From the NCBI GenBank assembly GCA_958295715.1, contig OY282371.1, positions 372,001 to 436,000 on the forward strand: a stretch of 64,000 nt of DNA, written 5' to 3'. The position numbers and the translations under genes were made by a program. The notes under the pieces were generated by a model. It did not search any database. It was not told where the DNA came from and worked only from the letters and a program-made list of their open reading frames with translations. Source of the DNA: an uncultured Dehalococcoidia bacterium (GTDB taxonomy: Bacteria; Chloroflexota; Dehalococcoidia; Lucifugimonadales; GCA-2712585). Shown here one piece after another: positions 1 to 64,000 of the stretch. Position 1 is the stretch's first letter; each line of letters opens with the position of its first letter.

Positions 1-678
1 CCAGGAGCCTAGCAGGAGGCCGGTTCCCAGGGTGGCCCACGCCAGAATCCCCCATATCCGGGCCACGTCCACCCAGTCGTCGGCCACCCGCTTGGACAGG
101 AGGGCGCCAAGGGCGAAGGCAAAGGGCAGGCTTACCATGACCAACCCGGTCATTAGGAGCGGCGGGTGGGCGAACATGCCGGGGTGTATGAGCAGGGGGT
201 TGATGCCCTGGCCGTCGGCGGGGGTGAAGCCCAGCTTGGCGAAGGGGTTGGCCAGCGATGCCATCACCGCCAGGAAGAAGACCATGATGAGCATGAGAAC
301 GGCGTTGGTGTAGGGAAGGCTGGGTCTGAAGCGGGCGGGGGCGAGGGCGACGCCGGCGGAGGCGAGGATGGAGAAGACGGCGGCGATGAATAGCAGGGAT
401 CCCTCGTTGCCGGCGTAGATGGCCACCCAGGTGTAGGCGCGGGGCATGGCCAGGCTGCTGTTTGCGTAGACGTACTGTATCTGGAAGTCGTTGGATAGGA
501 AGGCCCCCACCAGGCTGAAGGTGGATATCAGGATGGCCAGGGTCACCAGGTAGGTGGCGTGGCGGCCGCTCTCCACCAGGGCGGGGGAGTTTCTGAGGCT
601 GCCCAGGACTGAGGCGAGGAGGGAGTAGACGGCCAGAGCCAAGGCGATGAGCAGGGATATGAGGCCGAGCTCAGCCAC
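1..678 (-). CDS. ccmF: Cytochrome c maturation heme lyase CcmF (partial, runs off the window)
   Basis: The reading frame begins with GTG at 678, overlapping the TGA stop of the upstream ccmH, and leaves the window at base 1, so only about the first 226 residues are visible. The translation is strongly hydrophobic with several membrane segments. It carries CcmF-like landmarks: an AGNEGSLLF segment, matching the heme-handling tryptophan-rich region where relatives read GGHEGSLL, and INPLLIHPGMFAHPPLL, matching the family's NPLLQDPGM-HPPLLY block. CcmF is the membrane component that attaches heme to apocytochromes c in system I. Its place directly after ccmH and a block of c-type cytochromes fits a role in maturing them. 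The C-terminal half cannot be judged. Confidence 0.85.
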   Translation of the reverse strand, partial: MAELGLISLLIALALAVYSLLASVLGSLRNSPALVESGRHATYLVTLAILISTFSLVGAFLSNDFQIQYVYANSSLAMPRAYTWVAIYAGNEGSLLFIAAVFSILASAGVALAPARFRPSLPYTNAVLMLIMVFFLAVMASLANPFAKLGFTPADGQGINPLLIHPGMFAHPPLLMTGLVMVSLPFAFALGALLSKRVADDWVDVARIWGILAWATLGTGLLLGSW

Positions 679-1303
679 GGGACGGGTCTCCGTTCACGGG
701 TTCGGACCGCTCCTTCTTGGGGCGCGGGAACTCCCTCCGGGCCTGTATCTCGGCGTCAACCTGGGCGAGGTAGGGGTCGGTGTCCGGCCCGTCGCCGGGC
801 GGGTCTGCGTCCGGCGCCTCGCGGCCTTTGAGCATTGCTTTGACGGTGAAGAAGATGAGGGCCATTCCCGCCAGAAGCCCCAAGGGGGGCAGCAGCCATA
901 TGGTCAGGGTTGGGCCGGACTTGGGCGGCTCCGCTAGCACCCTGGGGCCGTAGCGCTCCGGGGCCGAGAAGTAGTCAAGTATCTCCTGCTCCGTCCAGCC
1001 CTCGGAGAGCTTCTCGCGCACGAAGGCCCGCATCTCCCGGGCCTGGGGAACCTGGGCCTGGTCAATGGTCTCGGCGGGGCAGAAGGGGCAGACGAGCTGC
1101 TTGTCTATTCGCTGTGCCCGTTCCTCGAGGGATGGGACGGCCTCGGAGCCGCAGGACGCCAGCAGGAGGCCGAGAAGGAGCAGGCCGGTCAGCCAGGGTT
1201 TCCCGTGGTTTGGGATGGGGCGTCCGGCGGCGGCGTTCACGGCCCTCATGGCCCTCATGGCCCTCATGGATCGAAGCGGGGATTCCATTGAGGCGTCTTC
1301 CAT
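671..1303 (-). CDS. ccmH: CcmH-type cytochrome c maturation lipoprotein (CxxC thiol protein)
   Basis: 210 residues if started at 1303; the ATG at 1288 has a better Shine-Dalgarno (GGAAGA, 8 bases upstream). A hydrophobic signal ends in a lipobox (LLASC). The mature part holds the CcmH active-site motif LVCPFCPAE, a CxxC pair, followed by the usual helical bundle and a C-terminal membrane helix. CcmH reduces apocytochrome thiols before heme ligation, on the outer face of the membrane. The gene overlaps ccmF by 8 bases and follows the cytochrome gene actE. The N-terminus is odd: three tandem 9-bp ATGAGGGCC units encode MRA-MRA-MRA before the signal peptide, so the true start is ambiguous. Confidence 0.85.
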   Translation of the reverse strand: MEDASMESPLRSMRAMRAMRAVNAAAGRPIPNHGKPWLTGLLLLGLLLASCGSEAVPSLEERAQRIDKQLVCPFCPAETIDQAQVPQAREMRAFVREKLSEGWTEQEILDYFSAPERYGPRVLAEPPKSGPTLTIWLLPPLGLLAGMALIFFTVKAMLKGREAPDADPPGDGPDTDPYLAQVDAEIQARREFPRPKKERSEPVNGDPSRG

Positions 1304-1349
1304 CGTAGATTCATGGAGATTGCAAGGGGAGGTGAGAGAGCGGGGAGCC

Positions 1350-1967
1350 TCAGGGTCCCAGGGTCTTGAGGTAGTTTACCAGCATCCACCGCTCCTCGGC
1401 GGTGAGGAGGTCTTGGAACTGGGGCATGACCACGGCGGCGTCCGGGCTCAGGGACTCTATCTCCGTCCGCAGGTCACGGTTGGTGATGGTGGCGAACAGC
1501 TGGCCGTCGGAGTAGCCGAACACGTTCACCAGGGTTAGGTTGGTGTTCAGCTTTGGCGTGTAGCCGTACTTGTCTATCATGGTCGCAAGGACCAGGCCGT
1601 CCCCGATTCCCGAGGCCCCGTGGCACATGGCGCAGTTCACGTCAAAGAGGGCCGCCCCCTGGGCGACGCCTTCCCCGGGAATGGGGTTTGTGATGGAGTC
1701 GAGGTCTGAGGAGGCCACGCGCAGGGTCGGCTCCTTGCCGGTGATGGGCACTGACCCCTCAGGGGGCAGGAGCCGGGGCGGCTCCTGGGAGTGGTGGGAG
1801 GGCTGGTAGTGCATCTCGTAGAAGATGTCCACGGGGTAGGAGCCTTGGGCGCAGGCCGCCGCGGCCAAGGAGAACAGGGCGCCAAGGATGGCGAGGCGCG
1901 GCAGGACTCCCCGCCTGAGCGTCGCGGCGCGGAGGGTTCTTATAAGGGCGGCGGGCTTCAGCCTCAT
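1350..1967 (-). CDS. actE: ActE-like monoheme cytochrome c lipoprotein of alternative complex III
   Basis: 205 residues. An arginine-rich start and hydrophobic stretch end in a lipobox (AAAACA), so the protein is probably a membrane-anchored lipoprotein. The mature domain has one heme c site (CAMCH) and a downstream methionine in a VVMPQF context that is a plausible axial ligand, followed by the terminal helix typical of class I cytochromes (ERWMLVNYLKTL). In ACIII, ActE is the monoheme subunit that receives electrons from the quinol-oxidising core and passes them to soluble carriers or an oxidase. It overlaps the actD stop by 4 bases and is followed by ccmH. The ActE assignment rests on this synteny; the cytochrome fold is clear. 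Confidence 0.88.
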   Translation of the reverse strand: MRLKPAALIRTLRAATLRRGVLPRLAILGALFSLAAAACAQGSYPVDIFYEMHYQPSHHSQEPPRLLPPEGSVPITGKEPTLRVASSDLDSITNPIPGEGVAQGAALFDVNCAMCHGASGIGDGLVLATMIDKYGYTPKLNTNLTLVNVFGYSDGQLFATITNRDLRTEIESLSPDAAVVMPQFQDLLTAEERWMLVNYLKTLGP

Positions 1968-2476
1968 GCCTCCTCTCGTCTCACCTCGTGGGCTCCGGCC
2001 TGGGTGAGGATCTGCTCCACGGTGTTGACCTGGTCTTCCTCGCAGTCCACCACCACGCCTATGTATCCCTCGGTGATGCGGTCGTCGTAGATGCGTTTCT
2101 TGGCGCTGGGCAGCCGCGACTCGAAGATGATGCCGATGATGGTGAACAGTATGGCCCCCAACATGGTTCCTTCGTAGGTGATGATGGCCATGGGGGGGAT
2201 GGATAGGATGGGCTTGCCGCCGGTCACCAGGGGGTAGGAGATTTGGGTTCCCGCCGTTAGGAGTATGGCGGTGGTCAGGCCGATGAGGGCGCCCACGAAG
2301 GGGAACACGTACAGCCGGTGGCTGCTGTGCCGCTCGCCGAAGGCCCCTTCGGGATAGGGGGTGTCGGTGAGGAAGTCGTAGTCCTCCTTGGCGAAGCCGG
2401 CGTTGTCCAAGGCTTCCCCGGCTTCGGCGGCGTAGTCGGCGTTGGTGTAGAGGGCTAAAACGGATTGCGTGGTCAT
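1964..2476 (-). CDS. actD: ActD subunit of alternative complex III (DUF3341)
   Basis: 170 residues. The soluble N-terminal part (about residues 1-55) starts with a sequence like QSVLALYTNADYAAEAG, followed by two membrane helices around residues 58-80 and 100-122 and a C-terminal cytoplasmic tail ending in an EDQVNTVEQIL-type helix. This short-domain/two-helix layout is that of DUF3341 ActD proteins, which sit beside the NrfD-type subunits in ACIII. The gene lies 16 bases after the NrfD gene at 2493-3869 and overlaps actE by 4 bases, so translation is probably coupled. No cofactor motif is present, as expected for ActD. Confidence 0.9.
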   Translation of the reverse strand: MTTQSVLALYTNADYAAEAGEALDNAGFAKEDYDFLTDTPYPEGAFGERHSSHRLYVFPFVGALIGLTTAILLTAGTQISYPLVTGGKPILSIPPMAIITYEGTMLGAILFTIIGIIFESRLPSAKKRIYDDRITEGYIGVVVDCEEDQVNTVEQILTQAGAHEVRREEA

Positions 2477-2492
2477 GGTTTCACCTCGCGGG

Positions 2493-3869
2493 CTACTCTT
2501 CTCGGATTACGGCCGGGACTTTCCTCCGCCCAATCTTTATCTCGTCCTTCAAGACCTGGCCTTCCTTGATGTCGAAGATGGGTATCAGGGGGAAGACCTT
2601 GGCGAATAGAAGGAAGAGCATGAGCACCAGGGCGAAGGTCCCGACTACGATGGCGATTTCTATGGGGCTTGGGGCGTAGGTGTGCCAGGACTGGGTGAAT
2701 ATCTGCTTGCGGGCCAGTCCGGGGACGATGATGAGGAACCGCTCCAGCCACATGCCGATGTTGACGGATATGGTGGTGATGGTCATCAGCAGGAAGCTGC
2801 GGCGCACGTTGCGGAACAGCCACAGGGGGACGGGGAAGAAGAAGGCGGTGATGATGAAGGTGAGGAACCACCAGCCCCAAGGCTCTCCGAAGATCTGGAG
2901 GGTGCGGGTGGCCAGTTCGTCGCCCTCCTGGCCGTAGATTCCGAAGATGAATTCCATGGCGAAGAAGTAGAACCAGGCTATGGCTATCACGATGAGGAGG
3001 CGCGCTAGGGCGTCGATGTGCTCCTTGCGCACGTATTCCTCCCAGCGAAAGAGCCAGCGCATGAGTATCATTACGGTTACGACGCCGGAGACCCCCGAAT
3101 GGACGGCGCCTATGACGAAGTAGGGCGCGAAGATGGTGGAGTGCCAGCTTGAGACGGATACGGCCATGCCGAAGTCCCACGAGACTATGCTGTGCACGGA
3201 GACGAAGACGGGCAGGATTAGGGCGGAAAGCAGGATGCCGGCGATAGCCTGGAGCTTCCATTGCCTTGGTGTGCCCCGCCATCCCAGGGATAGGACGGAG
3301 TAGGCGATGCGGCGTATGCCGGAGCTCCTGTCGCGGATTACGGCCAGGTCGGGTATGAGGGCGATGAAGACGAACAGGATGCTGGATATCAGGTAGGTGT
3401 TGACCGCCGACGGGTCCCAGACCAGGGGCGAGCGGATGTCGGGCCAGATGCCCCGCTGGAAGTCGTAGGGGAACACCCAGTACATGAGGCGCCAGGGGCG
3501 GCCGGTGTGGATGAAGGGCATGAGGACGGCGGTCATCAGCGAGAAGATGGTCAGCACCTCGGCGGCCCGGGTGGCCGGGCGCCGCCACTCGGCCTTGGAC
3601 AGGCGCAGTATGGCGGAGAGCATCACCCCCGCGTGGCTTATGCCTATCCAGAAGACGAAGTTGGTGATGAAGAATCCCCAAAAGACGGGGCGGTTCAGTC
3701 CCGTTACGCCGACCCCGCGGTTCACCATGAACCCCGCGGCGACCACGGCAACCAGCACCACCAGGCCCAGGAACATGACTATGGCCCAGTAGCGCAGCTG
3801 GTTTTCGAAGAGGCCGCTCAGCAGGTCGCGGTTTATTCGCTTGTAGGCGAGGACTTTCCCTTCGTGCAA
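2493..3869 (-). CDS. actC: NrfD/PsrC-family quinol-binding membrane subunit of ACIII (ActC-like)
   Basis: 458 residues with about ten predicted membrane helices. Motifs match ActC-type NrfD proteins: ISHAGVMLSAIL in helix 2-3, FIHTGRPW before helix 4, SIVSWDFGMAVS and WHSTIFAPYFVIGA near the centre, and the EFIFGIYG loop. ActC contains the quinol-oxidation site of ACIII and contacts the iron-sulfur subunit. The start at 3869 follows the upstream NrfD stop by 17 bases. Two NrfD genes are adjacent here; this one resembles ActC more and the upstream one ActF more. That split of names is inferred from motifs and could be reversed. Confidence 0.87.
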   Translation of the reverse strand: MHEGKVLAYKRINRDLLSGLFENQLRYWAIVMFLGLVVLVAVVAAGFMVNRGVGVTGLNRPVFWGFFITNFVFWIGISHAGVMLSAILRLSKAEWRRPATRAAEVLTIFSLMTAVLMPFIHTGRPWRLMYWVFPYDFQRGIWPDIRSPLVWDPSAVNTYLISSILFVFIALIPDLAVIRDRSSGIRRIAYSVLSLGWRGTPRQWKLQAIAGILLSALILPVFVSVHSIVSWDFGMAVSVSSWHSTIFAPYFVIGAVHSGVSGVVTVMILMRWLFRWEEYVRKEHIDALARLLIVIAIAWFYFFAMEFIFGIYGQEGDELATRTLQIFGEPWGWWFLTFIITAFFFPVPLWLFRNVRRSFLLMTITTISVNIGMWLERFLIIVPGLARKQIFTQSWHTYAPSPIEIAIVVGTFALVLMLFLLFAKVFPLIPIFDIKEGQVLKDEIKIGRRKVPAVIREE

Positions 3870-3886
3870 CTTGGCTCTAACGCTCC

Positions 3887-5287
3887 TTAATCAGGCTTTC
3901 CCAGCACCAAGTAGCGGCTGCGAAGGAGGGGCCGGACCCGTTGGTACAGCAGCCCCTCCTTTATCTCCCATATGGACATGATGGGGATTATCTTGATTGC
4001 CAGCATGTAGATGAGGCCCGCCCCCGCCAGCCCGCCAAGGATTATGAACACGTCTAAGACATCGGGGACGATGGGCAGAGGCACAGTGGCCAGTCCGTGG
4101 GACGTTATGTCCTCAATGCCAAAGGCGGGCACGTATAGGCGCACGGTCATAAAGAAGGCCCCCACTATCACCGAGGCCCCGGCTATGGTGGGGCCTATGA
4201 CGCTCTTTCTTACCGGGTTCCACATGAGCAAGACGAAGGGCACAAGGAAGCTCAAGAAGAAGTTCAGTAGGAAGGGCACGCGGTAGGACTCGAACATGAA
4301 GGTTCTGAGGACGTTCTGCTCGACGGGGGTGCGGCCATACCAGAAGGTGATGAGGCCGGCGAACCAGAAGTAGCCCCACAGCAGGCTGAGGGCCAGGAGT
4401 ATCTTGCTGATGGCCCAGAAGGACTCCATGGGTATCAGGTCCCTGTACCGTCCGGTGGCGCGCAGGATGAAGGCCCCGACGAGGACGCATCCCAGGGCGG
4501 TTTGAAGCCCGGCCAGGGCTTGGTGGGCGGGCATTATTGAGTCCTTCCAGCCCGGCACCAGGGACATGACGAAGTCGACGTTTATGAGGGTCTGCACCAT
4601 GATTAGCAGCATGAAGTAGAAGGCGCCCAAGGCGGTGAGGCCCAGGCGGTGCCATCGCCACTGGGCGTCGGTCCCCCGCCAGAAGCCCGCGACGGCCCCC
4701 AGGACCCGGCTGCGGACCCCGCCGTCTCCCGTGCGGGCGAGGAGGGCCGCGTCGGGGATGGCGGAGAGGACCAGGAGTCCGAGGCCGCATATCACGAGGA
4801 ACATGACGGCGAAGAGGTCCCACCACAGGGGCGCGCCGACGAAGTTCGAGGACACCCACAGGGTCTTGCGGCCTTCTATGGGCGGCAGCAGGGCCATGAG
4901 GGGCAGGAACCACAGCAGGCTGAGCAGTCCGACGACAGCGTAAAGCTCCGATATCCGGGAGAAGGGCCTCCGCCAGTGGTTCTTGGTGAGCCGGAAGGCC
5001 ACGGCGACCAGGGGCGCGGAGCCGGCGGTGATGAGGAGGAAGGCGAACATGGCCGAGTAGTAGCCCCACTGGGCCCGCTCGCTGACGCCGAAGCCGTCCA
5101 CGAATCGCAGGATGATGGCGATGATTCCCGCCAGGAACACGACGCCAAGGATGAGCAGAACGCGCCGGTAGGCGGGGGTGATGGCGAAGAAGTCCCGGCT
5201 CACCTCCCGGGTCACCATAAGGGAGCTCAACTCGCGCCCCTCAACGGAGACCTGCACCTTGTCCTGTTCGGGGGGCAGGTTAGGCAT
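3887..5287 (-). CDS. actF: NrfD/PsrC-family membrane subunit of ACIII (ActF-like)
   Basis: 466 residues from the ATG at 5287, which has a GAGGAAGAAGAGG ribosome-binding stretch and overlaps the stop of the iron-sulfur gene; a longer frame could start at 5317. About ten hydrophobic helices are visible. A FRLTKNHWRRPFSRISELYAV-like segment after helix 2 and a VPGWKDSIMPAH segment before helix 6 mark it as a divergent NrfD protein. The HAG and WHSTIF motifs of the ActC-like neighbour are absent. In ACIII, ActF is the second NrfD homologue; a role in proton movement rather than quinol oxidation has been discussed for it. Co-transcribed with all the other act genes. Confidence 0.82.
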   Translation of the reverse strand: MPNLPPEQDKVQVSVEGRELSSLMVTREVSRDFFAITPAYRRVLLILGVVFLAGIIAIILRFVDGFGVSERAQWGYYSAMFAFLLITAGSAPLVAVAFRLTKNHWRRPFSRISELYAVVGLLSLLWFLPLMALLPPIEGRKTLWVSSNFVGAPLWWDLFAVMFLVICGLGLLVLSAIPDAALLARTGDGGVRSRVLGAVAGFWRGTDAQWRWHRLGLTALGAFYFMLLIMVQTLINVDFVMSLVPGWKDSIMPAHQALAGLQTALGCVLVGAFILRATGRYRDLIPMESFWAISKILLALSLLWGYFWFAGLITFWYGRTPVEQNVLRTFMFESYRVPFLLNFFLSFLVPFVLLMWNPVRKSVIGPTIAGASVIVGAFFMTVRLYVPAFGIEDITSHGLATVPLPIVPDVLDVFIILGGLAGAGLIYMLAIKIIPIMSIWEIKEGLLYQRVRPLLRSRYLVLGKPD

Positions 5288-6020
5288 GGGCCTCTTCTTC
5301 CTCGGCGTAGGGGTCAACCTTCTTCAGGTAAACCACGTTGGGGTCCGTGCCCAGCCTGTCCAGGAGCTTGTAGTGGCGCCTGTCTCCTGAACGCCTCGAC
5401 ACCTGGCTGGCGGTGTCGTTCAGGTCGCCGAACAAGAGGGTATCGGTGGGACAGGCGTTGACGCAGGCCGGCATGTAGTTGCCTTCCTTCAAGGTCTGGT
5501 CGTTAAGCCGCTCGCCCCGCTGCCCCTCAACGGTCCGCTCGCCCCTGCGGATGCGCTGCACGCAGAAGGTGCACTTCTCCATGATGCCGCGGCTGCGAAT
5601 GGTCACGTCGGGGTTCAACTGGTTCCAAAGGGTTCCGGGCCACTCGGGGTCGAAGAAGTTGAAGAAGCGCACCTGGTAGGGGCAGTTGTTGGCGCAGTAC
5701 CTGGTTCCCACGCAACGGTTGTACACCTGCACGTTCAGCCCCTGGTTGTTGTGGTAGGTGGCGTACACGGGGCACACCGGCTCGCAGGGGGCGTTTTCGC
5801 AGTGTTGGCAGAGAACGGGGATGAACCGGGCCTTGACGTTGGGAAACTTGCCCTCCCACACCCGGTCTATGCGTATCCACTGCTTGGCGCGCCGGGAGAG
5901 GAAGTCCTTCTCCTCATTGATGGGGATGTTGTTCTCGGCCTGGCAGGCGGCCACGCACGCCTGGCAGCCGGTGCACCGGTCAATGTCTATAACCATTCCC
6001 CACTTGTGTTCGTTGGCCAT
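5280..6020 (-). CDS. Iron-sulfur subunit of ACIII, separate equivalent of the ActB2 domain
   Basis: 246 residues with four cysteine clusters: CTGCQACVAAC near residue 18, CQHCENAPCEPVC near 73, CVGTRYCANNC near 102, and CTFC with two later cysteines (CVNAC). This is the ferredoxin-like arrangement of DMSO-reductase electron-transfer subunits and of the ActB2 part of ACIII, which holds three 4Fe-4S and one 3Fe-4S cluster in characterised complexes. It would carry electrons from the quinol site to the ActA/ActE hemes. In many ACIII operons this domain is fused to the C-terminus of ActB1; here it is a separate gene 43 bases downstream of the ActB1 equivalent. No signal peptide is visible, so export may rely on pairing with the Tat-signal partner. 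Confidence 0.9.
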   Translation of the reverse strand: MANEHKWGMVIDIDRCTGCQACVAACQAENNIPINEEKDFLSRRAKQWIRIDRVWEGKFPNVKARFIPVLCQHCENAPCEPVCPVYATYHNNQGLNVQVYNRCVGTRYCANNCPYQVRFFNFFDPEWPGTLWNQLNPDVTIRSRGIMEKCTFCVQRIRRGERTVEGQRGERLNDQTLKEGNYMPACVNACPTDTLLFGDLNDTASQVSRRSGDRRHYKLLDRLGTDPNVVYLKKVDPYAEEEEAHA

Positions 6021-6063
6021 TTCTCTTTTCTGTCCTTAGCGTTCTGTCATTAGAATAGCGGGT

Positions 6064-8346
6064 TTACCCTCGGGTAACCTTCACGATGGCCTCCTCCTCG
6101 TTGGGACGGAAGGCTGGCACGATGCCCTCAAACTTGGGTATGGGGGTCGTCTCCCCCGTCTTTACGATGCGAACGCGGGTGGAGGCCCACGCCAGGGACT
6201 GGGTCTCATCCTCCATCGGAACACCTAGAATGGCGAGGGGGTTCCAGCCCCGGTTCTTGGAGTACCGGAGGTCCGCCGTGTGACCCTGGCCCACGGGGAT
6301 GCTGACGACTCCCGGCGGGACGGCCGGGTGGTGATATATCTGGGCCTTGATAGATGCGCCGTTGGCCCCTTCCACCAGAACGAAGTCGCCCTCCCCCAAG
6401 CCGATGAGGTTGGCCACCTCGGTGTTCATCTCAAGCCAGGTGGTCCACGCGACGGTGGTCAGGGGGTCGGTGGTGGACTGGAGCCAGGGCAGGTTGGCGC
6501 CGCGCCCGTCGCTTAGAGAGATGGACTGGAAGGGAACCAGGTTGAAGGTGTTGCCCCCCGTCGGGCCGGTGATGGCGGGGTCTCTCGCCCGGTTGAGGAT
6601 GCCGGCATAGCTGGGCGGCGTCGGCGCGCTGGCCGTGGCGGTGGCCGACGGGTCCCACCAGCCGCCTTGCTGGAGGAGCCGGTTCCAGAAGGCGTCGAAG
6701 GTCGGTTCCTGCACGGAGCCGCGGTTGAGGCCGTGGAGCTTGGCGGCGTGGTCCTTCAGCACGTCTTGGAAGACGAACCTGTCCAGGGGGGCCGAGGAGG
6801 CCAGTCCCAGTTCGCGGGAGAGTTGCAGCAGGAGGTCGGCGAAGCTCATGGGGTTCATGCCGGGTAGGGGGTTCACCACCGGCTGCTGCATCCCCACGAT
6901 TTCGAAGCCGGGGCCGGGGGTGGGAACGTCGTTACCCCACTCCTCCAGGGGGGCCTTGTCGGGAAGGATGAGGTCGGCCATTTCCGTGGTCTCGTCCAGG
7001 AAGCTGGAAAAGCTGGCGATGAACAGGTCGTCGCGGTTCAGGGCGCCGCGGAGGTTGAGGTCCGGCGAAAGGTCGTGGACGGGGTTGACGCCGCGGAACA
7101 GTAGGACGCGGATGCGGCCGCCGTCGATGTCGCCTATCACGTCGCGCCACTCGCCGGTGGCGGCCGGGGCGTGGACGGCGGCAAGCTCAGGGATGGGCGG
7201 CGGCGAATTGAACTTGACGCCGCCCTCCGCGCCGACGCTTCCCACCAGGAAGTTCAGGGCGAATATGGCCGATAGGTTGAACAGGCCGTTGGTGTGCGCC
7301 CCCGCGGAGGCGCCGCCTATGGCCAGGCTGCGAGAGCCTCCCCTGGCGAAGTCCCTGGCCAGGTTCCGGATGACGTCGACGGGGTGGGTGTGGTGGAGGG
7401 GGGGCAGGCCAAGCTCTTGAAATATGCGGTCGGGGGCGTAGGCGTCAAGGGCGGCGGGGTCCATGCCGCGGGTCATCTCGCCTACGCGGGCGGGGTCGGC
7501 CAGCCCCTCGGAGACGATGACCTGGGCAATGCTGAGGGCCAGCTTCCCCTCCATGCCCGGGTTGATGGGGGCCCAGAGGTCGGCGTTGGCCGCCGTCAGG
7601 GAGAACCTGGGGTCGACTTGCGCTAGTGTCCCCCTCTGCCTGCCTATGCCCTGGCGGAACTCGCCGTAGCCCTTGGAGAACTGTACCGGGGCGTTCCACG
7701 TGGAGAGGAAGTCGGCGCCGAATGAGAGTAAGAAGTTGGAGTTCTTGATATCAAAGGTGGGCATGGTCTGCTGGCCCAGGGTGTCCCTCACAACCCTGGC
7801 GTAGGGCGTCTCCTCCATGGGTTGGAAGGCCGCGTGTCTTGAGCCGTAGGCGGCGGTGAAGCTGTCTACCAGGTGGGCCAGGCTGCCGCGCAGGGGTTCC
7901 GTCACCATGAGGACGCCGCCGGGGTCCGGGCGGTTCCGCGTCTGTCCCACCAGGACGTTCAGGGCCTCGTCCCACCCGATGGAGCGATAGACCCCGGAGC
8001 CGCGGGGTCCCTCTCTAATGAGGGGGCCATTGATTCGTTCGGGGTGGTAGAGGGCCTGGAGGCCGGCCTCGCACCGGACGCTGTGGCCGCCGAGGTTGGT
8101 GGGGTAGGGAGGGCTGCCCTGTATCTTCTTGGCCCTGCCCTCAATGACCCGCACTATCAGGCCCTCGGTCTCGGGGCACTGGCGGCAGAGGGTGGCGTAC
8201 CAGTTGTCTCTGCCCGTGACCAGGTCTTCCGGCAGCTGGACGGGGCTTTGGGCGATGAACTCCCTCTCGTCGAAGAAGTTGCAGGCCACGGCTCCAAGGG
8301 TGGAGAAGCCGGCCAGCATCAGGAAGTTTCTTCTTGATATCTTCAT
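6064..8346 (-). CDS. actB: Molybdopterin-oxidoreductase-like large subunit of ACIII, separate equivalent of the ActB1 domain
   Basis: 760 residues from the ATG at 8346, 13 bases after the actA stop; longer frames upstream would run through actA. The N-terminus has a twin-arginine signal (SRRNFLML) ending in a lipobox-like GAVAC at Cys22, suggesting a Tat-exported lipoprotein. The rest has the fold of the molybdopterin family, with CRQC at 54-57 and VRCEAG at 91-95, but the third cysteine of the usual CxxCxxxC cluster is replaced (CRQCPETEG). ActB1 of characterised ACIII binds no molybdenum cofactor and is structural; the missing ligand fits that. It lacks the iron-sulfur extension, which is encoded by the next gene. 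Confidence 0.9.
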   Translation of the reverse strand: MKISRRNFLMLAGFSTLGAVACNFFDEREFIAQSPVQLPEDLVTGRDNWYATLCRQCPETEGLIVRVIEGRAKKIQGSPPYPTNLGGHSVRCEAGLQALYHPERINGPLIREGPRGSGVYRSIGWDEALNVLVGQTRNRPDPGGVLMVTEPLRGSLAHLVDSFTAAYGSRHAAFQPMEETPYARVVRDTLGQQTMPTFDIKNSNFLLSFGADFLSTWNAPVQFSKGYGEFRQGIGRQRGTLAQVDPRFSLTAANADLWAPINPGMEGKLALSIAQVIVSEGLADPARVGEMTRGMDPAALDAYAPDRIFQELGLPPLHHTHPVDVIRNLARDFARGGSRSLAIGGASAGAHTNGLFNLSAIFALNFLVGSVGAEGGVKFNSPPPIPELAAVHAPAATGEWRDVIGDIDGGRIRVLLFRGVNPVHDLSPDLNLRGALNRDDLFIASFSSFLDETTEMADLILPDKAPLEEWGNDVPTPGPGFEIVGMQQPVVNPLPGMNPMSFADLLLQLSRELGLASSAPLDRFVFQDVLKDHAAKLHGLNRGSVQEPTFDAFWNRLLQQGGWWDPSATATASAPTPPSYAGILNRARDPAITGPTGGNTFNLVPFQSISLSDGRGANLPWLQSTTDPLTTVAWTTWLEMNTEVANLIGLGEGDFVLVEGANGASIKAQIYHHPAVPPGVVSIPVGQGHTADLRYSKNRGWNPLAILGVPMEDETQSLAWASTRVRIVKTGETTPIPKFEGIVPAFRPNEEEAIVKVTRG

Positions 8347-8359
8347 ATTGGGGCGTTTC

Positions 8360-8956
8360 CTAGTAGTGGCAGGTCGTGCAGTCTGTAATGTCGGAGTTTT
8401 CGGTAAGGGCCTGGTTGTCCCGGTGGCAGTCCACGCAGTCACCCATCTTTAGGCTGCGGGTCTGTTCCACCTCCACCATCTCTTTCACGTTGCCGTGACA
8501 GGTGGAGCAGGCCCCTTCAATGGAAAGCCCCTGCACCTCCGTTAGGAACCTCACGTGGGGCTCGTGGGCGAACTGCACGTGGTCGGGCAGGCGGTGGATC
8601 TTCTTCCAGTCGATGGGGCGGTTGTTGGTGAAGTGGTCGATGACCTTGGCTATCTCCGGCTCCGCAACTTCGCCCTGGATGGTTTCGTGGCAGAGGAGGC
8701 ATCCCTCCACGGGCAGGATGGACGCCGAGTCGCCTTGGATGACGTTCCGGTGGCAGAAGGCGCAGTTGATGCCGTTCAACTGAGCGTGAACGGTGTGGGG
8801 GAAGGCGATGGGCTGCTCCGGCGGTTCCCCAAATCCGAAGACCTGTAGGGGCGTGGACCACCAGGCCCTGAGAAGGAAGATGAGGACTAGCACGAGGACC
8901 GCCGTCGAGATGAGGCCGCCTATAGCCAGGGGGATGAGTTTCATCTTTAGGGACAT
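8360..8956 (-). CDS. actA: Pentaheme cytochrome c subunit ActA of alternative complex III
   Basis: 198 residues. One N-terminal membrane helix (about residues 8-30) anchors a periplasmic domain with five CxxCH heme sites in order: CAFCH, CLLCH, CSTCH, CVDCH and CTTCH, the last two residues from the C-terminus. Several additional histidines (FPHTVHA, FAHEPH) can serve as distal ligands. Five hemes plus a single anchor is the layout of ActA, the multiheme subunit that receives electrons from the ActB clusters. The gene is second in the operon, 21 bases after the small membrane protein gene and 13 bases before actB. It needs the Ccm system encoded at the operon's end. Confidence 0.93.
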   Translation of the reverse strand: MSLKMKLIPLAIGGLISTAVLVLVLIFLLRAWWSTPLQVFGFGEPPEQPIAFPHTVHAQLNGINCAFCHRNVIQGDSASILPVEGCLLCHETIQGEVAEPEIAKVIDHFTNNRPIDWKKIHRLPDHVQFAHEPHVRFLTEVQGLSIEGACSTCHGNVKEMVEVEQTRSLKMGDCVDCHRDNQALTENSDITDCTTCHY

Positions 8957-8977
8957 GGGGGCCTGCGGTTTCCCACT

Positions 8978-9274
8978 CTAAATCCAGTACCGGTCGTAGA
9001 AGAGTTCAATTATGCGGGCCAGGTTGACGGTGTAGGCCAAGATGGTTAGGGCCAAGCCCAGGACGCCGAGGGCGGCGATGGTTAGGGAGAAGCGCAGCAG
9101 GTTGGCGCTTTGGGTCAGGTGGCCGGTGGACACCAGGGACGGGATGACGGCGTGGGCCACCAGCAGGGTTAAGGCTAGGGTGACGACTGATGCCAGATAG
9201 AACCAGAGGTTGTTGAGAAGTTGACCTATTTCACTCCATTCGTAGGAGCCGATGGCTGTGGGATCTGGGAGCAT
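8978..9274 (-). CDS. Small two-helix membrane protein at the head of the ACIII operon
   Basis: 98 residues from the ATG at 9274; a GTG at 9298 is an alternative. The frame is open further upstream, to 9349, but that start lies in the promoter's -10 region and cannot be transcribed. Two hydrophobic helices are seen (around FYLASVVTLALTLLVAHAV and FSLTIAALGVLGLALTILAY), with an acidic/aromatic C-terminus. The family is not recognised. Its place as first gene, directly before actA, suggests an accessory or assembly subunit of ACIII; small helical subunits are known in these complexes. That role is inferred from position only. Confidence 0.7.
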   Translation of the reverse strand: MLPDPTAIGSYEWSEIGQLLNNLWFYLASVVTLALTLLVAHAVIPSLVSTGHLTQSANLLRFSLTIAALGVLGLALTILAYTVNLARIIELFYDRYWI

Positions 9275-9341
9275 CTTTTTATTTGCTGTCTCACTCACCC
9301 GTTGTGGCGCCTGCGAGTTAGGCGTGAAAATGCAGGTGAAA

Positions 9342-9369
9342 ATTATCACATCAGCTTTTGGGGTGTCAA
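9342..9369 (-). promoter_or_regulatory. Sigma70-type promoter of the ACIII operon
   Basis: On the minus strand a perfect -35 TTGACA (9369-9364) is followed after 16 bases by GATAAT (9347-9342), preceded by TG at the extended -10 position. Transcription would start near 9335, about 60 bases before the likely ATG at 9274. This is the strongest promoter match on the left side of the window and serves genes reaching to base 1. Confidence 0.75.
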
Positions 9370-9403
9370 GAGTAATTTGAGCCGGGCGCCCTCTGTAACG
9401 GCC

Positions 9404-10330
9404 CTACTTGTGGAAGAGGGGCAGGACATCGCGGCCAAAAATGTCCAACTGCTCATCGGCTTGGGACGCGGGGCACATGGGGCGGACGACGAACTTGGTC
9501 GCCCCCGCCGCCACGTAGTCGGCGATGAGGCCGGCCACGGTCTCCGGCGGCCCCAGGGCGCAATACTCCGAGTAGTGGACGCCGGGCCTGTGTTGGAGGA
9601 CGCCCTCTTCGGCCACGGCGGCGGCGGCCTTGATGGATGGCGCGACGTAGAAGCCCAGCATGGTTCCAATGTGGTCGGGGTCTACGACGCGGTTGTGCCG
9701 GGCGGCGGTGTCGAAGATGAGCTTCCGGCCCTGCTCCACCTCTCGGGGGGCGGCCTGAGACACCAGCCAGCCATCGCCAAGACGACCCACGCGGCGCTGG
9801 GCCGCCTTGCTGCGGCCTCCTATCCAGATGGGCGGCGACGGTTTCTGGACGGGTCTTGGACGTATGGACACGTCGCTTAGGGTGAAGAACCGGCCCCGGT
9901 GGGTGACCCGCTCCTCCTCCCAGAGGCGCCGCATGACTCGGATGGCCTCGTCGGCCCGTGCCCCGCGGCCCTCCTTGGCGACGCCGCAGGCCTCGTATTC
10001 GGCGGGGTCCTCCTGTCCGAGCCCCACGGCGGGAAGCAGCCGGCCCTTGGACAGGTAGTCGAGGGTCGCCAACTCCTTGGCCAGGAGCACGGGGTTACGG
10101 AGGGGGAGGGCCAGCACACTGGCGCCGAACTTGAGGGTGTCGGAGTAGGCGGCGACCATGGAGAGGGCGACCACGGGTTCCAAGGGGAACCTGCCGCCAA
10201 CCACCCGGTCGCTGAGCCATATGGAGTCGTAGCCGCGCCGCTCGCCCAGGTCCACCAGGGCGCGGAGGTGGTCGTGGCCGACGGCCTCCGGCGGGAGGGG
10301 GCCGGGCGTGAATCCGATGCGTACTGTCAT
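9404..10330 (-). CDS. LLM-class flavin/F420-dependent oxidoreductase
   Basis: 308 residues from the ATG at 10330 (MTVRIGFTPG); 12 further codons upstream are open but start outside the family's conserved beginning. It shows the luciferase-like TIM-barrel pattern: strand 1 with RIGFTPG, DSIWLSDRV after helix 1, KFGASVLALPLRNPVLLAKE, and the GRLLPAVGLG and PPIWIGGRSKAAQRRVGRLGDGW segments that contact flavin or F420. Such enzymes catalyse monooxygenation or hydride transfer; the substrate cannot be told. The gene follows a Cys-rich micro-ORF (10435-10497) on the same strand by about 100 bases. Confidence 0.88.
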   Translation of the reverse strand: MTVRIGFTPGPLPPEAVGHDHLRALVDLGERRGYDSIWLSDRVVGGRFPLEPVVALSMVAAYSDTLKFGASVLALPLRNPVLLAKELATLDYLSKGRLLPAVGLGQEDPAEYEACGVAKEGRGARADEAIRVMRRLWEEERVTHRGRFFTLSDVSIRPRPVQKPSPPIWIGGRSKAAQRRVGRLGDGWLVSQAAPREVEQGRKLIFDTAARHNRVVDPDHIGTMLGFYVAPSIKAAAAVAEEGVLQHRPGVHYSEYCALGPPETVAGLIADYVAAGATKFVVRPMCPASQADEQLDIFGRDVLPLFHK

Positions 10331-10434
10331 GGGGCGCTCAGGTTCGCAAGGCGATACGGCAGGCAACCGGGCGGCCCGCCCAGGAGTGGAAACGCCGGTG
10401 AGGGCTGGCGTCGTGAGGTCGGACGGGGGCCGGC

Positions 10435-10497
10435 CTAGCCCTGAGGCTTGGGGCTGTCCTTGGGGTCAGGGGTGGAGCATCCGCAGGTCTGGCACAT
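10435..10497 (-). CDS. Micro-ORF encoding a 20-residue Cys-rich peptide
   Basis: ATG at 10497 and TAG at 10435 enclose 20 codons: MCQTCGCSTPDPKDSPKPQG. A Shine-Dalgarno GAGGTG sits 5 bases before the ATG, and a -10 box TATACT (10533-10528) lies upstream, so expression is plausible despite the size. Three of the first seven residues are cysteines in CxxCxC spacing, suitable for metal binding, with a proline-rich tail. It could be a stand-alone peptide or a leader for the flavin oxidoreductase 105 bases downstream. The family is not recognised; the MC-x-TCGC start resembles the N-terminus of some HypB proteins. Confidence 0.5.
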   Translation of the reverse strand: MCQTCGCSTPDPKDSPKPQG

Positions 10498-10527
10498 GGA
10501 ACACCTCGCGTGTGGAATTGGCCATCA

Positions 10528-10556
10528 GTATAGCAGGGCCGGCCGCGCGGGGAAAC
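10528..10556 (-). promoter_or_regulatory. Probable promoter of the Cys-rich micro-ORF and flavin oxidoreductase
   Basis: The minus strand has TTTCCC (10556-10551), a 17-base spacer and TATACT (10533-10528). The -10 is good and the -35 weak. The start point near 10521 would leave a leader of about 24 bases before the micro-ORF ATG. Confidence 0.45.
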
Positions 10557-10611
10557 AGCCGCGCACGGGGCCGTCTGTGTGACGGCGGGGTTAAGGCCGG
10601 GCGGCGGTCTG

Positions 10612-13071
10612 CTACCGGCGGTGTCTGAAGAGGCGGCGGGGGTCTATCCGTTGGAAGATGAGGCTCAGGAGTCCCCACCGCAGGACCTTCCAAGACTGGC
10701 GCAGGGACGCCATCTGAGCGGGGCTTGGGGTCTTGTCCCTGTCGTAGCGGCTGACGTGGTAGACGTTCACCACCTCTTTGACTACGCCGGCGTGCCGGGG
10801 GAGGCGGCCGGCCACCCGGGAGCCGTACTCGGCGGGCGTGTAGTGTGGATGCCTGGCCACTCCCCCCAGCCGGGCCAGCAGGCTCATGGATGAGAAGACC
10901 ATGGCCGGCGCCCCCATCCGGGCGGTGGCGTATCTAAGATAGAGGTTGGTCCCCACCGCGGCCGTCGCCATGAGTCCAAGGATGGACGCCATCCATATGA
11001 GGAGCGGGGACATCCCGCCGGAGCCGGGGTTGGCCGGGGAAGCGGGGTTGAGGGCCTCCAAGTCGATCTCGTCAAAAGACGGGTCGTCCACGCCGCCGGC
11101 GGGGTCTTGCCCCGGCTCGCAGTCCACCTCCACGCTAAAGCACTCGTCAAGGAGTTCGGGGTCGATAGGGGGCGGCGCGTTTGGCCGGACGCCCACGTTT
11201 CCCAGGCTTGGCTGCACCCCCACGGGCGTGGGTTCAAACTCAACCCACCCGTATTGGGGGAAGTATACCTCCGGCCAGGCGTGATAATGCTTGGCGCGAA
11301 CGGTCCAAGCCCCCCGCTCCCGGTCCCACTCGCCCGGCGCGAAGCCCACCACCAGCCGGGCCGGGATGTCGAGAGACCGCAGCATCGTGACCATGGCCGA
11401 GGCGAAGTAGTTGCAGAAGCCGGAGCGCTGGGTTGTTAGGAACCACTCAACGGGGTCGACGTCGGATGGCGGCGGGTCTATGCCGGCGTTGTAGGGCAGG
11501 GCGCTGAGGTGGTCCTGAATGCTCATGGCCACGTCGTAGGCGTTGTCGTGGCCTTGGGAGAGTTCCAGGGCCAGGTCGCTGACCGCTTGGGGGAAGTCCG
11601 TGGGCAGCTGCAAGAACCGGTCGGTGACGTCGTGAGGGTAGTCCTGCCCCGGAGTGGGTCTGGCCCCGGGCCCGGCCTCGCGGAGTTCGTTGGGGGAAGC
11701 GGTGGACACGGAGCCGGTGGTGGTGTAGCTGCGCGGCGGCCCCTGTCTGCGGGGAAAGATGAGGGCGGTTCTCGGCCTTGCGCCGGCACCGGCCCTCTCC
11801 AGGGCGAGCATTCCCTCCTGGGCGGCGGCCTGGTTGGAAGGCGACTCGGCGACGGATAGCCCCCTCTCGGCGAGGCTGTCGTCGAGAATGACGGGTTCGG
11901 AGCTTGGGGCCGGTTCCTGAGTGAGGACGTCGTAGAGGCTGCGAACGTCGGGGGGGAGGTGGGTCTCCTGGGGGCCGGCGAGGTTGAGCCGGAAGACGGG
12001 CTGGGGCGACGTTTCCAACAGCGTCGGGACGCCGGAGCTAACGGGGACTCCCGCGGTGGCGGCGTGGGTGTTGGTGGAGAAGAGGCGCACCTTTATGGTC
12101 GCCTGTTCCCGCCCTTTGAGGTCGTCGGAGGCGGCCGGCGGTTGGGCGGCGGTGTCGGAGCGGGGGGCCTCCGGGGAGCGCGTCCATCCCTTTGGGGTAT
12201 AGGTCTCGTAGACCCTCAGCCTCCACCGGCGGGGTTCCGCGGCGGTGACCCGCATCACCAGGTCTTCGCTCTGAGCGATGGGGCCGGTGAAGGGCAAGAT
12301 GGGGTGCAGGTTGAACTGGGGACCCTCCATGCGGCTGGGTATCTTTTCCAGGAAGTCGGCGGCGGTTTCCACCAGCCGGTAGAGGGGTTCCTCCAACCGG
12401 TTCGCCACGGCGGGCCGCAGGGGGTTTTGCGGGGCGGGCGAGGGCCAGCTGAAGGCCACGGCGACGCCCATGAAGACGAGTCCAGCCGCCAGGGGCGCCA
12501 GGGTGGTCACCGGCCTCCGCTTCCCGCCCGCCCACCTCTGCAAGTGGAAGTGGGTTATGGCCGGCGCCGAGGCCATCAGGAATATGGGCAGCCGTATTAG
12601 GCGTTGGGAGTCGAGGAAGCTCAGGCTGATGAGGACGACCAGCAGGCCGGGGATGATGAGCAGGGCCGGCGCTATGTCGCGGCGCGCCAGCCATAGGGTC
12701 AGGAGGGACGCCAGCCATGCCGCGGCCATGATGAACAGGCCCAAAACGGTTTGCGCCCCGCCGGGGAGCCGGAGGAGGCCCAGGGGCAGTATCAGCAGGG
12801 TTCCGACGACGATGGCGACCAGAACTGTGCGAATGACGCTCTTGCGGGGACTATTCCGGGCCAGGTGGCTGCCCAGGGCCAGGGCCACGGCGATGGGGAG
12901 TATCAGGGGTGGCAGGTCCGTTATCCACCGGGCGCCCTCAATAACGCTGAAGGCGGCGTATAGGGATAGGGCGAGAAGGATGAGGCCGACGGCCTCCCTC
13001 AGGGTTGGGAAGGCTCCCCGGCCTTCCGGCTCCGGCATGGGGCTTTTTGACGTGCGTTCGCGGCTTTTCAC
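10612..13071 (-). CDS. Membrane transglutaminase-like protein (TgpA/DUF3488 family)
   Basis: 819 residues. The first third (about residues 25-215) has six or more hydrophobic helices (DUF3488-type). It is followed by an extracytoplasmic region with the transglutaminase core: Cys553 in SGFCNYFASAM, His597 in KHYHAWPEVYF, and an acidic residue in GWVEFEPTP, the expected Cys-His-Asp/Glu order. One more membrane helix lies near residue 700, then a DUF4129-like cytoplasmic tail. Transglutaminase-fold proteins of this type act as cysteine peptidases or cross-linkers at the cell surface; the substrate is unknown. The gene is last in a module with MoxR and DUF58 genes, a frequent arrangement of these three families. 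Confidence 0.88.
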   Translation of the reverse strand: MKSRERTSKSPMPEPEGRGAFPTLREAVGLILLALSLYAAFSVIEGARWITDLPPLILPIAVALALGSHLARNSPRKSVIRTVLVAIVVGTLLILPLGLLRLPGGAQTVLGLFIMAAAWLASLLTLWLARRDIAPALLIIPGLLVVLISLSFLDSQRLIRLPIFLMASAPAITHFHLQRWAGGKRRPVTTLAPLAAGLVFMGVAVAFSWPSPAPQNPLRPAVANRLEEPLYRLVETAADFLEKIPSRMEGPQFNLHPILPFTGPIAQSEDLVMRVTAAEPRRWRLRVYETYTPKGWTRSPEAPRSDTAAQPPAASDDLKGREQATIKVRLFSTNTHAATAGVPVSSGVPTLLETSPQPVFRLNLAGPQETHLPPDVRSLYDVLTQEPAPSSEPVILDDSLAERGLSVAESPSNQAAAQEGMLALERAGAGARPRTALIFPRRQGPPRSYTTTGSVSTASPNELREAGPGARPTPGQDYPHDVTDRFLQLPTDFPQAVSDLALELSQGHDNAYDVAMSIQDHLSALPYNAGIDPPPSDVDPVEWFLTTQRSGFCNYFASAMVTMLRSLDIPARLVVGFAPGEWDRERGAWTVRAKHYHAWPEVYFPQYGWVEFEPTPVGVQPSLGNVGVRPNAPPPIDPELLDECFSVEVDCEPGQDPAGGVDDPSFDEIDLEALNPASPANPGSGGMSPLLIWMASILGLMATAAVGTNLYLRYATARMGAPAMVFSSMSLLARLGGVARHPHYTPAEYGSRVAGRLPRHAGVVKEVVNVYHVSRYDRDKTPSPAQMASLRQSWKVLRWGLLSLIFQRIDPRRLFRHRR

Positions 13072-13078
13072 GGCGTCT

Positions 13079-14272
13079 CTAGTAGGCGAGGCGGTCCATG
13101 ATGTTGGCCAGGGAGTGGGCCACGTGGTCGCCGCGGCGTATGACGTCGGACGCGCCCGCCGTCTTCAGCGCGCCGGCGTCCGGCGGGTCTTCAAAGCTGC
13201 CGGGTTCCAGGAACACGGGGGCCACGCTTATCCCGCGCCGGTTCAGGAGGCTGAAGGCGTCGGTCTGAGGCCGGGTCGGGCCGGGGGCCACGACGATGGC
13301 GAGGCTGCCTTGGGCTATGTGGAGGCTCTTCTCCGCCAGGAGGGCCGGCAGGGGAACGGAGCCTTCAGCCTTCACTAGGGATAGGGCTTCGAGGATTCGC
13401 CACAGGTGCCCCGTGTCCCGGTCAGGCGTGATGTCGTAGAGAACGTTGCCTTGGGCCACCATGCCCACCTGCTGTCCCGAATCTATCAGGGTCTTGGCTA
13501 GTGACGCGGCTATGACGACGCCGTACTCCTCGGTGCTTTCCAGCCCTCTGCCCCGTTGGGTGGAGGCCTGGAGGTCGAGGAAGAGCCACACCCCCGTGTG
13601 GCCGCCGCTGTCGAACTCCTTGCTCATAAGCCGGCCCATCCTGGCGGTGGAGGGCCAGTGGATGCGGTTGAGGCTGTCGCCGGGGCGGTGTTCCCGCACC
13701 CCGGCCGCCGAGGCGCTGGCGCTTGGCGTTGCGGATGGGCCGCCGGACTCTCCAAGGGCCGCGGAGCCAAGGGACAGGCCGGAGGAGAGGGGCGCCACGT
13801 TGGGGTACACCAAAATGGTGTGGGGGTCTCCCACCCGCCGGCTCAGCCTGACGAGTCCCAGGGGGTCGGAGGCGGTGACGGTCAGGGAGCCGATGACGTT
13901 TAGGCCGCGCTGGTGGTGACGCACAGATTCCGTCCATTGGAATGAGCCTCTGGGACGCAGGTCAAGGACCGTTCCATCTAAATGAGGCGTCCGGGACTGG
14001 CCGGCGAGGAGTTGGAACCGCAGGGCAACGCGGGGGAGTCCCAGCCGTTCCCGCGTCGTCACCTTCAGGCGCAGGGGGTGGCCCACTTGGGGCCGTAGAC
14101 TTTGGCTTTCGACTTGCACGTCTAGGCCCCGGGTCTGGAGCCAGACCCAGAGGTAGGCCAGGGCGTAGGCGGCGGCGGCGAAGTAGAGGAGCAGCCAGAG
14201 GACCCGCGCGCCGGTGAAGAGGGCGAGGGCCAGCAGCAACAGGCCGGATACGCCTAGAGCAAGGTGTCTCAT
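13079..14272 (-). CDS. DUF58 domain protein
   Basis: 397 residues. Two N-terminal hydrophobic helices (residues 1-45) are followed by a beta-rich segment and the DUF58 signature GDSLNRIHWPSTARMGRLM near residue 200. The von Willebrand-like part begins with VWLFLDLQAS, a MIDAS-like D-x-(x)-x-S motif in modified form. DUF58 proteins nearly always sit next to MoxR ATPases and are thought to be their partners in assembling cell-surface or metal-dependent complexes. The gene lies between moxR (42 bases upstream) and the transglutaminase gene (7 bases downstream). Confidence 0.9.
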   Translation of the reverse strand: MRHLALGVSGLLLLALALFTGARVLWLLLYFAAAAYALAYLWVWLQTRGLDVQVESQSLRPQVGHPLRLKVTTRERLGLPRVALRFQLLAGQSRTPHLDGTVLDLRPRGSFQWTESVRHHQRGLNVIGSLTVTASDPLGLVRLSRRVGDPHTILVYPNVAPLSSGLSLGSAALGESGGPSATPSASASAAGVREHRPGDSLNRIHWPSTARMGRLMSKEFDSGGHTGVWLFLDLQASTQRGRGLESTEEYGVVIAASLAKTLIDSGQQVGMVAQGNVLYDITPDRDTGHLWRILEALSLVKAEGSVPLPALLAEKSLHIAQGSLAIVVAPGPTRPQTDAFSLLNRRGISVAPVFLEPGSFEDPPDAGALKTAGASDVIRRGDHVAHSLANIMDRLAY

Positions 14273-14314
14273 GGGCCGGTTCTCGTGAGGATGGGGTTCC
14301 CCCTAGCTGAAGCC

Positions 14315-15313
14315 TCAGGAATCGGAGGGCCGCACCGCGGGGAAGGGGAATTTCCCGCCCCCGCCGGCCCGTTCCACGGGTATGGACTGTAGTATGTCTT
14401 CGATTACCTCGTCCTCGTTTACGCCGGCCCTTCCCTCGGCGGTCAGTATCAACCGGTGTCCCAGGGCGGCGGATGCCACGGCCTTCACGTCGTCGGGGAG
14501 GGTGAAGCCTCGGCCCTCAAGGAGGGCGTGGGCCTGGGCCAAGGCGACCAGTCCTATGGAGGCCCTGGGAGACGCGCCCAGGCGTATGGCGGGGTTGTCG
14601 CGGGTGGCGGTCACGAGGGCTATCACGTAGTCGGTAACGAGCCGGTCCACGAACACCTGGCGCATGGCCTCCTGAGCCAGGGAGATCTCTTCGATATCCA
14701 CCACCTGGGTCAGGGTATGAATGGGATGGACCAGAATCTGCCCCTCCACGATGGCCGTCTCCTCAACGGCGTCGGGGTATTCGAGCCGCACCCTGACGAG
14801 GAACCGGTCAAGCTCCGTTTCGGGCAGGGGGAAGGCGCCGCCCTGCTCGGTGGGGTTCCTGGTCGCCATGAGGATGAAGGGGTCGGGGAGGGAATGGGTA
14901 ACGCCGTCCACCGTCACCTGCCGCTCCTCCATGCACTCCAAAAAGGCCGACTGGGTACGGGGGGAGGCCCGGTTAATCTCGTCCACCAGGGCCATGTTGG
15001 TCATCACCGGCCCCGGTCTGAAGTGAAACTCCCTGTCGCGCTGGTCGAAGACGTAGGTCCCGGTGACGTCGCTGGGCAGCAGGTCCGAGGTGCATTGGAT
15101 GCGCTTGAAGGAGCCGCCGGCGGAGAGGGCCAGGCTGCGGGCGAATATGGTCTTGCCGACGCCCGGAACGCCCTCGATGAGCATGTGGCCGCGGCACAGC
15201 AGGGCCATTACGCCAAGGCGCAGTACGGCCTCCTTGCCGACTATCACCTTCTTCAGGTTGGCCGTTAGCTTTTCCGCGACATCCCTGGCGTCGTCTAGTG
15301 AGAAGTTTTCCAT
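14315..15313 (-). CDS. MoxR-family AAA+ ATPase
   Basis: 332 residues. Walker A is GVPGVGKT near residue 70, Walker B is MALVDEINRA near 107-116, sensor 1 is LMATRNPTEQGG, and the arginine-finger/lid region follows with a GASPRASIGL box. This is the typical MoxR arrangement. MoxR ATPases act as chaperones that insert metal or assemble partners carrying von Willebrand domains, here presumably the DUF58 product. The start ATG at 15313 has AGGAAC upstream. First gene of the three-gene module on the minus strand. Confidence 0.93.
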   Translation of the reverse strand: MENFSLDDARDVAEKLTANLKKVIVGKEAVLRLGVMALLCRGHMLIEGVPGVGKTIFARSLALSAGGSFKRIQCTSDLLPSDVTGTYVFDQRDREFHFRPGPVMTNMALVDEINRASPRTQSAFLECMEERQVTVDGVTHSLPDPFILMATRNPTEQGGAFPLPETELDRFLVRVRLEYPDAVEETAIVEGQILVHPIHTLTQVVDIEEISLAQEAMRQVFVDRLVTDYVIALVTATRDNPAIRLGASPRASIGLVALAQAHALLEGRGFTLPDDVKAVASAALGHRLILTAEGRAGVNEDEVIEDILQSIPVERAGGGGKFPFPAVRPSDS

Positions 15314-15506
15314 TTATGTTCCTAGGATTGGGGTTGGGGGTTGGAATAGTCTGGTTAGCTTAACCCAGCGGCTTGGCATAGGCAACACTAAGGCGAACCG
15401 CCCTCCCGCGTGGGGGCCGTTTGGGCGGGAAGATGGCGTCTTCCACCCGCTGCTGATAGAATTGGCCCCTGCGATCCCTTAATAGACCTTAATAGAGAGG
15501 TGGAAC

Positions 15507-16088
15507 TTGCCCAGTGGAGTGGACCCCAACAGAGTTATTCTCACCGGAGAGAACCCCTACATACGGTTGGCGCTGAGTCCCGACGGCCCTTTGACGACGC
15601 GCACCAGCCTTTGGAAGGTGATACTCTCCCCGGCGGGGCCTGGAAACGCCCTTTTCATCGTCAGCGAGCTAACCGACGACGAGCCTCGGATCTACTCGGA
15701 CAACATCGCCATGGCGCGGTGGTTCCAGCGCAACATCGTCAACTACCAGTTCGCGCCCTTTGGCGACGAGTCTTTGGATGTGATTGAGGCCGAGTTCGGA
15801 GAGCATGGAGACGTGCGTTCCTTCTGGACGGAGAACATCCAGTCCGGCGAGGATGACATAACCATGACCTGGTACGACTTTGGCGAGCCTGAGATGATAA
15901 ACCCGCCGCCCAACAGCCGCCCGGGCCGGCCCCACGGCGTTTACGCCTGCATGATACCGTCGGCCGGGGCCAGGCTGACGATAAATGACGAGGCGGCTCA
16001 GGGCAGGTGCTATATGGGCGGCGACCATCCCGGCACAGAGGCCGTTTCCTCCCTGGCCTTCTCCGAGACCTGGCTCGTGGAACGGTAG
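15507..16088 (+). CDS. Uncharacterised 193-residue protein
   Basis: The TTG start at 15507 has an AGAGGTGG ribosome-binding stretch about 5 bases upstream. The sequence has no signal peptide or membrane helix and is acidic and aromatic-rich, with WKVILSPAG, MARWFQRNIV and a C-terminal GRCYMGGDHPGTEA. I do not recognise the family. The beta-rich character suggests a soluble single-domain protein. It is divergently placed from moxR and precedes a flavin oxidoreductase on the same strand by about 90 bases, without an obvious functional link. Confidence 0.7.
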   Translation: MPSGVDPNRVILTGENPYIRLALSPDGPLTTRTSLWKVILSPAGPGNALFIVSELTDDEPRIYSDNIAMARWFQRNIVNYQFAPFGDESLDVIEAEFGEHGDVRSFWTENIQSGEDDITMTWYDFGEPEMINPPPNSRPGRPHGVYACMIPSAGARLTINDEAAQGRCYMGGDHPGTEAVSSLAFSETWLVER

Positions 16089-16179
16089 GCGAGGCCCGCC
16101 CCGGGAGCCGCCCAAGGGCGCCTAGACAGGCGGCCGGACGGGGTTCCGCCCTTGCGTTTCGCCATTTGAAATCCTGCCC

Positions 16180-17235
16180 TTGAAGTTCTGTATCGAGATA
16201 GGCCATCGCCCCCTTGAGTCGGGGACGCCGCGTTCCCTGGTCGCCATGGTGAAGACGGCGGAGGGGGCCGGGGTGGACTCGGTGTGGGTGGCTGAGGACC
16301 CCTTCCACTGGGACGCCTACGCCATCCTGGGCAGCCTGGCCCTTGAGACGTCCCGCGTCAGGCTTGGCCCCGGCGTGACCAGCCCCTACGTCAGGCCGCC
16401 GCACCTTCAAGCCATGTCCGCCGCAACCCTTGACAGGCTTTCCCAGGGCCGGGCCTTTCTCGGCCTGGGCCGCAGCCTTCCCCAGTGGTACAGCCGTCTG
16501 CTGGGCATGAAGGTTGGCGACCCGGTTTCTGTTATGGAGGAAACCCTGGGTCTGCTGCGCCGGTGGTGGAGGGAGCCGTTGGAGACCGCCGGCGCGGGGA
16601 GTCCCGGCCCTCCGGGGCTGAGGCGGGAGGTTGGAGGGACGCAGCCGCGCCTGCCCATCTACCTGGCCGCCGTGGGGCCTCGCATGGTCAGGCTTGCCGC
16701 CCGGCTGGCCGACGGGGTGGTCATCGCCTGGCCCAGCGTGGAGTTCCTGGAGCGGACTATCAAGACCATGAAAGCGGAACGGGCCGCGGCGGGGTTGGGT
16801 TGGGGGGATTTCGCCGTGGTGGTCCAGACCGGGTTGAAGGTGACCGGGGAGCCGGGGCCGGCCCTGGAAGGGTTCAAGGACAGGATGGCCTTCATCTACG
16901 CTATGCCCGGCATGGGCAGGGCCCTCGTGTCCTCTCGCTACGACGGGCCGCGGGCGGTGGCCGGCGTCCGCGCCGCCATGAGGAGCCGGGAGACGCTGGC
17001 GGCCGGCGGCTCGCCCCAGGAGTTCCTGCGGAGGGGCGACTTGACCGCGGCTCGCCGCGCCATTCCCACCGGGCTGGTGGAGGAGGTGGCCGTGGCGGGC
17101 GACGCGTCGGCTGTCCGGCGCAGGTTGTTCCTATACCAGTCCCTTGGCGTAACCCACGTCTTTGTCCCGGCGCCGTTGGACGAGGAGCCGGACGAATACG
17201 CCGAGGTCTTGTCCCAAATTAACCCTGAGCCGTGA
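16180..17235 (+). CDS. LLM-class flavin/F420-dependent oxidoreductase
   Basis: 351 residues from a TTG start (MKFCIEIGHRPLE). The luciferase-like barrel is recognisable: strand 1, GVDSVWVAEDPFHWDAYAIL, SRVRLGPGVTSPYVRPPHL, LDRLSQGRAFLGLGRS and PIYLAAVGPRMVRLAARLADG in order. The last of these resembles the cofactor-contact region of F420-dependent reductases. The substrate is not predictable. It is the second such enzyme in the window and is clearly divergent from that at 9404-10330. No ATG start and no good Shine-Dalgarno precede the TTG, so the N-terminus is slightly uncertain. Confidence 0.87.
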   Translation: MKFCIEIGHRPLESGTPRSLVAMVKTAEGAGVDSVWVAEDPFHWDAYAILGSLALETSRVRLGPGVTSPYVRPPHLQAMSAATLDRLSQGRAFLGLGRSLPQWYSRLLGMKVGDPVSVMEETLGLLRRWWREPLETAGAGSPGPPGLRREVGGTQPRLPIYLAAVGPRMVRLAARLADGVVIAWPSVEFLERTIKTMKAERAAAGLGWGDFAVVVQTGLKVTGEPGPALEGFKDRMAFIYAMPGMGRALVSSRYDGPRAVAGVRAAMRSRETLAAGGSPQEFLRRGDLTAARRAIPTGLVEEVAVAGDASAVRRRLFLYQSLGVTHVFVPAPLDEEPDEYAEVLSQINPEP

Positions 17236-17292
17236 ATTTCTAGTACAATTCAGAGGCGCTGGCGCAGGCTTTTGGAATGATGGAGGTAAGTT

Positions 17293-17568
17293 TTGAATAT
17301 CTACTGGCAAGAGAAGAGGTCGGGTCAGGAACTGGTCTTTGACCTCGGCAACGAGCAGAGGGTGACCCTGGGGGCCGTTAGGCAGACCAAGCGGGGCTTC
17401 GACGCCTTCGCCACCACTACGGGTTACGACCCCGGCAGGGCCGTGAAGGGGCTGCCCACCCTGGAGGAGGCCAAGGCCTTTGTGGTGTCCTTTGAGCCGT
17501 GGAACCTGTTCCAAGGCGGCGTTGAGTCGCTGCCCGTAGAGGACGGCGTAAGGCCCGCCGCCGGTTAG
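17293..17568 (+). CDS. Small uncharacterised protein (91 residues)
   Basis: The TTG start at 17293 is supported by a GGAGGT box 7 bases upstream. The product is soluble, with alternating strands (QELVFDLGNEQRVTLGAV) and one helix (LPTLEEAKAFVVSF), and has no metal or catalytic motif. The family is not recognised. The base composition matches its neighbours, and a second small gene follows after 26 bases on the same strand, so the two may be co-transcribed. Confidence 0.6.
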   Translation: MNIYWQEKRSGQELVFDLGNEQRVTLGAVRQTKRGFDAFATTTGYDPGRAVKGLPTLEEAKAFVVSFEPWNLFQGGVESLPVEDGVRPAAG

Positions 17569-17594
17569 CTTGGCCCTGACGTTGGATAAGACCT

Positions 17595-17885
17595 TTGGAT
17601 AGGGGGAGCAGTTTTGACGACGCCTTGATTGGCGCGGTGGGCCGCATTATACGGCAGGCCGCCGCCCTGGGGCATGGGGAGCCGCGGGACCTCCCGGACT
17701 CCGTTAGGACGCTGCTTATGAGGGAGGCCCCCGAGGGCATGCCCCTAAGCTGGGCGGTCTACCTCCGCCGGGTGGCCGGCTCCCTCGGCGCCGGGGAGTC
17801 CGACCCGGAGCGGCGGGAGGGCCTTCGCCGGGTGGGGGCCGCCATTGTCGAGGCCCTAGACGAGGGAGAGGTGGAGAGTCTTTGA
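17595..17885 (+). CDS. Small uncharacterised helical protein (96 residues)
   Basis: TTG start at 17595 without a clear ribosome-binding site; a GTG further in (GAVGR) is possible. The product is predicted to be mainly helical (DALIGAVGRIIRQAAAL, MPLSWAVYLRRVAGSL, RRVGAAIVEALDEGEVESL), with no membrane helix. It is not assigned to a family. It lies between another small unknown gene and an SDR gene, all on the plus strand. Confidence 0.5.
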   Translation: MDRGSSFDDALIGAVGRIIRQAAALGHGEPRDLPDSVRTLLMREAPEGMPLSWAVYLRRVAGSLGAGESDPERREGLRRVGAAIVEALDEGEVESL

Positions 17886-17926
17886 TGTTCGGCATGATGT
17901 TTGGCCTGATAACGGGGGGCTGAGTT

Positions 17927-18676
17927 ATGCGGCTGGAAGGCAAGGTGGCCCTGGTGACGGGGGGCGCCCGGGGCATTGGCGCGGCCATTTCGTCGGCCTT
18001 CGCCCGCGAGGGAGCCAAGGTGGTCGTCGGCGACCTGCTGACCGGTGAGGGGGAGGCCACCGTTGAGGCCATCGAACGGCAGGGCGGCGAGGCCATCTTC
18101 CTTCCCCTAGACGTTACCGATGAGGGGTCGTGGGAACGGGCGGTCTCGGCGACGGTGGCCCGGTTCGGCGGCCTGGACGTTCTGGTGAACAACGCGGGCA
18201 TCGGCATGAGGGCGACCCTGGAGGAGGTGACCCTTGAGCAGTGGCGCAGGACCATGGACGTTAACGCCAAGGGGCCGTATCTGGGCATGAAGCTCTCGGT
18301 CCCGGTCATGGCGGCAAGGGGCGGCGGGTCCATAATCAACATGTCGTCCATCGCCGCCATGGTGGGGGGCGAGGCCTCGGCGGCCTACCGGGCCTCCAAG
18401 GGCGCGCTGTGGGCCCTGACCAAGGCCATGGCCGTCCGGTGCGCTTCCCAGGGCATAAGGGTGAACTCCATTCATCCGGGGGACGTGGTGACGCCCCTCA
18501 GCCAACCCTTCCTGGACCAGCCCGGCCGCATGGAGGAGCGGGCCGCCATGGTCCCGTTGGGAAGGCTGGGACAGCCCAAGGATATCGCCGACCTGGCCCT
18601 GTACCTGGCCTCCGACGAGTCGTCCTACGTGACGGGCAGCGAAATTGTGATAGACGGCGGCCGCATTGCCTACTAG
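17927..18676 (+). CDS. Short-chain dehydrogenase/reductase (SDR)
   Basis: 249 residues with the classical SDR motifs: nucleotide-binding TGGARGIG near residue 11, NNAGIG near 88, the catalytic serine in INMSSIAAMVGG, YRASK (Tyr/Lys pair) near 150, and the IHPGDV substrate-loop start. Asp in VVGDLL after strand 2 suggests preference for NAD. The reaction is probably oxidation or reduction of a hydroxyl/ketone; the substrate is unknown. Its stop overlaps the start of the methyltransferase gene that follows, so the two are likely translated together. Confidence 0.92.
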   Translation: MRLEGKVALVTGGARGIGAAISSAFAREGAKVVVGDLLTGEGEATVEAIERQGGEAIFLPLDVTDEGSWERAVSATVARFGGLDVLVNNAGIGMRATLEEVTLEQWRRTMDVNAKGPYLGMKLSVPVMAARGGGSIINMSSIAAMVGGEASAAYRASKGALWALTKAMAVRCASQGIRVNSIHPGDVVTPLSQPFLDQPGRMEERAAMVPLGRLGQPKDIADLALYLASDESSYVTGSEIVIDGGRIAY

Positions 18677-19712
18677 TTCCCGCCAACTCCCGCCCCTCCA
18701 CGGGTTGGAGCGCGGCGCGGGGGCGGAAAAACTCCTGCGGTTGGGCGCGGCCTACTGGGGTTCCAAGGCCTTTCTGACGGCCTGCCGTTTGGGGCTGTTC
18801 ACGGCGGCGGGCCGTGGGGCCACGTCCGTGGAAGAAGCGGCCTCGGCCCTGGCGATATCCCCGCGCGGCGCCAAGGTCCTCATGGACGGCATGGCGGCCC
18901 TCGGTCTTTTGCATGAAGACGGCGGCAGGTACGCCCTCAGTCCCCTGAGTTCGGAGTTCCTGGTGGAGGGCGCTCCCTACTACATGGGGGATTTCTTCGC
19001 GGCCCTGGACGCCATGTTCTATGAACCCTTCGTCGAGTTTGAGCGGGCGTTAAGGGAGGGTTCTCCCGTTTGGAGCCGTGGGGCCGGTGGAGGGCACAGG
19101 CCCATTTCCGGCGATGACGTGGAGCTATTCGCCAAGGCCATGGACGGACTGGGCAGGCTGACGGCTAGGGCCTTGGCTCAGCGGCCGGAACTGTCCCAAT
19201 GCCGGCGCCTGCTGGACGTCGGTGGAGGGTCGGGCGTCATGTCCACCGGACTACTGCGGGGGAATCCCGGCCTGGAGGCCGTCGTCCTCGACAGGCCGGC
19301 GGTGTGTCAACTGGCGAGCCGGCGCGCCGCCCAAGCCGGTCTCTCCGACAGGCTCAAGGCCGTGGAGGGGGATATCTTCCTGGATGACTACCCGCCCGGG
19401 CATGACGTTCATCTCTACGCCAACATGCTCCACAACTTCGCGCGGGATGAGTGCGCGGCCCTGCTGGCCAAGAGCTTCCGCGCCCTGTTGCCCAAGGGCA
19501 GGATAGTTGTAGTAGACTATCTGTTGGGAGAGGACGCGGCGTCCCCGGAGTTTCCCGCCATGTTCAACCTGTTCGCCCTGGTGGTCACCGACGGCGGGGC
19601 GTCCCGCTCCTTTGAGGAGTATCGAGGGTGGCTGGAAGGGGCGGGGTTCCGCCGCGTTGGCAAGGAGCCTCTCTGGGGACCCTATTGGATGGTCAGCGCG
19701 GTGAAGGAGTAG
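18666..19712 (+). CDS. SAM-dependent O-methyltransferase (plant/bacterial COMT-type)
   Basis: 348 residues from a TTG overlapping the SDR stop by 11 bases. The N-terminal winged-helix dimerisation domain (about residues 20-105, with TSVEEAASALAISPRGAKVL) is followed by the Rossmann methyltransferase domain with the SAM motif LLDVGGGSGVMS near residue 183. GDIFLDDYPPGHD and ANMLHNF, where the catalytic histidine is expected, and GRIVVVDYLLG follow. This is the layout of O-methyltransferases acting on small aromatic or polyketide-like hydroxyls. Coupling with the SDR suggests successive steps on one metabolite; this is inference. Confidence 0.88.
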   Translation: MPTSSRQLPPLHGLERGAGAEKLLRLGAAYWGSKAFLTACRLGLFTAAGRGATSVEEAASALAISPRGAKVLMDGMAALGLLHEDGGRYALSPLSSEFLVEGAPYYMGDFFAALDAMFYEPFVEFERALREGSPVWSRGAGGGHRPISGDDVELFAKAMDGLGRLTARALAQRPELSQCRRLLDVGGGSGVMSTGLLRGNPGLEAVVLDRPAVCQLASRRAAQAGLSDRLKAVEGDIFLDDYPPGHDVHLYANMLHNFARDECAALLAKSFRALLPKGRIVVVDYLLGEDAASPEFPAMFNLFALVVTDGGASRSFEEYRGWLEGAGFRRVGKEPLWGPYWMVSAVKE

Positions 19713-19736
19713 CGGGTTCCTCCAGAAAAATCTGCT

Positions 19737-20495
19737 GTGGAGAAGGTCAGGCAATTGAGAGTTGACAAACGGTTTCTCATAGCGGCGGCGGTGTCTCTAA
19801 TCATGCTGCTGGCGGTCGGGTGCGGCGATGCGGCCACGCCCACTCCGGTCCCCAGGACTCGCCAACCGACGCCTACCCAGGCCCCCACGACGGTGGCCGC
19901 GCCTACGGAATCCCCCAGAACTCAGACCGGAACTCAGGCCATAACTCAGGAAGGAAGTGGAACTACAGTGAAAAAGCGGTACTCAAGTCCCCCGGCCATG
20001 ACCATCGACGTAGATAAGACCTACACGGCCATCATGGTTACCAACAAGGGAACCATCACCTTTGAGCTTTTCGCCAAGGAGGCCCCCAAAACGGTCAACA
20101 ACTTTGTGTTCCTGGCCAGGGAGGGGTTTTACGACGGGGTTATCTTCCACAGGATAATACGTGACTTTATGATTCAGGGGGGAGACCCGGACGGCACCGG
20201 CCGCGGCGGCCCCGGCTACCGGTTCGACGATGAGCCGGTGACGCGGGACTACGTGCCCGGCACCCTGGCCATGGCCAACGCCGGCCCCAACACCAACGGC
20301 AGCCAGTTCTTCATCGTTCAGGGCCGCGAGGCGCAACTGCCCAAGCGGTACAACATCTTTGGCATCGTGACGGAGGGACTCGACGTGGTGGACAGCATAG
20401 CGGCCACCCCCGTGACTACCAGCGCCACCGGCGAGTCTTCTCAGCCCGCGGAGGAGGTGGTCATCGAAAGGGTGACTATAGAGGAGGGCGGCTAG
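19737..20495 (+). CDS. Cyclophilin-type peptidyl-prolyl isomerase, lipoprotein
   Basis: 252 residues from GTG. A positively charged start and hydrophobic stretch end in the lipobox LAVGC, followed by a threonine/proline-rich linker (about residues 35-75) and the cyclophilin domain. Conserved segments are FELFAKEAPKTVNNFV, DGVIFHRIIRDFMIQGGDP (catalytic Arg), GTLAMANAGPNTNGSQFFI and FGIVTEGLDVVDSI. It catalyses proline isomerisation during folding outside the membrane. It is the last gene before a convergent rhodanese gene, whose stop lies only 20 bases away. Confidence 0.92.
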   Translation: MEKVRQLRVDKRFLIAAAVSLIMLLAVGCGDAATPTPVPRTRQPTPTQAPTTVAAPTESPRTQTGTQAITQEGSGTTVKKRYSSPPAMTIDVDKTYTAIMVTNKGTITFELFAKEAPKTVNNFVFLAREGFYDGVIFHRIIRDFMIQGGDPDGTGRGGPGYRFDDEPVTRDYVPGTLAMANAGPNTNGSQFFIVQGREAQLPKRYNIFGIVTEGLDVVDSIAATPVTTSATGESSQPAEEVVIERVTIEEGG

Positions 20496-20514
20496 GGGAG
20501 AAAGGGTTCCCGCC

Positions 20515-20916
20515 CTACTCCTTGGGAGGCGTCACGAAGGGGTACTCCTTCTTCCAACCGCTGAAGCCGGGGTCCATGTAGGACACGTTGGTGTAGCCCA
20601 TGCTGATAAGTGTCTGCCCTGCCAGGGCAGCTCTTCCTGAACCCCCTCAATGGGCTATGACGCAGGCGTTCTTGTCCGGGACCAGTTCCTCAATGCGCCC
20701 CTCGAGGCGGCCTCGGGGCAGGAGAACGGCCCCCTCTATGTGCCCTTGGGCGTGCTCGTCCGGCTCCCTGACGTCTAGGATGACGATGGGTTCGCCCGCC
20801 TGGAGGCGCAGGTAGGCCTCCGCCGTCGGCACGGAGGGAACGGATTTCTGGGCTTCCTCAACCATTCGCTTTCCGACCTTTTCCAACTTCTTGCTCCCTT
20901 TAAGGTGATGGGTCAA
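20515..20916 (-). CDS. Predicted selenocysteine-containing rhodanese (TGA at the catalytic position)
   Basis: The frame reads through an in-frame TGA at 20649-20647 and ends at TAG 20515: 133 residues with Sec at 90 if started at TTG 20916, or 116 residues with Sec at 73 from the ATG at 20865. Upstream of the TGA is a normal rhodanese half (VILDVREPDEHAQGHIEGA, then NACVIAH). Downstream is the other half (GGSGRAALAGQTLISMGYTNV, split here, and FSGWKKEYPF). The TGA falls exactly on the active-site cysteine of the C-x4-R loop (U-GGSG-R). A perfect 7-bp hairpin with a GGC loop starts 16 bases after the TGA, as in bacterial SECIS elements. A plain nonsense mutation is the alternative, but intact downstream coding argues against it. 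Annotation pipelines would truncate it at 20647. Confidence 0.75.
20614..20630 (-). promoter_or_regulatory. Candidate bacterial SECIS hairpin
   Basis: Immediately after the in-frame TGA of the rhodanese gene the mRNA reads CUGCCCU-GGC-AGGGCAG, a perfect 7-bp stem with a three-base loop. The loop begins 23 bases from the TGA, within the range given for bacterial SECIS elements, and opens with two guanines, the conserved loop feature. It lies inside the coding sequence, as bacterial SECIS elements do. Confidence 0.65.
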
Positions 20917-20945
20917 TGATGGCGCAAGGGCGGCGGGTTAGTCAA
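20916..20945 (-). promoter_or_regulatory. Possible promoter of the rhodanese gene
   Basis: TTGACT (20945-20940), an 18-base spacer and CATCAT (20921-20916) on the minus strand. The -35 is good, the -10 poor. If real, transcription would begin near 20908, downstream of the TTG start at 20916, and would favour the ATG at 20865 as the true start. Confidence 0.35.
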
Positions 20946-20994
20946 CCAACCCAGGCGTAGACTAGGGGCTTTTTGGCGCCCCACCCTCCCCTCC

Positions 20995-21440
20995 CGTCAT
21001 CCCCGCCCCCTCTCTCTCGTCGTTCCCGCCCTCTTAATCCGTCATTCCCGTGAAAACGGGAATCCAGGAAGGCCCCAACCCCAAATGGCGAATGTGTCGC
21101 TCTCACGCCCCCCGGCCCAGTCTGCCGCTCTGTTAAATGAGGACGATGGCGTTAGGAGGGAATAAGAAAAGATGGATTCCCGCCTGCGCGGGAATGACGG
21201 ATGGGAGGACGCGGGCGGTGGTAGCGAGCGTGACCGGTGGCCCCGGGGCTTGGGGCGTTGGCTTTGGGGTGTAAGGTTCCGTCATTCCCGTTTTCACGGG
21301 AATGACGGATAAGAGGGGCGGGAATGGCGGATGGGGGCGGGCGGCAATGGGCACGTGTGCCCCCTTAAGTTTTTGGGGCGTTGGTGTGCGTCGTGGGCTT
21401 CCTGGATTCCCGTTTTCACGGGAATGACGGAAAAGGGGGC
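20995..21440. repeat. Intergenic cluster of GTCATTCCCG palindromes
   Basis: No gene is seen between 20946 and 21541. The stretch holds at least four copies of the palindrome family: 21041-21064, 21175-21200, 21281-21307 and 21404-21430. The first two are the ends of a composite element, listed separately. The spacer between stems alternates between a Cys-codon-free TTTTCA type and a CCTGCG type. The sequence before 21404 (CACGTGTGCCCCCTTAAG) resembles the inner part of the second repeat family in the window. Confidence 0.8.
21041..21200 (+). repeat. Composite MITE-like repeat, family I, copy 1
   Basis: About 160 bp bounded by GTCATTCCCG at the left and CGGGAATGAC at the right, i.e. terminal inverted repeats, each being one arm of a hairpin. 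The interior shares AATCCAGGAAGGCCCCA, AATGTGTCGCTCTCA and GGACGATGGCGTTAG with the copies at 35452, 43591 and 63406. It contains no coding frame and is probably non-autonomous or structural. Confidence 0.75.
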
Positions 21441-21541
21441 GGTAATGGCGGGAGAGGGGCGCGCTTGCTTTGGTGCAACGGCGGGCGGGGGGTGCGGTAA
21501 GGGGGATGGGGGGCAATGGGCGGGCTTGCCCCGTTGCGCTG

Positions 21542-21571
21542 TTGCAATGCTGTATACTTAGGCAGTATAGT
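21542..21571 (+). promoter_or_regulatory. Sigma70-type promoter
   Basis: TTGCAA (21542-21547), an 18-base spacer and TATAGT (21566-21571). The start point near 21578 lies about 15 bases before the ATG at 21593, just downstream of the repeat cluster. Confidence 0.6.
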
Positions 21572-21592
21572 TTTTGGACTTTGGAAGGCGGC

Positions 21593-22186
21593 ATGGACCG
21601 GATTAAGAGCGCTTTTGAGCGGGCCATGGAGCGCGCTCAGCAGTTGGAGGAGCCCGGGGAGGAGCAGCGTTTGGAGTGGCGGCTCGTCCCGGAGGGGCGG
21701 CGGCTGGGCGGCTCCTTCATCAAGGCCCAGGGGTCGCCCTTCTCCACCATAGAGAAGGCCCCCGCCGGCCACCGTCCCTACCTGATAAGGGGGATGGCCA
21801 GCGTCCTGACCTCCAACCTCCAGCTTCCCAAAACCGAGGTCGCTCAGAACATGAACGCCCGCGTCATAGAGGGTCTGGAGCGGCTGTTGGGGGATAGGCC
21901 GCCGCTTAAGGAGGCCCTCCGCAGGGTGCGGTACGTGGTGGACCAGTACCGGCAGTTCGGGACGCCTCAGCGGGAGCAGGCCTACCACCAGTTGAAGATG
22001 CAGATGGAGCGCCAGGTGTCCGACGCCATGAGCCGTCAGATGGGCCAGCAGGCCGCCCCGCTGCGGGTGAACGTTGAGACGATGCCGGAGTTCCAGCAGC
22101 AGTGGCTCGCGGTTTCGGGGCAGATAGACCACCAGTATGAGCAGCACTTGGAGCAGTATCGAGACCGGATTATGGGGCTTGTTTGA
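21593..22186 (+). CDS. Uncharacterised helical protein (197 residues)
   Basis: ATG at 21593 with AAGG upstream; the frame is open further upstream, but that part is repeat-derived and before the promoter. The product is soluble and rich in helix-forming, charged and glutamine residues (FERAMERAQQLEE, YHQLKMQMERQVSDAMSRQMGQQ), suggesting coiled coils, with a beta segment in the middle (SVLTSNLQLPKTEVA). The family is not recognised. It is followed after one base by another unknown gene and then an ABC exporter, all in one direction, so it may be part of that operon. Confidence 0.7.
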   Translation: MDRIKSAFERAMERAQQLEEPGEEQRLEWRLVPEGRRLGGSFIKAQGSPFSTIEKAPAGHRPYLIRGMASVLTSNLQLPKTEVAQNMNARVIEGLERLLGDRPPLKEALRRVRYVVDQYRQFGTPQREQAYHQLKMQMERQVSDAMSRQMGQQAAPLRVNVETMPEFQQQWLAVSGQIDHQYEQHLEQYRDRIMGLV

Positions 22187-22187
22187 G

Positions 22188-22910
22188 ATGCGGGACTACG
22201 ACGGGGAGATTCGCCGGCTGATGGACGCCGCGTCTCGCACCGAAGTCGTGCGCGCGCCGAAGCAGCGCCTTCACACCTTTGGGGTCACGAAGCTTCACTA
22301 CTACGTCGTCACCGAGCCATCCTACCGGGAGTTGATTCCCGGCGCCGCGGAGGCGGTGGTGCGGGAGGGGGACGTGGAGGCCCAACGCCCCGTGGTGGTC
22401 ACGCCCGGCTACATGGCCCGCTTGGAGGGGTTCGGCGAGGAGGCCCACAGTTACTTCAGCGACTTGGCCAACCGGTTCGGCCCCAACTCGCCGGGGCTTC
22501 TCTACAAGTACGCCAACGAGCCGGGGGACATGAACATTGTTGAGGGCGCCGCTCAGGGGGTGGCCGAGCGGATAAGCAAGCAGTTGGGCAGGGACGGGCG
22601 GGATCTGGCCGCCGTTATCCGTGGCGTCGACGAGCTTTGGGACGTTTCGCTGCTGAAGTTCATCTTCGAGTTCACCATGGCCTCCGTGGGGGCCAACGTG
22701 GATGACCTCCGGAGCAGGAATCTGCTGGACCCGGACCCGCGCATGGAGGTCCCCAGGGCCGCGACGCGGCGAATCGACGCCCTGTTCCGGCAGGCCGAGG
22801 CGGGCGGCGACCCGTCGGAGTTGAAGCGGGAACTGGACCGTTGGGACCTGTTCGACTACTACCAGGACCGGTTCCTCGGACTCTTTCGAGGCAGGAGCAG
22901 GGGCAGGTAG
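22188..22910 (+). CDS. Uncharacterised protein (240 residues), second gene of the pair
   Basis: ATG at 22188 directly after the TGA of the preceding gene (TGAGATG), so translation is likely coupled; a longer frame overlaps that gene and is rejected. Soluble, mixed alpha/beta, with THFGVTKLHYYVV-type and DLANRFGPNSPGLLYKY segments and a strongly charged C-terminus (FRGRSRGR). No known motif was recognised. Its tight pairing with 21593-22186 suggests the two products work together, and the ABC exporter genes begin 61 bases later. Confidence 0.7.
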   Translation: MRDYDGEIRRLMDAASRTEVVRAPKQRLHTFGVTKLHYYVVTEPSYRELIPGAAEAVVREGDVEAQRPVVVTPGYMARLEGFGEEAHSYFSDLANRFGPNSPGLLYKYANEPGDMNIVEGAAQGVAERISKQLGRDGRDLAAVIRGVDELWDVSLLKFIFEFTMASVGANVDDLRSRNLLDPDPRMEVPRAATRRIDALFRQAEAGGDPSELKRELDRWDLFDYYQDRFLGLFRGRSRGR

Positions 22911-22971
22911 ACTCCGGCGCGGGATTTGATTCAGGAGCAGGCGCGTTCCTTCCCAAAACTGACAGAGGACT

Positions 22972-24009
22972 TTGCGATTGAGTAATGACGCCATAATTCA
23001 GGTTGAAAATCTGGTGAAGGTGTACCCGGGCGGGACCAAGGCGGTGGACGACGTGACCTTCTCCGTTGGCGAGGGGGAGTTCTTCGGCTTCCTTGGCCCC
23101 AACGGGGCGGGCAAGAGCACCACCATGAAGATTTTGGGCACCCTCTTGGGGCTAACGTCCGGCAAGGCTAGGGTGGGCGGCTACGACGTGACGCGGGACC
23201 CCAACAAGGTTAGGAGCGTCATGGGGTTCGCCATGCAGGAGGTGGGCCTGGACGACCTGGCCTCCGGCAGGGACTTTCTGGTGTTGCAGGGCATTCTCTA
23301 CGGCATGAACCGCCGGGAGGCCATGGCCAGGGCGACTGAGCTCCTCGACCTGGTGGCCCTTTCCGACGTGGCCCAGAGGAAGGTCGGGGCCTACTCCGGG
23401 GGGATGCGGCGGCGCATCGACCTGGCGGCGGCCCTGGTCCACAACCCCCGCGTCCTCTTTCTGGATGAGCCGACCACCGGGTTGGACCCTCAGAGCCGCC
23501 TGGCCATCTGGGAGCATCTGGAGACCCTGAACGAGAGGGGCATAACCGTGTTCCTCACCACCCAGATGATGGAGGAGGCCGACCACCTGTGCCAGCGCAT
23601 CGCCATTGTGGACAGGGGGCAGATAGTGGCTGAGGGGACGCCCACGGACTTGAAGGCGGAGGTGGGCGACGACCTGGTTATCATGTCCGTGGCCGGGGAG
23701 AACGACCAGGAGAGACGCCTTGGGGCGGAGAAGGCCGGGGAGATGCTGAGCAATCTGAGCTACGTCGACGGGGTCAACGTGGCCGACTACGACCTGTCGG
23801 TGAGCGTGAAGAAGGGCGGGGCGGCGGCGCCCGACCTGCTGAGGGCATTGGGCGACGTGGGCGTTACCGTTTCCAACCTATCCCTTTCCAGCCCAACCCT
23901 GGACGACGTTTTTCTGAAGCACACGGGACGGACCATCCGCCACGACGAGGCCGGCGGCGACGAGTACGGCCAGGCCATGCGCCAGTGGATGGGGTTGAGC
24001 AGGAGATAG
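22972..24009 (+). CDS. ABC transporter ATP-binding protein (DrrA-like)
   Basis: 345 residues from TTG 22972 (or the TTG at 22978), with AGAGGA upstream. Walker A is GPNGAGKST near residue 44, the signature is YSGGMRRRI, Walker B is VLFLDEPTTGLD, and the H-loop histidine is missing from its usual place (FLTTQMMEEAD, as in DrrA relatives). The C-terminal DUF4162-like part (TLDDVFLKHTGR) marks the DrrA/CcmA-like exporter family, which couples ATP hydrolysis to export of lipophilic compounds or polysaccharides. The permease gene starts 3 bases after the stop. Confidence 0.93.
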   Translation: MRLSNDAIIQVENLVKVYPGGTKAVDDVTFSVGEGEFFGFLGPNGAGKSTTMKILGTLLGLTSGKARVGGYDVTRDPNKVRSVMGFAMQEVGLDDLASGRDFLVLQGILYGMNRREAMARATELLDLVALSDVAQRKVGAYSGGMRRRIDLAAALVHNPRVLFLDEPTTGLDPQSRLAIWEHLETLNERGITVFLTTQMMEEADHLCQRIAIVDRGQIVAEGTPTDLKAEVGDDLVIMSVAGENDQERRLGAEKAGEMLSNLSYVDGVNVADYDLSVSVKKGGAAAPDLLRALGDVGVTVSNLSLSSPTLDDVFLKHTGRTIRHDEAGGDEYGQAMRQWMGLSRR

Positions 24010-24011
24010 GC

Positions 24012-24773
24012 ATGTCGGCAATAAGAGAGACCTACTACATATACCGGCGCAACCTCAAGATATGGCTGGTTCCCGCCACCTTCCTGCCGCCCCTCTTCAT
24101 ATCGGGGCTGCTGTACATCCTGTTTGCGGCGACCTTCTCGGAGGTCACGAATCTGGGCGGGTTCGCCACGGCGGACTACAACGCCTTCCTGGTGTCGTGG
24201 ATAATCGTGCAGGCGGTGGTGTTCAGCGGCGGGGATTCCGGTTTCGCCCTGCTGACGGACATGATGTCGGGTTACTTCGACAAGCTGCTGCTGGCCCCCA
24301 TCAACCGGTTCTCCATACTCTTCGGGAGCCTGCTGGTGTCCGCGACGAGGGCTGTGGCCCAGGCGGTGATAATCATAGCCATCGCCTTCGGTCTGGGCGT
24401 CTCCTTCAAGACGGGTTTCCTTGGCATTCTGGTTCTCATCGGCTTCGCGGCCGTCTTTGGGCTGGCCTGGTCGTGTCTGAGCATCGTCATCGCCATCAAG
24501 ACCAGAAGCGTTCAGGCCACCCAGTCATCCTTTGTCCTCTTCTTCCCCTTCATCTTCCTGACCACGGCCTTCATGCCGGAGGAGCTTTTGAGTGGATGGT
24601 TCCGGGTGGCGGTGAAGGCGAACCCGGTGACCTACGTCACGGAGGCCATGCGGGTCCTGGTGGTTGAGGGTTGGACGCTGACCCCGGTGCTTCAAGGCCT
24701 CTGGGTCACGGTGGGAACGGTGGTCCCTCTAATGCTGCTGACCACCTGGTTGTATCGACGCGCCACGACCTAG
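24012..24773 (+). CDS. ABC-2 type permease (DrrB-like)
   Basis: 253 residues from the ATG at 24012. Six hydrophobic segments are seen (WLVPATFLPPLFISGLL first, PLMLLTTWLY last), with the conserved ABC-2 block KANPVTYVTEAMRVLVVEGW before the last helix. Together with the preceding ATPase it forms a two-component exporter of the daunorubicin-resistance type; the substrate is not evident. The end of the gene is followed by a short intergenic stretch with a direct repeat at 24842-24926. Confidence 0.92.
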   Translation: MSAIRETYYIYRRNLKIWLVPATFLPPLFISGLLYILFAATFSEVTNLGGFATADYNAFLVSWIIVQAVVFSGGDSGFALLTDMMSGYFDKLLLAPINRFSILFGSLLVSATRAVAQAVIIIAIAFGLGVSFKTGFLGILVLIGFAAVFGLAWSCLSIVIAIKTRSVQATQSSFVLFFPFIFLTTAFMPEELLSGWFRVAVKANPVTYVTEAMRVLVVEGWTLTPVLQGLWVTVGTVVPLMLLTTWLYRRATT

Positions 24774-24841
24774 CGGGAACGGGGATGCCTGGCGCCTGAT
24801 TAGCCCGCCCCTGCGCTCCGGCCCCTGTGCTCTAAATAACC

Positions 24842-24926
24842 CGCTCCCACGCGGAGGACTGACGGGGTCGGCCGTACTGCCCGCCCTCATCAGTCACTGA
24901 GCGCTCCCACGCGGAGGACTGACGGG
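24842..24926. repeat. Pair of 25-bp direct repeats, 60 bp apart
   Basis: The 25-base unit beginning CGCTCCCACGCGGAGG occurs at 24842-24866 and again at 24902-24926, exactly 60 bp apart with an unrelated 35-base spacer. No coding frame covers it. The spacing resembles a one-spacer CRISPR, but no cas gene is near. Confidence 0.7.
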
Positions 24927-24966
24927 ATTTCTTCCGGGGAGTGGCTAGGCCCGCGGTGAGCGGTGG

Positions 24967-25953
24967 CTAGGCGCGGACGAGGAGGACCGGCGCCGGGGAG
25001 GAGGACACGACCCTGTCCGCCACGCTGCCGAGTATGGCCCTGCCGATGCCGGATCTTCCCCTGCTGGTCATTACTATAACGCTGTGGTCGCGCTCCTGGG
25101 CCACTTCCACAATCTGATTCGCCGCCTCTCCCGTCGGGATGCGCGACTCCACGTTGGCGACGCCTTGGTCGCGCAACTCCTCCGCCTTGGCGTCCAGGTA
25201 CTCCTTGGAGGCCTCCTCCAAGGCAGACATAACGTTGGGGTATCCCGACGGCCATTCGCCCACCATGGACATCTGCATGGTGGAGGTGGGTATCCTGACC
25301 AGGGACATGTCCAGGCTGAGTTTCTTGGCCAGGGCCGTGGCCGAGGAGAGGGCGTGCTCCGAAAAGGTGGAGCCGTCCAGAGGCAGGACCACGCGCTCCA
25401 GGGAGGCCTCTCCCCCGGAGTCGTACCCGGCCACGTCGGGCCGGACTATCCGTATTGAGAAGCCCGAGCCGCGCTTCCAGAGTTCCTGCTCGATATTGTC
25501 TTCGGTGACTACGGGTCGGAATATGAACATGGAGTTGGCGGAGTCGTGAATAACCTTGTCCGTCACGCTTCCAACCACCCATCGCCCTATGCCGGACCTG
25601 CCGTGGGTGGACATGGCGATTAGGGCGCCTTCGCCTCTGTCGGCGGCGGCGGCGGCGATGGCCTCGCCGGGCTTGTCGTTGGTGATTATCTTTTCCACCT
25701 CGACGGGGGCCAAGGTGGTCTCAATGGAGGAGAGGTACTCCTCGGCGTCGCGCCGGGACTTCCGTTTGCTCTCCGCGGCCTTTGTCTTAATCATAGACTC
25801 CAGCAGGTCCGGCGGCAGAGAGGACTCGTCGAACTCCACGGCCTGGAGCAGGGAGATCTTCGCTTGGAAGGCCTTGGCCAAGAGGCGGGCGTAGGGCAGA
25901 ACGGCTTCTGAGCGCTTGGACCCGTCCAGGGGAACGATGATTCGGTCGTACAT
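24967..25953 (-). CDS. Tandem universal stress protein (two UspA domains)
   Basis: 328 residues with two Usp domains. Domain 1 (about 1-150) starts DRIIVPLDGSKRSEAVL and ends with STHGRSGIGRWVVGSVTDKVI. Domain 2 (about 190-328) starts RVVLPLDGSTFSEHAL and ends with TSRGRSGIGRAILGSVADRVV. Both carry the G-x2-G-x9-G-S ATP-binding motif, so both probably bind nucleotide. Tandem Usp proteins act as cytoplasmic dimers in stress adaptation. The gene is alone on the minus strand with its own promoter (25990-26018). Confidence 0.93.
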   Translation of the reverse strand: MYDRIIVPLDGSKRSEAVLPYARLLAKAFQAKISLLQAVEFDESSLPPDLLESMIKTKAAESKRKSRRDAEEYLSSIETTLAPVEVEKIITNDKPGEAIAAAAADRGEGALIAMSTHGRSGIGRWVVGSVTDKVIHDSANSMFIFRPVVTEDNIEQELWKRGSGFSIRIVRPDVAGYDSGGEASLERVVLPLDGSTFSEHALSSATALAKKLSLDMSLVRIPTSTMQMSMVGEWPSGYPNVMSALEEASKEYLDAKAEELRDQGVANVESRIPTGEAANQIVEVAQERDHSVIVMTSRGRSGIGRAILGSVADRVVSSSPAPVLLVRA

Positions 25954-25989
25954 TTCTCCTCCGGGAGTCCAAAGGGGACTACTAAGAGG

Positions 25990-26018
25990 AGTTTACGCCA
26001 GGCCGGGCTGTAGGTCAA
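25990..26018 (-). promoter_or_regulatory. Sigma70-type promoter of the universal stress protein gene
   Basis: TTGACC (26018-26013), a 17-base spacer and TAAACT (25995-25990) on the minus strand, about 37 bases before the ATG at 25953. Confidence 0.65.
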
Positions 26019-26089
26019 TTGGATGGGCGGCCGCGATTTCGTAGTATTCCCACGGGCCCACGGGCAGGCGCCCCATTAGGCGGCGGGTG

Positions 26090-26098
26090 TGCTATGAT
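26090..26098 (+). promoter_or_regulatory. Extended -10 promoter of the D-aminoacylase-like gene
   Basis: TGC-TATGAT at 26090-26098 is an extended -10 box; there is no convincing -35. The leader to the ATG at 26173 is about 70 bases and ends with the strong Shine-Dalgarno GGAGGTGA. Confidence 0.45.
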
Positions 26099-26172
26099 GG
26101 CCCGTGAGGTTGCCGCGGGTGGACCCGTGGGCTTCCACCCTGGAAAAATCGGCCTTTCGTTGGAGGTGAAGG

Positions 26173-27747
26173 ATGCTTGACACGCTTATTGTTAACGGGC
26201 TGGTCATAGACGGGACCGGCAGTCCGGGGTTCCACGCCGCCGTGGGCATAGAGGGTGAGACGGTTAGGATATTCAGGGGCGACGTTTCGGCGGTGCAGGC
26301 GGCTGAGACCATTGACGCGTCGGGCCTGGTGGTCTGCCCCGGCTTCATAGACCTGCACGCCCATACGGGTCTCACCATTTTGGGGGAGCCGGAGCACGAG
26401 CCCAAGGTTCGGCAGGGGGTGACCACGGAGCTTGTCGGGATTGACGGCATCTCCCACGCGCCCTTCAAGACCCAGGAGGAGTTGCACCGGTACATCTGGC
26501 TAGACGCGGGCCTCAATGGCTATCCCCCCATGCCGGCGGACTGGCTTACGGTGGCGGGGCTGCTGGACAAGTACGACAACAAGGTGGCCGTCAACGTGGC
26601 CTTCATACTGGGCAACTCTCCGGTGCGGGTGTGGGGCGTGGGGTGGGATGACCGCCCGGCTACGGGTTCGGAGCTTGAGGATATGAAGTCGGTGACGCGG
26701 GAGGCCATGGAGGAGGGGGCTTGGGGGCTTTCCACCGGCCTTGACTACCCGCCCGGCTCCTACGCCGACACGGATGAGTTGGTGGCCCTGTCGGAGACGT
26801 CGGCTCGAATGGGCGGGTTCTACCACACCCACATCAGGAACAGCCTGCGGTCGAAGGGTCTGATGGCCCCCTGGGAGGAGGCCTTGGAGATCGGCCGGCG
26901 CGGCGGCATCCCGGTGCATCTCACCCACTACCGCCAGAGCGCGCAGGGGGTTGGCAGTCACTGGGACTACCTCGATCTGGTGGATAACGCCCGGTCTCAG
27001 GGGATGGACGTCACCTTCGACTGCTACACCTATCCCTTCTCCGGGACCAGCGCCACCATAGCCATACCCAACTGGGCCAAGGATGGCGGCCCCGAGCGGC
27101 TGATGGCGGCCCTAGCCGACCCGGATGACAGGGCGAGGATGAAGCGGGAGCTATCCCCCGCTAGGCTGGAGGATAGCTGGCTGACCAACTTCACTAAGCC
27201 GGAGAACATGAAGTATGAGGGCCGTCAGCCCGTGGATATCGCCGAGATGCGGGGCCAGGACCCGGCGGACGCCTTCTTCGACATGCTCTTGGATGAGCGG
27301 TTGGGGGTTTCCATAGTCGGCCTTGGGACCAACTCTCAAACGCTGCCGGACTTCGTGTCCCACCCCTGCGGCATGATAGCCAGCGACGCCATACTCCTCG
27401 GCGACTACCCCAGCCCCCGCAGCTACGGGTGTTTTCCCATAGTGCTTGCGGAGTTCGTGCGGGCGGAGAAGCATCTGCGGCTCCCGGAGGCCATACGCAA
27501 GATGACCTCCTTCCCGGCCCAACGGCTGGGCATCCCCGACCGGGGCCTCTTAAAGGATGGGATGAAGGCGGATATCGTGGTGTTCAACGCGCAAACGGTG
27601 AAGGCCCCGGCCACCCGGAGCCGCCCCAAGCAGTTCCCCATAGGCATCGACTACGTGATAGTGAACGGGAAGGTGGTGGTGAGGGAGTCGCGGCACACGG
27701 GGGCGCTGCCGGGCCGCTCCATACGGCGGGGGAGGGCGTCCACCTAG
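26173..27747 (+). CDS. N-acyl-D-amino-acid deacylase-like amidohydrolase
   Basis: 524 residues. The N-terminal beta-sandwich strand LIVNGLVIDGTGSPG is followed by VVCPGFIDLHAHTGL (metal-binding HxH near residue 60), the central GLSTGLDYPPGSYADTDELV block characteristic of D-aminoacylases, FYHTHIRN and VHLTHYRQS (further metal ligands), and the C-terminal GLLKDGMKADIVVFNAQTV of the composite domain. The enzyme family hydrolyses N-acyl bonds of D-amino acids or related amides; the exact substrate is not evident. It has its own promoter, and no neighbour is functionally linked. Confidence 0.9.
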   Translation: MLDTLIVNGLVIDGTGSPGFHAAVGIEGETVRIFRGDVSAVQAAETIDASGLVVCPGFIDLHAHTGLTILGEPEHEPKVRQGVTTELVGIDGISHAPFKTQEELHRYIWLDAGLNGYPPMPADWLTVAGLLDKYDNKVAVNVAFILGNSPVRVWGVGWDDRPATGSELEDMKSVTREAMEEGAWGLSTGLDYPPGSYADTDELVALSETSARMGGFYHTHIRNSLRSKGLMAPWEEALEIGRRGGIPVHLTHYRQSAQGVGSHWDYLDLVDNARSQGMDVTFDCYTYPFSGTSATIAIPNWAKDGGPERLMAALADPDDRARMKRELSPARLEDSWLTNFTKPENMKYEGRQPVDIAEMRGQDPADAFFDMLLDERLGVSIVGLGTNSQTLPDFVSHPCGMIASDAILLGDYPSPRSYGCFPIVLAEFVRAEKHLRLPEAIRKMTSFPAQRLGIPDRGLLKDGMKADIVVFNAQTVKAPATRSRPKQFPIGIDYVIVNGKVVVRESRHTGALPGRSIRRGRAST

Positions 27748-27869
27748 GCGGGAACTGGCGTAACCGGCGTTCCCCGCAAGGGGGAATCCAGGGGTTGGCG
27801 GCCACCGGCGCGCGCCGCGGGGTCATCTCCTTAAGGCGTCACGGAGGTCCGGAGGGCGGGGCGGGTCGG

Positions 27870-28457
27870 CTAGAGGGGGGCCTTGGCCTCCTCCATCAGC
27901 CTGGCCCTGCGCCGGAAGTACTCGCTTTCCAGCAGTCCCATAACCAGGGAGTCGTACCACTTGCCGTCCTTCGGGTGGGTGCTGCGGAGGTGTCCTTCCA
28001 ACAAAAAGCCCAGCCGTTGGCACATGTGGAGGGCGTGAATGTTGTAGTCCGGCACGTCTACCCAAGCCCTGTGCAGCCTGTAGGTGGAGAAGGCCATGTC
28101 GAGGAGTTGGAGGAGGGCCGCGGAGCCGAAGTGGTGGAGCCACAGGTCTTGCCGCCCGATGATGAGGAACAGCTGGGCCTCGTGGAGGGGCGGGTCGATG
28201 AGCATCTGGGCCTCGCCGACGTGGCCCTCGTTGGCGTCGTAAACGGAGAAGATCTTGCGCTCCTCGTCGTGGAAGATATGGGCCCACGTCTCCTCGTCGG
28301 CGTTTAGGATGGTCTTGGGGGAGTAGCCGATGTGAAGGGGTTCGCCCTTTTCGTCGGCTCCGTACCACATGGCCAAGACATCCGGGTTCTCAAGCCAACG
28401 GGCCATTCGTTCAACGTCTTCTATGGATACGTCTTGTAGTCGCACGTCGGGAACCAT
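27870..28457 (-). CDS. GNAT-family acetyltransferase (RimJ/RimL-like)
   Basis: 195 residues. Start VRLQDVSIEDVERMARWLENP, central FLIIGRQDLWLHHFGSAALLQLLDMAF (the acetyl-CoA motif A equivalent, with a weak Q/R-x-x-G-x-A pattern), then LHRAWVDVPDYNIHALHMCQRLGFLLEGHLR, typical of RimJ/RimL-like acetyltransferases. It probably acetylates a protein N-terminus or a small amine. The gene is single on the minus strand, with a good promoter at 28500-28528. The motif A is less canonical than usual, so the enzymatic activity is less certain than the fold. Confidence 0.85.
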   Translation of the reverse strand: MVPDVRLQDVSIEDVERMARWLENPDVLAMWYGADEKGEPLHIGYSPKTILNADEETWAHIFHDEERKIFSVYDANEGHVGEAQMLIDPPLHEAQLFLIIGRQDLWLHHFGSAALLQLLDMAFSTYRLHRAWVDVPDYNIHALHMCQRLGFLLEGHLRSTHPKDGKWYDSLVMGLLESEYFRRRARLMEEAKAPL

Positions 28458-28499
28458 GGCGAACTCCTGCTGTTGGAGATTTGGGTTGGGGTTACCTTC

Positions 28500-28528
28500 A
28501 GATTAAGAGGTGAAGGGCTTTTAGTCAA
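28500..28528 (-). promoter_or_regulatory. Sigma70-type promoter of the acetyltransferase gene
   Basis: TTGACT (28528-28523), a 17-base spacer and TAATCT (28505-28500) on the minus strand, about 43 bases upstream of the ATG at 28457. Confidence 0.65.
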
Positions 28529-28569
28529 CAGCCGGGAGCGGGGCGGGCCCAGCGCCGGCTCCTGGCCTC

Positions 28570-29045
28570 CTATTCGTCATTCCCGTGCAGGCGGGAATGA
28601 CGGGCGCGCCCACTTAGTTTTGAAGGGCGTTGCGAGCGTCTGGATTCCCGCCCCCCACCCCTCATTCCCCCGCCCCTCCCTCCCGTCATTCCCGCGTAGG
28701 CGGGAATCCATCTTCTCCCCGTTGCGCCGGGTGGGGAGGGCGAGGCACCGCCACTAAATTGGACGGTGGGAGGGCAAATCGGAGGTTCCACGCATTGCTT
28801 TTAGACAGGCGTTCCTGGATTCCCGCTTACACAGGTTGCCCAACCCCGCCCAGGGATGGATTCCCGCCTGCGCGGGAATGACGGAAAGGGGTGCGGGAGT
28901 GACGGGCGTGAGAGCGACACATTGGTCGTTTTGCGATGGGGCCTTCCTGTGATTCCCGCCTGCGCGGGAATGACGGGTAAGAGGGTGGGAATGACGGAAA
29001 AGGGAGGCGGGAGTGCCGGATAAGGGAGGTGGGAATGACGGGCGG
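28570..29045. repeat. Intergenic cluster of GTCATTCCCG palindromes
   Basis: No gene is seen from 28529 to 29072. The stretch contains a family II copy (28576-28640), single palindromes near 28684-28712, 28856-28884 and 28950-28976, and a half copy of family I (about 28893-28978, with GAGAGCGACACATTGG and GGGGCCTTCCT). Several copies seem to have inserted next to, or recombined with, each other. Confidence 0.8.
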
Positions 29046-29072
29046 GGGGAGCGGAATTTTGGGCGCGGGGCG

Positions 29073-29101
29073 TTGACATACACGATGGCGGCAATTATTG
29101 T
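29073..29101 (+). promoter_or_regulatory. Sigma70-type promoter of the DUF1800 gene
   Basis: TTGACA (29073-29078), a 17-base spacer and TATTGT (29096-29101). Transcription would start near 29108, about 87 bases before the ATG at 29195. Confidence 0.7.
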
Positions 29102-29194
29102 GTAGATAGTCGCCGCGGCGAGCGGTGGATGTGCGCTTGTGGGTCGGGCGGCCGGGGCGCGGCAGGGCGCTTACAGTCCGGATTGGAGGCTGAA

Positions 29195-30610
29195 ATGGAT
29201 AAACGAGACGTGGCCTTGATGGGCCACCTAATGCGGCGGGCGGGGTTCGGGGCATCCTACGAGGAGTTGGAGGCCCGGGCGGCCAAGGGCTACGAGGCCA
29301 CCGTTGAGGAGCTTCTTGACCCCGACGCCCACGGCATCCCGCCGGTGGACCTGCACGTGTTCCGCCGCTACCACCCGTTGGCCGAGGCGGAGGCGAGCAC
29401 GGAGAAGAGCTCCTTGACCTTCATGTACCACCTCCTCGCGACCCAGAGGCCCTTGGAGGAGAAGATGACCCTCCTCTGGCACATGATTTTCGCCACGGGC
29501 AACGCCAAGGTGGAGAACTCGCGGGAGTTGGTGGGCCAGCTTGACACCTTCCGCAAGCACGGCATGGGCAGCTACCGGCGGCTGATGGTGGAGTTGGCCA
29601 GGGACCCGGCCATGATCTTCTGGCTGGACAATAACGAGAATCACAAGAAGGCCCCCAACGAGAACTGGGGACGGGAACTCCTGGAACTGTTCTCCATGGG
29701 ACAGGGCAACTACACCGAGGAGGACGTGAAGGAGGCGTCGCGGGCCTTCACGGGGTGGACCATCAAGCCCAAGCTGCCCAAGGACCCGTTCCTCTGCCTG
29801 GACCGGTGGGAGTTTCTCTATCTGCCCGAGGACCACGACGACGGTGAGAAGGTCTTCCTCGGTCGTCGCGGGCCCTTCAACGGCGAGGATATCATTGACA
29901 TAATCGTGGAAGAGCCGGCGACGGCCCGGTTCGTGGCCCGGCATCTGTACAACTTTTTTGTGGCTGACGAGGTGCAGGTTCCCAGCTGGAAGGACGAGCC
30001 GCCCCGGGACCCGGCGGCGGTTGAGGCCATCGCGGACACCTTTGTTAAGTCGGGGTACGACCTGCGGACGACGCTGCGGTTCATCTTCAACTCCGACTTC
30101 TTTAAGGATGAGGCCGTGTGGTTCGCCAGGGTGAAGAGTCCCGCCGAGATAGTGGTGGGAACGACCCGGTTGACGGGTGACTTCGGGGAGATGAAGCCCG
30201 GAATCTTGGGCTTGGCCCTGGAGTGCGGATACCAGGGGCAGGAACTAACGAACCCGCCCAGCGTTGAGGGGTGGCACTTCGGCCCGGAGTGGATAGACAC
30301 CGGCGCCCTGATTCGCCGGGTGAACTTCATGGCCGACAAGCTGGGGGACCCCGGCAGTCCGGGCATCAAGTCCATGATAGACAGGATGGGCGGCAAGGGT
30401 TCCTACACCCCCGGGGAGTTGGTGGACGCCTGCCTGGAGCTTTTGGGTCACGTGAAGCTGGACGAAAGCTCCCGCGATGAGTTGATAGGACACCTGGGCG
30501 GCGCGGAGATACGGCGCGGCTCCTCTGAGGAGGAGGTCAGGGCCTTTGGAGAGCGGGTTGCGGAGGCCCTCCAGCTTATCGCCGCCACCAGGGAGTACCA
30601 GCTCTGCTAA
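29195..30610 (+). CDS. DUF1800 family protein
   Basis: 471 residues from the ATG at 29195, preceded by GGAGG. Family segments: LMRRAGFGASYEELEA at the start, KMTLLWHMIFATGNAKVEN, NENWGRELLELFSMGQGNYTEEDV (the central signature), RAFTGWTI, and EPATARFVARHLYNFFV. DUF1800 proteins are large, often exported or cell-surface proteins of unknown function, usually paired with DUF1501 genes. No signal peptide and no DUF1501 neighbour is seen here. An NHL-repeat gene follows after 52 bases on the same strand and may be co-transcribed. Confidence 0.9.
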   Translation: MDKRDVALMGHLMRRAGFGASYEELEARAAKGYEATVEELLDPDAHGIPPVDLHVFRRYHPLAEAEASTEKSSLTFMYHLLATQRPLEEKMTLLWHMIFATGNAKVENSRELVGQLDTFRKHGMGSYRRLMVELARDPAMIFWLDNNENHKKAPNENWGRELLELFSMGQGNYTEEDVKEASRAFTGWTIKPKLPKDPFLCLDRWEFLYLPEDHDDGEKVFLGRRGPFNGEDIIDIIVEEPATARFVARHLYNFFVADEVQVPSWKDEPPRDPAAVEAIADTFVKSGYDLRTTLRFIFNSDFFKDEAVWFARVKSPAEIVVGTTRLTGDFGEMKPGILGLALECGYQGQELTNPPSVEGWHFGPEWIDTGALIRRVNFMADKLGDPGSPGIKSMIDRMGGKGSYTPGELVDACLELLGHVKLDESSRDELIGHLGGAEIRRGSSEEEVRAFGERVAEALQLIAATREYQLC

Positions 30611-30662
30611 GCAGGGGGTTCAAGGAAGAGTCAGGAGCAGTTAAGCGTCAGGCGGTGAAGAA

Positions 30663-31667
30663 TTGGCTTTAATTCAGACCATTGGTGAACGGACCTACAG
30701 CTACAGCCATTGCGTTGGGATGCTGACGGCCTTCTTTGGGCCGGTGGACCTGGCCTTGGGAGCCAAGGGCGAGGTTTTCGTGTCTTGCAGGGCCAGCGAG
30801 CCGGGGTCGCGGCCGGGCAGGGGCCAGGGTTGGGTGCGGTGGAATATGGAGAACGACACGCTGATTTTGCAGGTGAAGTCCGAGGACAGCGGGGAGCGCG
30901 AGTTGGTTTGGCCGGCGTCTATCGTGTTGGACGAGGGCCGGGTGTACCAGGCCGACGAGTGGCGCAACCGCATCCTGGTTTACGACGTCAACGGAAAGCA
31001 TCTTGGCGGTTGGGGCGCTTCGGGCAGTGGCCCCGGGGAGCTAGACGGCCCCAGCGGTATGCGCTTGGACGGTGAGGGGAACCTGTTCGTGGCCGAGAGC
31101 CGCAACAACCGCGTCCAGCGTTTCACCAAGGATGGCCGTTACCTCGGTCACTGGGGCCGGGCGGGAAGCGGTGCCGGCGAGTTGAACATGCCCTACGGCA
31201 TTCACGTTGACGGGGCCGGTGACGTGTACGTGGCCGATTGGGGCAACGACCGGGTGCAGAAGTTCACCGCCGGCGGGGAGCCGTTGGCGGTGTTCGGGGC
31301 CGGCGACGGCGGGGTTGGAAGCCTCACGAGGCCCACGGGTGTGGCGGTGGACGCTGAGGGGGATGTTTACGTGGCCGACTGCGGCAACAACAGGGTGCAG
31401 ATTTACGACGCGTCGGGTGAGTACGTCACGGGGCTGTACGGAGACGCCCGGCAGCTGTCCAAGTCGGCCCAGCAGTACGTGGACGTGAACCCCAACATGT
31501 CTAAGGCCCGCAGGCGCGCCGACACCTCCAAGGAGTGGGGGCTGTTCCGGCCCACCGCCGTGTCGGTGGCTGATGACGGCATGATTTACATAGTTGAGGC
31601 CATCAGCGGGAGGATCCAGATGTATCAGAAGGAGAGGGACTATATCGACCCTCAGTTCAACCTGTAA
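30663..31667 (+). CDS. NHL-repeat beta-propeller protein
   Basis: 334 residues from a TTG start. At least five NHL-type blades are visible, each with a pattern like GDVYVADWGNDRVQKF: VYQADEWRNRILVYD, LFVAESRNNRVQRF, VYVADWGNDRVQKF, VYVADCGNNRVQIYD and IYIVEAISGRIQMY. There is no signal peptide, so it may act in the cytoplasm as a binding scaffold or a lyase-like propeller; no catalytic residues can be assigned. It follows the DUF1800 gene and precedes an amidohydrolase by 30 bases, suggesting one transcript. Confidence 0.9.
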   Translation: MALIQTIGERTYSYSHCVGMLTAFFGPVDLALGAKGEVFVSCRASEPGSRPGRGQGWVRWNMENDTLILQVKSEDSGERELVWPASIVLDEGRVYQADEWRNRILVYDVNGKHLGGWGASGSGPGELDGPSGMRLDGEGNLFVAESRNNRVQRFTKDGRYLGHWGRAGSGAGELNMPYGIHVDGAGDVYVADWGNDRVQKFTAGGEPLAVFGAGDGGVGSLTRPTGVAVDAEGDVYVADCGNNRVQIYDASGEYVTGLYGDARQLSKSAQQYVDVNPNMSKARRRADTSKEWGLFRPTAVSVADDGMIYIVEAISGRIQMYQKERDYIDPQFNL

Positions 31668-31697
31668 GAAGAACCGAACTTAGAAGGAGAAGGAGCC

Positions 31698-32840
31698 ATG
31701 ATCAGCAGTTTCAAGGTGATAGACGCGGACGCGCACATGCAGGAGCCCGGGGACCTGTGGGACAAGTACGTTGAGCCGGCCTTCTACGACAGGCGGCCCA
31801 TCGTGAAGTCGGTGGAGCACCGGATCTACTATCAGTACGAGCCTTGCGAACTCTTCCCCGACGGGCTGCCCGCCTCCGTCTGGAGGAAGCGGCCGTCGAA
31901 GATGTTCGAGCGCCTGCCGGAGAAGTACGGCCAGGCCTACGAGAACTGGTGGAGCGTGGAGAGCCGCCTGGTGGACATGGAAAAGTACGGCTGGGACAAG
32001 ATGGTCTGCATCCCCGGGATAGGGGCCGCGCCCCTGAGCCAGGACGGCAAGGACCCGGACCTGATGTGGGCCTTGACCAGGGCCTATCACAACTGGGCCC
32101 ACGACTTTTGCAGCGCCGACCCCTCCCGCCTGAAGATGGTGGTGGACCTGCCGAACTACGACGTGGCGAATGCGGTCACCGAGACCCGCCGCGCAGTGGC
32201 CGAGTTGGGGGCCGTGACGGTGTTGATGCCCAAGCCGGTGAGCGGTTCGGCCTGGCACGAGCCGGAGTACGACGCCTTTTGGCAGGTCATCTCCGACCTA
32301 GACGTTCCCTTGGCCTTCCACGGGGTGGGCAGCGGAACGCCCCACGCCAGCACGCGGTACGCGGGGACCGAAGGGCCACTCTTCGCCCTGCAACACGCCA
32401 TCGGGTTCCCGGTGGAGAACATGATATCCCTGGGCCACCTCATCTACACGGGGGTCTTCGACAGGTATCCCAACGTGCGGGCCAGCTTCCTGGAAGGCAA
32501 CGCCGGGTGGGTGCCCTTCTGGTTGGGGCGGCTGGACGACCACGCCGTCGGCCGGCAGTCGGTGTTCTTCGAGAACAACACCCTGTCCCTGACGCCCAGC
32601 GAGTACTTCCAGCGGCAGGTGTTCGTGGCCTGCGACGGCGACGAGTTCGGGCTTTCCGGGGTGCTGGACGTTGTTGGCGACGACAACTTCATCTGGAACA
32701 CGGACTACCCCCACTCCGACGCCCCCGACCCGGACAAGGCCCTCCCCGAACTGCTGGAGCAGCCGATATCCGAGGAGAGCAAGCGGAAGATTCTGTGGGA
32801 CAACCCCGTTAGGCTCTTCGGGCCGCGCATCCTGAACTAG
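31698..32840 (+). CDS. Metal-dependent amidohydrolase (amidohydrolase-2 family)
   Basis: 380 residues with a strong GGAGAAGGAG ribosome-binding stretch. The N-terminal DADAHMQEP supplies the DxH metal site; later segments are LAFHGVGSG (metal His), LEGNAGWVPFWLGRLDDH, and NTDYPHSDAPDP with the catalytic Asp. This is the PF04909-type TIM barrel shared by decarboxylases and hydrolases such as ACMS decarboxylase. The substrate is unknown. A paralogue lies at 49260-50477 with the same landmarks. Confidence 0.9.
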   Translation: MISSFKVIDADAHMQEPGDLWDKYVEPAFYDRRPIVKSVEHRIYYQYEPCELFPDGLPASVWRKRPSKMFERLPEKYGQAYENWWSVESRLVDMEKYGWDKMVCIPGIGAAPLSQDGKDPDLMWALTRAYHNWAHDFCSADPSRLKMVVDLPNYDVANAVTETRRAVAELGAVTVLMPKPVSGSAWHEPEYDAFWQVISDLDVPLAFHGVGSGTPHASTRYAGTEGPLFALQHAIGFPVENMISLGHLIYTGVFDRYPNVRASFLEGNAGWVPFWLGRLDDHAVGRQSVFFENNTLSLTPSEYFQRQVFVACDGDEFGLSGVLDVVGDDNFIWNTDYPHSDAPDPDKALPELLEQPISEESKRKILWDNPVRLFGPRILN

Positions 32841-32954
32841 AACGGCGATGACTAAACGGCGCCGCGGTCGCCGGCTCTTGGGCGCAGGGCTTTTGCCTGA
32901 AGCGCAAGGGCACGGTTAGGCCGCGGCGCCGGCGCGCCATCCGGCTTTAGGAGT

Positions 32955-33102
32955 CCTTAGGCGCAGGTTGGCGCGGAGGAAGGGAGTCCACCGCTGAAGC
33001 CAACGGCGCTATCTCCCTAGGCGCGGGTTGGCGCGGAGGAGAGTCTCTCGGGGGCGGCCGGCGCGGTCTTTGGGACGCTTAGGCGCGGAGCCTACTCCGC
33101 GC
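32955..33102. repeat. Imperfect direct repeats at about 60-bp spacing
   Basis: A unit of the type TAGGCGC-GGTTGGCGCGGAGGA occurs at 32958-32980 and 33018-33040, 60 bp apart. A shortened third form starts at 33080 and continues as a hairpin. The stretch between the amidohydrolase and AIM24 genes (32841-33108) holds nothing else that I recognise. Confidence 0.65.
33083..33102 (-). terminator. Hairpin in the convergent gap after the AIM24-like gene
   Basis: GCGCGGAG-CCTA-CTCCGCGC forms a perfect 8-bp stem with a 4-base loop, 6 bases after the stop of the minus-strand AIM24 gene. There is no U-run, so it is either a mRNA-stabilising stem or a weak terminator for either strand. Confidence 0.4.
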
Positions 33103-33108
33103 TGAGGG

Positions 33109-33807
33109 CTACTTGCCCTTGGGCAGGAAGGGCGTTAGCTTTTGGGCCAGGCTGGACAAGTTCCGGGTCTGGATCCATACGCTGCCGTTGCCGCGGAACT
33201 TCATCACCAGACCCTCGCCGCCGGCCACCAGGGACACGAGCCCGCCGACCTTGCCGATGGAGTACTCCACGTCGTCGGTGAAGGCCACCACGTGCCCGGT
33301 GTCGATGACCAACTCCTCCCCACGGCCCATGTCTACGCTGTTCAAGGATATCTCCTTGATGCCGCCAAAGGAGTCGTAGAAGACAGTCCCCTCGCCTCCC
33401 TCGGAGTAGGCCCGCAGGAAGAAGAGGCCCTCGCCGCTGAAGAAGCCGCGGAATCCCTGGAACTTGGTGTCCAACTGGACGTTTGCGGTGGACGCCAGGA
33501 AAGCGTTCCCCTGGATGAAGAGGTTCCTGCCGGGCTGGAGCTTCCAGGAGTGGATGTCGCCGGGAGACGGGGGAGCCAGGCTGACCCAGCCGCCGCCCAT
33601 GCCGGCGGTGAAGGTGTTGACGAAGAATGACTCGCCGCCAATCATCCTCTTAATGCCGCCGAACAGGCTGCCGCCGCCCATGCCGGTCTTCATCTCAACG
33701 CCATGCTGAGCCACCATGGCCCCCGGCTCCGCCTTTATGCTTTCGCCCGGGTCCAAGTTCAGGGTTACCATGGTATAGCTCGGGCTGAACTCCGTTACGC
33801 TCTTCAT
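33109..33807 (-). CDS. AIM24 family protein
   Basis: 232 residues, beta-rich. Recognisable AIM24 (TIGR00266) segments: LDPGESIKAEPGAMVAQHG, GGSLFGGIKRMIGGESFFVNTFTA, GEGLFFLRAYSEGGEGTVFYDSFG and VIDTGHVVAFTDDVEYSIGKVGG. The protein is a cytoplasmic beta-prism of unknown molecular function, widespread in bacteria and fungal mitochondria. GGAGAC precedes the ATG at 33807, and a promoter is found at 33896-33923. Confidence 0.93.
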   Translation of the reverse strand: MKSVTEFSPSYTMVTLNLDPGESIKAEPGAMVAQHGVEMKTGMGGGSLFGGIKRMIGGESFFVNTFTAGMGGGWVSLAPPSPGDIHSWKLQPGRNLFIQGNAFLASTANVQLDTKFQGFRGFFSGEGLFFLRAYSEGGEGTVFYDSFGGIKEISLNSVDMGRGEELVIDTGHVVAFTDDVEYSIGKVGGLVSLVAGGEGLVMKFRGNGSVWIQTRNLSSLAQKLTPFLPKGK

Positions 33808-33895
33808 CTATGTCTCCTTGGTGATTTGTTGGAATGGGACGTCCGCCAACGCGGGGCGTCTTTTTGGGTGGAAACCCTGTCGCTGGCGGCTATTC

Positions 33896-33923
33896 ATGGT
33901 AACATAGCGGGAAGTCGTGTCAA
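33896..33923 (-). promoter_or_regulatory. Sigma70-type promoter of the AIM24-like gene
   Basis: TTGACA (33923-33918), a 16-base spacer and TACCAT (33901-33896) with TG at the extended -10 position, on the minus strand. The leader is about 80 bases. Confidence 0.6.
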
Positions 33924-34033
33924 GCTGAGGGCGCGTGACTAGGGGCTGCGGCCCCTTGGTTCCCGCAAAACGGGGATGGGGGAAACGGTTGACGCGGGTA
34001 GGCGGCGTATAGATGAAAGTGGAGGGCATGAAG

Positions 34034-35281
34034 ATGGCTAAAACGGACAGCGTGAAGGTTATTACGGGGAGCTTGCTGATAGACGGACTGGGAGGCGCGC
34101 CCGTTGAGAGGGGGGCGGTGGTGGTGGAGGGGTCGCGGATATCCTGGGCGGGACCGGAGAAGGACATGCCCCGGCGCGAGGGCCAGGAGGCGCAGACGCA
34201 CAACTTCCCGGAGGGGTGCGTTATGCCGGGGTTGGTGGACGTTCATACCCACACGAACCTGCCGGGCGACGGCACGGCCGTTGAGGAGGCGTCGGACGAG
34301 CCGGACGAGATGCTGACCCTGCGGTCGGCGTGGAACGCCCGCAAGCACTTGGAGACGGGGGTGACCACGGCGCGGGACAACGGCGGCAAGAACCTGACCA
34401 CCATGTATTTGAAGGAGGGCATCGAGCGCGGCTTCGTCCCGGGGCCGAGGATGGTCATCAGCGGACGCCCCATCACCATTACCGGGGGGCACTGCTGGCC
34501 CATGGGCGGGGAGGCCGACGGCGTTGACGGGGTGCGGCAGGCGGCCCGGCGGCTGATAAAGGAGGGGGTTGACTTCATCAAGATAATGACCACCGGCGGC
34601 GGCACCCGCAGCTCCTTCCCCATGCTGCCGTCCTTCAATCTTGACGAGTTGCAGGCCATCACCTACGAGGCCCATCTCTTTGGCAAGCTGGTGGGCGCCC
34701 ACTGCTCCTCAACCCAGGGCATAATCAACTCGCTGGACGCCGGGGCCGACATGCTCATTCACTGCACCTTCTTCGAGCCCGACGGTTCCTACAAGTACGA
34801 CCCCAAGGTGGGGGAGCGGATAGCGGAGACGGGCGTTTGGGTGAATCCTACCCTGCACGTGGGCACGGCGACGCTGCTGGTCCTCAAGGCCAGGCAGCGC
34901 GAGCGGGAGCTTTCCCACGAGGAAAAGGAGCTTTTGGAGACGACGAAGCGCCGGCTGGAGCAGCGGTTGGATAGCTGCCGGAGGCTGGTCGAGGCCGGGG
35001 CCAAGATGGTGTCCGGTTCGGACTCCGGCTGGAGCAACTACCCCATGGGCCGGTTTCAGAGGGAGGTTGAGGAGATGATGGACATTGGCTTGAGCGGCAT
35101 GAACGCCATCCTTTCGGGCACCCGGGAGGCGGCCAAGTCCATTGGCATGGAGGACCTGGTGGGATCCCTAGAGCCCGGCAAGGAGGCCGACGTGCTGGTG
35201 GTGAAGGGCAACCCCGCCCAAGACATCGGGGCCTTGTCGAGGGTCGAGGCCGTGTTCAAGGCGGGAGACAGGGTGGTGTAG
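34034..35281 (+). CDS. Imidazolonepropionase-like amidohydrolase
   Basis: 415 residues from the ATG at 34034, 8 bases after GGAGGG; earlier in-frame ATGs at 34013 and 34028 are possible. The N-terminal strand is followed by VMPGLVDVHTHTNL (HxH metal site near residue 62), GVTTARDNGG, GVDFIKIMTTGG, where the usual carboxylated lysine is found, GKLVGAHCSSTQG, LIHCTFFEP and a C-terminal GSLEPGKEADVLVVKGNPAQD. It belongs to the imidazolonepropionase/prolidase-like group of amidohydrolases with a metal-dependent hydrolytic reaction; the substrate is unknown. It is a single gene between AIM24 and a repeat-filled gap. Confidence 0.9.
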   Translation: MAKTDSVKVITGSLLIDGLGGAPVERGAVVVEGSRISWAGPEKDMPRREGQEAQTHNFPEGCVMPGLVDVHTHTNLPGDGTAVEEASDEPDEMLTLRSAWNARKHLETGVTTARDNGGKNLTTMYLKEGIERGFVPGPRMVISGRPITITGGHCWPMGGEADGVDGVRQAARRLIKEGVDFIKIMTTGGGTRSSFPMLPSFNLDELQAITYEAHLFGKLVGAHCSSTQGIINSLDAGADMLIHCTFFEPDGSYKYDPKVGERIAETGVWVNPTLHVGTATLLVLKARQRERELSHEEKELLETTKRRLEQRLDSCRRLVEAGAKMVSGSDSGWSNYPMGRFQREVEEMMDIGLSGMNAILSGTREAAKSIGMEDLVGSLEPGKEADVLVVKGNPAQDIGALSRVEAVFKAGDRVV

Positions 35282-35309
35282 GCCCCCTCGGCCAGACGCC
35301 TTCCCCTCT

Positions 35310-35367
35310 GTCATTCCCGCCCCGGCGGGAAGGGCGCGTGCGCCCACTTAGTTTTGAAGAGCCTTGG
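35310..35367 (+). repeat. Family II repeat copy
   Basis: A palindrome of the GTCATTCCCG type runs into GGGCGCGTGCGCCCACTTAG and TTTTGAAGAG. The same tail follows the palindromes at 28576 and 53219, and (on the minus strand) at 63621-63694. Confidence 0.7.
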
Positions 35368-35451
35368 CGGCTCCATGTAGGCGCTCCATAACCCCTTCTG
35401 ACGCCATTTCCGCCGCCCTCCCCCTTCCGCCGTAGCCGCCCGCTCTTTTCC

Positions 35452-35617
35452 GTCATTCCCGCGCAGGCGGGAATCCATCCTTCCCGATTCCTTCTAACGC
35501 CATCGTCCTCCTCTGACGGCAGGTTGAGGCGGCGGGTTCGGCCAAGGACGTGAGAGCGACACATTCGCTGTTCTGTATTGGGGCCTTCCTGGATTCCCGC
35601 CTACGCGGGAATGACGG
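35452..35617 (-). repeat. Composite MITE-like repeat, family I, copy 2
   Basis: Same organisation as the copy at 21041 but in reverse orientation: GTCATTCCCG at the left, then GGCGGGAATCCAT, CTAACGCCATCGTCCTCCTC, GAGAGCGACACATTCG, GGGGCCTTCCTGGATTCCCG and CGGGAATGAC at the right end. The gap 35282-35690 contains this element, a family II copy and no gene. Confidence 0.75.
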
Positions 35618-35690
35618 AAAAGGGAGGCAGGGAAGGGTAGAAGGGGGGCGCCGAGGATGTCGGCAACGGGAAGAGAGAGGAGGCGGGCGG

Positions 35691-37694
35691 CTACCGGGCG
35701 GGGGGAAACCGCTCCTCCCAGAGGCGGCCCTCGCCGGCCACGTACTGCCCGGTGCGGATGTAGTCGATAGGATACCCTGGAAGAGCAACTCTCGCTATAC
35801 AGTGTCCGCTAAAGCTCACGCCATCAACTGCAAAGCGAAAGTCCAGGTTATCGAAGCCCCACTGCCGACTGTACTCAGCAAGGTCGGCCTCATTGACGGG
35901 GATGACGTGCAGGAAGAACATGGCCTCAGTGTCGGCCATAGAGCATGGTTCCTTGACGTAGACCAAATTGTCCCCATCCCGATAGACGTCGAAGGTGGAG
36001 CGGACCGCAGGCTCGGTGGCGGTTATGGACTCGTACTCGGCACGGTGGAGCAGATAGGGGTCTACCGGCGCCGTGGGGCTGTCGTTATACCTCAACAGAA
36101 TCCCGTCGTCCAGAAAGGCCACCGGCTCCAGCTCAGGAAACGCTAGCAGGTCGGAGACGCCGTAGTCCCGTTCCGGGCACCAGGTAGACCCTACGCCATT
36201 GAGCCAGAGGACGTAGACGTCTCTCCGGGAGCCTTCACTTTTGCGGGAAAGGCGCGGCAGCAGCGCATCGGGGCATCTGATATAGCGGTGGCTTGTCGCG
36301 GGGCCGGTGTGGATGTACGCGGCGGCGGCCTCATTGCTGAACACAGCGCCATCATGGGACACTTCTCGCAGATATTCCAGGGACTCGGAGCCGGCCCACC
36401 TAGGGGACTCGAACCTCCACCGGTCTTGGTAATTAACCTCATCTATTTGGCGTAGATTCAGCCCAGCCTGGTACACCAACGACAGGGAGAGGAGGGCTAT
36501 GATGACGGGAGCCGCCAGACGCCCGCTTCTCATGGGGGGGGGGGGGGGGGCAGTAATTGGCGGTTTGTCACCGACTCTCAACGGCCCACGCCCCCGAACA
36601 TAGCTCAAGACCGGATCCAAGGCCGTCAAGACCAGAAACATCAATGGGACGTACACGACTGTTAGATACCTTGGCTCTAGCCATATATAGGTCCTTAGCA
36701 TCCCTGAAATGACAAGGGCCGCCAGGTGAACCAACGCAAACCCACCGAACATGAAAAAGGCCCTCCGGTGAGCGCCCGCCGTCTCCTTCCCACGGGCCCG
36801 CATGAGAACGAGGCCGAGGATGACTATGAAGGCCAAGACAATGATCCCGGCGTATCCCCAGAACGCGTTGGGGGACACCCATTCGGCAAGATGGCGAAGG
36901 ACTCCATCCAAAGTGTCCGCTAGGGAGTGGAACGGGTAGTCGCCCCTGGGTCCGGCGGGGGCGCCGTAGAGGAGGAGGTTCCGGAGCATCCACAGGCACA
37001 TGGGGGCCAGGGCGATGGACGCGTAGATGAATACCGGCTTCAGCCTCTGCGCCCAGGCGCCGGCGGGCCGGGATAGCAACAGCAGCGCTACCACGGGAAC
37101 TAACGCAATTCCCTGGTAGTGGGTCAGGAAGGCTAGGGCGCTAAAGGCCGAGGCCCAAAGTAGGGATGGGAACCGGCCCTTGACCATGAACTTGTCCGTC
37201 TGGACCAAAGCCAGGAGCGCGAACAGGCTGAAGGCCGTTTCCGACATGGCGAAGGACGCCATAAACGTCAACGGGATGGCGAAGGCCAGGAAGACGCAGC
37301 CCCAGAGCAGTAGGAAGCGGGACTCTAGCCGCGTCTCCAGGTATTTCCCCGCTACGAAGACCGTCGCCCCGAAGATGACGGCGTTCAGAGGCCCGGCCAC
37401 GTCGTGAGGGTCAAAAATCCCGAGCCCGGCCGCGGCCAAGAGCATGGGATACAAGGGAGCGAATGACTCGTAGGGGAAGCCTTCAAAGACGGTGAACCCC
37501 GCTCCATCCAACAGGTTCCGCGCCACCGATATGTAGTTTACGGAGTCCCGGGTCAGGGCCACGCCGTAGTCTGCTTGCCTCGCCATGACCAAGACACCGG
37601 CCAGCGCCGACAGGGCGGCCAGTTGGAGGGTGAAGGGGCTAGGGCGGAGGCGGAGCGCGGAACTGAGCGTCTTCATGCAGCCGCATTTTACCAT
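35691..37694 (-). CDS. Polytopic membrane protein, glycosyltransferase-C-like, with a homopolymer tract
   Basis: 667 residues (start 37694, or the ATG at 37676). About ten hydrophobic helices fill residues 20-430. An early exposed loop reads ALTRDSVNYISVARNLL, like the acidic catalytic loop of GT-C membrane glycosyltransferases (dolichol-phosphate mannosyl or ArnT type), and the C-terminal 250 residues are soluble. The family is not firmly recognised. A run of 17 G on the plus strand (36534-36550) encodes APPPPP at the end of the membrane part, so a one-base slip would shift the frame and truncate the soluble domain. Codon use and GC in the last third are slightly lower than in neighbouring genes. 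No operon partner is visible. Confidence 0.75.
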   Translation of the reverse strand: MVKCGCMKTLSSALRLRPSPFTLQLAALSALAGVLVMARQADYGVALTRDSVNYISVARNLLDGAGFTVFEGFPYESFAPLYPMLLAAAGLGIFDPHDVAGPLNAVIFGATVFVAGKYLETRLESRFLLLWGCVFLAFAIPLTFMASFAMSETAFSLFALLALVQTDKFMVKGRFPSLLWASAFSALAFLTHYQGIALVPVVALLLLSRPAGAWAQRLKPVFIYASIALAPMCLWMLRNLLLYGAPAGPRGDYPFHSLADTLDGVLRHLAEWVSPNAFWGYAGIIVLAFIVILGLVLMRARGKETAGAHRRAFFMFGGFALVHLAALVISGMLRTYIWLEPRYLTVVYVPLMFLVLTALDPVLSYVRGRGPLRVGDKPPITAPPPPPMRSGRLAAPVIIALLSLSLVYQAGLNLRQIDEVNYQDRWRFESPRWAGSESLEYLREVSHDGAVFSNEAAAAYIHTGPATSHRYIRCPDALLPRLSRKSEGSRRDVYVLWLNGVGSTWCPERDYGVSDLLAFPELEPVAFLDDGILLRYNDSPTAPVDPYLLHRAEYESITATEPAVRSTFDVYRDGDNLVYVKEPCSMADTEAMFFLHVIPVNEADLAEYSRQWGFDNLDFRFAVDGVSFSGHCIARVALPGYPIDYIRTGQYVAGEGRLWEERFPPAR
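36534..36550. repeat. Homopolymeric G17 tract inside a coding region
   Basis: Seventeen consecutive G residues on the plus strand (C on the coding strand), giving proline codons in the membrane protein gene at 35691-37694. Such tracts are typical sites of slipped-strand variation, and also of sequencing and assembly error. Confidence 0.9.
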
Positions 37695-37756
37695 ACCCCA
37701 GGGAGAGGGGGCCGCGCGAAACCCGGTTGGCCCGGCTCAACGCCGACGGGGAGGGG

Positions 37757-37784
37757 ATGGATTCCCGCCTGCGCGGGAATGAAG
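37757..37784. repeat. Solitary GTCATTCCCG-type palindrome
   Basis: GGATTCCCG-CCTGCG-CGGGAATGA, a single copy of the intergenic palindrome family between the membrane protein gene and the CorC-like gene. Confidence 0.75.
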
Positions 37785-37842
37785 GGATGGTGAGGCGGGA
37801 ACGACGGTGCGCGGTTGAAGTCGGGCGGGCGTAGGCGGCGCC

Positions 37843-39000
37843 CTAGTCGGCGTTGTTGCTGACGGGGGCGGGGGCCAGGAGCAGCTTGGTGAGCCTTCTT
37901 CCCATGGTGGAGAGGACCTTTATCCGCAGGCCCTTGTACATCACCTCGTCGCCCACTTGGGGTATCTTGCCCAAGGCGCTGTAGACCAGGCCGCCAATGG
38001 TGTCCACGTCAGTCTGGTGTAGGTCCAGGGGCACGAGGTCCTCCAGGTCGTTGAGGGACGTCCCTGCATCCACTATCAGGTTGCCGTTATCCTCCCGCGA
38101 TATCTGGGGCGCGGTGGAGGTGGAGAACTCGTCCTCAATTTCGCCGACTATTTCTTCCAGGAGGTCTTCAATGGTGACGAGGCCCTCGGTTCCGCCGTGC
38201 TCGTCTATGACGATGGCCATCTGGACCCGCCGCTTCTGGAACTCGGCCAGCAACTCGTCCAACCGCTTGGTCTCGGGCACGAAGAAGGGTTCCATGATGA
38301 GTTCTGACAGGGGAGGCCAAGGCGGTTCGGTGTTGAGCAGGGGCATGAGACGCCTTGAGTAGATGACGCCGACCACGTTGTCGATGGTCTCTCTGTAGAC
38401 GGGGAGCTTGCTGTGCCCGGAGACCAGCATCCGGTTGATGACGGCGGTGAGATTGTCCTCCAGGTCCACGGCCACCACGTCCAGACGCGGCGCCATGATG
38501 TCCCTGGCGTTGAATTCGCCCAGCCGGAGGATGGAGCGTATCATGGAGCGTTCCCGTTCATCCAGCACAGTATGCTCTTCGGAAGCCATGACGGACTCCA
38601 GGTCCTGGGGCAGTGAGTGGCCGCCGTTAGTCTGGAGTTGAGGCGCTGCGCCGCCGGGCCCGGCGGTGAGCCGGTGGAGGGGGGAGGTGAGGAACAGGGC
38701 GACGGCGGGCCGCTTTGAGGCTATGAGGCCGCAGAGCAGCCGGATGAGGATGAGGAGGGCAAGCAGGGCGACGGAGAAGGCGGCGGCCAGGGGCCACGTC
38801 ATCCATGACAGGGAGAAGAGGAGGGCGACGCCGGATATGCCCATGGATACGGCGGCGCCAAGGCGCAGCAGGGCCAAGAGTTGGGGTTCCGTCTTGGGGT
38901 TCGTGTTGGCGCTGGCGAGGGCTTGTCTAAGGCTGGTGTATGTGAAGGTCAGCAGCGAGCCTGCCAGGACCAGACCCGATAATAAGCCACTTGCATCCAA
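37843..39000 (-). CDS. HlyC/CorC-family protein with CBS pair
   Basis: 385 residues. Three hydrophobic helices lie in residues 1-95 (a short DUF21-like membrane part). A CBS pair begins with ARDIMAPRLDVVAVD near residue 165, contains LPVYRETIDNVVGVIYSRRL and VQMAIVIDEHGGTEGLVTIEDLLEEIVGEIEDE, and is followed by the CorC_HlyC domain (DTIGGLVYSALGKIPQVGDEV). Such proteins are implicated in magnesium/cobalt efflux. The membrane region is shorter than in typical four-helix DUF21 proteins. It lies 38 bases downstream of glmU on the same strand and may share its transcript. Confidence 0.9.
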   Translation of the reverse strand: MDASGLLSGLVLAGSLLTFTYTSLRQALASANTNPKTEPQLLALLRLGAAVSMGISGVALLFSLSWMTWPLAAAFSVALLALLILIRLLCGLIASKRPAVALFLTSPLHRLTAGPGGAAPQLQTNGGHSLPQDLESVMASEEHTVLDERERSMIRSILRLGEFNARDIMAPRLDVVAVDLEDNLTAVINRMLVSGHSKLPVYRETIDNVVGVIYSRRLMPLLNTEPPWPPLSELIMEPFFVPETKRLDELLAEFQKRRVQMAIVIDEHGGTEGLVTIEDLLEEIVGEIEDEFSTSTAPQISREDNGNLIVDAGTSLNDLEDLVPLDLHQTDVDTIGGLVYSALGKIPQVGDEVMYKGLRIKVLSTMGRRLTKLLLAPAPVSNNAD

Positions 39001-39038
39001 AATCGTATCACCTGAAGGTCTCAGAGTCGCAAAGCGGT

Positions 39039-40385
39039 TTAGGGAGACCTCTCTTTGATTCTAGCAGGCATCCCTAGCGCAAGTCTATAAGGTGGGACGT
39101 CTTTTGTGACGACTGCTCCGGCCCCGGTGGCGGCCCCCTTGCCCACCTCCACGGGGGCGACCAGCATGGTGTCGGAGCCGATGAAGGCGTCTTCACCTAT
39201 GCGGGTGGCGTGTTTGCTGGCGCCGTCGAAGTTGCAGGTGACGAGGCCGGCGCCGAGGTTGGCGTTGGCCCCCACCTGAGCGTCGCCCACGTATCCGAAG
39301 TGCCCCATCTTGACCCCCTCGGCTAGGCGGCTCTCCTTGATTTCGGCGAAATTCCCCACGCGGACCTCCCGCCCCAGGTGGGCGCCGCGTCTCAGGTGGC
39401 TGTAGGGGCCGACGCGGACATTCTGCTCCAAGACGGACTCTTCAATGACTGAGAGCAGGACTTGGCAGTTGTCCCCCACGTCGGAGTCTCGGATTAGGGC
39501 GCCGGGGCCAAGGACGCAATGGCTTCCAACCTTGGTTGCTCCTGATAGGTGGGTGTTGGGGTGGATGACGGTGTCCCGGCCGATAGAGACGCCGGCGTCT
39601 ATGAAGGTCGAGGGCGGGTCGATGAGGGTCACGCCTTCCCGCATCCAGCCCTCGCGGATGCGTTGGCGCAGGGCGGACTCGGCCAGGGCCAGGCGTATCC
39701 GGTCGTTTATGCCGACGGTCTCGGTGGGGTCGTTGGTGACCAGGGGGCTGACCCTGTGGTTCTCGTTGTGGGCAATAGATATTAACTCGGTGAGGTAGAA
39801 CTCGCCGGCGGGGCCGGGCTTTAGGGCGCGGAGATGGGGCCACAGCCACGAGGCCTCGAAGCAGTATATGCCGGCGTTGGTCTCGTTGGAGGGTGGCGCG
39901 CCGTCGAAGTCGGCGGGCTCGACGATGGCCGTGACGTTGCCCCCGGCGTCCCGGAGGGCACGGCCCAGGTCCTCCTGGCCGGAGGCCGTGGAGGTCAGGA
40001 GGGTTACCGGGCCGTCTTCACGGGCGTGGAGGGCCGTGAGGCTTCGGATGGTGGAGGGTTGGATTAGGGGCACGTCGCCCATGACCACCACCAGGTTTGA
40101 GGCCGCCTTTTCCAGGAGCGGGGCGCACTGGAGGAGTGCGTGGGCGGCGCCCAGGGGTTCCTCCTGTTCCACGCACTGGAGGGAGTCGCCAAATAACGCC
40201 CTGGCCTCTGCCGCCCATGAGGGGGCCACCACCAGGAGGACGTCATCTATTCCCGCGGCCCGCAGGGTATCCACCGGATAGGTGAGCATGGGCCTGCCGC
40301 ACAGGTGATGGAGGACTTTTGGGGTCTGAGACCGCATCCGGGTCCCTTGGCCTGCGGCCAGTACAATGCCAACCCAGTCCTTCAT
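39039..40385 (-). CDS. glmU: Bifunctional UDP-N-acetylglucosamine pyrophosphorylase / glucosamine-1-phosphate acetyltransferase GlmU
   Basis: 448 residues. The N-terminal uridylyltransferase domain starts GIVLAAGQGTRMRSQTPKVLH and contains VVVMGDVPLIQPSTI. The C-terminal left-handed beta-helix is visible as hexapeptide repeats (IGRDTVIHPNTHLSGATKVG, GVKMGHFGYVGDAQVGANANLG) with the acetyltransferase residues in GSDTMLVAPVEVGKGAATGAGAVVTKDV. It makes UDP-GlcNAc, the precursor for peptidoglycan and surface glycans. An AAGGAG box lies about 12 bases before the ATG. The two nucleotide-sugar domains are complete. Confidence 0.96.
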   Translation of the reverse strand: MKDWVGIVLAAGQGTRMRSQTPKVLHHLCGRPMLTYPVDTLRAAGIDDVLLVVAPSWAAEARALFGDSLQCVEQEEPLGAAHALLQCAPLLEKAASNLVVVMGDVPLIQPSTIRSLTALHAREDGPVTLLTSTASGQEDLGRALRDAGGNVTAIVEPADFDGAPPSNETNAGIYCFEASWLWPHLRALKPGPAGEFYLTELISIAHNENHRVSPLVTNDPTETVGINDRIRLALAESALRQRIREGWMREGVTLIDPPSTFIDAGVSIGRDTVIHPNTHLSGATKVGSHCVLGPGALIRDSDVGDNCQVLLSVIEESVLEQNVRVGPYSHLRRGAHLGREVRVGNFAEIKESRLAEGVKMGHFGYVGDAQVGANANLGAGLVTCNFDGASKHATRIGEDAFIGSDTMLVAPVEVGKGAATGAGAVVTKDVPPYRLALGMPARIKERSP

Positions 40386-40515
40386 ATAATATAGGCGCTC
40401 CTTAAGCCCCGCGACGGGGGTCTGTTGTCGTTGGGGGCGTTCTCCAAGCCCGGCGCCGGGCCGGGGAAGGCCCCTTCAATGCTACAGGAAGGAGCCGGGG
40501 GAGTTCAACGTAAAC

Positions 40516-40544
40516 TTGTGGGCTTTTTGGGGGCGTGCTATCCT
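40516..40544 (+). promoter_or_regulatory. Promoter of the tRNA-Arg gene
   Basis: TTGTGG (40516-40521), a 17-base spacer and TATCCT (40539-40544), with the tRNA beginning 9 bases downstream. Confidence 0.6.
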
Positions 40545-40552
40545 TTAGGCAA

Positions 40553-40627
40553 GCCCCTGTAGCTCAGCGGATAGAGCGCTGGCCTCCGGAGCCAGGCGCG
40601 GGTGTTCGAGTCACCCCAGGGGCGCCA
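40553..40627 (+). tRNA. tRNA-Arg (anticodon CCG)
   Basis: 75 bases including the encoded CCA. Acceptor GCCCCTG pairs with CAGGGGC, the D arm has GCTC/GAGC, the anticodon stem CTGGC/GCCAG encloses CTCCGGA with CCG at 34-36, and the T arm GGGTG/CACCC encloses TTCGAGT. It reads CGG. Confidence 0.93.
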
Positions 40628-40678
40628 TCCCCCAAGGGGAGCCATCTGTAGATAGGCGTCGTTGGCCGGGGGCGGCTT

Positions 40679-40753
40679 CGGGGCGTGGCGCAGTGGGAGC
40701 GCGCATGGTTTGGGACCATGAGGCCGTGAGTTCAAACCTCACCGCCCCGACCA
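40679..40753 (+). tRNA. tRNA-Pro (anticodon TGG)
   Basis: 75 bases including the encoded CCA. Acceptor CGGGGCG pairs with CGCCCCG, the D arm has GCGC/GCGC, the anticodon stem CATGG/CCATG encloses TTTGGGA with TGG at 34-36, and the T arm GTGAG/CTCAC encloses TTCAAAC. It reads CCA and, by wobble, other proline codons. Confidence 0.93.
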
Positions 40754-40836
40754 TTTAGATACGGAGTTCGAGGGTAGGATTCAGCCAAGGTTCCCGGATA
40801 ATCCTCCGGAGGGAATGACGGAGAGAGGCGCGTTTT

Positions 40837-40992
40837 ATGGGATCAGCCAGGCCCAACTGGTACTACGACCATCCCCCCGCCTGCACCTGCGCCGGGTGCA
40901 ACGATAAGCGGTTAAACCGCAAGAGCGCGGGGCAGAGGTTTAAGCTGTGGCTGAGGAAGACCTTGTGGCCCTTTGGCCGGCGCCGCAGGTAG
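40837..40992 (+). CDS. Small HPPxCTC-motif protein (51 residues)
   Basis: ATG 40837 to TAG 40990, with AGAGG about 9 bases upstream. The peptide starts MGSARPNWYYDHPPACTCAGC, shown here to the third cysteine only in part, and ends in a basic tail (WPFGRRRR). Three cysteines and a histidine (H-x3-C-x-C-x2-C) are close together, which suggests a zinc-knuckle or other metal site. The family is not firmly known to me; the HPPxCTCxxC pattern looks like a conserved small motif. It lies between tRNA-Pro and an SDR gene. The next gene starts 91 bases later. Confidence 0.5.
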   Translation: MGSARPNWYYDHPPACTCAGCNDKRLNRKSAGQRFKLWLRKTLWPFGRRRR

Positions 40993-41083
40993 AACGGGTC
41001 GTCCTCCGTGTTCCTCTGTGAGAGACGGCGGTTGGAAGCCGCAGCCGAGACTCTTTTCCACGCCAAAATGCGAGGGTTGAAGA

Positions 41084-41869
41084 ATGGTTGAGCGTCGTCC
41101 CCGGCTGGAAGGCAAGGTGGCCATTGTGACCGGCGCGGGGGCTCAGGGAACGGTCATGGGCAACGGCAAGGCGGTGAGCATCCTGTTCGCGCGGGAGGGG
41201 GCCAAGGTCTTGCTGGTGGACAGGGTGGAGGAGAGGGCCAGAGACACGTGGGAAGCTATCCGCGGCGAGGGCGGGACGGCCAGCGTGTACGCCGCCGACG
41301 TGACCGGTGAGGAGCAGTGCCGGGGGATGGTTGAGGCGGCGGTGGAGCGGTACGGCGGCGTGGATATTTTGCATAACAACGTTGGGGTGAACGGGCCGGG
41401 GAGCGTTGTGGAGGTGAGCCGGGAGGAGTGGGACAGGGTGATGGCGATAAACCTCACCTCTATGATGCTTACGAGCAGGCACGCGATACCTCATATGGCC
41501 GCCGCCGGCGGGGGAGCCATAATTAACGTGTCGTCCATTTCCGCCATCCGTCCCAGGGGCATGACCTCCTACACGGTGTCGAAGGCCGGGGTTATCGCCC
41601 TGACCCAGGCCATGGCCATCGATCACGCCAAGGACGGGATAAGGGTTAACTGCATTCTGCCGGGGCCGGCCTACACCTCCATGGTGGCGGGCGGGATGTC
41701 GGAAGATACGCGGGAGTTGCGGCGCCGGGCGTCCCCCCTGAGGGTGGAGGGGAATTCTTGGGACGTGGCGTGGGCCGCGGTGTATCTGGCCGGCGACGAG
41801 GCGCGGTGGGTGACGGGCGTGGCTTTGCCCGTGGATGGCGGCGTGACGCTGGATAGCCCCCGGCGGTAG
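41084..41869 (+). CDS. Short-chain dehydrogenase/reductase (SDR)
   Basis: 261 residues. The glycine-rich nucleotide loop is stretched: VTGAGAQGTVMGNGKAVS instead of the usual TGxxxGIG, as in a subset of SDRs. The other landmarks are normal: DILHNNVGVN, the catalytic serine in INVSSISAIRPRG, YTVSKAG (Tyr/Lys) and ILPGPAYTSM. Asp in LLVDRVEE points to NAD. The substrate is unknown. It is distinct from the SDR at 17927, which has the classical loop. Confidence 0.9.
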   Translation: MVERRPRLEGKVAIVTGAGAQGTVMGNGKAVSILFAREGAKVLLVDRVEERARDTWEAIRGEGGTASVYAADVTGEEQCRGMVEAAVERYGGVDILHNNVGVNGPGSVVEVSREEWDRVMAINLTSMMLTSRHAIPHMAAAGGGAIINVSSISAIRPRGMTSYTVSKAGVIALTQAMAIDHAKDGIRVNCILPGPAYTSMVAGGMSEDTRELRRRASPLRVEGNSWDVAWAAVYLAGDEARWVTGVALPVDGGVTLDSPRR

Positions 41870-41971
41870 CCCCGCGATAGCGCGATAGATCCCTTAGAGA
41901 CTTGGGCGGCTCTGGTCCAAAGAGGCTTGGGAGAAACCGGGTTAGCCCAGCATAGCATGGGAGGAACGGAA

Positions 41972-42292
41972 ATGCAGAACGGTGTGGTCAGGGGAAAGAC
42001 CGCTATCGGCATGGTTGCCGTGGGTACGCAAAACGCCTTTGGCGTGGTTGTTGCAGCCACCTTTAACGCCATCGGTCTCGTTGCGGCGGCCCTTATAAAC
42101 GCCATAGGGCTTGTCTCCATTAGCCCGGTGAACGCCGTCGGCCTGGTCGCCATAGGGGGCGTGAACGCTGTCGGCGTGATTGCCATTGGAGGCGTGAACG
42201 CCGTGGGTGTGATTGCCATCGGCGGCCTGGATGCGACCGGCGTCGTGGCCATAAGCTTTAGGAACGCGAGAAGCCTCCTCCCCATAGGGTAA
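41972..42292 (+). CDS. Repeat protein with nine 11-residue NAVGxVAIGGV units
   Basis: 106 residues from the ATG at 41972 with GGAGGAACGG upstream; a longer frame from TTG 41927 has no such site. After about 9 residues the sequence is made of 11-residue repeats: TAIGMVAVGTQ, NAFGVVVAATF, NAIGLVAAALI, NAIGLVSISPV, NAVGLVAIGGV, NAVGVIAIGGV, NAVGVIAIGGL, DATGVVAISFR and a degenerate end. Asn/Asp at the turn and alternating small hydrophobics suggest a compact beta-solenoid or self-assembling fibre. No signal peptide is visible. The function is unknown. Confidence 0.7.
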   Translation: MQNGVVRGKTAIGMVAVGTQNAFGVVVAATFNAIGLVAAALINAIGLVSISPVNAVGLVAIGGVNAVGVIAIGGVNAVGVIAIGGLDATGVVAISFRNARSLLPIG

Positions 42293-42379
42293 TCCCCCCC
42301 TCGCGCCGCGCCTGCGCTACGTTAAACCGGGTCACGTCCACCGAGTACGAGTGATCCCCCCTCGCGCCGCGCCTGCGCT
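42292..42379. repeat. Pair of about 26-bp direct repeats, 61 bp apart
   Basis: A run of C followed by CTCGCGCCGCGCCTGCGCT occurs at about 42294-42318 and 42356-42379, 61 bp apart, with unrelated sequence between. The second copy reaches the stop codon of the threonine synthase-like gene. Confidence 0.7.
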
Positions 42380-43449
42380 CAGGGGTTGGGGATGCGGTCC
42401 TTGAATCCGAAGCCGGTTAGGGGCACGAGGACGCGGTCTTGGGGACGGATGCGGCCCTCCTTCCGCAGGTCGTACAGTCCGGCCAAGGCGGCCGCCGAGG
42501 TGGGTTCCACGAAGATCCCCTCCAGGTGACTCAGCCGCCGCTGCCAGTGGATGATGTCGCTCTCCTCCACGGCCACGGCGTCGCCGCCGGTGGCGTCGAG
42601 GGCCTGCAAGACCTGGTGAAGCCGCGGTGGATTCCGGACGGCTATTCCCCCCGCCACGGTGTCCGCCCCCGCGGGCGGCGGCGTCCAAGGGGTCTTGCGG
42701 TGGGCCGCCGCTATGGGCATACAGGCCTTGGACTGGACGCAGTGGAGGCGTGGAATCCTTTGGACGTCGCCAGTTGAGGCCAGTTCGGTGTAGCCCTTCC
42801 AGGCTCCGATGAGGAGGGAGCCGTTTCCCACGGGGAAGAGGGCGTGGTCGGGGGGCGGGCGCATCTGGGCGGCGGCTTCGGCGGCGAAGCCCTTGGTTCC
42901 CTCTATGAAGAGCGGGCTGAGGTTGTGGGAGGCGTAGACCACGCTGTTTTGGCGGCAGTGGCGCAGGCAGGCTTGGGCCACCGCCTCGCGGTCGCCGGCC
43001 ACCTTTACGACCTCGGCGCCGTAGAAGGCTATCTGGGCCAGCTTCATGGGCGGCGCGGAGCCGGGGGCGAAGATGGCGGCGCGGATTCCCGCCCGGGCGC
43101 AGTAGGCGGATATGGAGGCGCCGGCGTTGCCCGACGAGTCCTCGGCCACCTGCCGGACGCCATGCTCTCTCAGGGCGGACACCAGCAGCGCGGAGCCGCG
43201 GTCTTTGAAGGAGCCGGTGGGGTTGAGGAACTCCAGCTTGGCGAACAGGGCCTCAACTCCCAGTTCTCGACCGATTTTTTGGAGGTGGACTACCGGTGTG
43301 CCGCCCTCGCCCAGGGTCACGGCGGGGTGGACGGTCAGGCCCGCGGGCTGTGCCATGTCGAGGGGGCCGCGGCACGAGGGGCATAGAAGGGTGTCGAAGG
43401 AGAAGGGGCGCCGGCGCTGGCCGTTGACGCATACGGTTTCGAGTCCCAT
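42379..43449 (-). CDS. Threonine synthase-like PLP-dependent enzyme
   Basis: 356 residues. An N-terminal zinc-ribbon remnant (LLCPSCRGPL) is followed by the fold-type II PLP core: EGGTPVVHLQ, KLEFLNPTGSFKDRGS with the PLP lysine, EDSSGNAGASISAYCARAG, ALFPVGNGSLLIGAWKGY and a C-terminal VLVPLTGFGFKD with the phosphate-binding SGxGxK-like turn. This matches bacterial threonine synthases of the ThrC type in shorter form, converting O-phosphohomoserine to threonine; related enzymes act on other amino acids. The SFKDRG lysine and the glycine-rich phosphate loop (SSGNAG) are intact. It is a single gene with no thrA/thrB neighbour in the window. Confidence 0.85.
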   Translation of the reverse strand: MGLETVCVNGQRRRPFSFDTLLCPSCRGPLDMAQPAGLTVHPAVTLGEGGTPVVHLQKIGRELGVEALFAKLEFLNPTGSFKDRGSALLVSALREHGVRQVAEDSSGNAGASISAYCARAGIRAAIFAPGSAPPMKLAQIAFYGAEVVKVAGDREAVAQACLRHCRQNSVVYASHNLSPLFIEGTKGFAAEAAAQMRPPPDHALFPVGNGSLLIGAWKGYTELASTGDVQRIPRLHCVQSKACMPIAAAHRKTPWTPPPAGADTVAGGIAVRNPPRLHQVLQALDATGGDAVAVEESDIIHWQRRLSHLEGIFVEPTSAAALAGLYDLRKEGRIRPQDRVLVPLTGFGFKDRIPNP

Positions 43450-43590
43450 GGGTGGAATATACCCGGCGAAGGGTTTTCAAGGCAACCCGCCGCCGACGTT
43501 CCGACGGGCCAAGGGTGCCACGGCGCGCCTCGCCGTTTCCTTCCCTACCGTCCGGAAGAGGGCAGAGGGAGGATGGCCGTCCCCTTTCCC

Positions 43591-43760
43591 GTCATTCCCG
43601 CGCAGGCGGGAATCCAGGAAGGCCCCATCGCAGAACGGCGAATGTGTCGCTCTCATGCCACTAACCAACCTGCCGCCCCAACCTGGAGTGCCGTGAGAGG
43701 GGACGATGGCGTTAGAGGGAATCGGGAGAAGATGGATTCCCGCCTTCGCGGGAATGACGG
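43591..43760 (+). repeat. Composite MITE-like repeat, family I, copy 3
   Basis: 170 bp with the same left end (GTCATTCCCG), interior (AATCCAGGAAGGCCCCAT, AATGTGTCGCTCTCA, GGACGATGGCGTTAG) and right end (CGGGAATGAC) as copy 1, in the same orientation. The rest of the gap 43450-43988 holds further single palindromes (about 43940-43970) and no gene that I can support. Confidence 0.75.
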
Positions 43761-43988
43761 GAGGGGGAGGCGGGAATGACGGATTAGAGCGCGGGAATCC
43801 ATCCCCTCCTCCCGGCATTGCGCCGCGGCAACCGCGCAAGGGCGCGCCTCGCCGTTTCCCCTCCTAACCACTGGGAAGGGGTAGAGGGGCATGGCCGCCG
43901 TCGATTCGCGCCGTTGTCCGGGCGCAGTAGAGGCGGGAAGATGGATTCCCGCCTACGCGGGAATGACGGAGCGGGGAGGGCGGCGGGG

Positions 43989-44213
43989 CTAGGTGGGGGG
44001 TTGGTCGGGGTGGAGGCGCTGGTCGAGGATTTCTAGGGCCTCATCCTTCCGCGCCGCGTCGACCAGTAGACGACAGGGCAGGGACGATGGGCCTAGGAAG
44101 GGGGTCACGTCTCCGGGTCGCATCATGACGGGGATTCCCTCCTCCATCAGTAGGCCGCGCCAGATGTGGGCGGTCCACTCGTCGGGGGCGGTGGTCAGGT
44201 ACACCCACTTCAT
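43989..44213 (-). CDS. DUF2007-like small protein
   Basis: 74 residues from the ATG at 44213; the frame is open 20 codons further upstream within the tandem repeat at 44218-44362, but this start gives the expected beginning. The sequence MKWVYLTTAPDEWTAHIW-RGLLMEEGIPVMMRP and the C-terminal RLLVDAARKDEALEILDQ are of the DUF2007 type: a small alpha/beta domain that senses or signals, often cytoplasmic. It lies directly downstream of the 60-bp tandem repeat and of dnaE on the same strand, and may be co-transcribed with dnaE. Confidence 0.75.
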   Translation of the reverse strand: MKWVYLTTAPDEWTAHIWRGLLMEEGIPVMMRPGDVTPFLGPSSLPCRLLVDAARKDEALEILDQRLHPDQPPT

Positions 44214-44217
44214 TGGA

Positions 44218-44362
44218 GTCCTCGGTTCAGTGCGCGGGGGGACCGGGGCGGCTGCCGGATAGGGAGATGACATCCGTGGCCTCGGCCCGGCGCGCGGCGG
44301 GACCGGGGCGGCTGCCGGATAGGAAGATGACGCGCGTGGCCTCGGCCCGGCGCGTGGAGCGG
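44218..44362. repeat. 60-bp tandem repeat, about 2.4 copies
   Basis: Units at 44218, 44279 and 44339 (partial) share GGGGCGGCTGCCGGATAG and CCTCGGCCCGGCGCG with few differences. It lies in the gap between dnaE and the DUF2007-like gene. Confidence 0.8.
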
Positions 44363-44378
44363 CTGGGCTTCCCGGTTG

Positions 44379-47300
44379 TCAGCCTTGGGCGGAGCCATTT
44401 TGCCCGTTGGCCGTGGCGGTCACGGATACCTTCCCGAGGCCCAGCAGGGTTTCCAGCTTGTCGTGTAGCTCCTCGCAGAACTTCACGGTGAAGGGCATGT
44501 CTATCCGCACCTGCTTGTTGTGGGAGCGGATGTTCAGGTGGACACGGTCGTCGCCGGGGTACTCCAACATGGTCTCCACGGCGCTGTGGAGCAGTTCGGC
44601 GTCGCCCTGATGGTTGGCGGACTCCTCCAGGGCCAGCAGGAGGGTGCGGGGGGCCGGCGCGGCGCCGTTGCCTCTGGCGCCGTTGCCTTTGCCCCCGTTG
44701 CCTTTGCCCCCGTTGCCTTTGCCATTGTATGCGGGGGCCGTCCTCGCCTTTGGCCGGGGGGCCGGGGCGTCGTTAGGGGGCGGCTTGGCCTCCTGGGCGT
44801 CCTCGGCGTACTCCCGGGCGTCGCTGCAATATATGGACAGGTCCTCGCCTCTGACGACCACCTTTCCTTCAACGAGAAGGAGGCGTCCTTCCTCCCAAAG
44901 GCCGTTGGTCTTTTCGAGGACTGGCGGCCAGGCGACCACCTCTAGGGAGCCGCCCAGCAGTTCGAGGGAGCCGTTGAGGTACTGGCGCCCGTCTTTGGTG
45001 AGGCGCTGTTGGGCGGAGGAGAGGTGGCCTAGGATGGTGACCTGATTTCCTTCCAGTTCGGCGCTCACCTGCTCCAGGGAGGCTATGACCTGGGGCGGCA
45101 GGTTCGTGACCAGGCTGCGGAGGGGGTTGGCGGATAGGGGTATGCCCAGCAATTCCTTCTCCCAGGCCACCTTTTCGCCGAGGAGGGCGTCCTGGTGGTC
45201 GTCCAGATTGAAGTCCACCGCGCTGTAGTCCTGCTGGGGGCCGCCGCCGAGGCTTGAGAATAGGCTGCCCTGCCCCGTTTCGCGCACGCGGGCCTCCATT
45301 TGGGACTGGGCGAGGATGGCCTCGGTGGCCTTGAGGACCGCCGCCCGCTTGCCGAGGCAGTCGAAGGCGCCGGCCTTTATCAGGCTTTCCAGGGCGCGGC
45401 GGTTGATGCCCCGGAGGTCGACGCGGCGGGTGAAGTCGGCCAGGGACTTGTAGGCGCCGCCCTTGTCCCGCGCCTTGATGGTTGAGGCGACGGCCCCTTC
45501 CCCCAGGTTCTTTATGGCTGCGAGGCCGAAGCGTATCCCGGGGCCGTCCGGGGAGCCGTGGTCGATAACGAAGTCGACCTGGCTGTTGTTGACGTCGGGG
45601 CCTAGGACGGGGATGCCGATGCGGAGGCACTCGTTGACGGCGCTCTTCATCCTCTCCGGATTGTCGCGGCGGGCGTTCAGCACCGAGGCCATGTACTCAA
45701 GGGGGTGGTTGGCCTTGAAGTAGGCCGTCCAGTAGGATATTTGCGCGTAGCTTATGCTGTGGGCCTTGTTGAAGGCGTAGCCCGCGAAGGGTTCGATGAG
45801 GTTGAACACGTCTTGGGCCTGTCTTGAGCTGAAGCCCTTCTTCTGGGCGCCGGTGAGGAACCGCTCGCGCTCCTGCTGCATAAGCTCCGGTATCTTCTTG
45901 CCCATGGCCTTTCTAACGATGTCGGCCTCGCCCAGGGTGTAGCCGGCGAAGGTCTGGAGCAGCAGCAGCACCTGGTCTTGGAAGACGATGACGCCGTAGG
46001 AGTCCTTGAGTATCTCGTCTAGGCTTGGGTGGGGGGACAGGACGGGGGAGCGGCCGTGCTTGGCCTCGATGAAGGTGGGTATCTGCTCCATGGGGCCGGG
46101 GCGGTAGAGGGCAATCATGGCGGCCACGTCGCTGAGGGAGGAGGGCTTGAGTTCCTTGATGTTGCGCTGCATCCCGGCGCTCTCCAGCTGGAACACCTCG
46201 TTGGTCTGGCCGGAGGAGAGGAGTTGGAAGGTCTTTTGGTCGTCGAGGGGGATGCGCTGGAGGTCTAGGTCCAGGCCCTTGGTCTGCTTCAGCATCTTGA
46301 TGGTCTTGTCGAGGATGGTTAGGTTGGTGAGGCCGAGGAAGTCCATCTTGAGCAGGCCCAGCTTGGCTATGGGGTCCATGGCGTACTGGGTCATGGCCAG
46401 TTCGCCGGCCTCGCCGCCCCGGGCCGGCCGTTGGAGGGGCACGAAGTCGGTGAGGGGGTCTTCGGATATGACCACCCCCGCGGCGTGAGCGCTGACGTGG
46501 TGGGGGATTCCCTCCAACCCTATGGCGTTGGTCATCAGGGTCTGGATGGACTCGTCGGCGTCGTGCATCTCCCGTATCTGGGGGATGGACTCGAGGGACT
46601 CGGTGAGGGTTTGGGCCTTGAAGGGCAGGAGGCGGGCTATGCGGTCGGTGTCGGCGAAGCCCATGCCGAGGGCCTTGCCCACGTCGCGGATGGCGGCCTT
46701 GGGTCCGAGGGTGCCGAAGGTGATAATCTGCGCCACCTTGTCGCGGCCGTAGCGGTGGGTGACGTAGTTTAGGATTTCATCCCGGCGGTCGTCCTGGAAG
46801 TCCATGTCGATGTCGGGCATCTCCTTGCGTTCCATGTTGAGGAACCGCTCGAAGACCAGGTTATGCTCCAGGGGGTCGACCTCGGTGACGCCGAGGCAGT
46901 AGAGGGCGAGGCTTGCGGCGGCGCTGCCCCGGACGGCGAGGAGGATGTGGTTCTTCCTCGCAAAGGATACGATGTCCCACACCACCAGGAAGTAGTTGGC
47001 GAACCGGGTCTGGGCGATGACCTCCAACTCGTACTTGAGCCGGGCCTCGATGTCCGGCGGCGGCGCGGGGTAGAGGCGGCGCAGCCCTTCCCGGCAAAGC
47101 TGGGCGAGGAACTCGTCGGCGTCGCCCCCGTTGGGCACGGGGTAGCTGGGAAGGCGCAGGTTTCCGAAGTCGAGGGTCACCTCGCACGTGTCGGCGATGC
47201 GGCGGGTGTTGGACACGGCTTCGGGCAGATGCCTGAAGAGTTCCGCCATCTCCTGGGGACTTTTCAGGTAGAAGGAGTCGTCATCCATTTTGAGGCGCGA

Positions 47301-47990
47301 CTCGTCGTGAATGGTGGTGTTGGTGTGGATGCAGACGCGCAGGTCTTGGAGGTGGGCGTCGCCTTGGTGGGTGTAGTGGCTGTCGTTGGTGGCCGCCAAG
47401 GGGATGCCGAGGTCGGCGCTCATGGACACCAACGCCCTGTTAATGGCCGGGAGGTTGGGGATGTTGGCGTGTTCCTGGACTTCGAAGAAGAAGCGGTCTT
47501 GGAATATGTCCTTGTACCGCCGCGCCCTCGCCGCCGCGTCCTCCAGCCGCCCCTCGGCGATGAGCTTGGGTATCTTGGCGCTGGGACAGCCGGAGAGGAC
47601 GATTAGCCCCTGGCTGTGCTTCTCCAGCAGTTCGTCATCCACCCGCGGGCGGTAGTAGAAGCCCTCCAGATGGGCCTTGCTGACCAGCTGAATTAGGTTC
47701 TTGTAGCCGGCGTTGTCTTGGGCCAAGACCGTCAGGTGAGAGGGGCTTTTCTCCGTGTGGTCCTTGGTGTGGCGGCTGCCGTTGGCCTCGTAAATCTCAC
47801 AGCCGATGATGGGCTTCACGCCGGCTTGGTGGGCGGCCTGGTAGAAGTCCACCGCCCCGTATAGGGAGCCGTGGTCGGTGATGGCCAGGGAGTCCATGCC
47901 CAGGCGCGACGCCTCGGCTACAAGCTGTGGAACGCGGCTGATGCCGTCTAGTAGGCTGTACTCGGTATGAACGTGGAGGTGTGTAAACAT
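44379..47990 (-). CDS. dnaE: DNA polymerase III alpha subunit DnaE
   Basis: 1203 residues from the ATG at 47990 (MFTHLHVHTEYSLLDG); a longer open frame begins upstream of the -10 box and is rejected. The PHP domain occupies residues 1-280 (THLHVHTEYSLL, AITDHGSL), the polymerase palm carries PDIDMDFQDDRRDEIL with the catalytic aspartates, the fingers follow, and the C-terminus has the OB-fold (NQVTILGHLSSAQQRLTKDG). After residue 1060 is a low-complexity linker with GKGNGGKGNGGKGNG repeats (15-bp units), then about 80 residues forming a small C-terminal domain (SANHQGDAELLHSAVETMLEY). It is the replicative polymerase catalytic subunit. Confidence 0.96.
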   Translation of the reverse strand: MFTHLHVHTEYSLLDGISRVPQLVAEASRLGMDSLAITDHGSLYGAVDFYQAAHQAGVKPIIGCEIYEANGSRHTKDHTEKSPSHLTVLAQDNAGYKNLIQLVSKAHLEGFYYRPRVDDELLEKHSQGLIVLSGCPSAKIPKLIAEGRLEDAAARARRYKDIFQDRFFFEVQEHANIPNLPAINRALVSMSADLGIPLAATNDSHYTHQGDAHLQDLRVCIHTNTTIHDESRLKMDDDSFYLKSPQEMAELFRHLPEAVSNTRRIADTCEVTLDFGNLRLPSYPVPNGGDADEFLAQLCREGLRRLYPAPPPDIEARLKYELEVIAQTRFANYFLVVWDIVSFARKNHILLAVRGSAAASLALYCLGVTEVDPLEHNLVFERFLNMERKEMPDIDMDFQDDRRDEILNYVTHRYGRDKVAQIITFGTLGPKAAIRDVGKALGMGFADTDRIARLLPFKAQTLTESLESIPQIREMHDADESIQTLMTNAIGLEGIPHHVSAHAAGVVISEDPLTDFVPLQRPARGGEAGELAMTQYAMDPIAKLGLLKMDFLGLTNLTILDKTIKMLKQTKGLDLDLQRIPLDDQKTFQLLSSGQTNEVFQLESAGMQRNIKELKPSSLSDVAAMIALYRPGPMEQIPTFIEAKHGRSPVLSPHPSLDEILKDSYGVIVFQDQVLLLLQTFAGYTLGEADIVRKAMGKKIPELMQQERERFLTGAQKKGFSSRQAQDVFNLIEPFAGYAFNKAHSISYAQISYWTAYFKANHPLEYMASVLNARRDNPERMKSAVNECLRIGIPVLGPDVNNSQVDFVIDHGSPDGPGIRFGLAAIKNLGEGAVASTIKARDKGGAYKSLADFTRRVDLRGINRRALESLIKAGAFDCLGKRAAVLKATEAILAQSQMEARVRETGQGSLFSSLGGGPQQDYSAVDFNLDDHQDALLGEKVAWEKELLGIPLSANPLRSLVTNLPPQVIASLEQVSAELEGNQVTILGHLSSAQQRLTKDGRQYLNGSLELLGGSLEVVAWPPVLEKTNGLWEEGRLLLVEGKVVVRGEDLSIYCSDAREYAEDAQEAKPPPNDAPAPRPKARTAPAYNGKGNGGKGNGGKGNGARGNGAAPAPRTLLLALEESANHQGDAELLHSAVETMLEYPGDDRVHLNIRSHNKQVRIDMPFTVKFCEELHDKLETLLGLGKVSVTATANGQNGSAQG

Positions 47991-48014
47991 GGTTGGGGAG
48001 GAGTCATCAACCTT

Positions 48015-48020
48015 ATTATA
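48015..48020 (-). promoter_or_regulatory. -10 element upstream of dnaE
   Basis: TATAAT on the minus strand, 24 bases before the dnaE ATG. A matching -35 at the normal distance is not obvious (TTGACC is 12 and TTGCCA 20 bases upstream). It argues against a dnaE start further upstream. Confidence 0.5.
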
Positions 48021-48107
48021 ATGGGCTGGATAGGTCAATATGGCAAGAGGCGGAAATTACAAAATGAGGCGGCGGCCGCCGTCGGGGCTACAAGCGGTTG
48101 TGGTTCA

Positions 48108-48136
48108 TTGACACCGGATAGGGCCTAAACTAGACT
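48108..48136 (+). promoter_or_regulatory. Sigma70-type promoter of the epimerase-like gene
   Basis: TTGACA (48108-48113), a 17-base spacer and TAGACT (48131-48136), with a start near 48143 and the ATG at 48161. Confidence 0.75.
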
Positions 48137-48160
48137 CCTTTCACAGGGTGTGCGCTCAAT

Positions 48161-49111
48161 ATGACTGTTCTGGTAACGGGTTCAACCGGGTTTCTGGGCC
48201 GGCGGGTGGTCGAGGCCTTGGCGGACCGCGGCAAAGATGTCCGGTGTCTGGTACGCAGCCCGGGGGCGGAGGCCGTCTTGGACCTGAACAAGGTGGACGT
48301 CCATTACGGCAGCGTCAACGACCCGGCGTCGCTGAGGTCAGCCTTCTACGACCTGGAGGCGGTGGTCCACCTGGTGGCGGTGATACGCGAGCGGGGCGAA
48401 AACAGCTTTTACCGCGTGAACGTTCAGGGGCTGCGGAATGTCTTGAGGGCGGCCTACGCGGCGGGGGCCAAGCGGTTCATTCACGTTAGCGCCATCGGCG
48501 TCCAGCAGACCCCGCGGCTCCGCTACCTGTACAGCAAGTGGCAGGCCGAGCAGCTTATGCCCCGCAGCGGCATGTCCTACACCGTCTTGCGCCCCTCCCT
48601 GCTCTTTGGCGAGGGTGACGAGTTTCTGAACTCACTGGCGGGGTTGGTGAAGGCCTTCCCGGTAGTCCCGGTTATTGGGACGGGAAGGAACCAGTTCCAG
48701 CCTATCGCCGTGTCCGACGCCGCGCGCTGTATCGCCGAGGCCCTGGACAGCTATAAGCTGAACAACCGCACCGTTGAGATAGGCGGCCCCGACCGCCTCA
48801 CCTACAACCAGATAGTGGATATCGTGGCCAAGACCATCGGCGCCAGGCGGCTGAAGCTCCACGCGCCGGTGGCCCTGATGCGGTTTCCGGTGTGGCTGAT
48901 GCAGAAGCTCCTGTCCCGCCCTCCCGTGACCCTAGAGCAGATGGCGATGCTGCCGGTTCCCAACTACGCGGAGTCGGACACGGTGCAGGAACTGTTCGGG
49001 TTCGACCCTCTGCCCATGGCGGGGAACATAGACTTCGTGAAGAGGGTCAGCCGCATGGACGGCTTGCGGATGGTTCTCGGTTCCATGCCTAGGCGTCTAA
49101 GGGACCATTAG
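48161..49111 (+). CDS. NAD(P)-dependent epimerase/NDUFA9-like protein
   Basis: 316 residues. Rossmann start MTVLVTGSTGFLGRRVVEAL, then VRCLVRSPGAEAV, VHLVAVIRERGENSFYRVNVQGL and VSAIGVQQTPRLRYLYSKWQAE with a Tyr-x3-Lys pair. The C-terminal half resembles NDUFA9/atypical SDR proteins (RPSLLFGEGDEFLNSL). Related proteins bind NAD(P)H and either act as ubiquinone/complex I accessory factors or reduce sugar derivatives. The reaction is not predictable. The gene is alone with its own promoter and is divergent from dnaE. Confidence 0.88.
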   Translation: MTVLVTGSTGFLGRRVVEALADRGKDVRCLVRSPGAEAVLDLNKVDVHYGSVNDPASLRSAFYDLEAVVHLVAVIRERGENSFYRVNVQGLRNVLRAAYAAGAKRFIHVSAIGVQQTPRLRYLYSKWQAEQLMPRSGMSYTVLRPSLLFGEGDEFLNSLAGLVKAFPVVPVIGTGRNQFQPIAVSDAARCIAEALDSYKLNNRTVEIGGPDRLTYNQIVDIVAKTIGARRLKLHAPVALMRFPVWLMQKLLSRPPVTLEQMAMLPVPNYAESDTVQELFGFDPLPMAGNIDFVKRVSRMDGLRMVLGSMPRRLRDH

Positions 49112-49160
49112 GCGGCCCTTTATATTTATGGCTGAAGGGCGCCGCTAACGGGGTTTGTCG

Positions 49161-49190
49161 TTGACAGTGGGGTTGTTCCCTCCATAGACT
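49161..49190 (+). promoter_or_regulatory. Sigma70-type promoter of the amidohydrolase gene at 49260
   Basis: TTGACA (49161-49166), an 18-base spacer and TAGACT (49185-49190). The leader is about 63 bases and ends in AGGA just before the ATG. Confidence 0.65.
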
Positions 49191-49259
49191 TGCTTTGAGC
49201 CGGCTCCGGAAGGCTCCCTAGATTCGCAAGCCGCGGTTGACGCTGAAAGGACGGTTAGG

Positions 49260-50477
49260 ATGGCCTGGAACGGGTGGAAGGTTATAGACATGGATTCCCA
49301 CATCATGGAGCGGCCCCATGAGATGTATGACGGCTACGTTGACCCGGCGTATCAGGAGGATTTCGACCGGCTGAAGCGGGCCATTGAGGAGAACGTGAAG
49401 CAGGGCGGCAAGGGGACGTTGGCCGCCAGCCGCCACGCCATCTTGGCCCCGGTGGTGTCGGACAACGCCCTCGGTGAGGCGGACTCCTTCGGCCTGACGC
49501 CGCGGGAGTTCATCCTCCAGCCCTCTTCCGGGGGGCGTCGGAACTTTGGCCGCCCCGAACGGGGTGACCTGCCCTTCATCCGGCCGGAGGTGAACTGGGA
49601 CGTGAAGGCCCGGCTGGCGGACATGGACGCTTCCTTCATAGACGTTGACGTGCTGTATCCCACCCACGTGTCAAGCTACTGCGCCTTGGAGGACGGGGGC
49701 TTTGAGAACGCCCTGTACGCGGCCTATCACCGGTGGGTGGCCGACTTCTGCTCTCAGGCCCCTGACCGGCTGAAGTGGACGCTGGTGGCCAACATGCGGG
49801 ACCCGCGAACCGCCGCCGCGGAGATCCGGCGGTGGGCCAAGGATGACGATAATCTGGTGGGGGTGTACTTTTCGCCCCAAGGCCCAAACAGCGTTCTGTT
49901 GGACAGCCGCAGCCTGTATCCGATATACGAGGCGGCCCAGGAGACGGACTTGCCGGTTCTGGTCCACGGCGGCACGGCGAGGCCGCCCTACGGCCCGGGG
50001 ACCTTCGACCTGCGGGGCGCCTGGTTCCTACAGCACGCCTTGGGCAACCCGTGGGCGGGCATGGCCGCCATGGGCGCGATAATCGGCGGCGGCGTCCTGG
50101 AGCGGTTCCCCGCGCTGCGGGTGGCCATAGTGGAGACCGCCGCGGGGTGGCTCCCGTCTATCCTGGACCGGTTTGACAGCCACTTCGCCCTCTCTCCCCA
50201 CCACGTGCCCTATCTGAAGCGCACGCCTACGGAGACGGCCCTTAGCGGGCGGTACTTTCACGGCATAGACACTTGGGAGCGCACGCTGGAGTCCGTGGTG
50301 GAGGCGGTGGGCGAGGACGTGCTCGTGTTCGCCACCGACTGGCCCCACGGCGACACGGCCTGGCCTGAGGCGGTGCAGCAGGTGGTGGAGTGGCCCGGCC
50401 TATCCGACAGCGCCAAGCGCAAGATTTTGGGGGAAAACGCCATGCGCCTGTGCCCGCGTCTCAGGGACGGCGGCTAA
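49260..50477 (+). CDS. Metal-dependent amidohydrolase (amidohydrolase-2 family)
   Basis: 405 residues. DMDSHIMERPHEMYDGYVDP at the start gives the DxH metal site. Later come DVDVLYPTHVSSYCALEDG, LPVLVHGGTARPPYGPGTFD (metal His), VAIVETAAGWLPSILDRFDSHF and FATDWPHGDTAWPEAVQQVV with the catalytic Asp. It is of the same PF04909-type family as 31698-32840, with the same order of motifs but an extra ~30-residue insertion near residues 60-90. The substrate is unknown. folC follows; its start may overlap this stop. Confidence 0.9.
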   Translation: MAWNGWKVIDMDSHIMERPHEMYDGYVDPAYQEDFDRLKRAIEENVKQGGKGTLAASRHAILAPVVSDNALGEADSFGLTPREFILQPSSGGRRNFGRPERGDLPFIRPEVNWDVKARLADMDASFIDVDVLYPTHVSSYCALEDGGFENALYAAYHRWVADFCSQAPDRLKWTLVANMRDPRTAAAEIRRWAKDDDNLVGVYFSPQGPNSVLLDSRSLYPIYEAAQETDLPVLVHGGTARPPYGPGTFDLRGAWFLQHALGNPWAGMAAMGAIIGGGVLERFPALRVAIVETAAGWLPSILDRFDSHFALSPHHVPYLKRTPTETALSGRYFHGIDTWERTLESVVEAVGEDVLVFATDWPHGDTAWPEAVQQVVEWPGLSDSAKRKILGENAMRLCPRLRDGG

Positions 50478-50518
50478 TTTGGGCTGGCGGCGTCATCAAT
50501 CTCCCCTTTGGCCGGCGG

Positions 50519-51931
50519 GTGAGTGAAGCGGTGGACTACCAGGCGTCTCTGAATCTGCTTATGGGGCTGGTGGACTTCGAGCGGTTCCGAGGCCCGCGAG
50601 GGCCACGCGTGAAGTTCGACCTGAGCCGGATGCAGGCCCTCTTGGATTCTCTAGGCGGCCCGCATCTGGGCATTCCCACCGTTCACGTGGCCGGCACCAA
50701 GGGCAAGGGCAGCGTCGCCGCCATGGTGTCATCGGTCTTGGGCCAGGGCCGCGCGGTCGGCGTCTTCACCTCCCCCCATCTGCACACCTTCCGGGAGCGC
50801 ATCGCCGTGAACGGCGCGCCGGTGAGCGAGGAGGAGTTCTGCTCTCTGGTGGAGTTGGCTTGGCCTCACGCGGAGCGGGTGAGCCTGGAGGAACCTCACG
50901 GCGCCGTCACCCTGTTCGAGACCCTAACGGCCATGGCCTTCCTGCACTTCCAGCGCGTGGGCGCGGATTTCCAGGTCATGGAGGTGGGCTTGGGAGGGCG
51001 CTTGGACTCGACGAACCTGGTCGTCCCCCAGGCGTGCGCCATCGTATCCGTGAGCCTTGACCACACCGCCATCCTTGGCGAGACCATAGACCTGATAGCC
51101 CGGGAGAAGGCGGGAATCGTGAAACCCGGCGTCCCGGTGGTCAGCGCCCCGCAGGAGAGGGCGGCTTGGGACGAGATCCGCGAGGCGTGCCGCCGCAACA
51201 ACGCCCCGCTATGGGAGGTTGGCGAGCATATCACCTGGCGGGAGGGTTCCTTTGACCTGAGCGGTCAGGAGTTTGCGGTGGAGGGCAGGCTTGGGCGTTA
51301 TGACCTGCGTATGCCCCTCTTGGGGGAGCACCAGTTGGAGAACGCGTCGGTGGCCGTGGGCGTTCTTGAGACCCTGATGGAGCAGGGTTGGAAGGTTGAC
51401 GGTGAGTCTATGCGGAAGGGGTTCGCGGAGGCGCGGTGGCCCTGCCGCATGGAGACGCTGAGCAGGGAGCCGCTAATGATATGCGACGGCGCCCACAACC
51501 CCGACTCCATGGCCCGCCTCTGCGGTTCCGCGGCCCGGTACTTCGGGGGCAGAAGGCCCGTTGTGATTTTTGGCGCGTCTAGGGACAAGAACCTGGGCGG
51601 CATGATGGACGAACTGGCCGCCTTGGACCCCGTGGTGGCGGCCGTGGCGTCGAGGCACCCGCGGGCCGTTCCCACGGCGGAGCTCGCCGACTGTTTCGCC
51701 TTCCGTGGGGTTGACGTGTTCGAGGCCCGGAGTGTGGCCGGAGCCGTGGACGAGGCCAAGGCCCTGGCCGGCAAGGACGGTTATATCCTCGCCACCGGCT
51801 CCCTCTTTCTTGCGGCTGAGGTCAGGGAGGTCGTCCTGAACATAGAGCCGGAGATATATCCTGAGTTGGACGTGTCTTCGTCGGTTATCGGGGCCGTAGG
51901 AGGCATCGGGGCCGCGGGAGGCCGGATGTGA
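50519..51931 (+). CDS. folC: Folylpolyglutamate synthase FolC (Mur-ligase family)
   Basis: 470 residues from GTG 50519; starts between about 50390 and 50528 are possible, but codons before 50477 overlap the preceding gene. VHVAGTKGKGSVAAMVSSVL is the P-loop near residue 60, followed by GVFTSPHLHTFRERIAVNG, EVGLGGRLDSTNLV, SLDHTAILGETIDLIAREKAG (Mur-ligase signature) and ICDGAHNPDSM in the C-terminal domain. It adds glutamates to folates and, as in many bacteria, may also act as dihydrofolate synthase. It overlaps the FabF-type gene by 4 bases. Confidence 0.93.
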   Translation: MSEAVDYQASLNLLMGLVDFERFRGPRGPRVKFDLSRMQALLDSLGGPHLGIPTVHVAGTKGKGSVAAMVSSVLGQGRAVGVFTSPHLHTFRERIAVNGAPVSEEEFCSLVELAWPHAERVSLEEPHGAVTLFETLTAMAFLHFQRVGADFQVMEVGLGGRLDSTNLVVPQACAIVSVSLDHTAILGETIDLIAREKAGIVKPGVPVVSAPQERAAWDEIREACRRNNAPLWEVGEHITWREGSFDLSGQEFAVEGRLGRYDLRMPLLGEHQLENASVAVGVLETLMEQGWKVDGESMRKGFAEARWPCRMETLSREPLMICDGAHNPDSMARLCGSAARYFGGRRPVVIFGASRDKNLGGMMDELAALDPVVAAVASRHPRAVPTAELADCFAFRGVDVFEARSVAGAVDEAKALAGKDGYILATGSLFLAAEVREVVLNIEPEIYPELDVSSSVIGAVGGIGAAGGRM

Positions 51932-53175
51932 ACAGGCCCAAGGTGGTGGTGACGGGTATGGGCGCGATGACTCCCTTGTCCCACACGGCCCAGGGGTTTT
52001 GGGAGGGTCTTACGGCGGGCAGGTCGGGTATCGGCCCGATGACCCTGTGCGACCCGACGGATTTTCCCTGCCGTATCGCCGGGGAGGTGAAGGGGTTTGA
52101 CCCGGCCCAGTACATCGCGGCCAGGGAGGCGCGGCGCATGGCCAGGTTCTCCCAACTGGCGGTGGCCGCCGCGCTTCAGGCCGTGGAGGACGCCAATCTC
52201 CGGGTGGAGGCCACGGCTTCTCACAGGGTGGGGGCCCTTCTGGGCAATGGCAACGGCGGGTTCCCCACCACCGAGGAGGGATGCCGGACCCTGGTGGCGC
52301 GCGGGGGCGCGCGGGTGTCTCCCTTCTTCTTCCCCATGACCCTGCCCAACATGGCGGCCTCCAACGTGAGCCGCATACTGGGTCTCAGGGGGTACAACTC
52401 GACGGTCATCACGGCCTGCGCTGCGTCCAACCAGGCCATCGGCGAGGCGGTGGAGACCCTGCGCCGCGGGGCCGCCGACGTTATGCTCACCGGCGGCGCG
52501 GAGGCGGGCATCAGCCAACTGGGGCTGGCGGGCTTCTGCGCCATGCGCGCCCTCAGCGTCCGCAACGACGAGCCGTTGAGGGCCAGCCGTCCCTTCGACG
52601 CCCAGCGCGACGGCTTTGTTCCTGCCGAGGGGTCGGCAGTCCTGATTTTAGAGACGGAAGCCCACGCCCTGAGCCGCGGGGCCAACATATTGTGCGAGGT
52701 GGCGGGTTTCGGTTCCACATCCGACGCCTTCCACCCGGTGCAGCCCGAGGAGTCGGGCGCGGGGGCCATCATGGCCATGCGCATAGCCTTGGAGGACGCG
52801 GGGGTGGGAACCGATGAGGTGGACTACGTGAACGCCCACGGCACCTCGACGGCCTTGAACGACGCGGTGGAGACCACGGCCATAAGGGGCCTGTTCGGGG
52901 AGCGGGCCTACCGGATACCGGTAAGCTCCACCAAGTCGATGGTTGGCCACTCGCTGGGGGCCGCCGGCAGCCTGGAGGCGGTGGCTTGCGTTAAGACCAT
53001 AACCGACGGCGTGATTCATCCCACCGTGAACTACGAGTACCCCGACCCGGGCTGCGACCTAGATTACGTCCCCAACACGGCGCGGAGGGCCAACGCGCGG
53101 GTGGCCCTGTCCAACGCCTTTGGGTTTGGCGGGCAGAACGCCTGCCTGGTGTTCAAGCGGTACGACGGCGGGTGA
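51928..53175 (+). CDS. fabF: Beta-ketoacyl-ACP synthase II-type enzyme (FabF)
   Basis: 415 residues from a GTG within the folC stop region (ATGTGA). The thiolase-fold landmarks are complete: VVVTGMGAMTPLSHTAQGFWE, the active-site cysteine in STVITACAASNQAIGEAVE, ANAHGTSTALNDAVET (first catalytic His) and KSMVGHSLGAAGSLEA (Lys/His). It condenses malonyl-ACP with acyl-ACP in fatty acid elongation. There is no acpP or fabG next to it, so it is a stand-alone copy; a role in a secondary pathway is possible. Confidence 0.93.
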   Translation: MNRPKVVVTGMGAMTPLSHTAQGFWEGLTAGRSGIGPMTLCDPTDFPCRIAGEVKGFDPAQYIAAREARRMARFSQLAVAAALQAVEDANLRVEATASHRVGALLGNGNGGFPTTEEGCRTLVARGGARVSPFFFPMTLPNMAASNVSRILGLRGYNSTVITACAASNQAIGEAVETLRRGAADVMLTGGAEAGISQLGLAGFCAMRALSVRNDEPLRASRPFDAQRDGFVPAEGSAVLILETEAHALSRGANILCEVAGFGSTSDAFHPVQPEESGAGAIMAMRIALEDAGVGTDEVDYVNAHGTSTALNDAVETTAIRGLFGERAYRIPVSSTKSMVGHSLGAAGSLEAVACVKTITDGVIHPTVNYEYPDPGCDLDYVPNTARRANARVALSNAFGFGGQNACLVFKRYDGG

Positions 53176-53194
53176 GGAGGCTAGCCTCCCATTC

Positions 53195-53760
53195 CGTCAT
53201 TCCCGCCTCCTCTCTCTCGTCATTCCCGCGTAGGCGGGAAGGACGCGTGCGCCCACTTAGTTTTGAGGAGCGTTGGTTCTGAGTTTTGGGCCGCTGATTC
53301 CTGTCCTCCCACCTCGCCATACCCCGCACACCCCCTATCCGTCATTCCCGCGCAGGCGGGAATCCATCTTTCTTGCCCCCGTTGCGACAGAGCAACCGCG
53401 TAACGATGCGCAGGGGCGTGGGCTCAGCCATGGCAAATGCCTCTACCGGTGGCCCTGGGGCTTGAGACGTTGGTCATGGGATGTAGGGTTCCTGGATTCC
53501 CGCCTGCGCGGGAATGACGGAATGGGGGTGCGCGGTACGATGGCGACGGGTGAGGAGGGCCGTTCTGCCCTGTGGCCGCCCTGGATTCTTGGGGGATGGA
53601 TTCCCGCCTGCGCGGGAATGACGGATGGGTGTGTGTGGGGGGGGGTGGTGAAAGGGCGTGGACGTGGCGCACTGGCCGTTTTCGGTTGTGGCCACCCTGG
53701 ATTCTTGGGGGATGGATTCCCGCCTGCGCGGGAATGACGGAAAAGGGGAATGACGGATAG
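53195..53760. repeat. Intergenic cluster of GTCATTCCCG palindromes
   Basis: The gap 53176-53838 has no gene that I can support. It holds a family II copy (53219-53280), palindromes near 53341-53367 and 53495-53520, and two nearly identical blocks of about 75-95 bp ending at 53624 and 53740. Each of those carries GGATTCTTGGGGGATGGATT before a palindrome, a locally duplicated variant. Confidence 0.8.
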
Positions 53761-53838
53761 GGGTGTGTGGCCGGGAGCAGCGAGGGGAGTCGTGGATGGT
53801 AGGCGCGTTGGCGGCCGGGCTGGCGGCTGCGCCAGGCC

Positions 53839-54072
53839 TCAGGCGGCGGGGAGCATCGGCTCCAGCATTCGCTGTAGGGCCATGGTGTGGCTGCATACCC
53901 CGTGGCCCGTGAAGAAGGTGCAGGTGCAGGACCAGGCCCCGTTCCGGAAGGCCACCTGGTGGTCGCCGTGGTTGCCGCGAAAGGTGGTTTCCAGCGACGT
54001 GATGCTGACCCGGTCCTTCTCCTCCGCGTAGCGCCGCGCCTTCTCGATCTTCCCGATTACGCTGGACTGCAT
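53839..54072 (-). CDS. Stand-alone SWIM zinc-finger protein (77 residues)
   Basis: ATG at 54072 with AAGGAGG upstream. The C-terminal half has the SWIM zinc motif C-x-C-x9-C-x-H: SCTCTFFTGHGVCSHTMALQRML. The N-terminal 40 residues are helical and charged (IEKARRYAEEKDRVSIT) followed by one beta strand. SWIM fingers bind zinc and interact with nucleic acid or proteins, usually as part of SNF2 helicases or transposases. Here the domain stands alone and is less than half the size of most SWIM proteins. Confidence 0.8.
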   Translation of the reverse strand: MQSSVIGKIEKARRYAEEKDRVSITSLETTFRGNHGDHQVAFRNGAWSCTCTFFTGHGVCSHTMALQRMLEPMLPAA

Positions 54073-54161
54073 CCCGCCTCCTTCAGACCCTCTTTAGATG
54101 AATTCTAAGTCATAGCCGGGGCACGGTCAATGAAAGCAGCCTCCTTTTGGCCGCGCCCGCC

Positions 54162-54190
54162 TTGTCCAAACCACGCCTGCGGTCTACACT
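54162..54190 (+). promoter_or_regulatory. Sigma70-type promoter of the alaS-aro operon
   Basis: TTGTCC (54162-54167), a 17-base spacer and TACACT (54185-54190), with a start near 54197 and the alaS ATG at 54212. The leader of about 15 bases leaves no room for a T-box or similar control element. Confidence 0.65.
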
Positions 54191-54211
54191 AATGAGCCAA
54201 GGAGCGTTGGC

Positions 54212-57067
54212 ATGACGGGCGACGAGATACGAGAGCTTTTTCTGACATACTTCGAGGGACGGGGGCATCTGCGTATGCCCAGCGCGTCCCTGGTTCCCGC
54301 CGGGGACCCCACGCTGTTGTTCACCAGCGCGGGAATGGTTCCCTTCAAACCCTTCTTCATGGGGGAACAGAGGCCGCCCTCGCCGCGGCTTGCTTCCAGC
54401 CAAAAGAGCTTCCGCACCACGGACATTGACGAGGTTGGCGACCATACCCACCTCACCTTTTTTGAGATGCTGGGCAACTTCAGCATAGGCGACTACTTCA
54501 AGGAGAAGGCCATCGCCCTGGCCTGGGAGTTCGTGACCTCGGCCTCCGGGGGGTTCGGGCTGCCGGGTGAGCGGTTCTTCGCCACGGTGCACCACACCGA
54601 CGATGAGGCTTACGACCTGTGGCGCGGGATGATTGGCCTCGGCTCCGACCGCGTCTTCAGGTACGGCGATAGTGACAACTGGTGGGGGCCGGCTGGGCAG
54701 GAGGGGCCTTGCGGCCCGTGCAGCGAGCTTCACTACGACTTCGGCTTCGAGCGGGGATGCGGCCGGCCCCTCACCCACTCCGTTGACGGCGGCGAGGGGT
54801 GTCACCCCAACCACGAGTGCGAGCGGTTCGTGGAGTTGTGGAACCTGGTGTTCATGCAGTTCTACCAGGACGCCGAGGGCAACCGCACGCCCCTTCCTGC
54901 CCCCAGCGTTGACACGGGGATGGGGTTGGAACGGGCGGCCTTGGTGACCCAGGGGCCGCGTAGCATTTACGACACGGACCTGTTCCGTCCACTGATTGAA
55001 ACGGCATCCGAGCTTTGCGGCAGGGTTTACGGCCGCGATGAGGACACGGACTACGCCCTGCGGGTGATAGCGGAGCACGCCCGGGCCGTGGCCTTCCTCA
55101 TATCCGACGGCGTGGCCCCGGGCAACGCGGGCCGCGGCTACGTGCTGCGTCGCATCGTTCGCAGGGCCGTTAGGTACGGCCGCCGCTTGGGGCTGGAGGA
55201 GGCCTTTCTCGCCAGGGTGACGGACGCCGCCATAACCCACTTTGGCCGCGCCTACCCGGACCTGGCCGTCAACCGGGAGTTTATCCTGCGGGTGGTGAAT
55301 CTTGAGGAGGAGCGGTTCAGCCAGACCATTGAGGTGGGAATTCCGCTGCTGGAAAGGGGCCTCATCCCCCTGCGCCTGGGGCTGGCGGAGATACTGTCCG
55401 ATGGGGCCGCCGGAGACAGGGATGAAGTCATGGCGCGAATCGACGCCCTGGCCGCCGAGGTTGGCCCCTACATAAGGCCGCAAAGCATTCTTGAGGAGAT
55501 AGTGGCTGAGGCGTCTGAGGGCTTGGACGCCCCGGATTCCCCGGACGGCGCGGCGCCGGCCCTGTCCGGCCGGGAGGTGTTCGTGCTCCACGACACCTTC
55601 GGCTTTCCCAAGGAGTTGACCCAGGAGATAGCCAGGGAGCATGGCCTCGGCATTGACGAGGAGGGGTTTGAGTCGGAGCTCCGGGCCCACCGGGAACGGG
55701 CGCGGGCGGCTCACGTCACCGCCGCCGGCATGGAGATTCAGACCAGGTACGCGGGCTTGGTCGTCAGGCCTGTAAAGTTTCTGGGCTACGGGGACGACCT
55801 GCGCCAGTCCTCCACCGTGGCGGCTTTGCTGTCCGGCGATGGGCCGGTTAGCCGCGTCGTCCAGGGGCAGGAAGCGGAGGTGGTCTTGAGCGAGACACCC
55901 TTCTACGCCGAGGCCGGCGGCCAGGTGGGAGACGTGGGGACGATTACCGGCCCCAACGGGCTGTTCAGCGTTCGGGACACCCAAAGCCCCGTCGCGGGGG
56001 TGATCGTCCACCGTGGCGCGGTGGTTGAGGGACACCTGTCATTGGGGGACCCGGTGACGGCGGAGGTGGAGGTTGTCAGCCGCGCGGACACGGCCCGGAA
56101 CCACAGCGGGACCCATCTGCTCCACGCCGCCCTGCGGTCGGTTCTGGGGTCTCACGTGAGGCAGGCCGGATCTCTGGTGTCGCCGCGCCGCCTGCGCTTC
56201 GACTATTCCCACGTAGGTTCCCCCACCCGTGAGGAGCTTGGGGAGATTCAGTCCCTGGTGAACCGGAAGACGGTGGAGGACATGAGGGTGTCCACTCACG
56301 AAACGACCTACGCCGAGGGGGTCCGGGAGGGGGCCTTGGCCTTCTTTGGCGACAAGTACGGCGACAGGGTCCGGGTGGTGACCATGGCGGGAAGGGGCGA
56401 CGCGTCGCCTTTCAGCGTTGAGCTGTGCGGCGGCTCTCACGTGGGGGCCACCGGGGAGGTCGGCCCTCTGTTCATACTGGGCGACTCCGGCATCGGCGGC
56501 GGGATGCGCCGGGTGGAGGCCGTGACGGGCGAGGCGTCGGAGCGGCTGTTCCGGGAGCGCACCGACCTCCTTCAGAGGATATCCAGCAGGCTCGATACCC
56601 CCGTTGTCGACCTGGAGGAGAGGCTGGAGGGGTTCATGTCTGAAGTGAGCGCCCTGCGGAAGCGGGTGGCGCAGTTGGAGCGGCAGAGCCTGCGAGCGGA
56701 GGCTGAGGGGCTTCTGGCCCAGGCGCGGCGGGTGAAGGGGGTCAACGTGCTGGCGGCCCGGACGTCGGCGGCCAGCGTTGAGGCCCTGCGGGAGATGGGC
56801 GACTGGCTCAGGGACAGGCTTTCCAGCGCGGTTCTGGTACTGGCGTTGGCCCAGAAGGGCAGCGCGCTGCTGGTGTGCATGGTTACGCCGGACCTGGTGG
56901 GCCGGGGACTCCACGCAGGGGATATCGTTAGAGAGGCCGCCCAGGTCATGGGCGGCGGCGGCGGCGGGCGCGCCGAGTCGGCCCAGGCGGGGGGCAAGCG
57001 GTTGGAGAAGCTGGCGGAGGCCTTGGAGCGGGTAGCCGAGATTGTGAGCCGGGAGGTGAAGTCATGA
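54212..57067 (+). CDS. alaS: Alanyl-tRNA synthetase AlaS
   Basis: 951 residues, longer than the usual 870-880. The class II core is at the N-terminus (SASLVPAGDPTLLFTSAGMVPFK, RTTDIDEVGDHTHLTFFEMLGN). The editing domain has NHSGTHLLHAALR (HxxxH) and ELCGGSHVGATGEVG (CxxxH), the four zinc/editing ligands. A C-terminal coiled coil and DHHA1 domain follow (GGGGGGRAESAQAGG). AAGGAG lies 8 bases before the ATG. The insertion of about 50-70 residues lies around 390-450 (MARIDALAAEVGPYIRPQS region), with no known role. It is the first gene of an operon with ruvX and three aro genes. Confidence 0.96.
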   Translation: MTGDEIRELFLTYFEGRGHLRMPSASLVPAGDPTLLFTSAGMVPFKPFFMGEQRPPSPRLASSQKSFRTTDIDEVGDHTHLTFFEMLGNFSIGDYFKEKAIALAWEFVTSASGGFGLPGERFFATVHHTDDEAYDLWRGMIGLGSDRVFRYGDSDNWWGPAGQEGPCGPCSELHYDFGFERGCGRPLTHSVDGGEGCHPNHECERFVELWNLVFMQFYQDAEGNRTPLPAPSVDTGMGLERAALVTQGPRSIYDTDLFRPLIETASELCGRVYGRDEDTDYALRVIAEHARAVAFLISDGVAPGNAGRGYVLRRIVRRAVRYGRRLGLEEAFLARVTDAAITHFGRAYPDLAVNREFILRVVNLEEERFSQTIEVGIPLLERGLIPLRLGLAEILSDGAAGDRDEVMARIDALAAEVGPYIRPQSILEEIVAEASEGLDAPDSPDGAAPALSGREVFVLHDTFGFPKELTQEIAREHGLGIDEEGFESELRAHRERARAAHVTAAGMEIQTRYAGLVVRPVKFLGYGDDLRQSSTVAALLSGDGPVSRVVQGQEAEVVLSETPFYAEAGGQVGDVGTITGPNGLFSVRDTQSPVAGVIVHRGAVVEGHLSLGDPVTAEVEVVSRADTARNHSGTHLLHAALRSVLGSHVRQAGSLVSPRRLRFDYSHVGSPTREELGEIQSLVNRKTVEDMRVSTHETTYAEGVREGALAFFGDKYGDRVRVVTMAGRGDASPFSVELCGGSHVGATGEVGPLFILGDSGIGGGMRRVEAVTGEASERLFRERTDLLQRISSRLDTPVVDLEERLEGFMSEVSALRKRVAQLERQSLRAEAEGLLAQARRVKGVNVLAARTSAASVEALREMGDWLRDRLSSAVLVLALAQKGSALLVCMVTPDLVGRGLHAGDIVREAAQVMGGGGGGRAESAQAGGKRLEKLAEALERVAEIVSREVKS

Positions 57068-57492
57068 GGATACTGGCCCTCGACGTTGGGGCGCGGCGCA
57101 TCGGCATGGCCCTAAGCGACCCCTCCGGGACCTTGGCCACGCCCCTGGGCTTTCTCGCACGCAGGAGCCTTGGGCAAGACGTTGACGCCATCGTCCGCAG
57201 GGTCACTGATTCCTCCGTGAAACTAGTTCTGGTGGGTATGCCACTGACGCTGCGGGGCGAAAGGGGGAGGCAGGCCCAGTTGGTGGAGGAGTTTTGCCGC
57301 GCCTTGACGGATGTTATAAAGGTTGAGGTTGTCGTCTGGGATGAGCGGTACTCCACCGCGGAGGCGGAAAGCCGGATGCGGGAGGCCGGCGGCAAGCCAT
57401 CCAGGGAGCGGGGCCGCGCGGACGCGGCGGCGGCGGCGGTCATATTACAGTCCTATCTGGACAAGAACAGGTCTGAGGCCCCTTGCGATTAG
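57064..57492 (+). CDS. ruvX: Putative pre-16S rRNA nuclease / Holliday junction resolvase-like YqgF (RuvX)
   Basis: 142 residues. RNase H-like start MRILALDVGARRIGMALSDP with the first catalytic Asp, LVLVGMPLTLRGERGRQAQ, and DERYSTAEAESRMREAG with the RNase H-like Asp/Glu pair near residue 100. It is known as a processing nuclease for the 5' end of 16S rRNA, and in some species as a resolvase. It overlaps alaS by 4 bases, a common pairing, and aroE by 10 bases. Confidence 0.93.
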   Translation: MRILALDVGARRIGMALSDPSGTLATPLGFLARRSLGQDVDAIVRRVTDSSVKLVLVGMPLTLRGERGRQAQLVEEFCRALTDVIKVEVVVWDERYSTAEAESRMREAGGKPSRERGRADAAAAAVILQSYLDKNRSEAPCD

Positions 57493-58343
57493 GGATAGTT
57501 GGGTATCCCCTCGGCCACTCTCTATCGCCCGTCATGTTCCGGGCGGCCCTGTCCCACTGTGGCTTGGACATAACCTATGACCCCTGGGAGACGCCGCCGG
57601 AGGGTCTTGGGGGCTTCGTGGAGTGGGCGCGGCGTCCGGATTCCGGCGTGGCGGGGTTCAACGTGACCGTTCCCCACAAGGAGGCGGTCGCGGCGGCCGT
57701 GGATGAGGCGTCCCAGGAGGCTGAGCGGGCCGGGGCGGTCAACACCGTTGTCGTTAGGGACGGCCGGCTCCACGGCCACAACACCGACGGCATCGGGTTC
57801 GTCCTGGCGTTGAAGGAGGAGGCGAACTTCACCTTTGATGGCCGCCGGGTTCTCATCCTCGGGGCCGGGGGCGCGGCCCGTGGGGTTGTCATGGCCTTGG
57901 CCGCCGAGAATCCGGAGTCCGTTGTCATCGCAAATCGCACCCCGGAGCGCGCGCAGAGGCTGGCCCAAGATCTTAGGCGTCGATGGAGGGGCGTTGTAGA
58001 CACGGCGTCCCTTGGCGGGGAGGGACTGGGCCGCGCCGCCGAGAAGTCCGACCTGATAGTCCAGTGCTCCACGGTGGGGATGTCCCACGGCCCGGACCCC
58101 GCCGGGTCGCTTCTCCGGTCTGAAGACATCCCCGGTGAAGCCTTGGTCTATGACCTGGTGTATAATCCCCCTGAGACGCCCTTAATGAAGGAGGCGCGGA
58201 AGGCCGGCGCCCGGGTCCTCGGCGGCCTCTCAATGCTGGTCTACCAGGGCGCCGAGGGGTTTGAGGCGTGGACAGGCGAAAAGGCGCCCGTGAAGGTCAT
58301 GTTCCGGGCCGCTTCGGATGCCCTGGATAGGGCGAGACGCTAA
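57483..58343 (+). CDS. aroE: Shikimate dehydrogenase AroE
   Basis: 286 residues from TTG 57483 within the ruvX end. The shikimate-binding start LGIVGYPLGHSLSPVMFRAAL is followed by GFNVTVPHKEAV with catalytic Lys, GHNTDGIGFVLAL with the Asp partner, the NADP loop LGAGGAARGVVMAL with VVIANRTPERAQ, and GLSMLVYQGAEGFEAWTG near the end. It reduces 3-dehydroshikimate to shikimate with NADPH. The other steps downstream, including shikimate kinase, are in the same operon. Confidence 0.95.
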   Translation: MRLGIVGYPLGHSLSPVMFRAALSHCGLDITYDPWETPPEGLGGFVEWARRPDSGVAGFNVTVPHKEAVAAAVDEASQEAERAGAVNTVVVRDGRLHGHNTDGIGFVLALKEEANFTFDGRRVLILGAGGAARGVVMALAAENPESVVIANRTPERAQRLAQDLRRRWRGVVDTASLGGEGLGRAAEKSDLIVQCSTVGMSHGPDPAGSLLRSEDIPGEALVYDLVYNPPETPLMKEARKAGARVLGGLSMLVYQGAEGFEAWTGEKAPVKVMFRAASDALDRARR

Positions 58344-58361
58344 GAGCAGGGGGAGAAAACC

Positions 58362-59564
58362 GTGATTCGTTTCCTAACCGCCGGTGAGTCCCACGGCCAG
58401 GGGTTGGTGGTCATAGTGGAGGGTATGCCGGCGGGTCTGCCCATCGGCGAGGAGTATATTGGCGCTCAGATGGCGCGGCGGCAGCGGGGCCACGGCCGCG
58501 GGGGTCGCATGAAGATTGAGCGCGACTGGGCCCGCGTGGTGTCGGGCATACGCCACGGGCGCACCCTGGGAAGCCCCATAGCCATGACCATAGAGAACAG
58601 GGACTGGGCCAACTGGACCCAGGTTATGAGCGTGGAGGCGGTGGAGGAGGCGACGCCCAGGGTGACGCGCATCCGGCCGGGCCACGCCGACCTGCCGGGA
58701 ACCATGAAGTACGGCTACGACGACGTGCGCGACGCGTTGGAACGGTCCAGCGCGCGGGAGACGGCGGCGCGGGTGGCGGCCGGCGCCGTGGCGCGTCGGC
58801 TTCTGGAGGAGTTCGGCGTTGATATCCGCAGCCACTCCCTGGCCATTGGCGGGGTCTGGGCCGCCGCGGGCGATATGGGCAATATGATTGATATGGATAA
58901 GATCGACTGGGACGCCGTGGAGGCCTCCCCGGTGCGCTGCGCCGACCCCGCGGCGGAGCCGGGCATGATGGCCGCCATCGACTCGGCCAAGGAGGCCGGC
59001 GACACCGTTGGCGGCGTGGTCGAGGTGGTGGCCTACGGCGTCCCCATCGGCCTCGGTTCCCACGTCCAGTGGGACAGGAAGCTGGACGGCCGCCTCGCCC
59101 AGGCCCTCATGTCCATCAACGCTTGCAAGGCGGTATCCATTGGCGACGGGTGGGAGTCCATAAACCAGCGAGGCTCCCAGGTGCACGACGTCATCGAGCC
59201 GGTCACCGACCCCGGCAATCCGTGGCGGCGCAAGACCAACCGCTCCGGCGGCACCGAGGGGGGCATGAGCAGCGGGACGCCCCTGGTGGCTCGCTTCGCC
59301 ATCAAGCCCATATCCACCCTCGTCAAGCCCCTGCCCTCGGTGGACTTGGACACGGGGCAGCTGGTGCAGGCCCACTATGAACGCTCCGACGTTTGCCAGG
59401 TTCCCCCGGCGGGGGTTATTGGGGAAGCGATGGTCGCCCTCGTCCTTGCCGACGCCTTCATGGAGAAGTTTGGCGGCGACAGCGTGCCGGAGACCCGGCG
59501 CAACTACCGGGGCTACCTGAAGACGGTGGGGCCGCGGGCCATGACCCCTCGAGAGGAGGGGTAG
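58362..59564 (+). CDS. aroC: Chorismate synthase AroC
   Basis: 400 residues from GTG 58362 after AGGGGGAG. Signature segments: RFLTAGESHGQGLVVIVEG, MARRQRGHGRGGRMKIERD, GHADLPGTMKYGYDDVRDALERSSARETAARVAAGA, split here, and RKTNRSGGTEGGMSSGTPL. The flavin and phosphate contacts are intact. It converts 5-enolpyruvylshikimate 3-phosphate to chorismate using reduced FMN. AroA and AroF/AroG-type enzymes are not in the window, so only part of the pathway is clustered here. Confidence 0.96.
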   Translation: MIRFLTAGESHGQGLVVIVEGMPAGLPIGEEYIGAQMARRQRGHGRGGRMKIERDWARVVSGIRHGRTLGSPIAMTIENRDWANWTQVMSVEAVEEATPRVTRIRPGHADLPGTMKYGYDDVRDALERSSARETAARVAAGAVARRLLEEFGVDIRSHSLAIGGVWAAAGDMGNMIDMDKIDWDAVEASPVRCADPAAEPGMMAAIDSAKEAGDTVGGVVEVVAYGVPIGLGSHVQWDRKLDGRLAQALMSINACKAVSIGDGWESINQRGSQVHDVIEPVTDPGNPWRRKTNRSGGTEGGMSSGTPLVARFAIKPISTLVKPLPSVDLDTGQLVQAHYERSDVCQVPPAGVIGEAMVALVLADAFMEKFGGDSVPETRRNYRGYLKTVGPRAMTPREEG

Positions 59565-59611
59565 GACCCGGTGGGGGCGCGCCCCTCCGTCCCCTGACCG
59601 CTCAACGGCCT

Positions 59612-61273
59612 ATGTCGTCAAGAAACAACATAATCCTCACGGGCTTCTCCGGCTCCGGCAAGTCGCGGGTGGGGGCAGAGGTGGCGCGGGTCCTTGGCTG
59701 GCGGTTCATTGACACCGACTCGGAGATAGTCCGGCGCGCCGGCAAGCCCATCGCCGGTATCTTTTCTCAGGATGGCGAGGCGGCCTTTCGCAGGTTGGAA
59801 CGGGAGGCCCTGGCCGAGGCCTGCTCCGGCTCTGAGCGGGTGATATCCGCCGGCGGCGGCATCCTGACCGGCGCCGGGAACCGGCGGCTGGTCCTGGAGA
59901 GCGGCTTGGTGGTCGGTCTGGAGGCCGCCCCGGAAACGATACATCGCCGCCTTGCGGCCCATGGCGCCGGCGAAGGCGCGGAGTCGAGGCCCCTTCTCAC
60001 CGGGCCAGACCCCTTGGAGCGCGTCAGAACGCTTAAGGAACGGCGCCAGTCCTCCTACGCAGCCGTCCACTGGACCATCCACACGGACCATCTTACCGAG
60101 GCGCAGGTGGCCGCCGAGGTCATACGCGCCAAGCAGCTACTGGGCGCCAGGGTGACGGGCGGGGTCTTTGGGGGCGGGGAATTGGCCGCCGTGGTGACTC
60201 ACGCCAACGGCAGCTATCCCATTCTGGTGGGTTGGGGGCTGCTGGACTCCCTGGGGGATAGGCTGAGGCGCATGGGCATCGACGGGCCTGTTTACATAAT
60301 CAGCGACGAGAACGTGTTCCCCCGCTACGGCAGGCAGGCCCAGCGCTCATTGCAGAGGGCTGAAATCGAGGCCCACAGCTTCACCGTGCCGCCTGGTGAG
60401 TCGAGCAAGTCCTTAAGCATGGCCCAGGCCATCTACTCCTGGCTGGCGAGCCGCCGCGCCGAGCGCCGCAGCGTCATCGCGGCGGTGGGTGGCGGGGTGG
60501 TGGGCGACCTGGCCGGGTACGTGGCCGCCACCTACCTCAGGGGCATGCCCTTCATCCAGGTTCCCACCAGCATGGCCGCCATGGTTGACGCGTCTATTGG
60601 CGGGAAGGTTGCGGTCAACCTGCCCCAGGCCAAGAACCTGGTGGGAGCCTTCTACCAGCCCCGGCTTGTCTTGGCGGACCCCCAGACGTTGACCTCTTTG
60701 GGAAGGCGGGAACTGGCCGAGGGCTGGGCTGAGGCGATAAAGCACGGGTTCATCATGGACGCCGGATTGGTGTCCGTCTTCGAGAGCCGCGCCGCCGAAC
60801 TGATGGCCTTGGAGCCGGGCATATCCACGGAGGTCATTCGAAGGAGCATAGCCATCAAGGCGGGGGTGGTGTCGGAGGATGAGCGGGAGACCCTGGGTAG
60901 GCGCATACTTCTGAACTACGGCCACACCATCGGCCACGCGCTGGAGGCCTCCACCGGCTACGGCGCCTACCTGCACGGCGAGGCGGTGGCCGTTGGGATG
61001 ATGGGCGCCGCGGAGTTGAGCCGGCTTGCGGGCTTGATGGACGCCGCCGAAGTCCAACGCCAGCGAGACGTTCTAGAGATGTTTGGCCTGCCCCTCAAGG
61101 CGACGGGGGTTGACCTGGAGCAGGCGCTGGCCGCCATGTCCTTGGACAAGAAGTCGTCGGGCGGGAGCATTAGATGGGTGCTTCTGGACGGGATTGGCAA
61201 GGCGGTCGCCAGAAGCGACGTGCCCATAGACCGGGTGATGGAGGTCGTGCGGGGGCTGGTTCGAGAAAGTTGA
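59612..61273 (+). CDS. aroKB: Bifunctional shikimate kinase / 3-dehydroquinate synthase (AroK-AroB fusion)
   Basis: 553 residues from the ATG at 59612. Residues 1-170 are shikimate kinase: LTGFSGSGKSRVG (P-loop), DTDSEIVRRAGKPI, and VISAGGGILTGAGN. Residues 185-553 are 3-dehydroquinate synthase: VIAAVGGGVVGDLAGYVAATYLRG (NAD-binding glycine-rich loop), MVDASIGGKVAVNLPQAKNLVG, and GHTIGHALEASTGYGAYLHGEAV with the zinc ligands. No linker stop separates them. The two activities are steps 2 and 5 of the shikimate pathway. The gene follows aroC by 47 bases. Confidence 0.95.
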   Translation: MSSRNNIILTGFSGSGKSRVGAEVARVLGWRFIDTDSEIVRRAGKPIAGIFSQDGEAAFRRLEREALAEACSGSERVISAGGGILTGAGNRRLVLESGLVVGLEAAPETIHRRLAAHGAGEGAESRPLLTGPDPLERVRTLKERRQSSYAAVHWTIHTDHLTEAQVAAEVIRAKQLLGARVTGGVFGGGELAAVVTHANGSYPILVGWGLLDSLGDRLRRMGIDGPVYIISDENVFPRYGRQAQRSLQRAEIEAHSFTVPPGESSKSLSMAQAIYSWLASRRAERRSVIAAVGGGVVGDLAGYVAATYLRGMPFIQVPTSMAAMVDASIGGKVAVNLPQAKNLVGAFYQPRLVLADPQTLTSLGRRELAEGWAEAIKHGFIMDAGLVSVFESRAAELMALEPGISTEVIRRSIAIKAGVVSEDERETLGRRILLNYGHTIGHALEASTGYGAYLHGEAVAVGMMGAAELSRLAGLMDAAEVQRQRDVLEMFGLPLKATGVDLEQALAAMSLDKKSSGGSIRWVLLDGIGKAVARSDVPIDRVMEVVRGLVRES

Positions 61274-61292
61274 GCCTGTAGGGAGGCGCGTA

Positions 61293-62279
61293 GTGGAACG
61301 AAGCTTTGGAGATCACGTCTTCGAGGGCCTTGGGGCCATTGAGCCGGAGCGGGACGAGGGAGGCGCCATTCGTGAAGTGGGGCCTAAGTCGTCAGAAGGG
61401 CTACACAGGTACGGCGCGGGGCCATTTTGCCGGTTTTCGATAGCTCGGGGCTGGTTGAGCGGCGGCGTTTACGTCGTTACGTCCGGAGCCGCGCCGCGTT
61501 ACGTTGGCATGTGCCACAACCTCAACAGGATTTGGAAACATGTGGGCGGCATAACGCCAGCGTCGGTCCGAAAGGGAGGGCAGCAGACCTATTGCCGGAT
61601 AAACAACCTGATACTCGGTGAAGCCAAGCGTGGAACGGAGGTGGCCCTGTGGTTCCGCGCCGTTAGGAGCGACGCAGACCGCGCGGGTCTCAAGGCGAAG
61701 CTGCTCGCCGAACTGAACCCGCCCTGGAACGGGACAGTCCGGGCCTCCCGGCCTACTCCCCGCGCGTCCTCAATCAGACGCCCTACGGAGCCTGTAGGGA
61801 GGCGCGCAGTGGAACGCAGCTTTGGAGGCCGCGTCTTTCAAGACGTTGGGGCGATAGAGCCGGAGCGTGACGGGCGCGGCGAGGTCATCGCGTATATGCC
61901 TCAGTCCAGATATCCCAATCAGGGCAGCCTGTCGCTGCACAGTTACGGCAAGGGGCCATTTTGCCGGTTTTCGATTGCTCAGGACTGGCAGCGCGGCGGC
62001 GTCTACGTTCTTGCCGACGCTGGCGGCTCTCCCCTATACGTAGGCGAGTGTAAAGACTTGAAGAACCAATGGGGATCGGGGGGCTTCGGCCTTATATCGC
62101 CTGCGAACTGTTACAAAGGCGGTCAGCAGACCCATTGCCGGATAAACAACTGGATATACGAGGGAGTTAGGGCCGGCGCCAAGTTCAAACTGTGGTTCCG
62201 CGCTGTTAGAAACGACGCAGACCGCGCGGGTCTCAAGAAGAAACTGCTTTTTGAACTGAACCCGCCCTGGAACAGGTAG
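61293..62279 (+). CDS. Tandem GIY-YIG nuclease-like protein
   Basis: 328 residues from GTG 61293 with GGGAGG 7 bases upstream. Two similar halves (about 1-145 and 173-328) each start ERSFG-VF-GAIEPERD and contain a GIY-YIG-like core: GGVYVVTSGAAPRYVGMC-NL in half 1 and GGVYVLADAGGSPLYVGECKDL in half 2. Each then has a GGQQT-CRINN block, LWFRAVR and ELNPPWN near its end. In this family Arg and Glu following the GIY-YIG strand are catalytic, but I cannot place both with certainty. A second in-frame GTG at 61809, preceded by the same GGGAGG sequence, could produce a 156-residue second half alone. The role is unknown; a mobile or defence origin is possible. Confidence 0.75.
   Translation: MERSFGDHVFEGLGAIEPERDEGGAIREVGPKSSEGLHRYGAGPFCRFSIARGWLSGGVYVVTSGAAPRYVGMCHNLNRIWKHVGGITPASVRKGGQQTYCRINNLILGEAKRGTEVALWFRAVRSDADRAGLKAKLLAELNPPWNGTVRASRPTPRASSIRRPTEPVGRRAVERSFGGRVFQDVGAIEPERDGRGEVIAYMPQSRYPNQGSLSLHSYGKGPFCRFSIAQDWQRGGVYVLADAGGSPLYVGECKDLKNQWGSGGFGLISPANCYKGGQQTHCRINNWIYEGVRAGAKFKLWFRAVRNDADRAGLKKKLLFELNPPWNR
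61789..61811 (+). promoter_or_regulatory. Internal duplicated ribosome-binding site and GTG start
   Basis: The sequence around the primary start (GCCTGTAGGGAGGCGCG, then a GTG, 61275-61295) recurs at 61789-61811 in front of the second half of the GIY-YIG gene, in the same frame. It is either a relic of the tandem duplication or a working second start. Confidence 0.6.
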
Positions 62280-62293
62280 CCGGGGCTTCCGGC

Positions 62294-63100
62294 CTACTCC
62301 CTCACGTCCTTAATCAGGTACTTTATGGCGCCTTTGGGGAGGTTGACGTTAACCACTTTTCCGGCGGGCTCGTTCAGAAGGGCCTTCCCCACGGGTGACT
62401 CGCTGGATATCTTGCCCTCCCTGGGGTTGGCCTCCCTGGGGTGAACCACGACATACTCATGGGAGGACTTGCGCCCGATATCCGTCAGGATGACCCTTTT
62501 GCCTATGGTCACGCGGTCTTTTTTGGCTGAGGACTTGGCGGCGACCACGGCGGAGTTCAGGGTGTGCTCCAACTCCCTAATCCGGGACTCCACGAACCCC
62601 TGGCGCTCCTTGGCCGCGTCCAAGGGCGCGTTCTCGCGGAAGTCCTTGTCGGCCATGGCCCGGCCAATGTCGTCCACGACCCGAATCCGCTCGGCCTTCA
62701 GGTTGTCAAGCTCGGCGGTAAGCTTCAGGTGGCCCTCCTTGGTCAGTTCCGCCGCGGCCGCGGCCTCCGCCTGGGTTCGCTGGGCCTTGGCGCGGCTCTT
62801 GTTCTTGGGCGCTCGGATGTGGGACGCCAGGCTGTGGGTAACGAGCTTTTCCTTCTTCAAGTAGGAGAGGAAGGCCTTTACCGGCTCCAACTTCTTGGCC
62901 ACGTCGCCGCCCCGCTGGCTCACCCATTCGCAGTAGGAGGCCGCGTCTTGGGGGGTCAGGGAGTCTAGGGAGCCTGAGGCGCCGTACCACTGCACAAATC
63001 TGTTGAGGTCCTGGGATACCTTCTTCAGCTGGCCGTCTTTGAGCCTGCTTACGTACTGGGTATAGGCTGTGTTGAGGGCCAAGCCCTGATTTTCTGCCAC
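62294..63100 (-). CDS. GreA/GreB-family transcription elongation factor fused to a recombinase-type core-binding domain
   Basis: 268 residues from GTG 63098-63100, with AAAGGAG-type sequence upstream. Residues 10-88 look like the SAM-like N-terminal DNA-binding domain of tyrosine recombinases (YVSRLKDGQLKKVSQDLNRF, LTPQDAASYCEWV, VKAFLSYLKKEKLV), and lack the recombinase catalytic domain. After a basic/alanine-rich linker (to about 115) follows a normal Gre factor: coiled coil with DFRENAPLDAAKERQGFVE near residue 152, where Asp and Glu are the tip acids that help backtracked RNA polymerase cleave RNA, then the C-terminal FKBP-like domain (VGKALLNEPAGKVVNVNLP). Typical GreA has about 158 residues; this N-terminal addition is unusual. 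Confidence 0.85.
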   Translation of the reverse strand: MAENQGLALNTAYTQYVSRLKDGQLKKVSQDLNRFVQWYGASGSLDSLTPQDAASYCEWVSQRGGDVAKKLEPVKAFLSYLKKEKLVTHSLASHIRAPKNKSRAKAQRTQAEAAAAAELTKEGHLKLTAELDNLKAERIRVVDDIGRAMADKDFRENAPLDAAKERQGFVESRIRELEHTLNSAVVAAKSSAKKDRVTIGKRVILTDIGRKSSHEYVVVHPREANPREGKISSESPVGKALLNEPAGKVVNVNLPKGAIKYLIKDVRE

Positions 63101-63212
63101 TCGGCTCCCGCTCCTTTGCGCTTAGTAGGTTATGGGTGAACTGTATACATATATGTTTGCCGGGTGAGGGATGGATGGAAAGGCTGGTCGTCCGTCCCTT
63201 CATTCGCCCTTT

Positions 63213-63224
63213 GTTCAATTGAAC
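63213..63224. promoter_or_regulatory. 12-bp perfect palindrome at the predicted start of the Gre transcript
   Basis: GTTCAATTGAAC is fully symmetric and overlaps the position where transcription from the promoter at 63232-63260 would begin, a typical place for an operator. No regulator is known. Confidence 0.4.
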
Positions 63225-63231
63225 TTAGGCT

Positions 63232-63260
63232 AGCATACCAACTTACGGCGTTCTTGGCAA
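63232..63260 (-). promoter_or_regulatory. Sigma70-type promoter of the Gre-fusion gene
   Basis: TTGCCA (63260-63255), a 17-base spacer and TATGCT (63237-63232) on the minus strand. The leader to the GTG at 63100 is about 125 bases. Confidence 0.65.
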
Positions 63261-63299
63261 AGGGGCCAAGGCTGGTGGCGCCGGCGTGCGCGCCGGTGG

Positions 63300-63745
63300 C
63301 CGCCAACCCGGGTGGGGGGATGGATTCCCGCCTCCCCCTCCCCGTCATCCCCGCCCGCCCGCCCCGTCATTCCCGCTCCACCCCGTCATCCTGGCCCACC
63401 CTCCCGTCATTCCCGCGAAGGCGGGAATCCATCTTTCCCGATTCGCTGCTAACGCCAGCGTCCTCCTCTGACAGAACTCCGGGTTGGGCCGGCAGGCCGA
63501 GCCGGGGGCATGACAGCGACACATTGGCCGTTTTGCTATGGGGCCTTCCTGGATTCCCGTTTTCACGGGAATGACGGATGGGAAGAAGGGGAATGACGGA
63601 AAGGGGGTGGGAATCGAGAAGCGCCCAATGCAGAACCAACGCTCCGCAAAACAAAAATGGGCGCACGCGCCCTTCCCGCCTGCGCGGGAATGACGGAAAG
63701 GAGGGGCGGGAATGACGGATAAGAGGGCGGGGAGCGGGAAGGGCG
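63300..63745. repeat. Intergenic cluster of GTCATTCCCG palindromes
   Basis: Between the Gre promoter and the partial gene at 63812 there is no supported gene. The stretch holds short half-palindromes near 63345-63400, a family I composite copy (63406-63577), a family II copy (63621-63694, minus) and GC-rich single half-sites. Confidence 0.8.
63406..63577 (-). repeat. Composite MITE-like repeat, family I, copy 4
   Basis: 172 bp in the orientation of the copy at 35452: GTCATTCCCG, GGCGGGAATCCATC, TAACGCCAGCGTCCTCCTC, GACAGCGACACATTGG, GGGGCCTTCCTGGATTCCCG and CGGGAATGAC. The right-hand hairpin has a TTTTCA-type loop, as in other palindromes of the window. Confidence 0.75.
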
Positions 63746-63798
63746 GATGGGAGGCCGGCCCTCGCCGTCCATAGGTGGCCTGACGGTTGGGCATAGGG

Positions 63799-63804
63799 TA
63801 TAAT
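63799..63804 (+). promoter_or_regulatory. -10 element placed for a leaderless transcript
   Basis: TATAAT at 63799-63804 would start transcription near 63811, at or next to the ATG at 63812. No -35 of good quality is found at the usual distance. Confidence 0.45.
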
Positions 63805-63811
63805 TAACATA

Positions 63812-64000
63812 ATGGTTATCGCGGTTCTGGCGTGGGTTAGTGATGCAGAGAGTCAAGCCGGTCTGGACGCCCTCAAGGGGGATGGCGTTAGCCTTGCCTT
63901 TGTAGACGGGGCCGGCGGCGCTGAAGGGTTGGAGGGGGCGGGCGGTCTTTTTATCGCCGGCGGCGGGACGGGCCAGGGTAGGCCCCGGCCCGGCGGCGTC
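63812..64000 (+). CDS. Unidentified protein, 5' fragment (runs off the window)
   Basis: The ATG at 63812 opens a frame through the last base (63 codons). The peptide begins MVIAVLAWVSDAESQAGLDAL and continues with VSLAFVDGAGG and GGLFIAGGG, a strand-helix-strand pattern with glycine-rich turns. Too little is visible to name a family. It has no Shine-Dalgarno, in keeping with a leaderless mRNA from the TATAAT at 63799. Confidence 0.55.
   Translation, partial: MVIAVLAWVSDAESQAGLDALKGDGVSLAFVDGAGGAEGLEGAGGLFIAGGGTGQGRPRPGGV

Follow-up and report, generated by a model that had tools for sequence, protein, structure and literature searches.

A putative selenocysteine rhodanese gene

The window analysed here is a stretch of 64,000 nucleotides from an uncultured Dehalococcoidia bacterium (contig OY282371.1, positions 372,001 to 436,000). 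Its minus strand carries a rhodanese gene that is very probably a selenoprotein gene, with UGA decoded as selenocysteine (Sec) at the catalytic position. The features of the locus, in window coordinates, are the following.

20515..20886, minus strand: Sec-rhodanese gene, TTG start to TAG stop, 123 predicted amino acids with Sec at position 80 (PF00581 match with the UGA read through; orthologue starts)
20894..20900, minus strand: likely ribosome-binding site AAGGGAG, 7 nucleotides 5′ of the TTG start (sequence)
20545..20823, minus strand: Rhodanese domain PF00581 (Pfam match; AlphaFold2 model; Foldseek match to 6mxv)
20647..20649, minus strand: in-frame TGA, putative Sec codon at the catalytic cysteine position (TGA in 13/13 orthologues; Cys in distant homologues)
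20632..20649, minus strand: six-residue rhodanese active-site loop U-G-G-S-G-R with invariant end Arg (alignment; loop rule of PMC8533005)
20614..20630, minus strand: putative bacterial SECIS hairpin CTGCCCT-ggc-AGGGCAG, 7 base pairs, loop 23 nucleotides past the UGA (fold, pair counts, synonymous identity)

The original prediction had placed the gene at 20515-20916 and left its strand unstated. The end at 20515 is confirmed, but the start at 20916 is probably too early. Orthologue N-termini follow the pattern [M/L]-E-x-[VI]-G, in some cases with an in-frame stop directly upstream, and TTG-GAA at this point is common to the window gene and its two genus-mates. These observations, together with the AAGGGAG element, make 20886 the likely start.

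Reading frames that stay open across a TGA are common in this GC-rich window and carry no evidential weight by themselves: 158 TGAs are flanked on both sides by 40 or more open codons. When the UGA is read through, the product matches PF00581 over residues 32-124 with an E-value of 1.9e-20 and a score of 73.7 bits, against a Pfam gathering cut-off of 22.2. The in-frame TGA (20649-20647) indeed occupies the position of the active-site cysteine. Rhodanese sequence lies on both sides of it, and the 43 further rhodanese codons that had been reported before the TAG are present on the minus strand. Codon-position differences after the UGA are 0.49 at third positions, compared with 0.15 at first and 0.18 at second positions, and this third-position excess indicates that coding constraint continues past the UGA.

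Conservation of the TGA codon

Orthologues of the gene were found in 13 of 250 genomes of the order, the window's own genome included, and these are distributed over five families. All 13 carry TGA at the catalytic codon, and a search of the same 250 genomes yielded no orthologue with a cysteine codon (TGC or TGT). The suggestion that relatives be checked for Cys or Sec at this site is thus answered uniformly in favour of TGA. Thirteen genomes assembled independently of one another share this TGA, which makes a sequencing error untenable.

The closest homologues outside the orthologue group share about 40% identity, and their residue at the UGA position is Cys, except in a second family of UGA-containing rhodaneses described below. 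More distant homologues with Cys at the Sec site include both domains of 6mxv. A pattern scan of 84,980 species recovered the Sec-rhodanese only in metagenome-assembled genomes of Chloroflexota, several of which are named Dehalococcoidia, and no further UGA orthologue emerged when 393 genomes from the class and 400 from the phylum were scanned. Two TGA-bearing rhodanese matches from the phylum (G882 and G908) were set aside, as their TGA lies outside the active site and the normal catalytic Cys is kept.

A second UGA-rhodanese copy in genome G034 (L064 / L079 2069-2242) is partial and lies on a short contig; it is 61% identical and has lost the upstream frame. This copy is either a paralogue fragment or a contaminating contig.

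A conserved RNA hairpin downstream of the UGA

The predicted transcript forms the hairpin CUGCCCU-GGC-AGGGCAG downstream of the UGA. As originally described, it is a perfect 7-base-pair stem with a loop starting in GG, located on the minus strand. The distance of 23 nucleotides given for it holds from the UGA to the loop, whereas the stem already begins at 16 nucleotides. The model of bacterial SECIS elements in PMC13188914, whose rules we applied by hand, calls for a loop of 3-9 nucleotides, a stem of 4-16 base pairs, a G in the first two loop positions and a spacing of 16-37 nucleotides. With 7 base pairs, a GGC or GUC loop and a spacing of 23 nucleotides, the hairpin fits these rules as had been proposed.

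Of the 1606 TGAs in the window, only 6 are followed at SECIS spacing by a strict 7-base-pair stem whose loop starts with G, and among these six only the TGA of the Sec-rhodanese sits inside a recognisable protein. A second such candidate (13626, minus strand) overlaps an intact gene in a different frame and was rejected. A hairpin after a TGA is therefore uncommon here, yet by itself it falls short of proof; what we regard as decisive, at the level of sequence, is that TGA and hairpin are conserved together in 12 other genomes.

All orthologues retain the hairpin, in agreement with the expectation that it would be conserved in relatives. Across all orthologue pairs, the six codons that encode it show a synonymous identity of 0.967, the highest of 94 six-codon stretches, whereas the best stretch that does not overlap the hairpin reaches 0.71. 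Synonymous identity outside the hairpin is about 40% (40% upstream of the UGA, 34-48% in the flanks). When the stem is aligned in register, 99% of its cells are paired, compared with 28-54% when it is slid. The outer C-G pair is replaced by G-C in two species (L027 and L029) such that pairing is kept, and the codons concerned then specify Gly and His rather than the Ala/Ser and Gln of the others. Covariation of this type is seen in only one of the seven stem pairs. One orthologue (L030) has a single C-A mismatch in the stem, and the sole loop change among orthologues, GGC to GUC, stays inside the G[G/U] rule (PMC13188914).

The minimum-energy fold of a longer, 71-nucleotide stretch differs from this hairpin and is no more stable than that of shuffled sequences, whereas the short hairpin itself does show excess stability. 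The argument for a predicted SECIS element is carried by conservation. The hairpin motif occurs once in the genome, and therefore a repeat element is rejected as the source of the palindrome. Dispersed palindromic repeats of GTCATTCCCGTGAAAACGGGAATCC and GGATTCCCGCCTGCGCGGGAATGAC types, REP- or MITE-like, are present elsewhere in the window in intergenic regions (21040-21300 and 28500-29080).

At codons +10 and +11 after the UGA, the Sec clade has Gly-Gln, and the Cys homologues mostly have Ala followed by a variable residue. The RNA hairpin thus seems to govern not only the codons but also the amino acids at these two positions.

Selenocysteine machinery and the meaning of UGA

The genome that contains the window carries all four components that the original prediction had named for inspection. 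A tRNA-Sec (the selC product) with anticodon TCA (UCA) is present, along with a selB match above its curated cut-off, a selA match at 2.3e-132 and a selD match at 3.5e-110. The selD gene contains an in-frame UGA of its own:

own genome C1:70120-71043, minus strand: selD, UGA-containing (CAG-U-ASK), locus L017, with hairpin AAGACCTG-GTC-CAGGTCTT after the UGA

At the RNA level this hairpin reads AAGACCUG-GUC-CAGGUCUU, and with its three-nucleotide loop led by GU it shares the design of the rhodanese hairpin. Among the 12 other carriers of the Sec-rhodanese, 11 have selA, and the remaining genome is 70% complete. SelA also turned up in 46 of the 50 genomes examined from the order, and selenocysteine use therefore looks nearly universal in this Chloroflexota order. 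Selenoproteins are thus probably common to these bacteria in general, the rhodanese being one user of the trait. In the literature searched, no paper mentioned both SAR202 and a selenoprotein.

TGA is an ordinary stop codon in this genome, ending 4 of 18 window genes examined, and a reader might conclude that the rhodanese TGA is likewise a true stop that leaves a pseudogene or a truncated product. However, 13 genomes preserve both the frame and the protein beyond the TGA, where the differences between codon positions are biased in the manner of translated sequence, and under this reading every species would have lost the catalytic residue and yet kept both the hairpin and the decoding machinery. 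The conservation of TGA, hairpin and coding constraint refutes it for practical purposes, leaving it a very slight chance.

The frame is also open under genetic codes 4 and 25, as it would be if the lineage decoded TGA as a different residue, Trp or Gly. A wholesale change of code is argued against by the normal genes that end in TGA, homologues have Cys at this site, and the window's genome is equipped with complete Sec machinery, including a UCA tRNA-Sec. We reject this reading as well and consider it the least probable of all. Decoding of UGA as selenocysteine in a stand-alone, single-domain rhodanese is by far the best reading of the sequence data, from which we infer that Sec is actually inserted. 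This would proceed as for other bacterial selenoproteins, with SelB and Sec-tRNA(Sec) binding the mRNA hairpin directly 3′ of the UGA.

Predicted structure and activity

An AlphaFold2 model built from the family alignment has a mean pLDDT of 92.8, and its top Foldseek match in the PDB is 6mxv (4.4e-12). This two-domain rhodanese-like protein from Francisella tularensis is the closest solved structure both by sequence (3.6e-54 with a profile) and by fold. It shares with the window protein an N-terminal helix and six-residue loops (CGGGFR and CGSGFR), but it has two domains, uses cysteine and is only about 35% identical.

Among the 13 sequences, the active-site loop is U-[GM]-G-[STA]-[GA]-R, in which residues two, four and five vary and the Arg is invariant. 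The window loop UGGSGR fits the rule for sulfurtransferases, which have six residues counted from the catalytic residue and end in Arg, Thr or Ser. A six-residue loop is the structural hallmark of rhodaneses, and yeast RDL2 requires the Arg at the end of its loop to take sulfur from thiosulfate (PMC8533005). No conserved Cys was found across the orthologue alignment, and Sec is therefore the only conserved chalcogen nucleophile of the family.

Sulfur transfer is the main activity that we favour, with some reservation, from these features. Sec80 would take the place of the catalytic cysteine in the six-residue loop, and its selenolate would attack a sulfane-sulfur donor (thiosulfate, persulfide or polysulfide) with the help of the loop-end Arg. 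The Se-S intermediate formed on Sec80 would then pass its sulfur to a thiol or another acceptor. Since no other Cys is conserved, reduction or transfer would have to rely on a thiol from outside the protein, and not on an internal disulfide. Selenium chemistry makes it plausible that the selenium form attacks faster and is more easily reversed than its sulfur counterpart.

An alternative is that the protein acts mainly as a selenol redox enzyme, reducing peroxide, arsenate or disulfides with an external thiol. Most selenoproteins of assigned function are oxidoreductases (PMC2398784), and the variability of loop residues two, four and five among orthologues would also accommodate such a role. 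Conversely, the six-residue loop with its invariant Arg is the sulfurtransferase signature (PMC8533005), and the lack of a conserved second Cys leaves no redox pair of the U-x-x-C type. We consider this activity the less likely of the two.

Gene neighbourhood offered no functional clue. Synteny is kept only inside the family, with a cyclophilin-type gene on one side and two uncharacterised genes on the other; it differs elsewhere and suggests no pathway.

A link to MoeB-type adenylyltransferases was weighed because their rhodanese domains are the strongest cysteine-containing matches to the profile in the phylum (to 5.6e-36). These fusions carry the loop C-A-G-G-V-R, and the best NCBIfam match of the window protein is PRK08762. 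The Sec-rhodanese might accordingly be a detached rhodanese partner of such an enzyme, thiolating a sulfur-carrier protein for molybdopterin or cysteine synthesis. A MoeB-type protein is present in 12 of 12 carriers searched, with open frames mostly of 275-311 amino acids (two of about 350) that leave no room for a rhodanese, and in the window's genome the MoeB-type gene adjoins a cysteine-synthase-like gene. However, a MoeB-type protein, mostly of 271-317 amino acids, is equally found in 30 of 30 genomes of the order that lack the Sec-rhodanese, and because carriers and non-carriers alike possess it, no association is evident. The known fusions differ from the window protein in being joined to MoeB and in using cysteine, and the tree does not place them as sister to the Sec clade. 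Such a partnership is accordingly improbable, and a stand-alone sulfurtransferase is the reading that we retain.

In the same genome (L107, C1 near 2307465), genes that we named by eye as an Rrf2-type regulator, a MoeB-type adenylyltransferase and a cysteine-synthase-like protein lie together, and this is a possible locus for sulfur-carrier cysteine synthesis.

Relationship to known Sec-rhodaneses

Sec-rhodaneses have been predicted since 2005, in Sargasso Sea data (PMC1088965) and also in GOS data (PMC2398784), and the original prediction was correct in tracing them to marine metagenome surveys. It further proposed that the window protein may be a rare family member. The membership holds, but such proteins are less rare than this suggests, as a 2026 review lists five Sec-rhodanese forms (PMC13188914). 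Like the window protein, forms 1-5 combine a rhodanese domain with Sec at the catalytic loop or close to it and a bacterial SECIS element after the UGA, and some are marine, as it is.

The window protein scores 35.7 bits against the cut-off of 115 for form 3 (NF041203), whose CxU motif is absent because there is no Cys two residues before U. For form 5 (TsoB, NF045694), a fusion protein with UxxxxU, it scores 25.6 of 805 bits. Forms 1, 2 and 4 (WP_010941598.1, MBM9537886.1 and MCY3690685.1; PMC13188914) were compared by motif alone, with UxxS in form 1 and UxxG in forms 2 and 4 against UGG[ST] or UMG[TA] here. On this comparison, the window protein appears to represent a new clade within a kind of protein that had been predicted before, and possibly a new form.

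A tree that includes MoeB-fused, multi-domain and other cysteine rhodaneses recovers the Sec clade as monophyletic (99/98). Its position among cysteine rhodaneses is marked by weak deep forks and long branches, with no clear sister group.

The second family of UGA-containing rhodaneses occurs in three genomes, all from a single genus of this order:

L061 6244-6612, plus strand: UGA-rhodanese of the second family
L062 6332-6694, minus strand: UGA-rhodanese of the second family
L063 6378-6737, minus strand: UGA-rhodanese of the second family

These genes resemble the window gene in having UGA at the same catalytic position and a SECIS-like hairpin of the same design (CGCTTGG-GGC-CCAAGTG), but their loop is U-G-G-G-Q-M, without Arg. 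They group with the cysteine proteins L080, L081 and L086 (support 100/96), which points to a separate change from Cys to Sec. If cysteine is ancestral, rhodaneses of this order are thus predicted to have acquired Sec on at least two occasions. The fuller account, in which a Sec-only clade of single-domain sulfurtransferases outside the five forms needs Sec for Se-S transfer and the order adopted Sec twice independently, is one that we put forward tentatively and with more doubt than confidence.

Biological implications

Gene calling from stop to stop ends such genes prematurely, at the codon of the catalytic residue, and the number of Sec-rhodaneses in marine Chloroflexota is therefore probably underestimated. 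No natural Sec-rhodanese with activity data was found in our literature search. The conserved, Sec-only rhodanese clade described here offers a direct test of what selenium contributes to sulfane-sulfur transfer.
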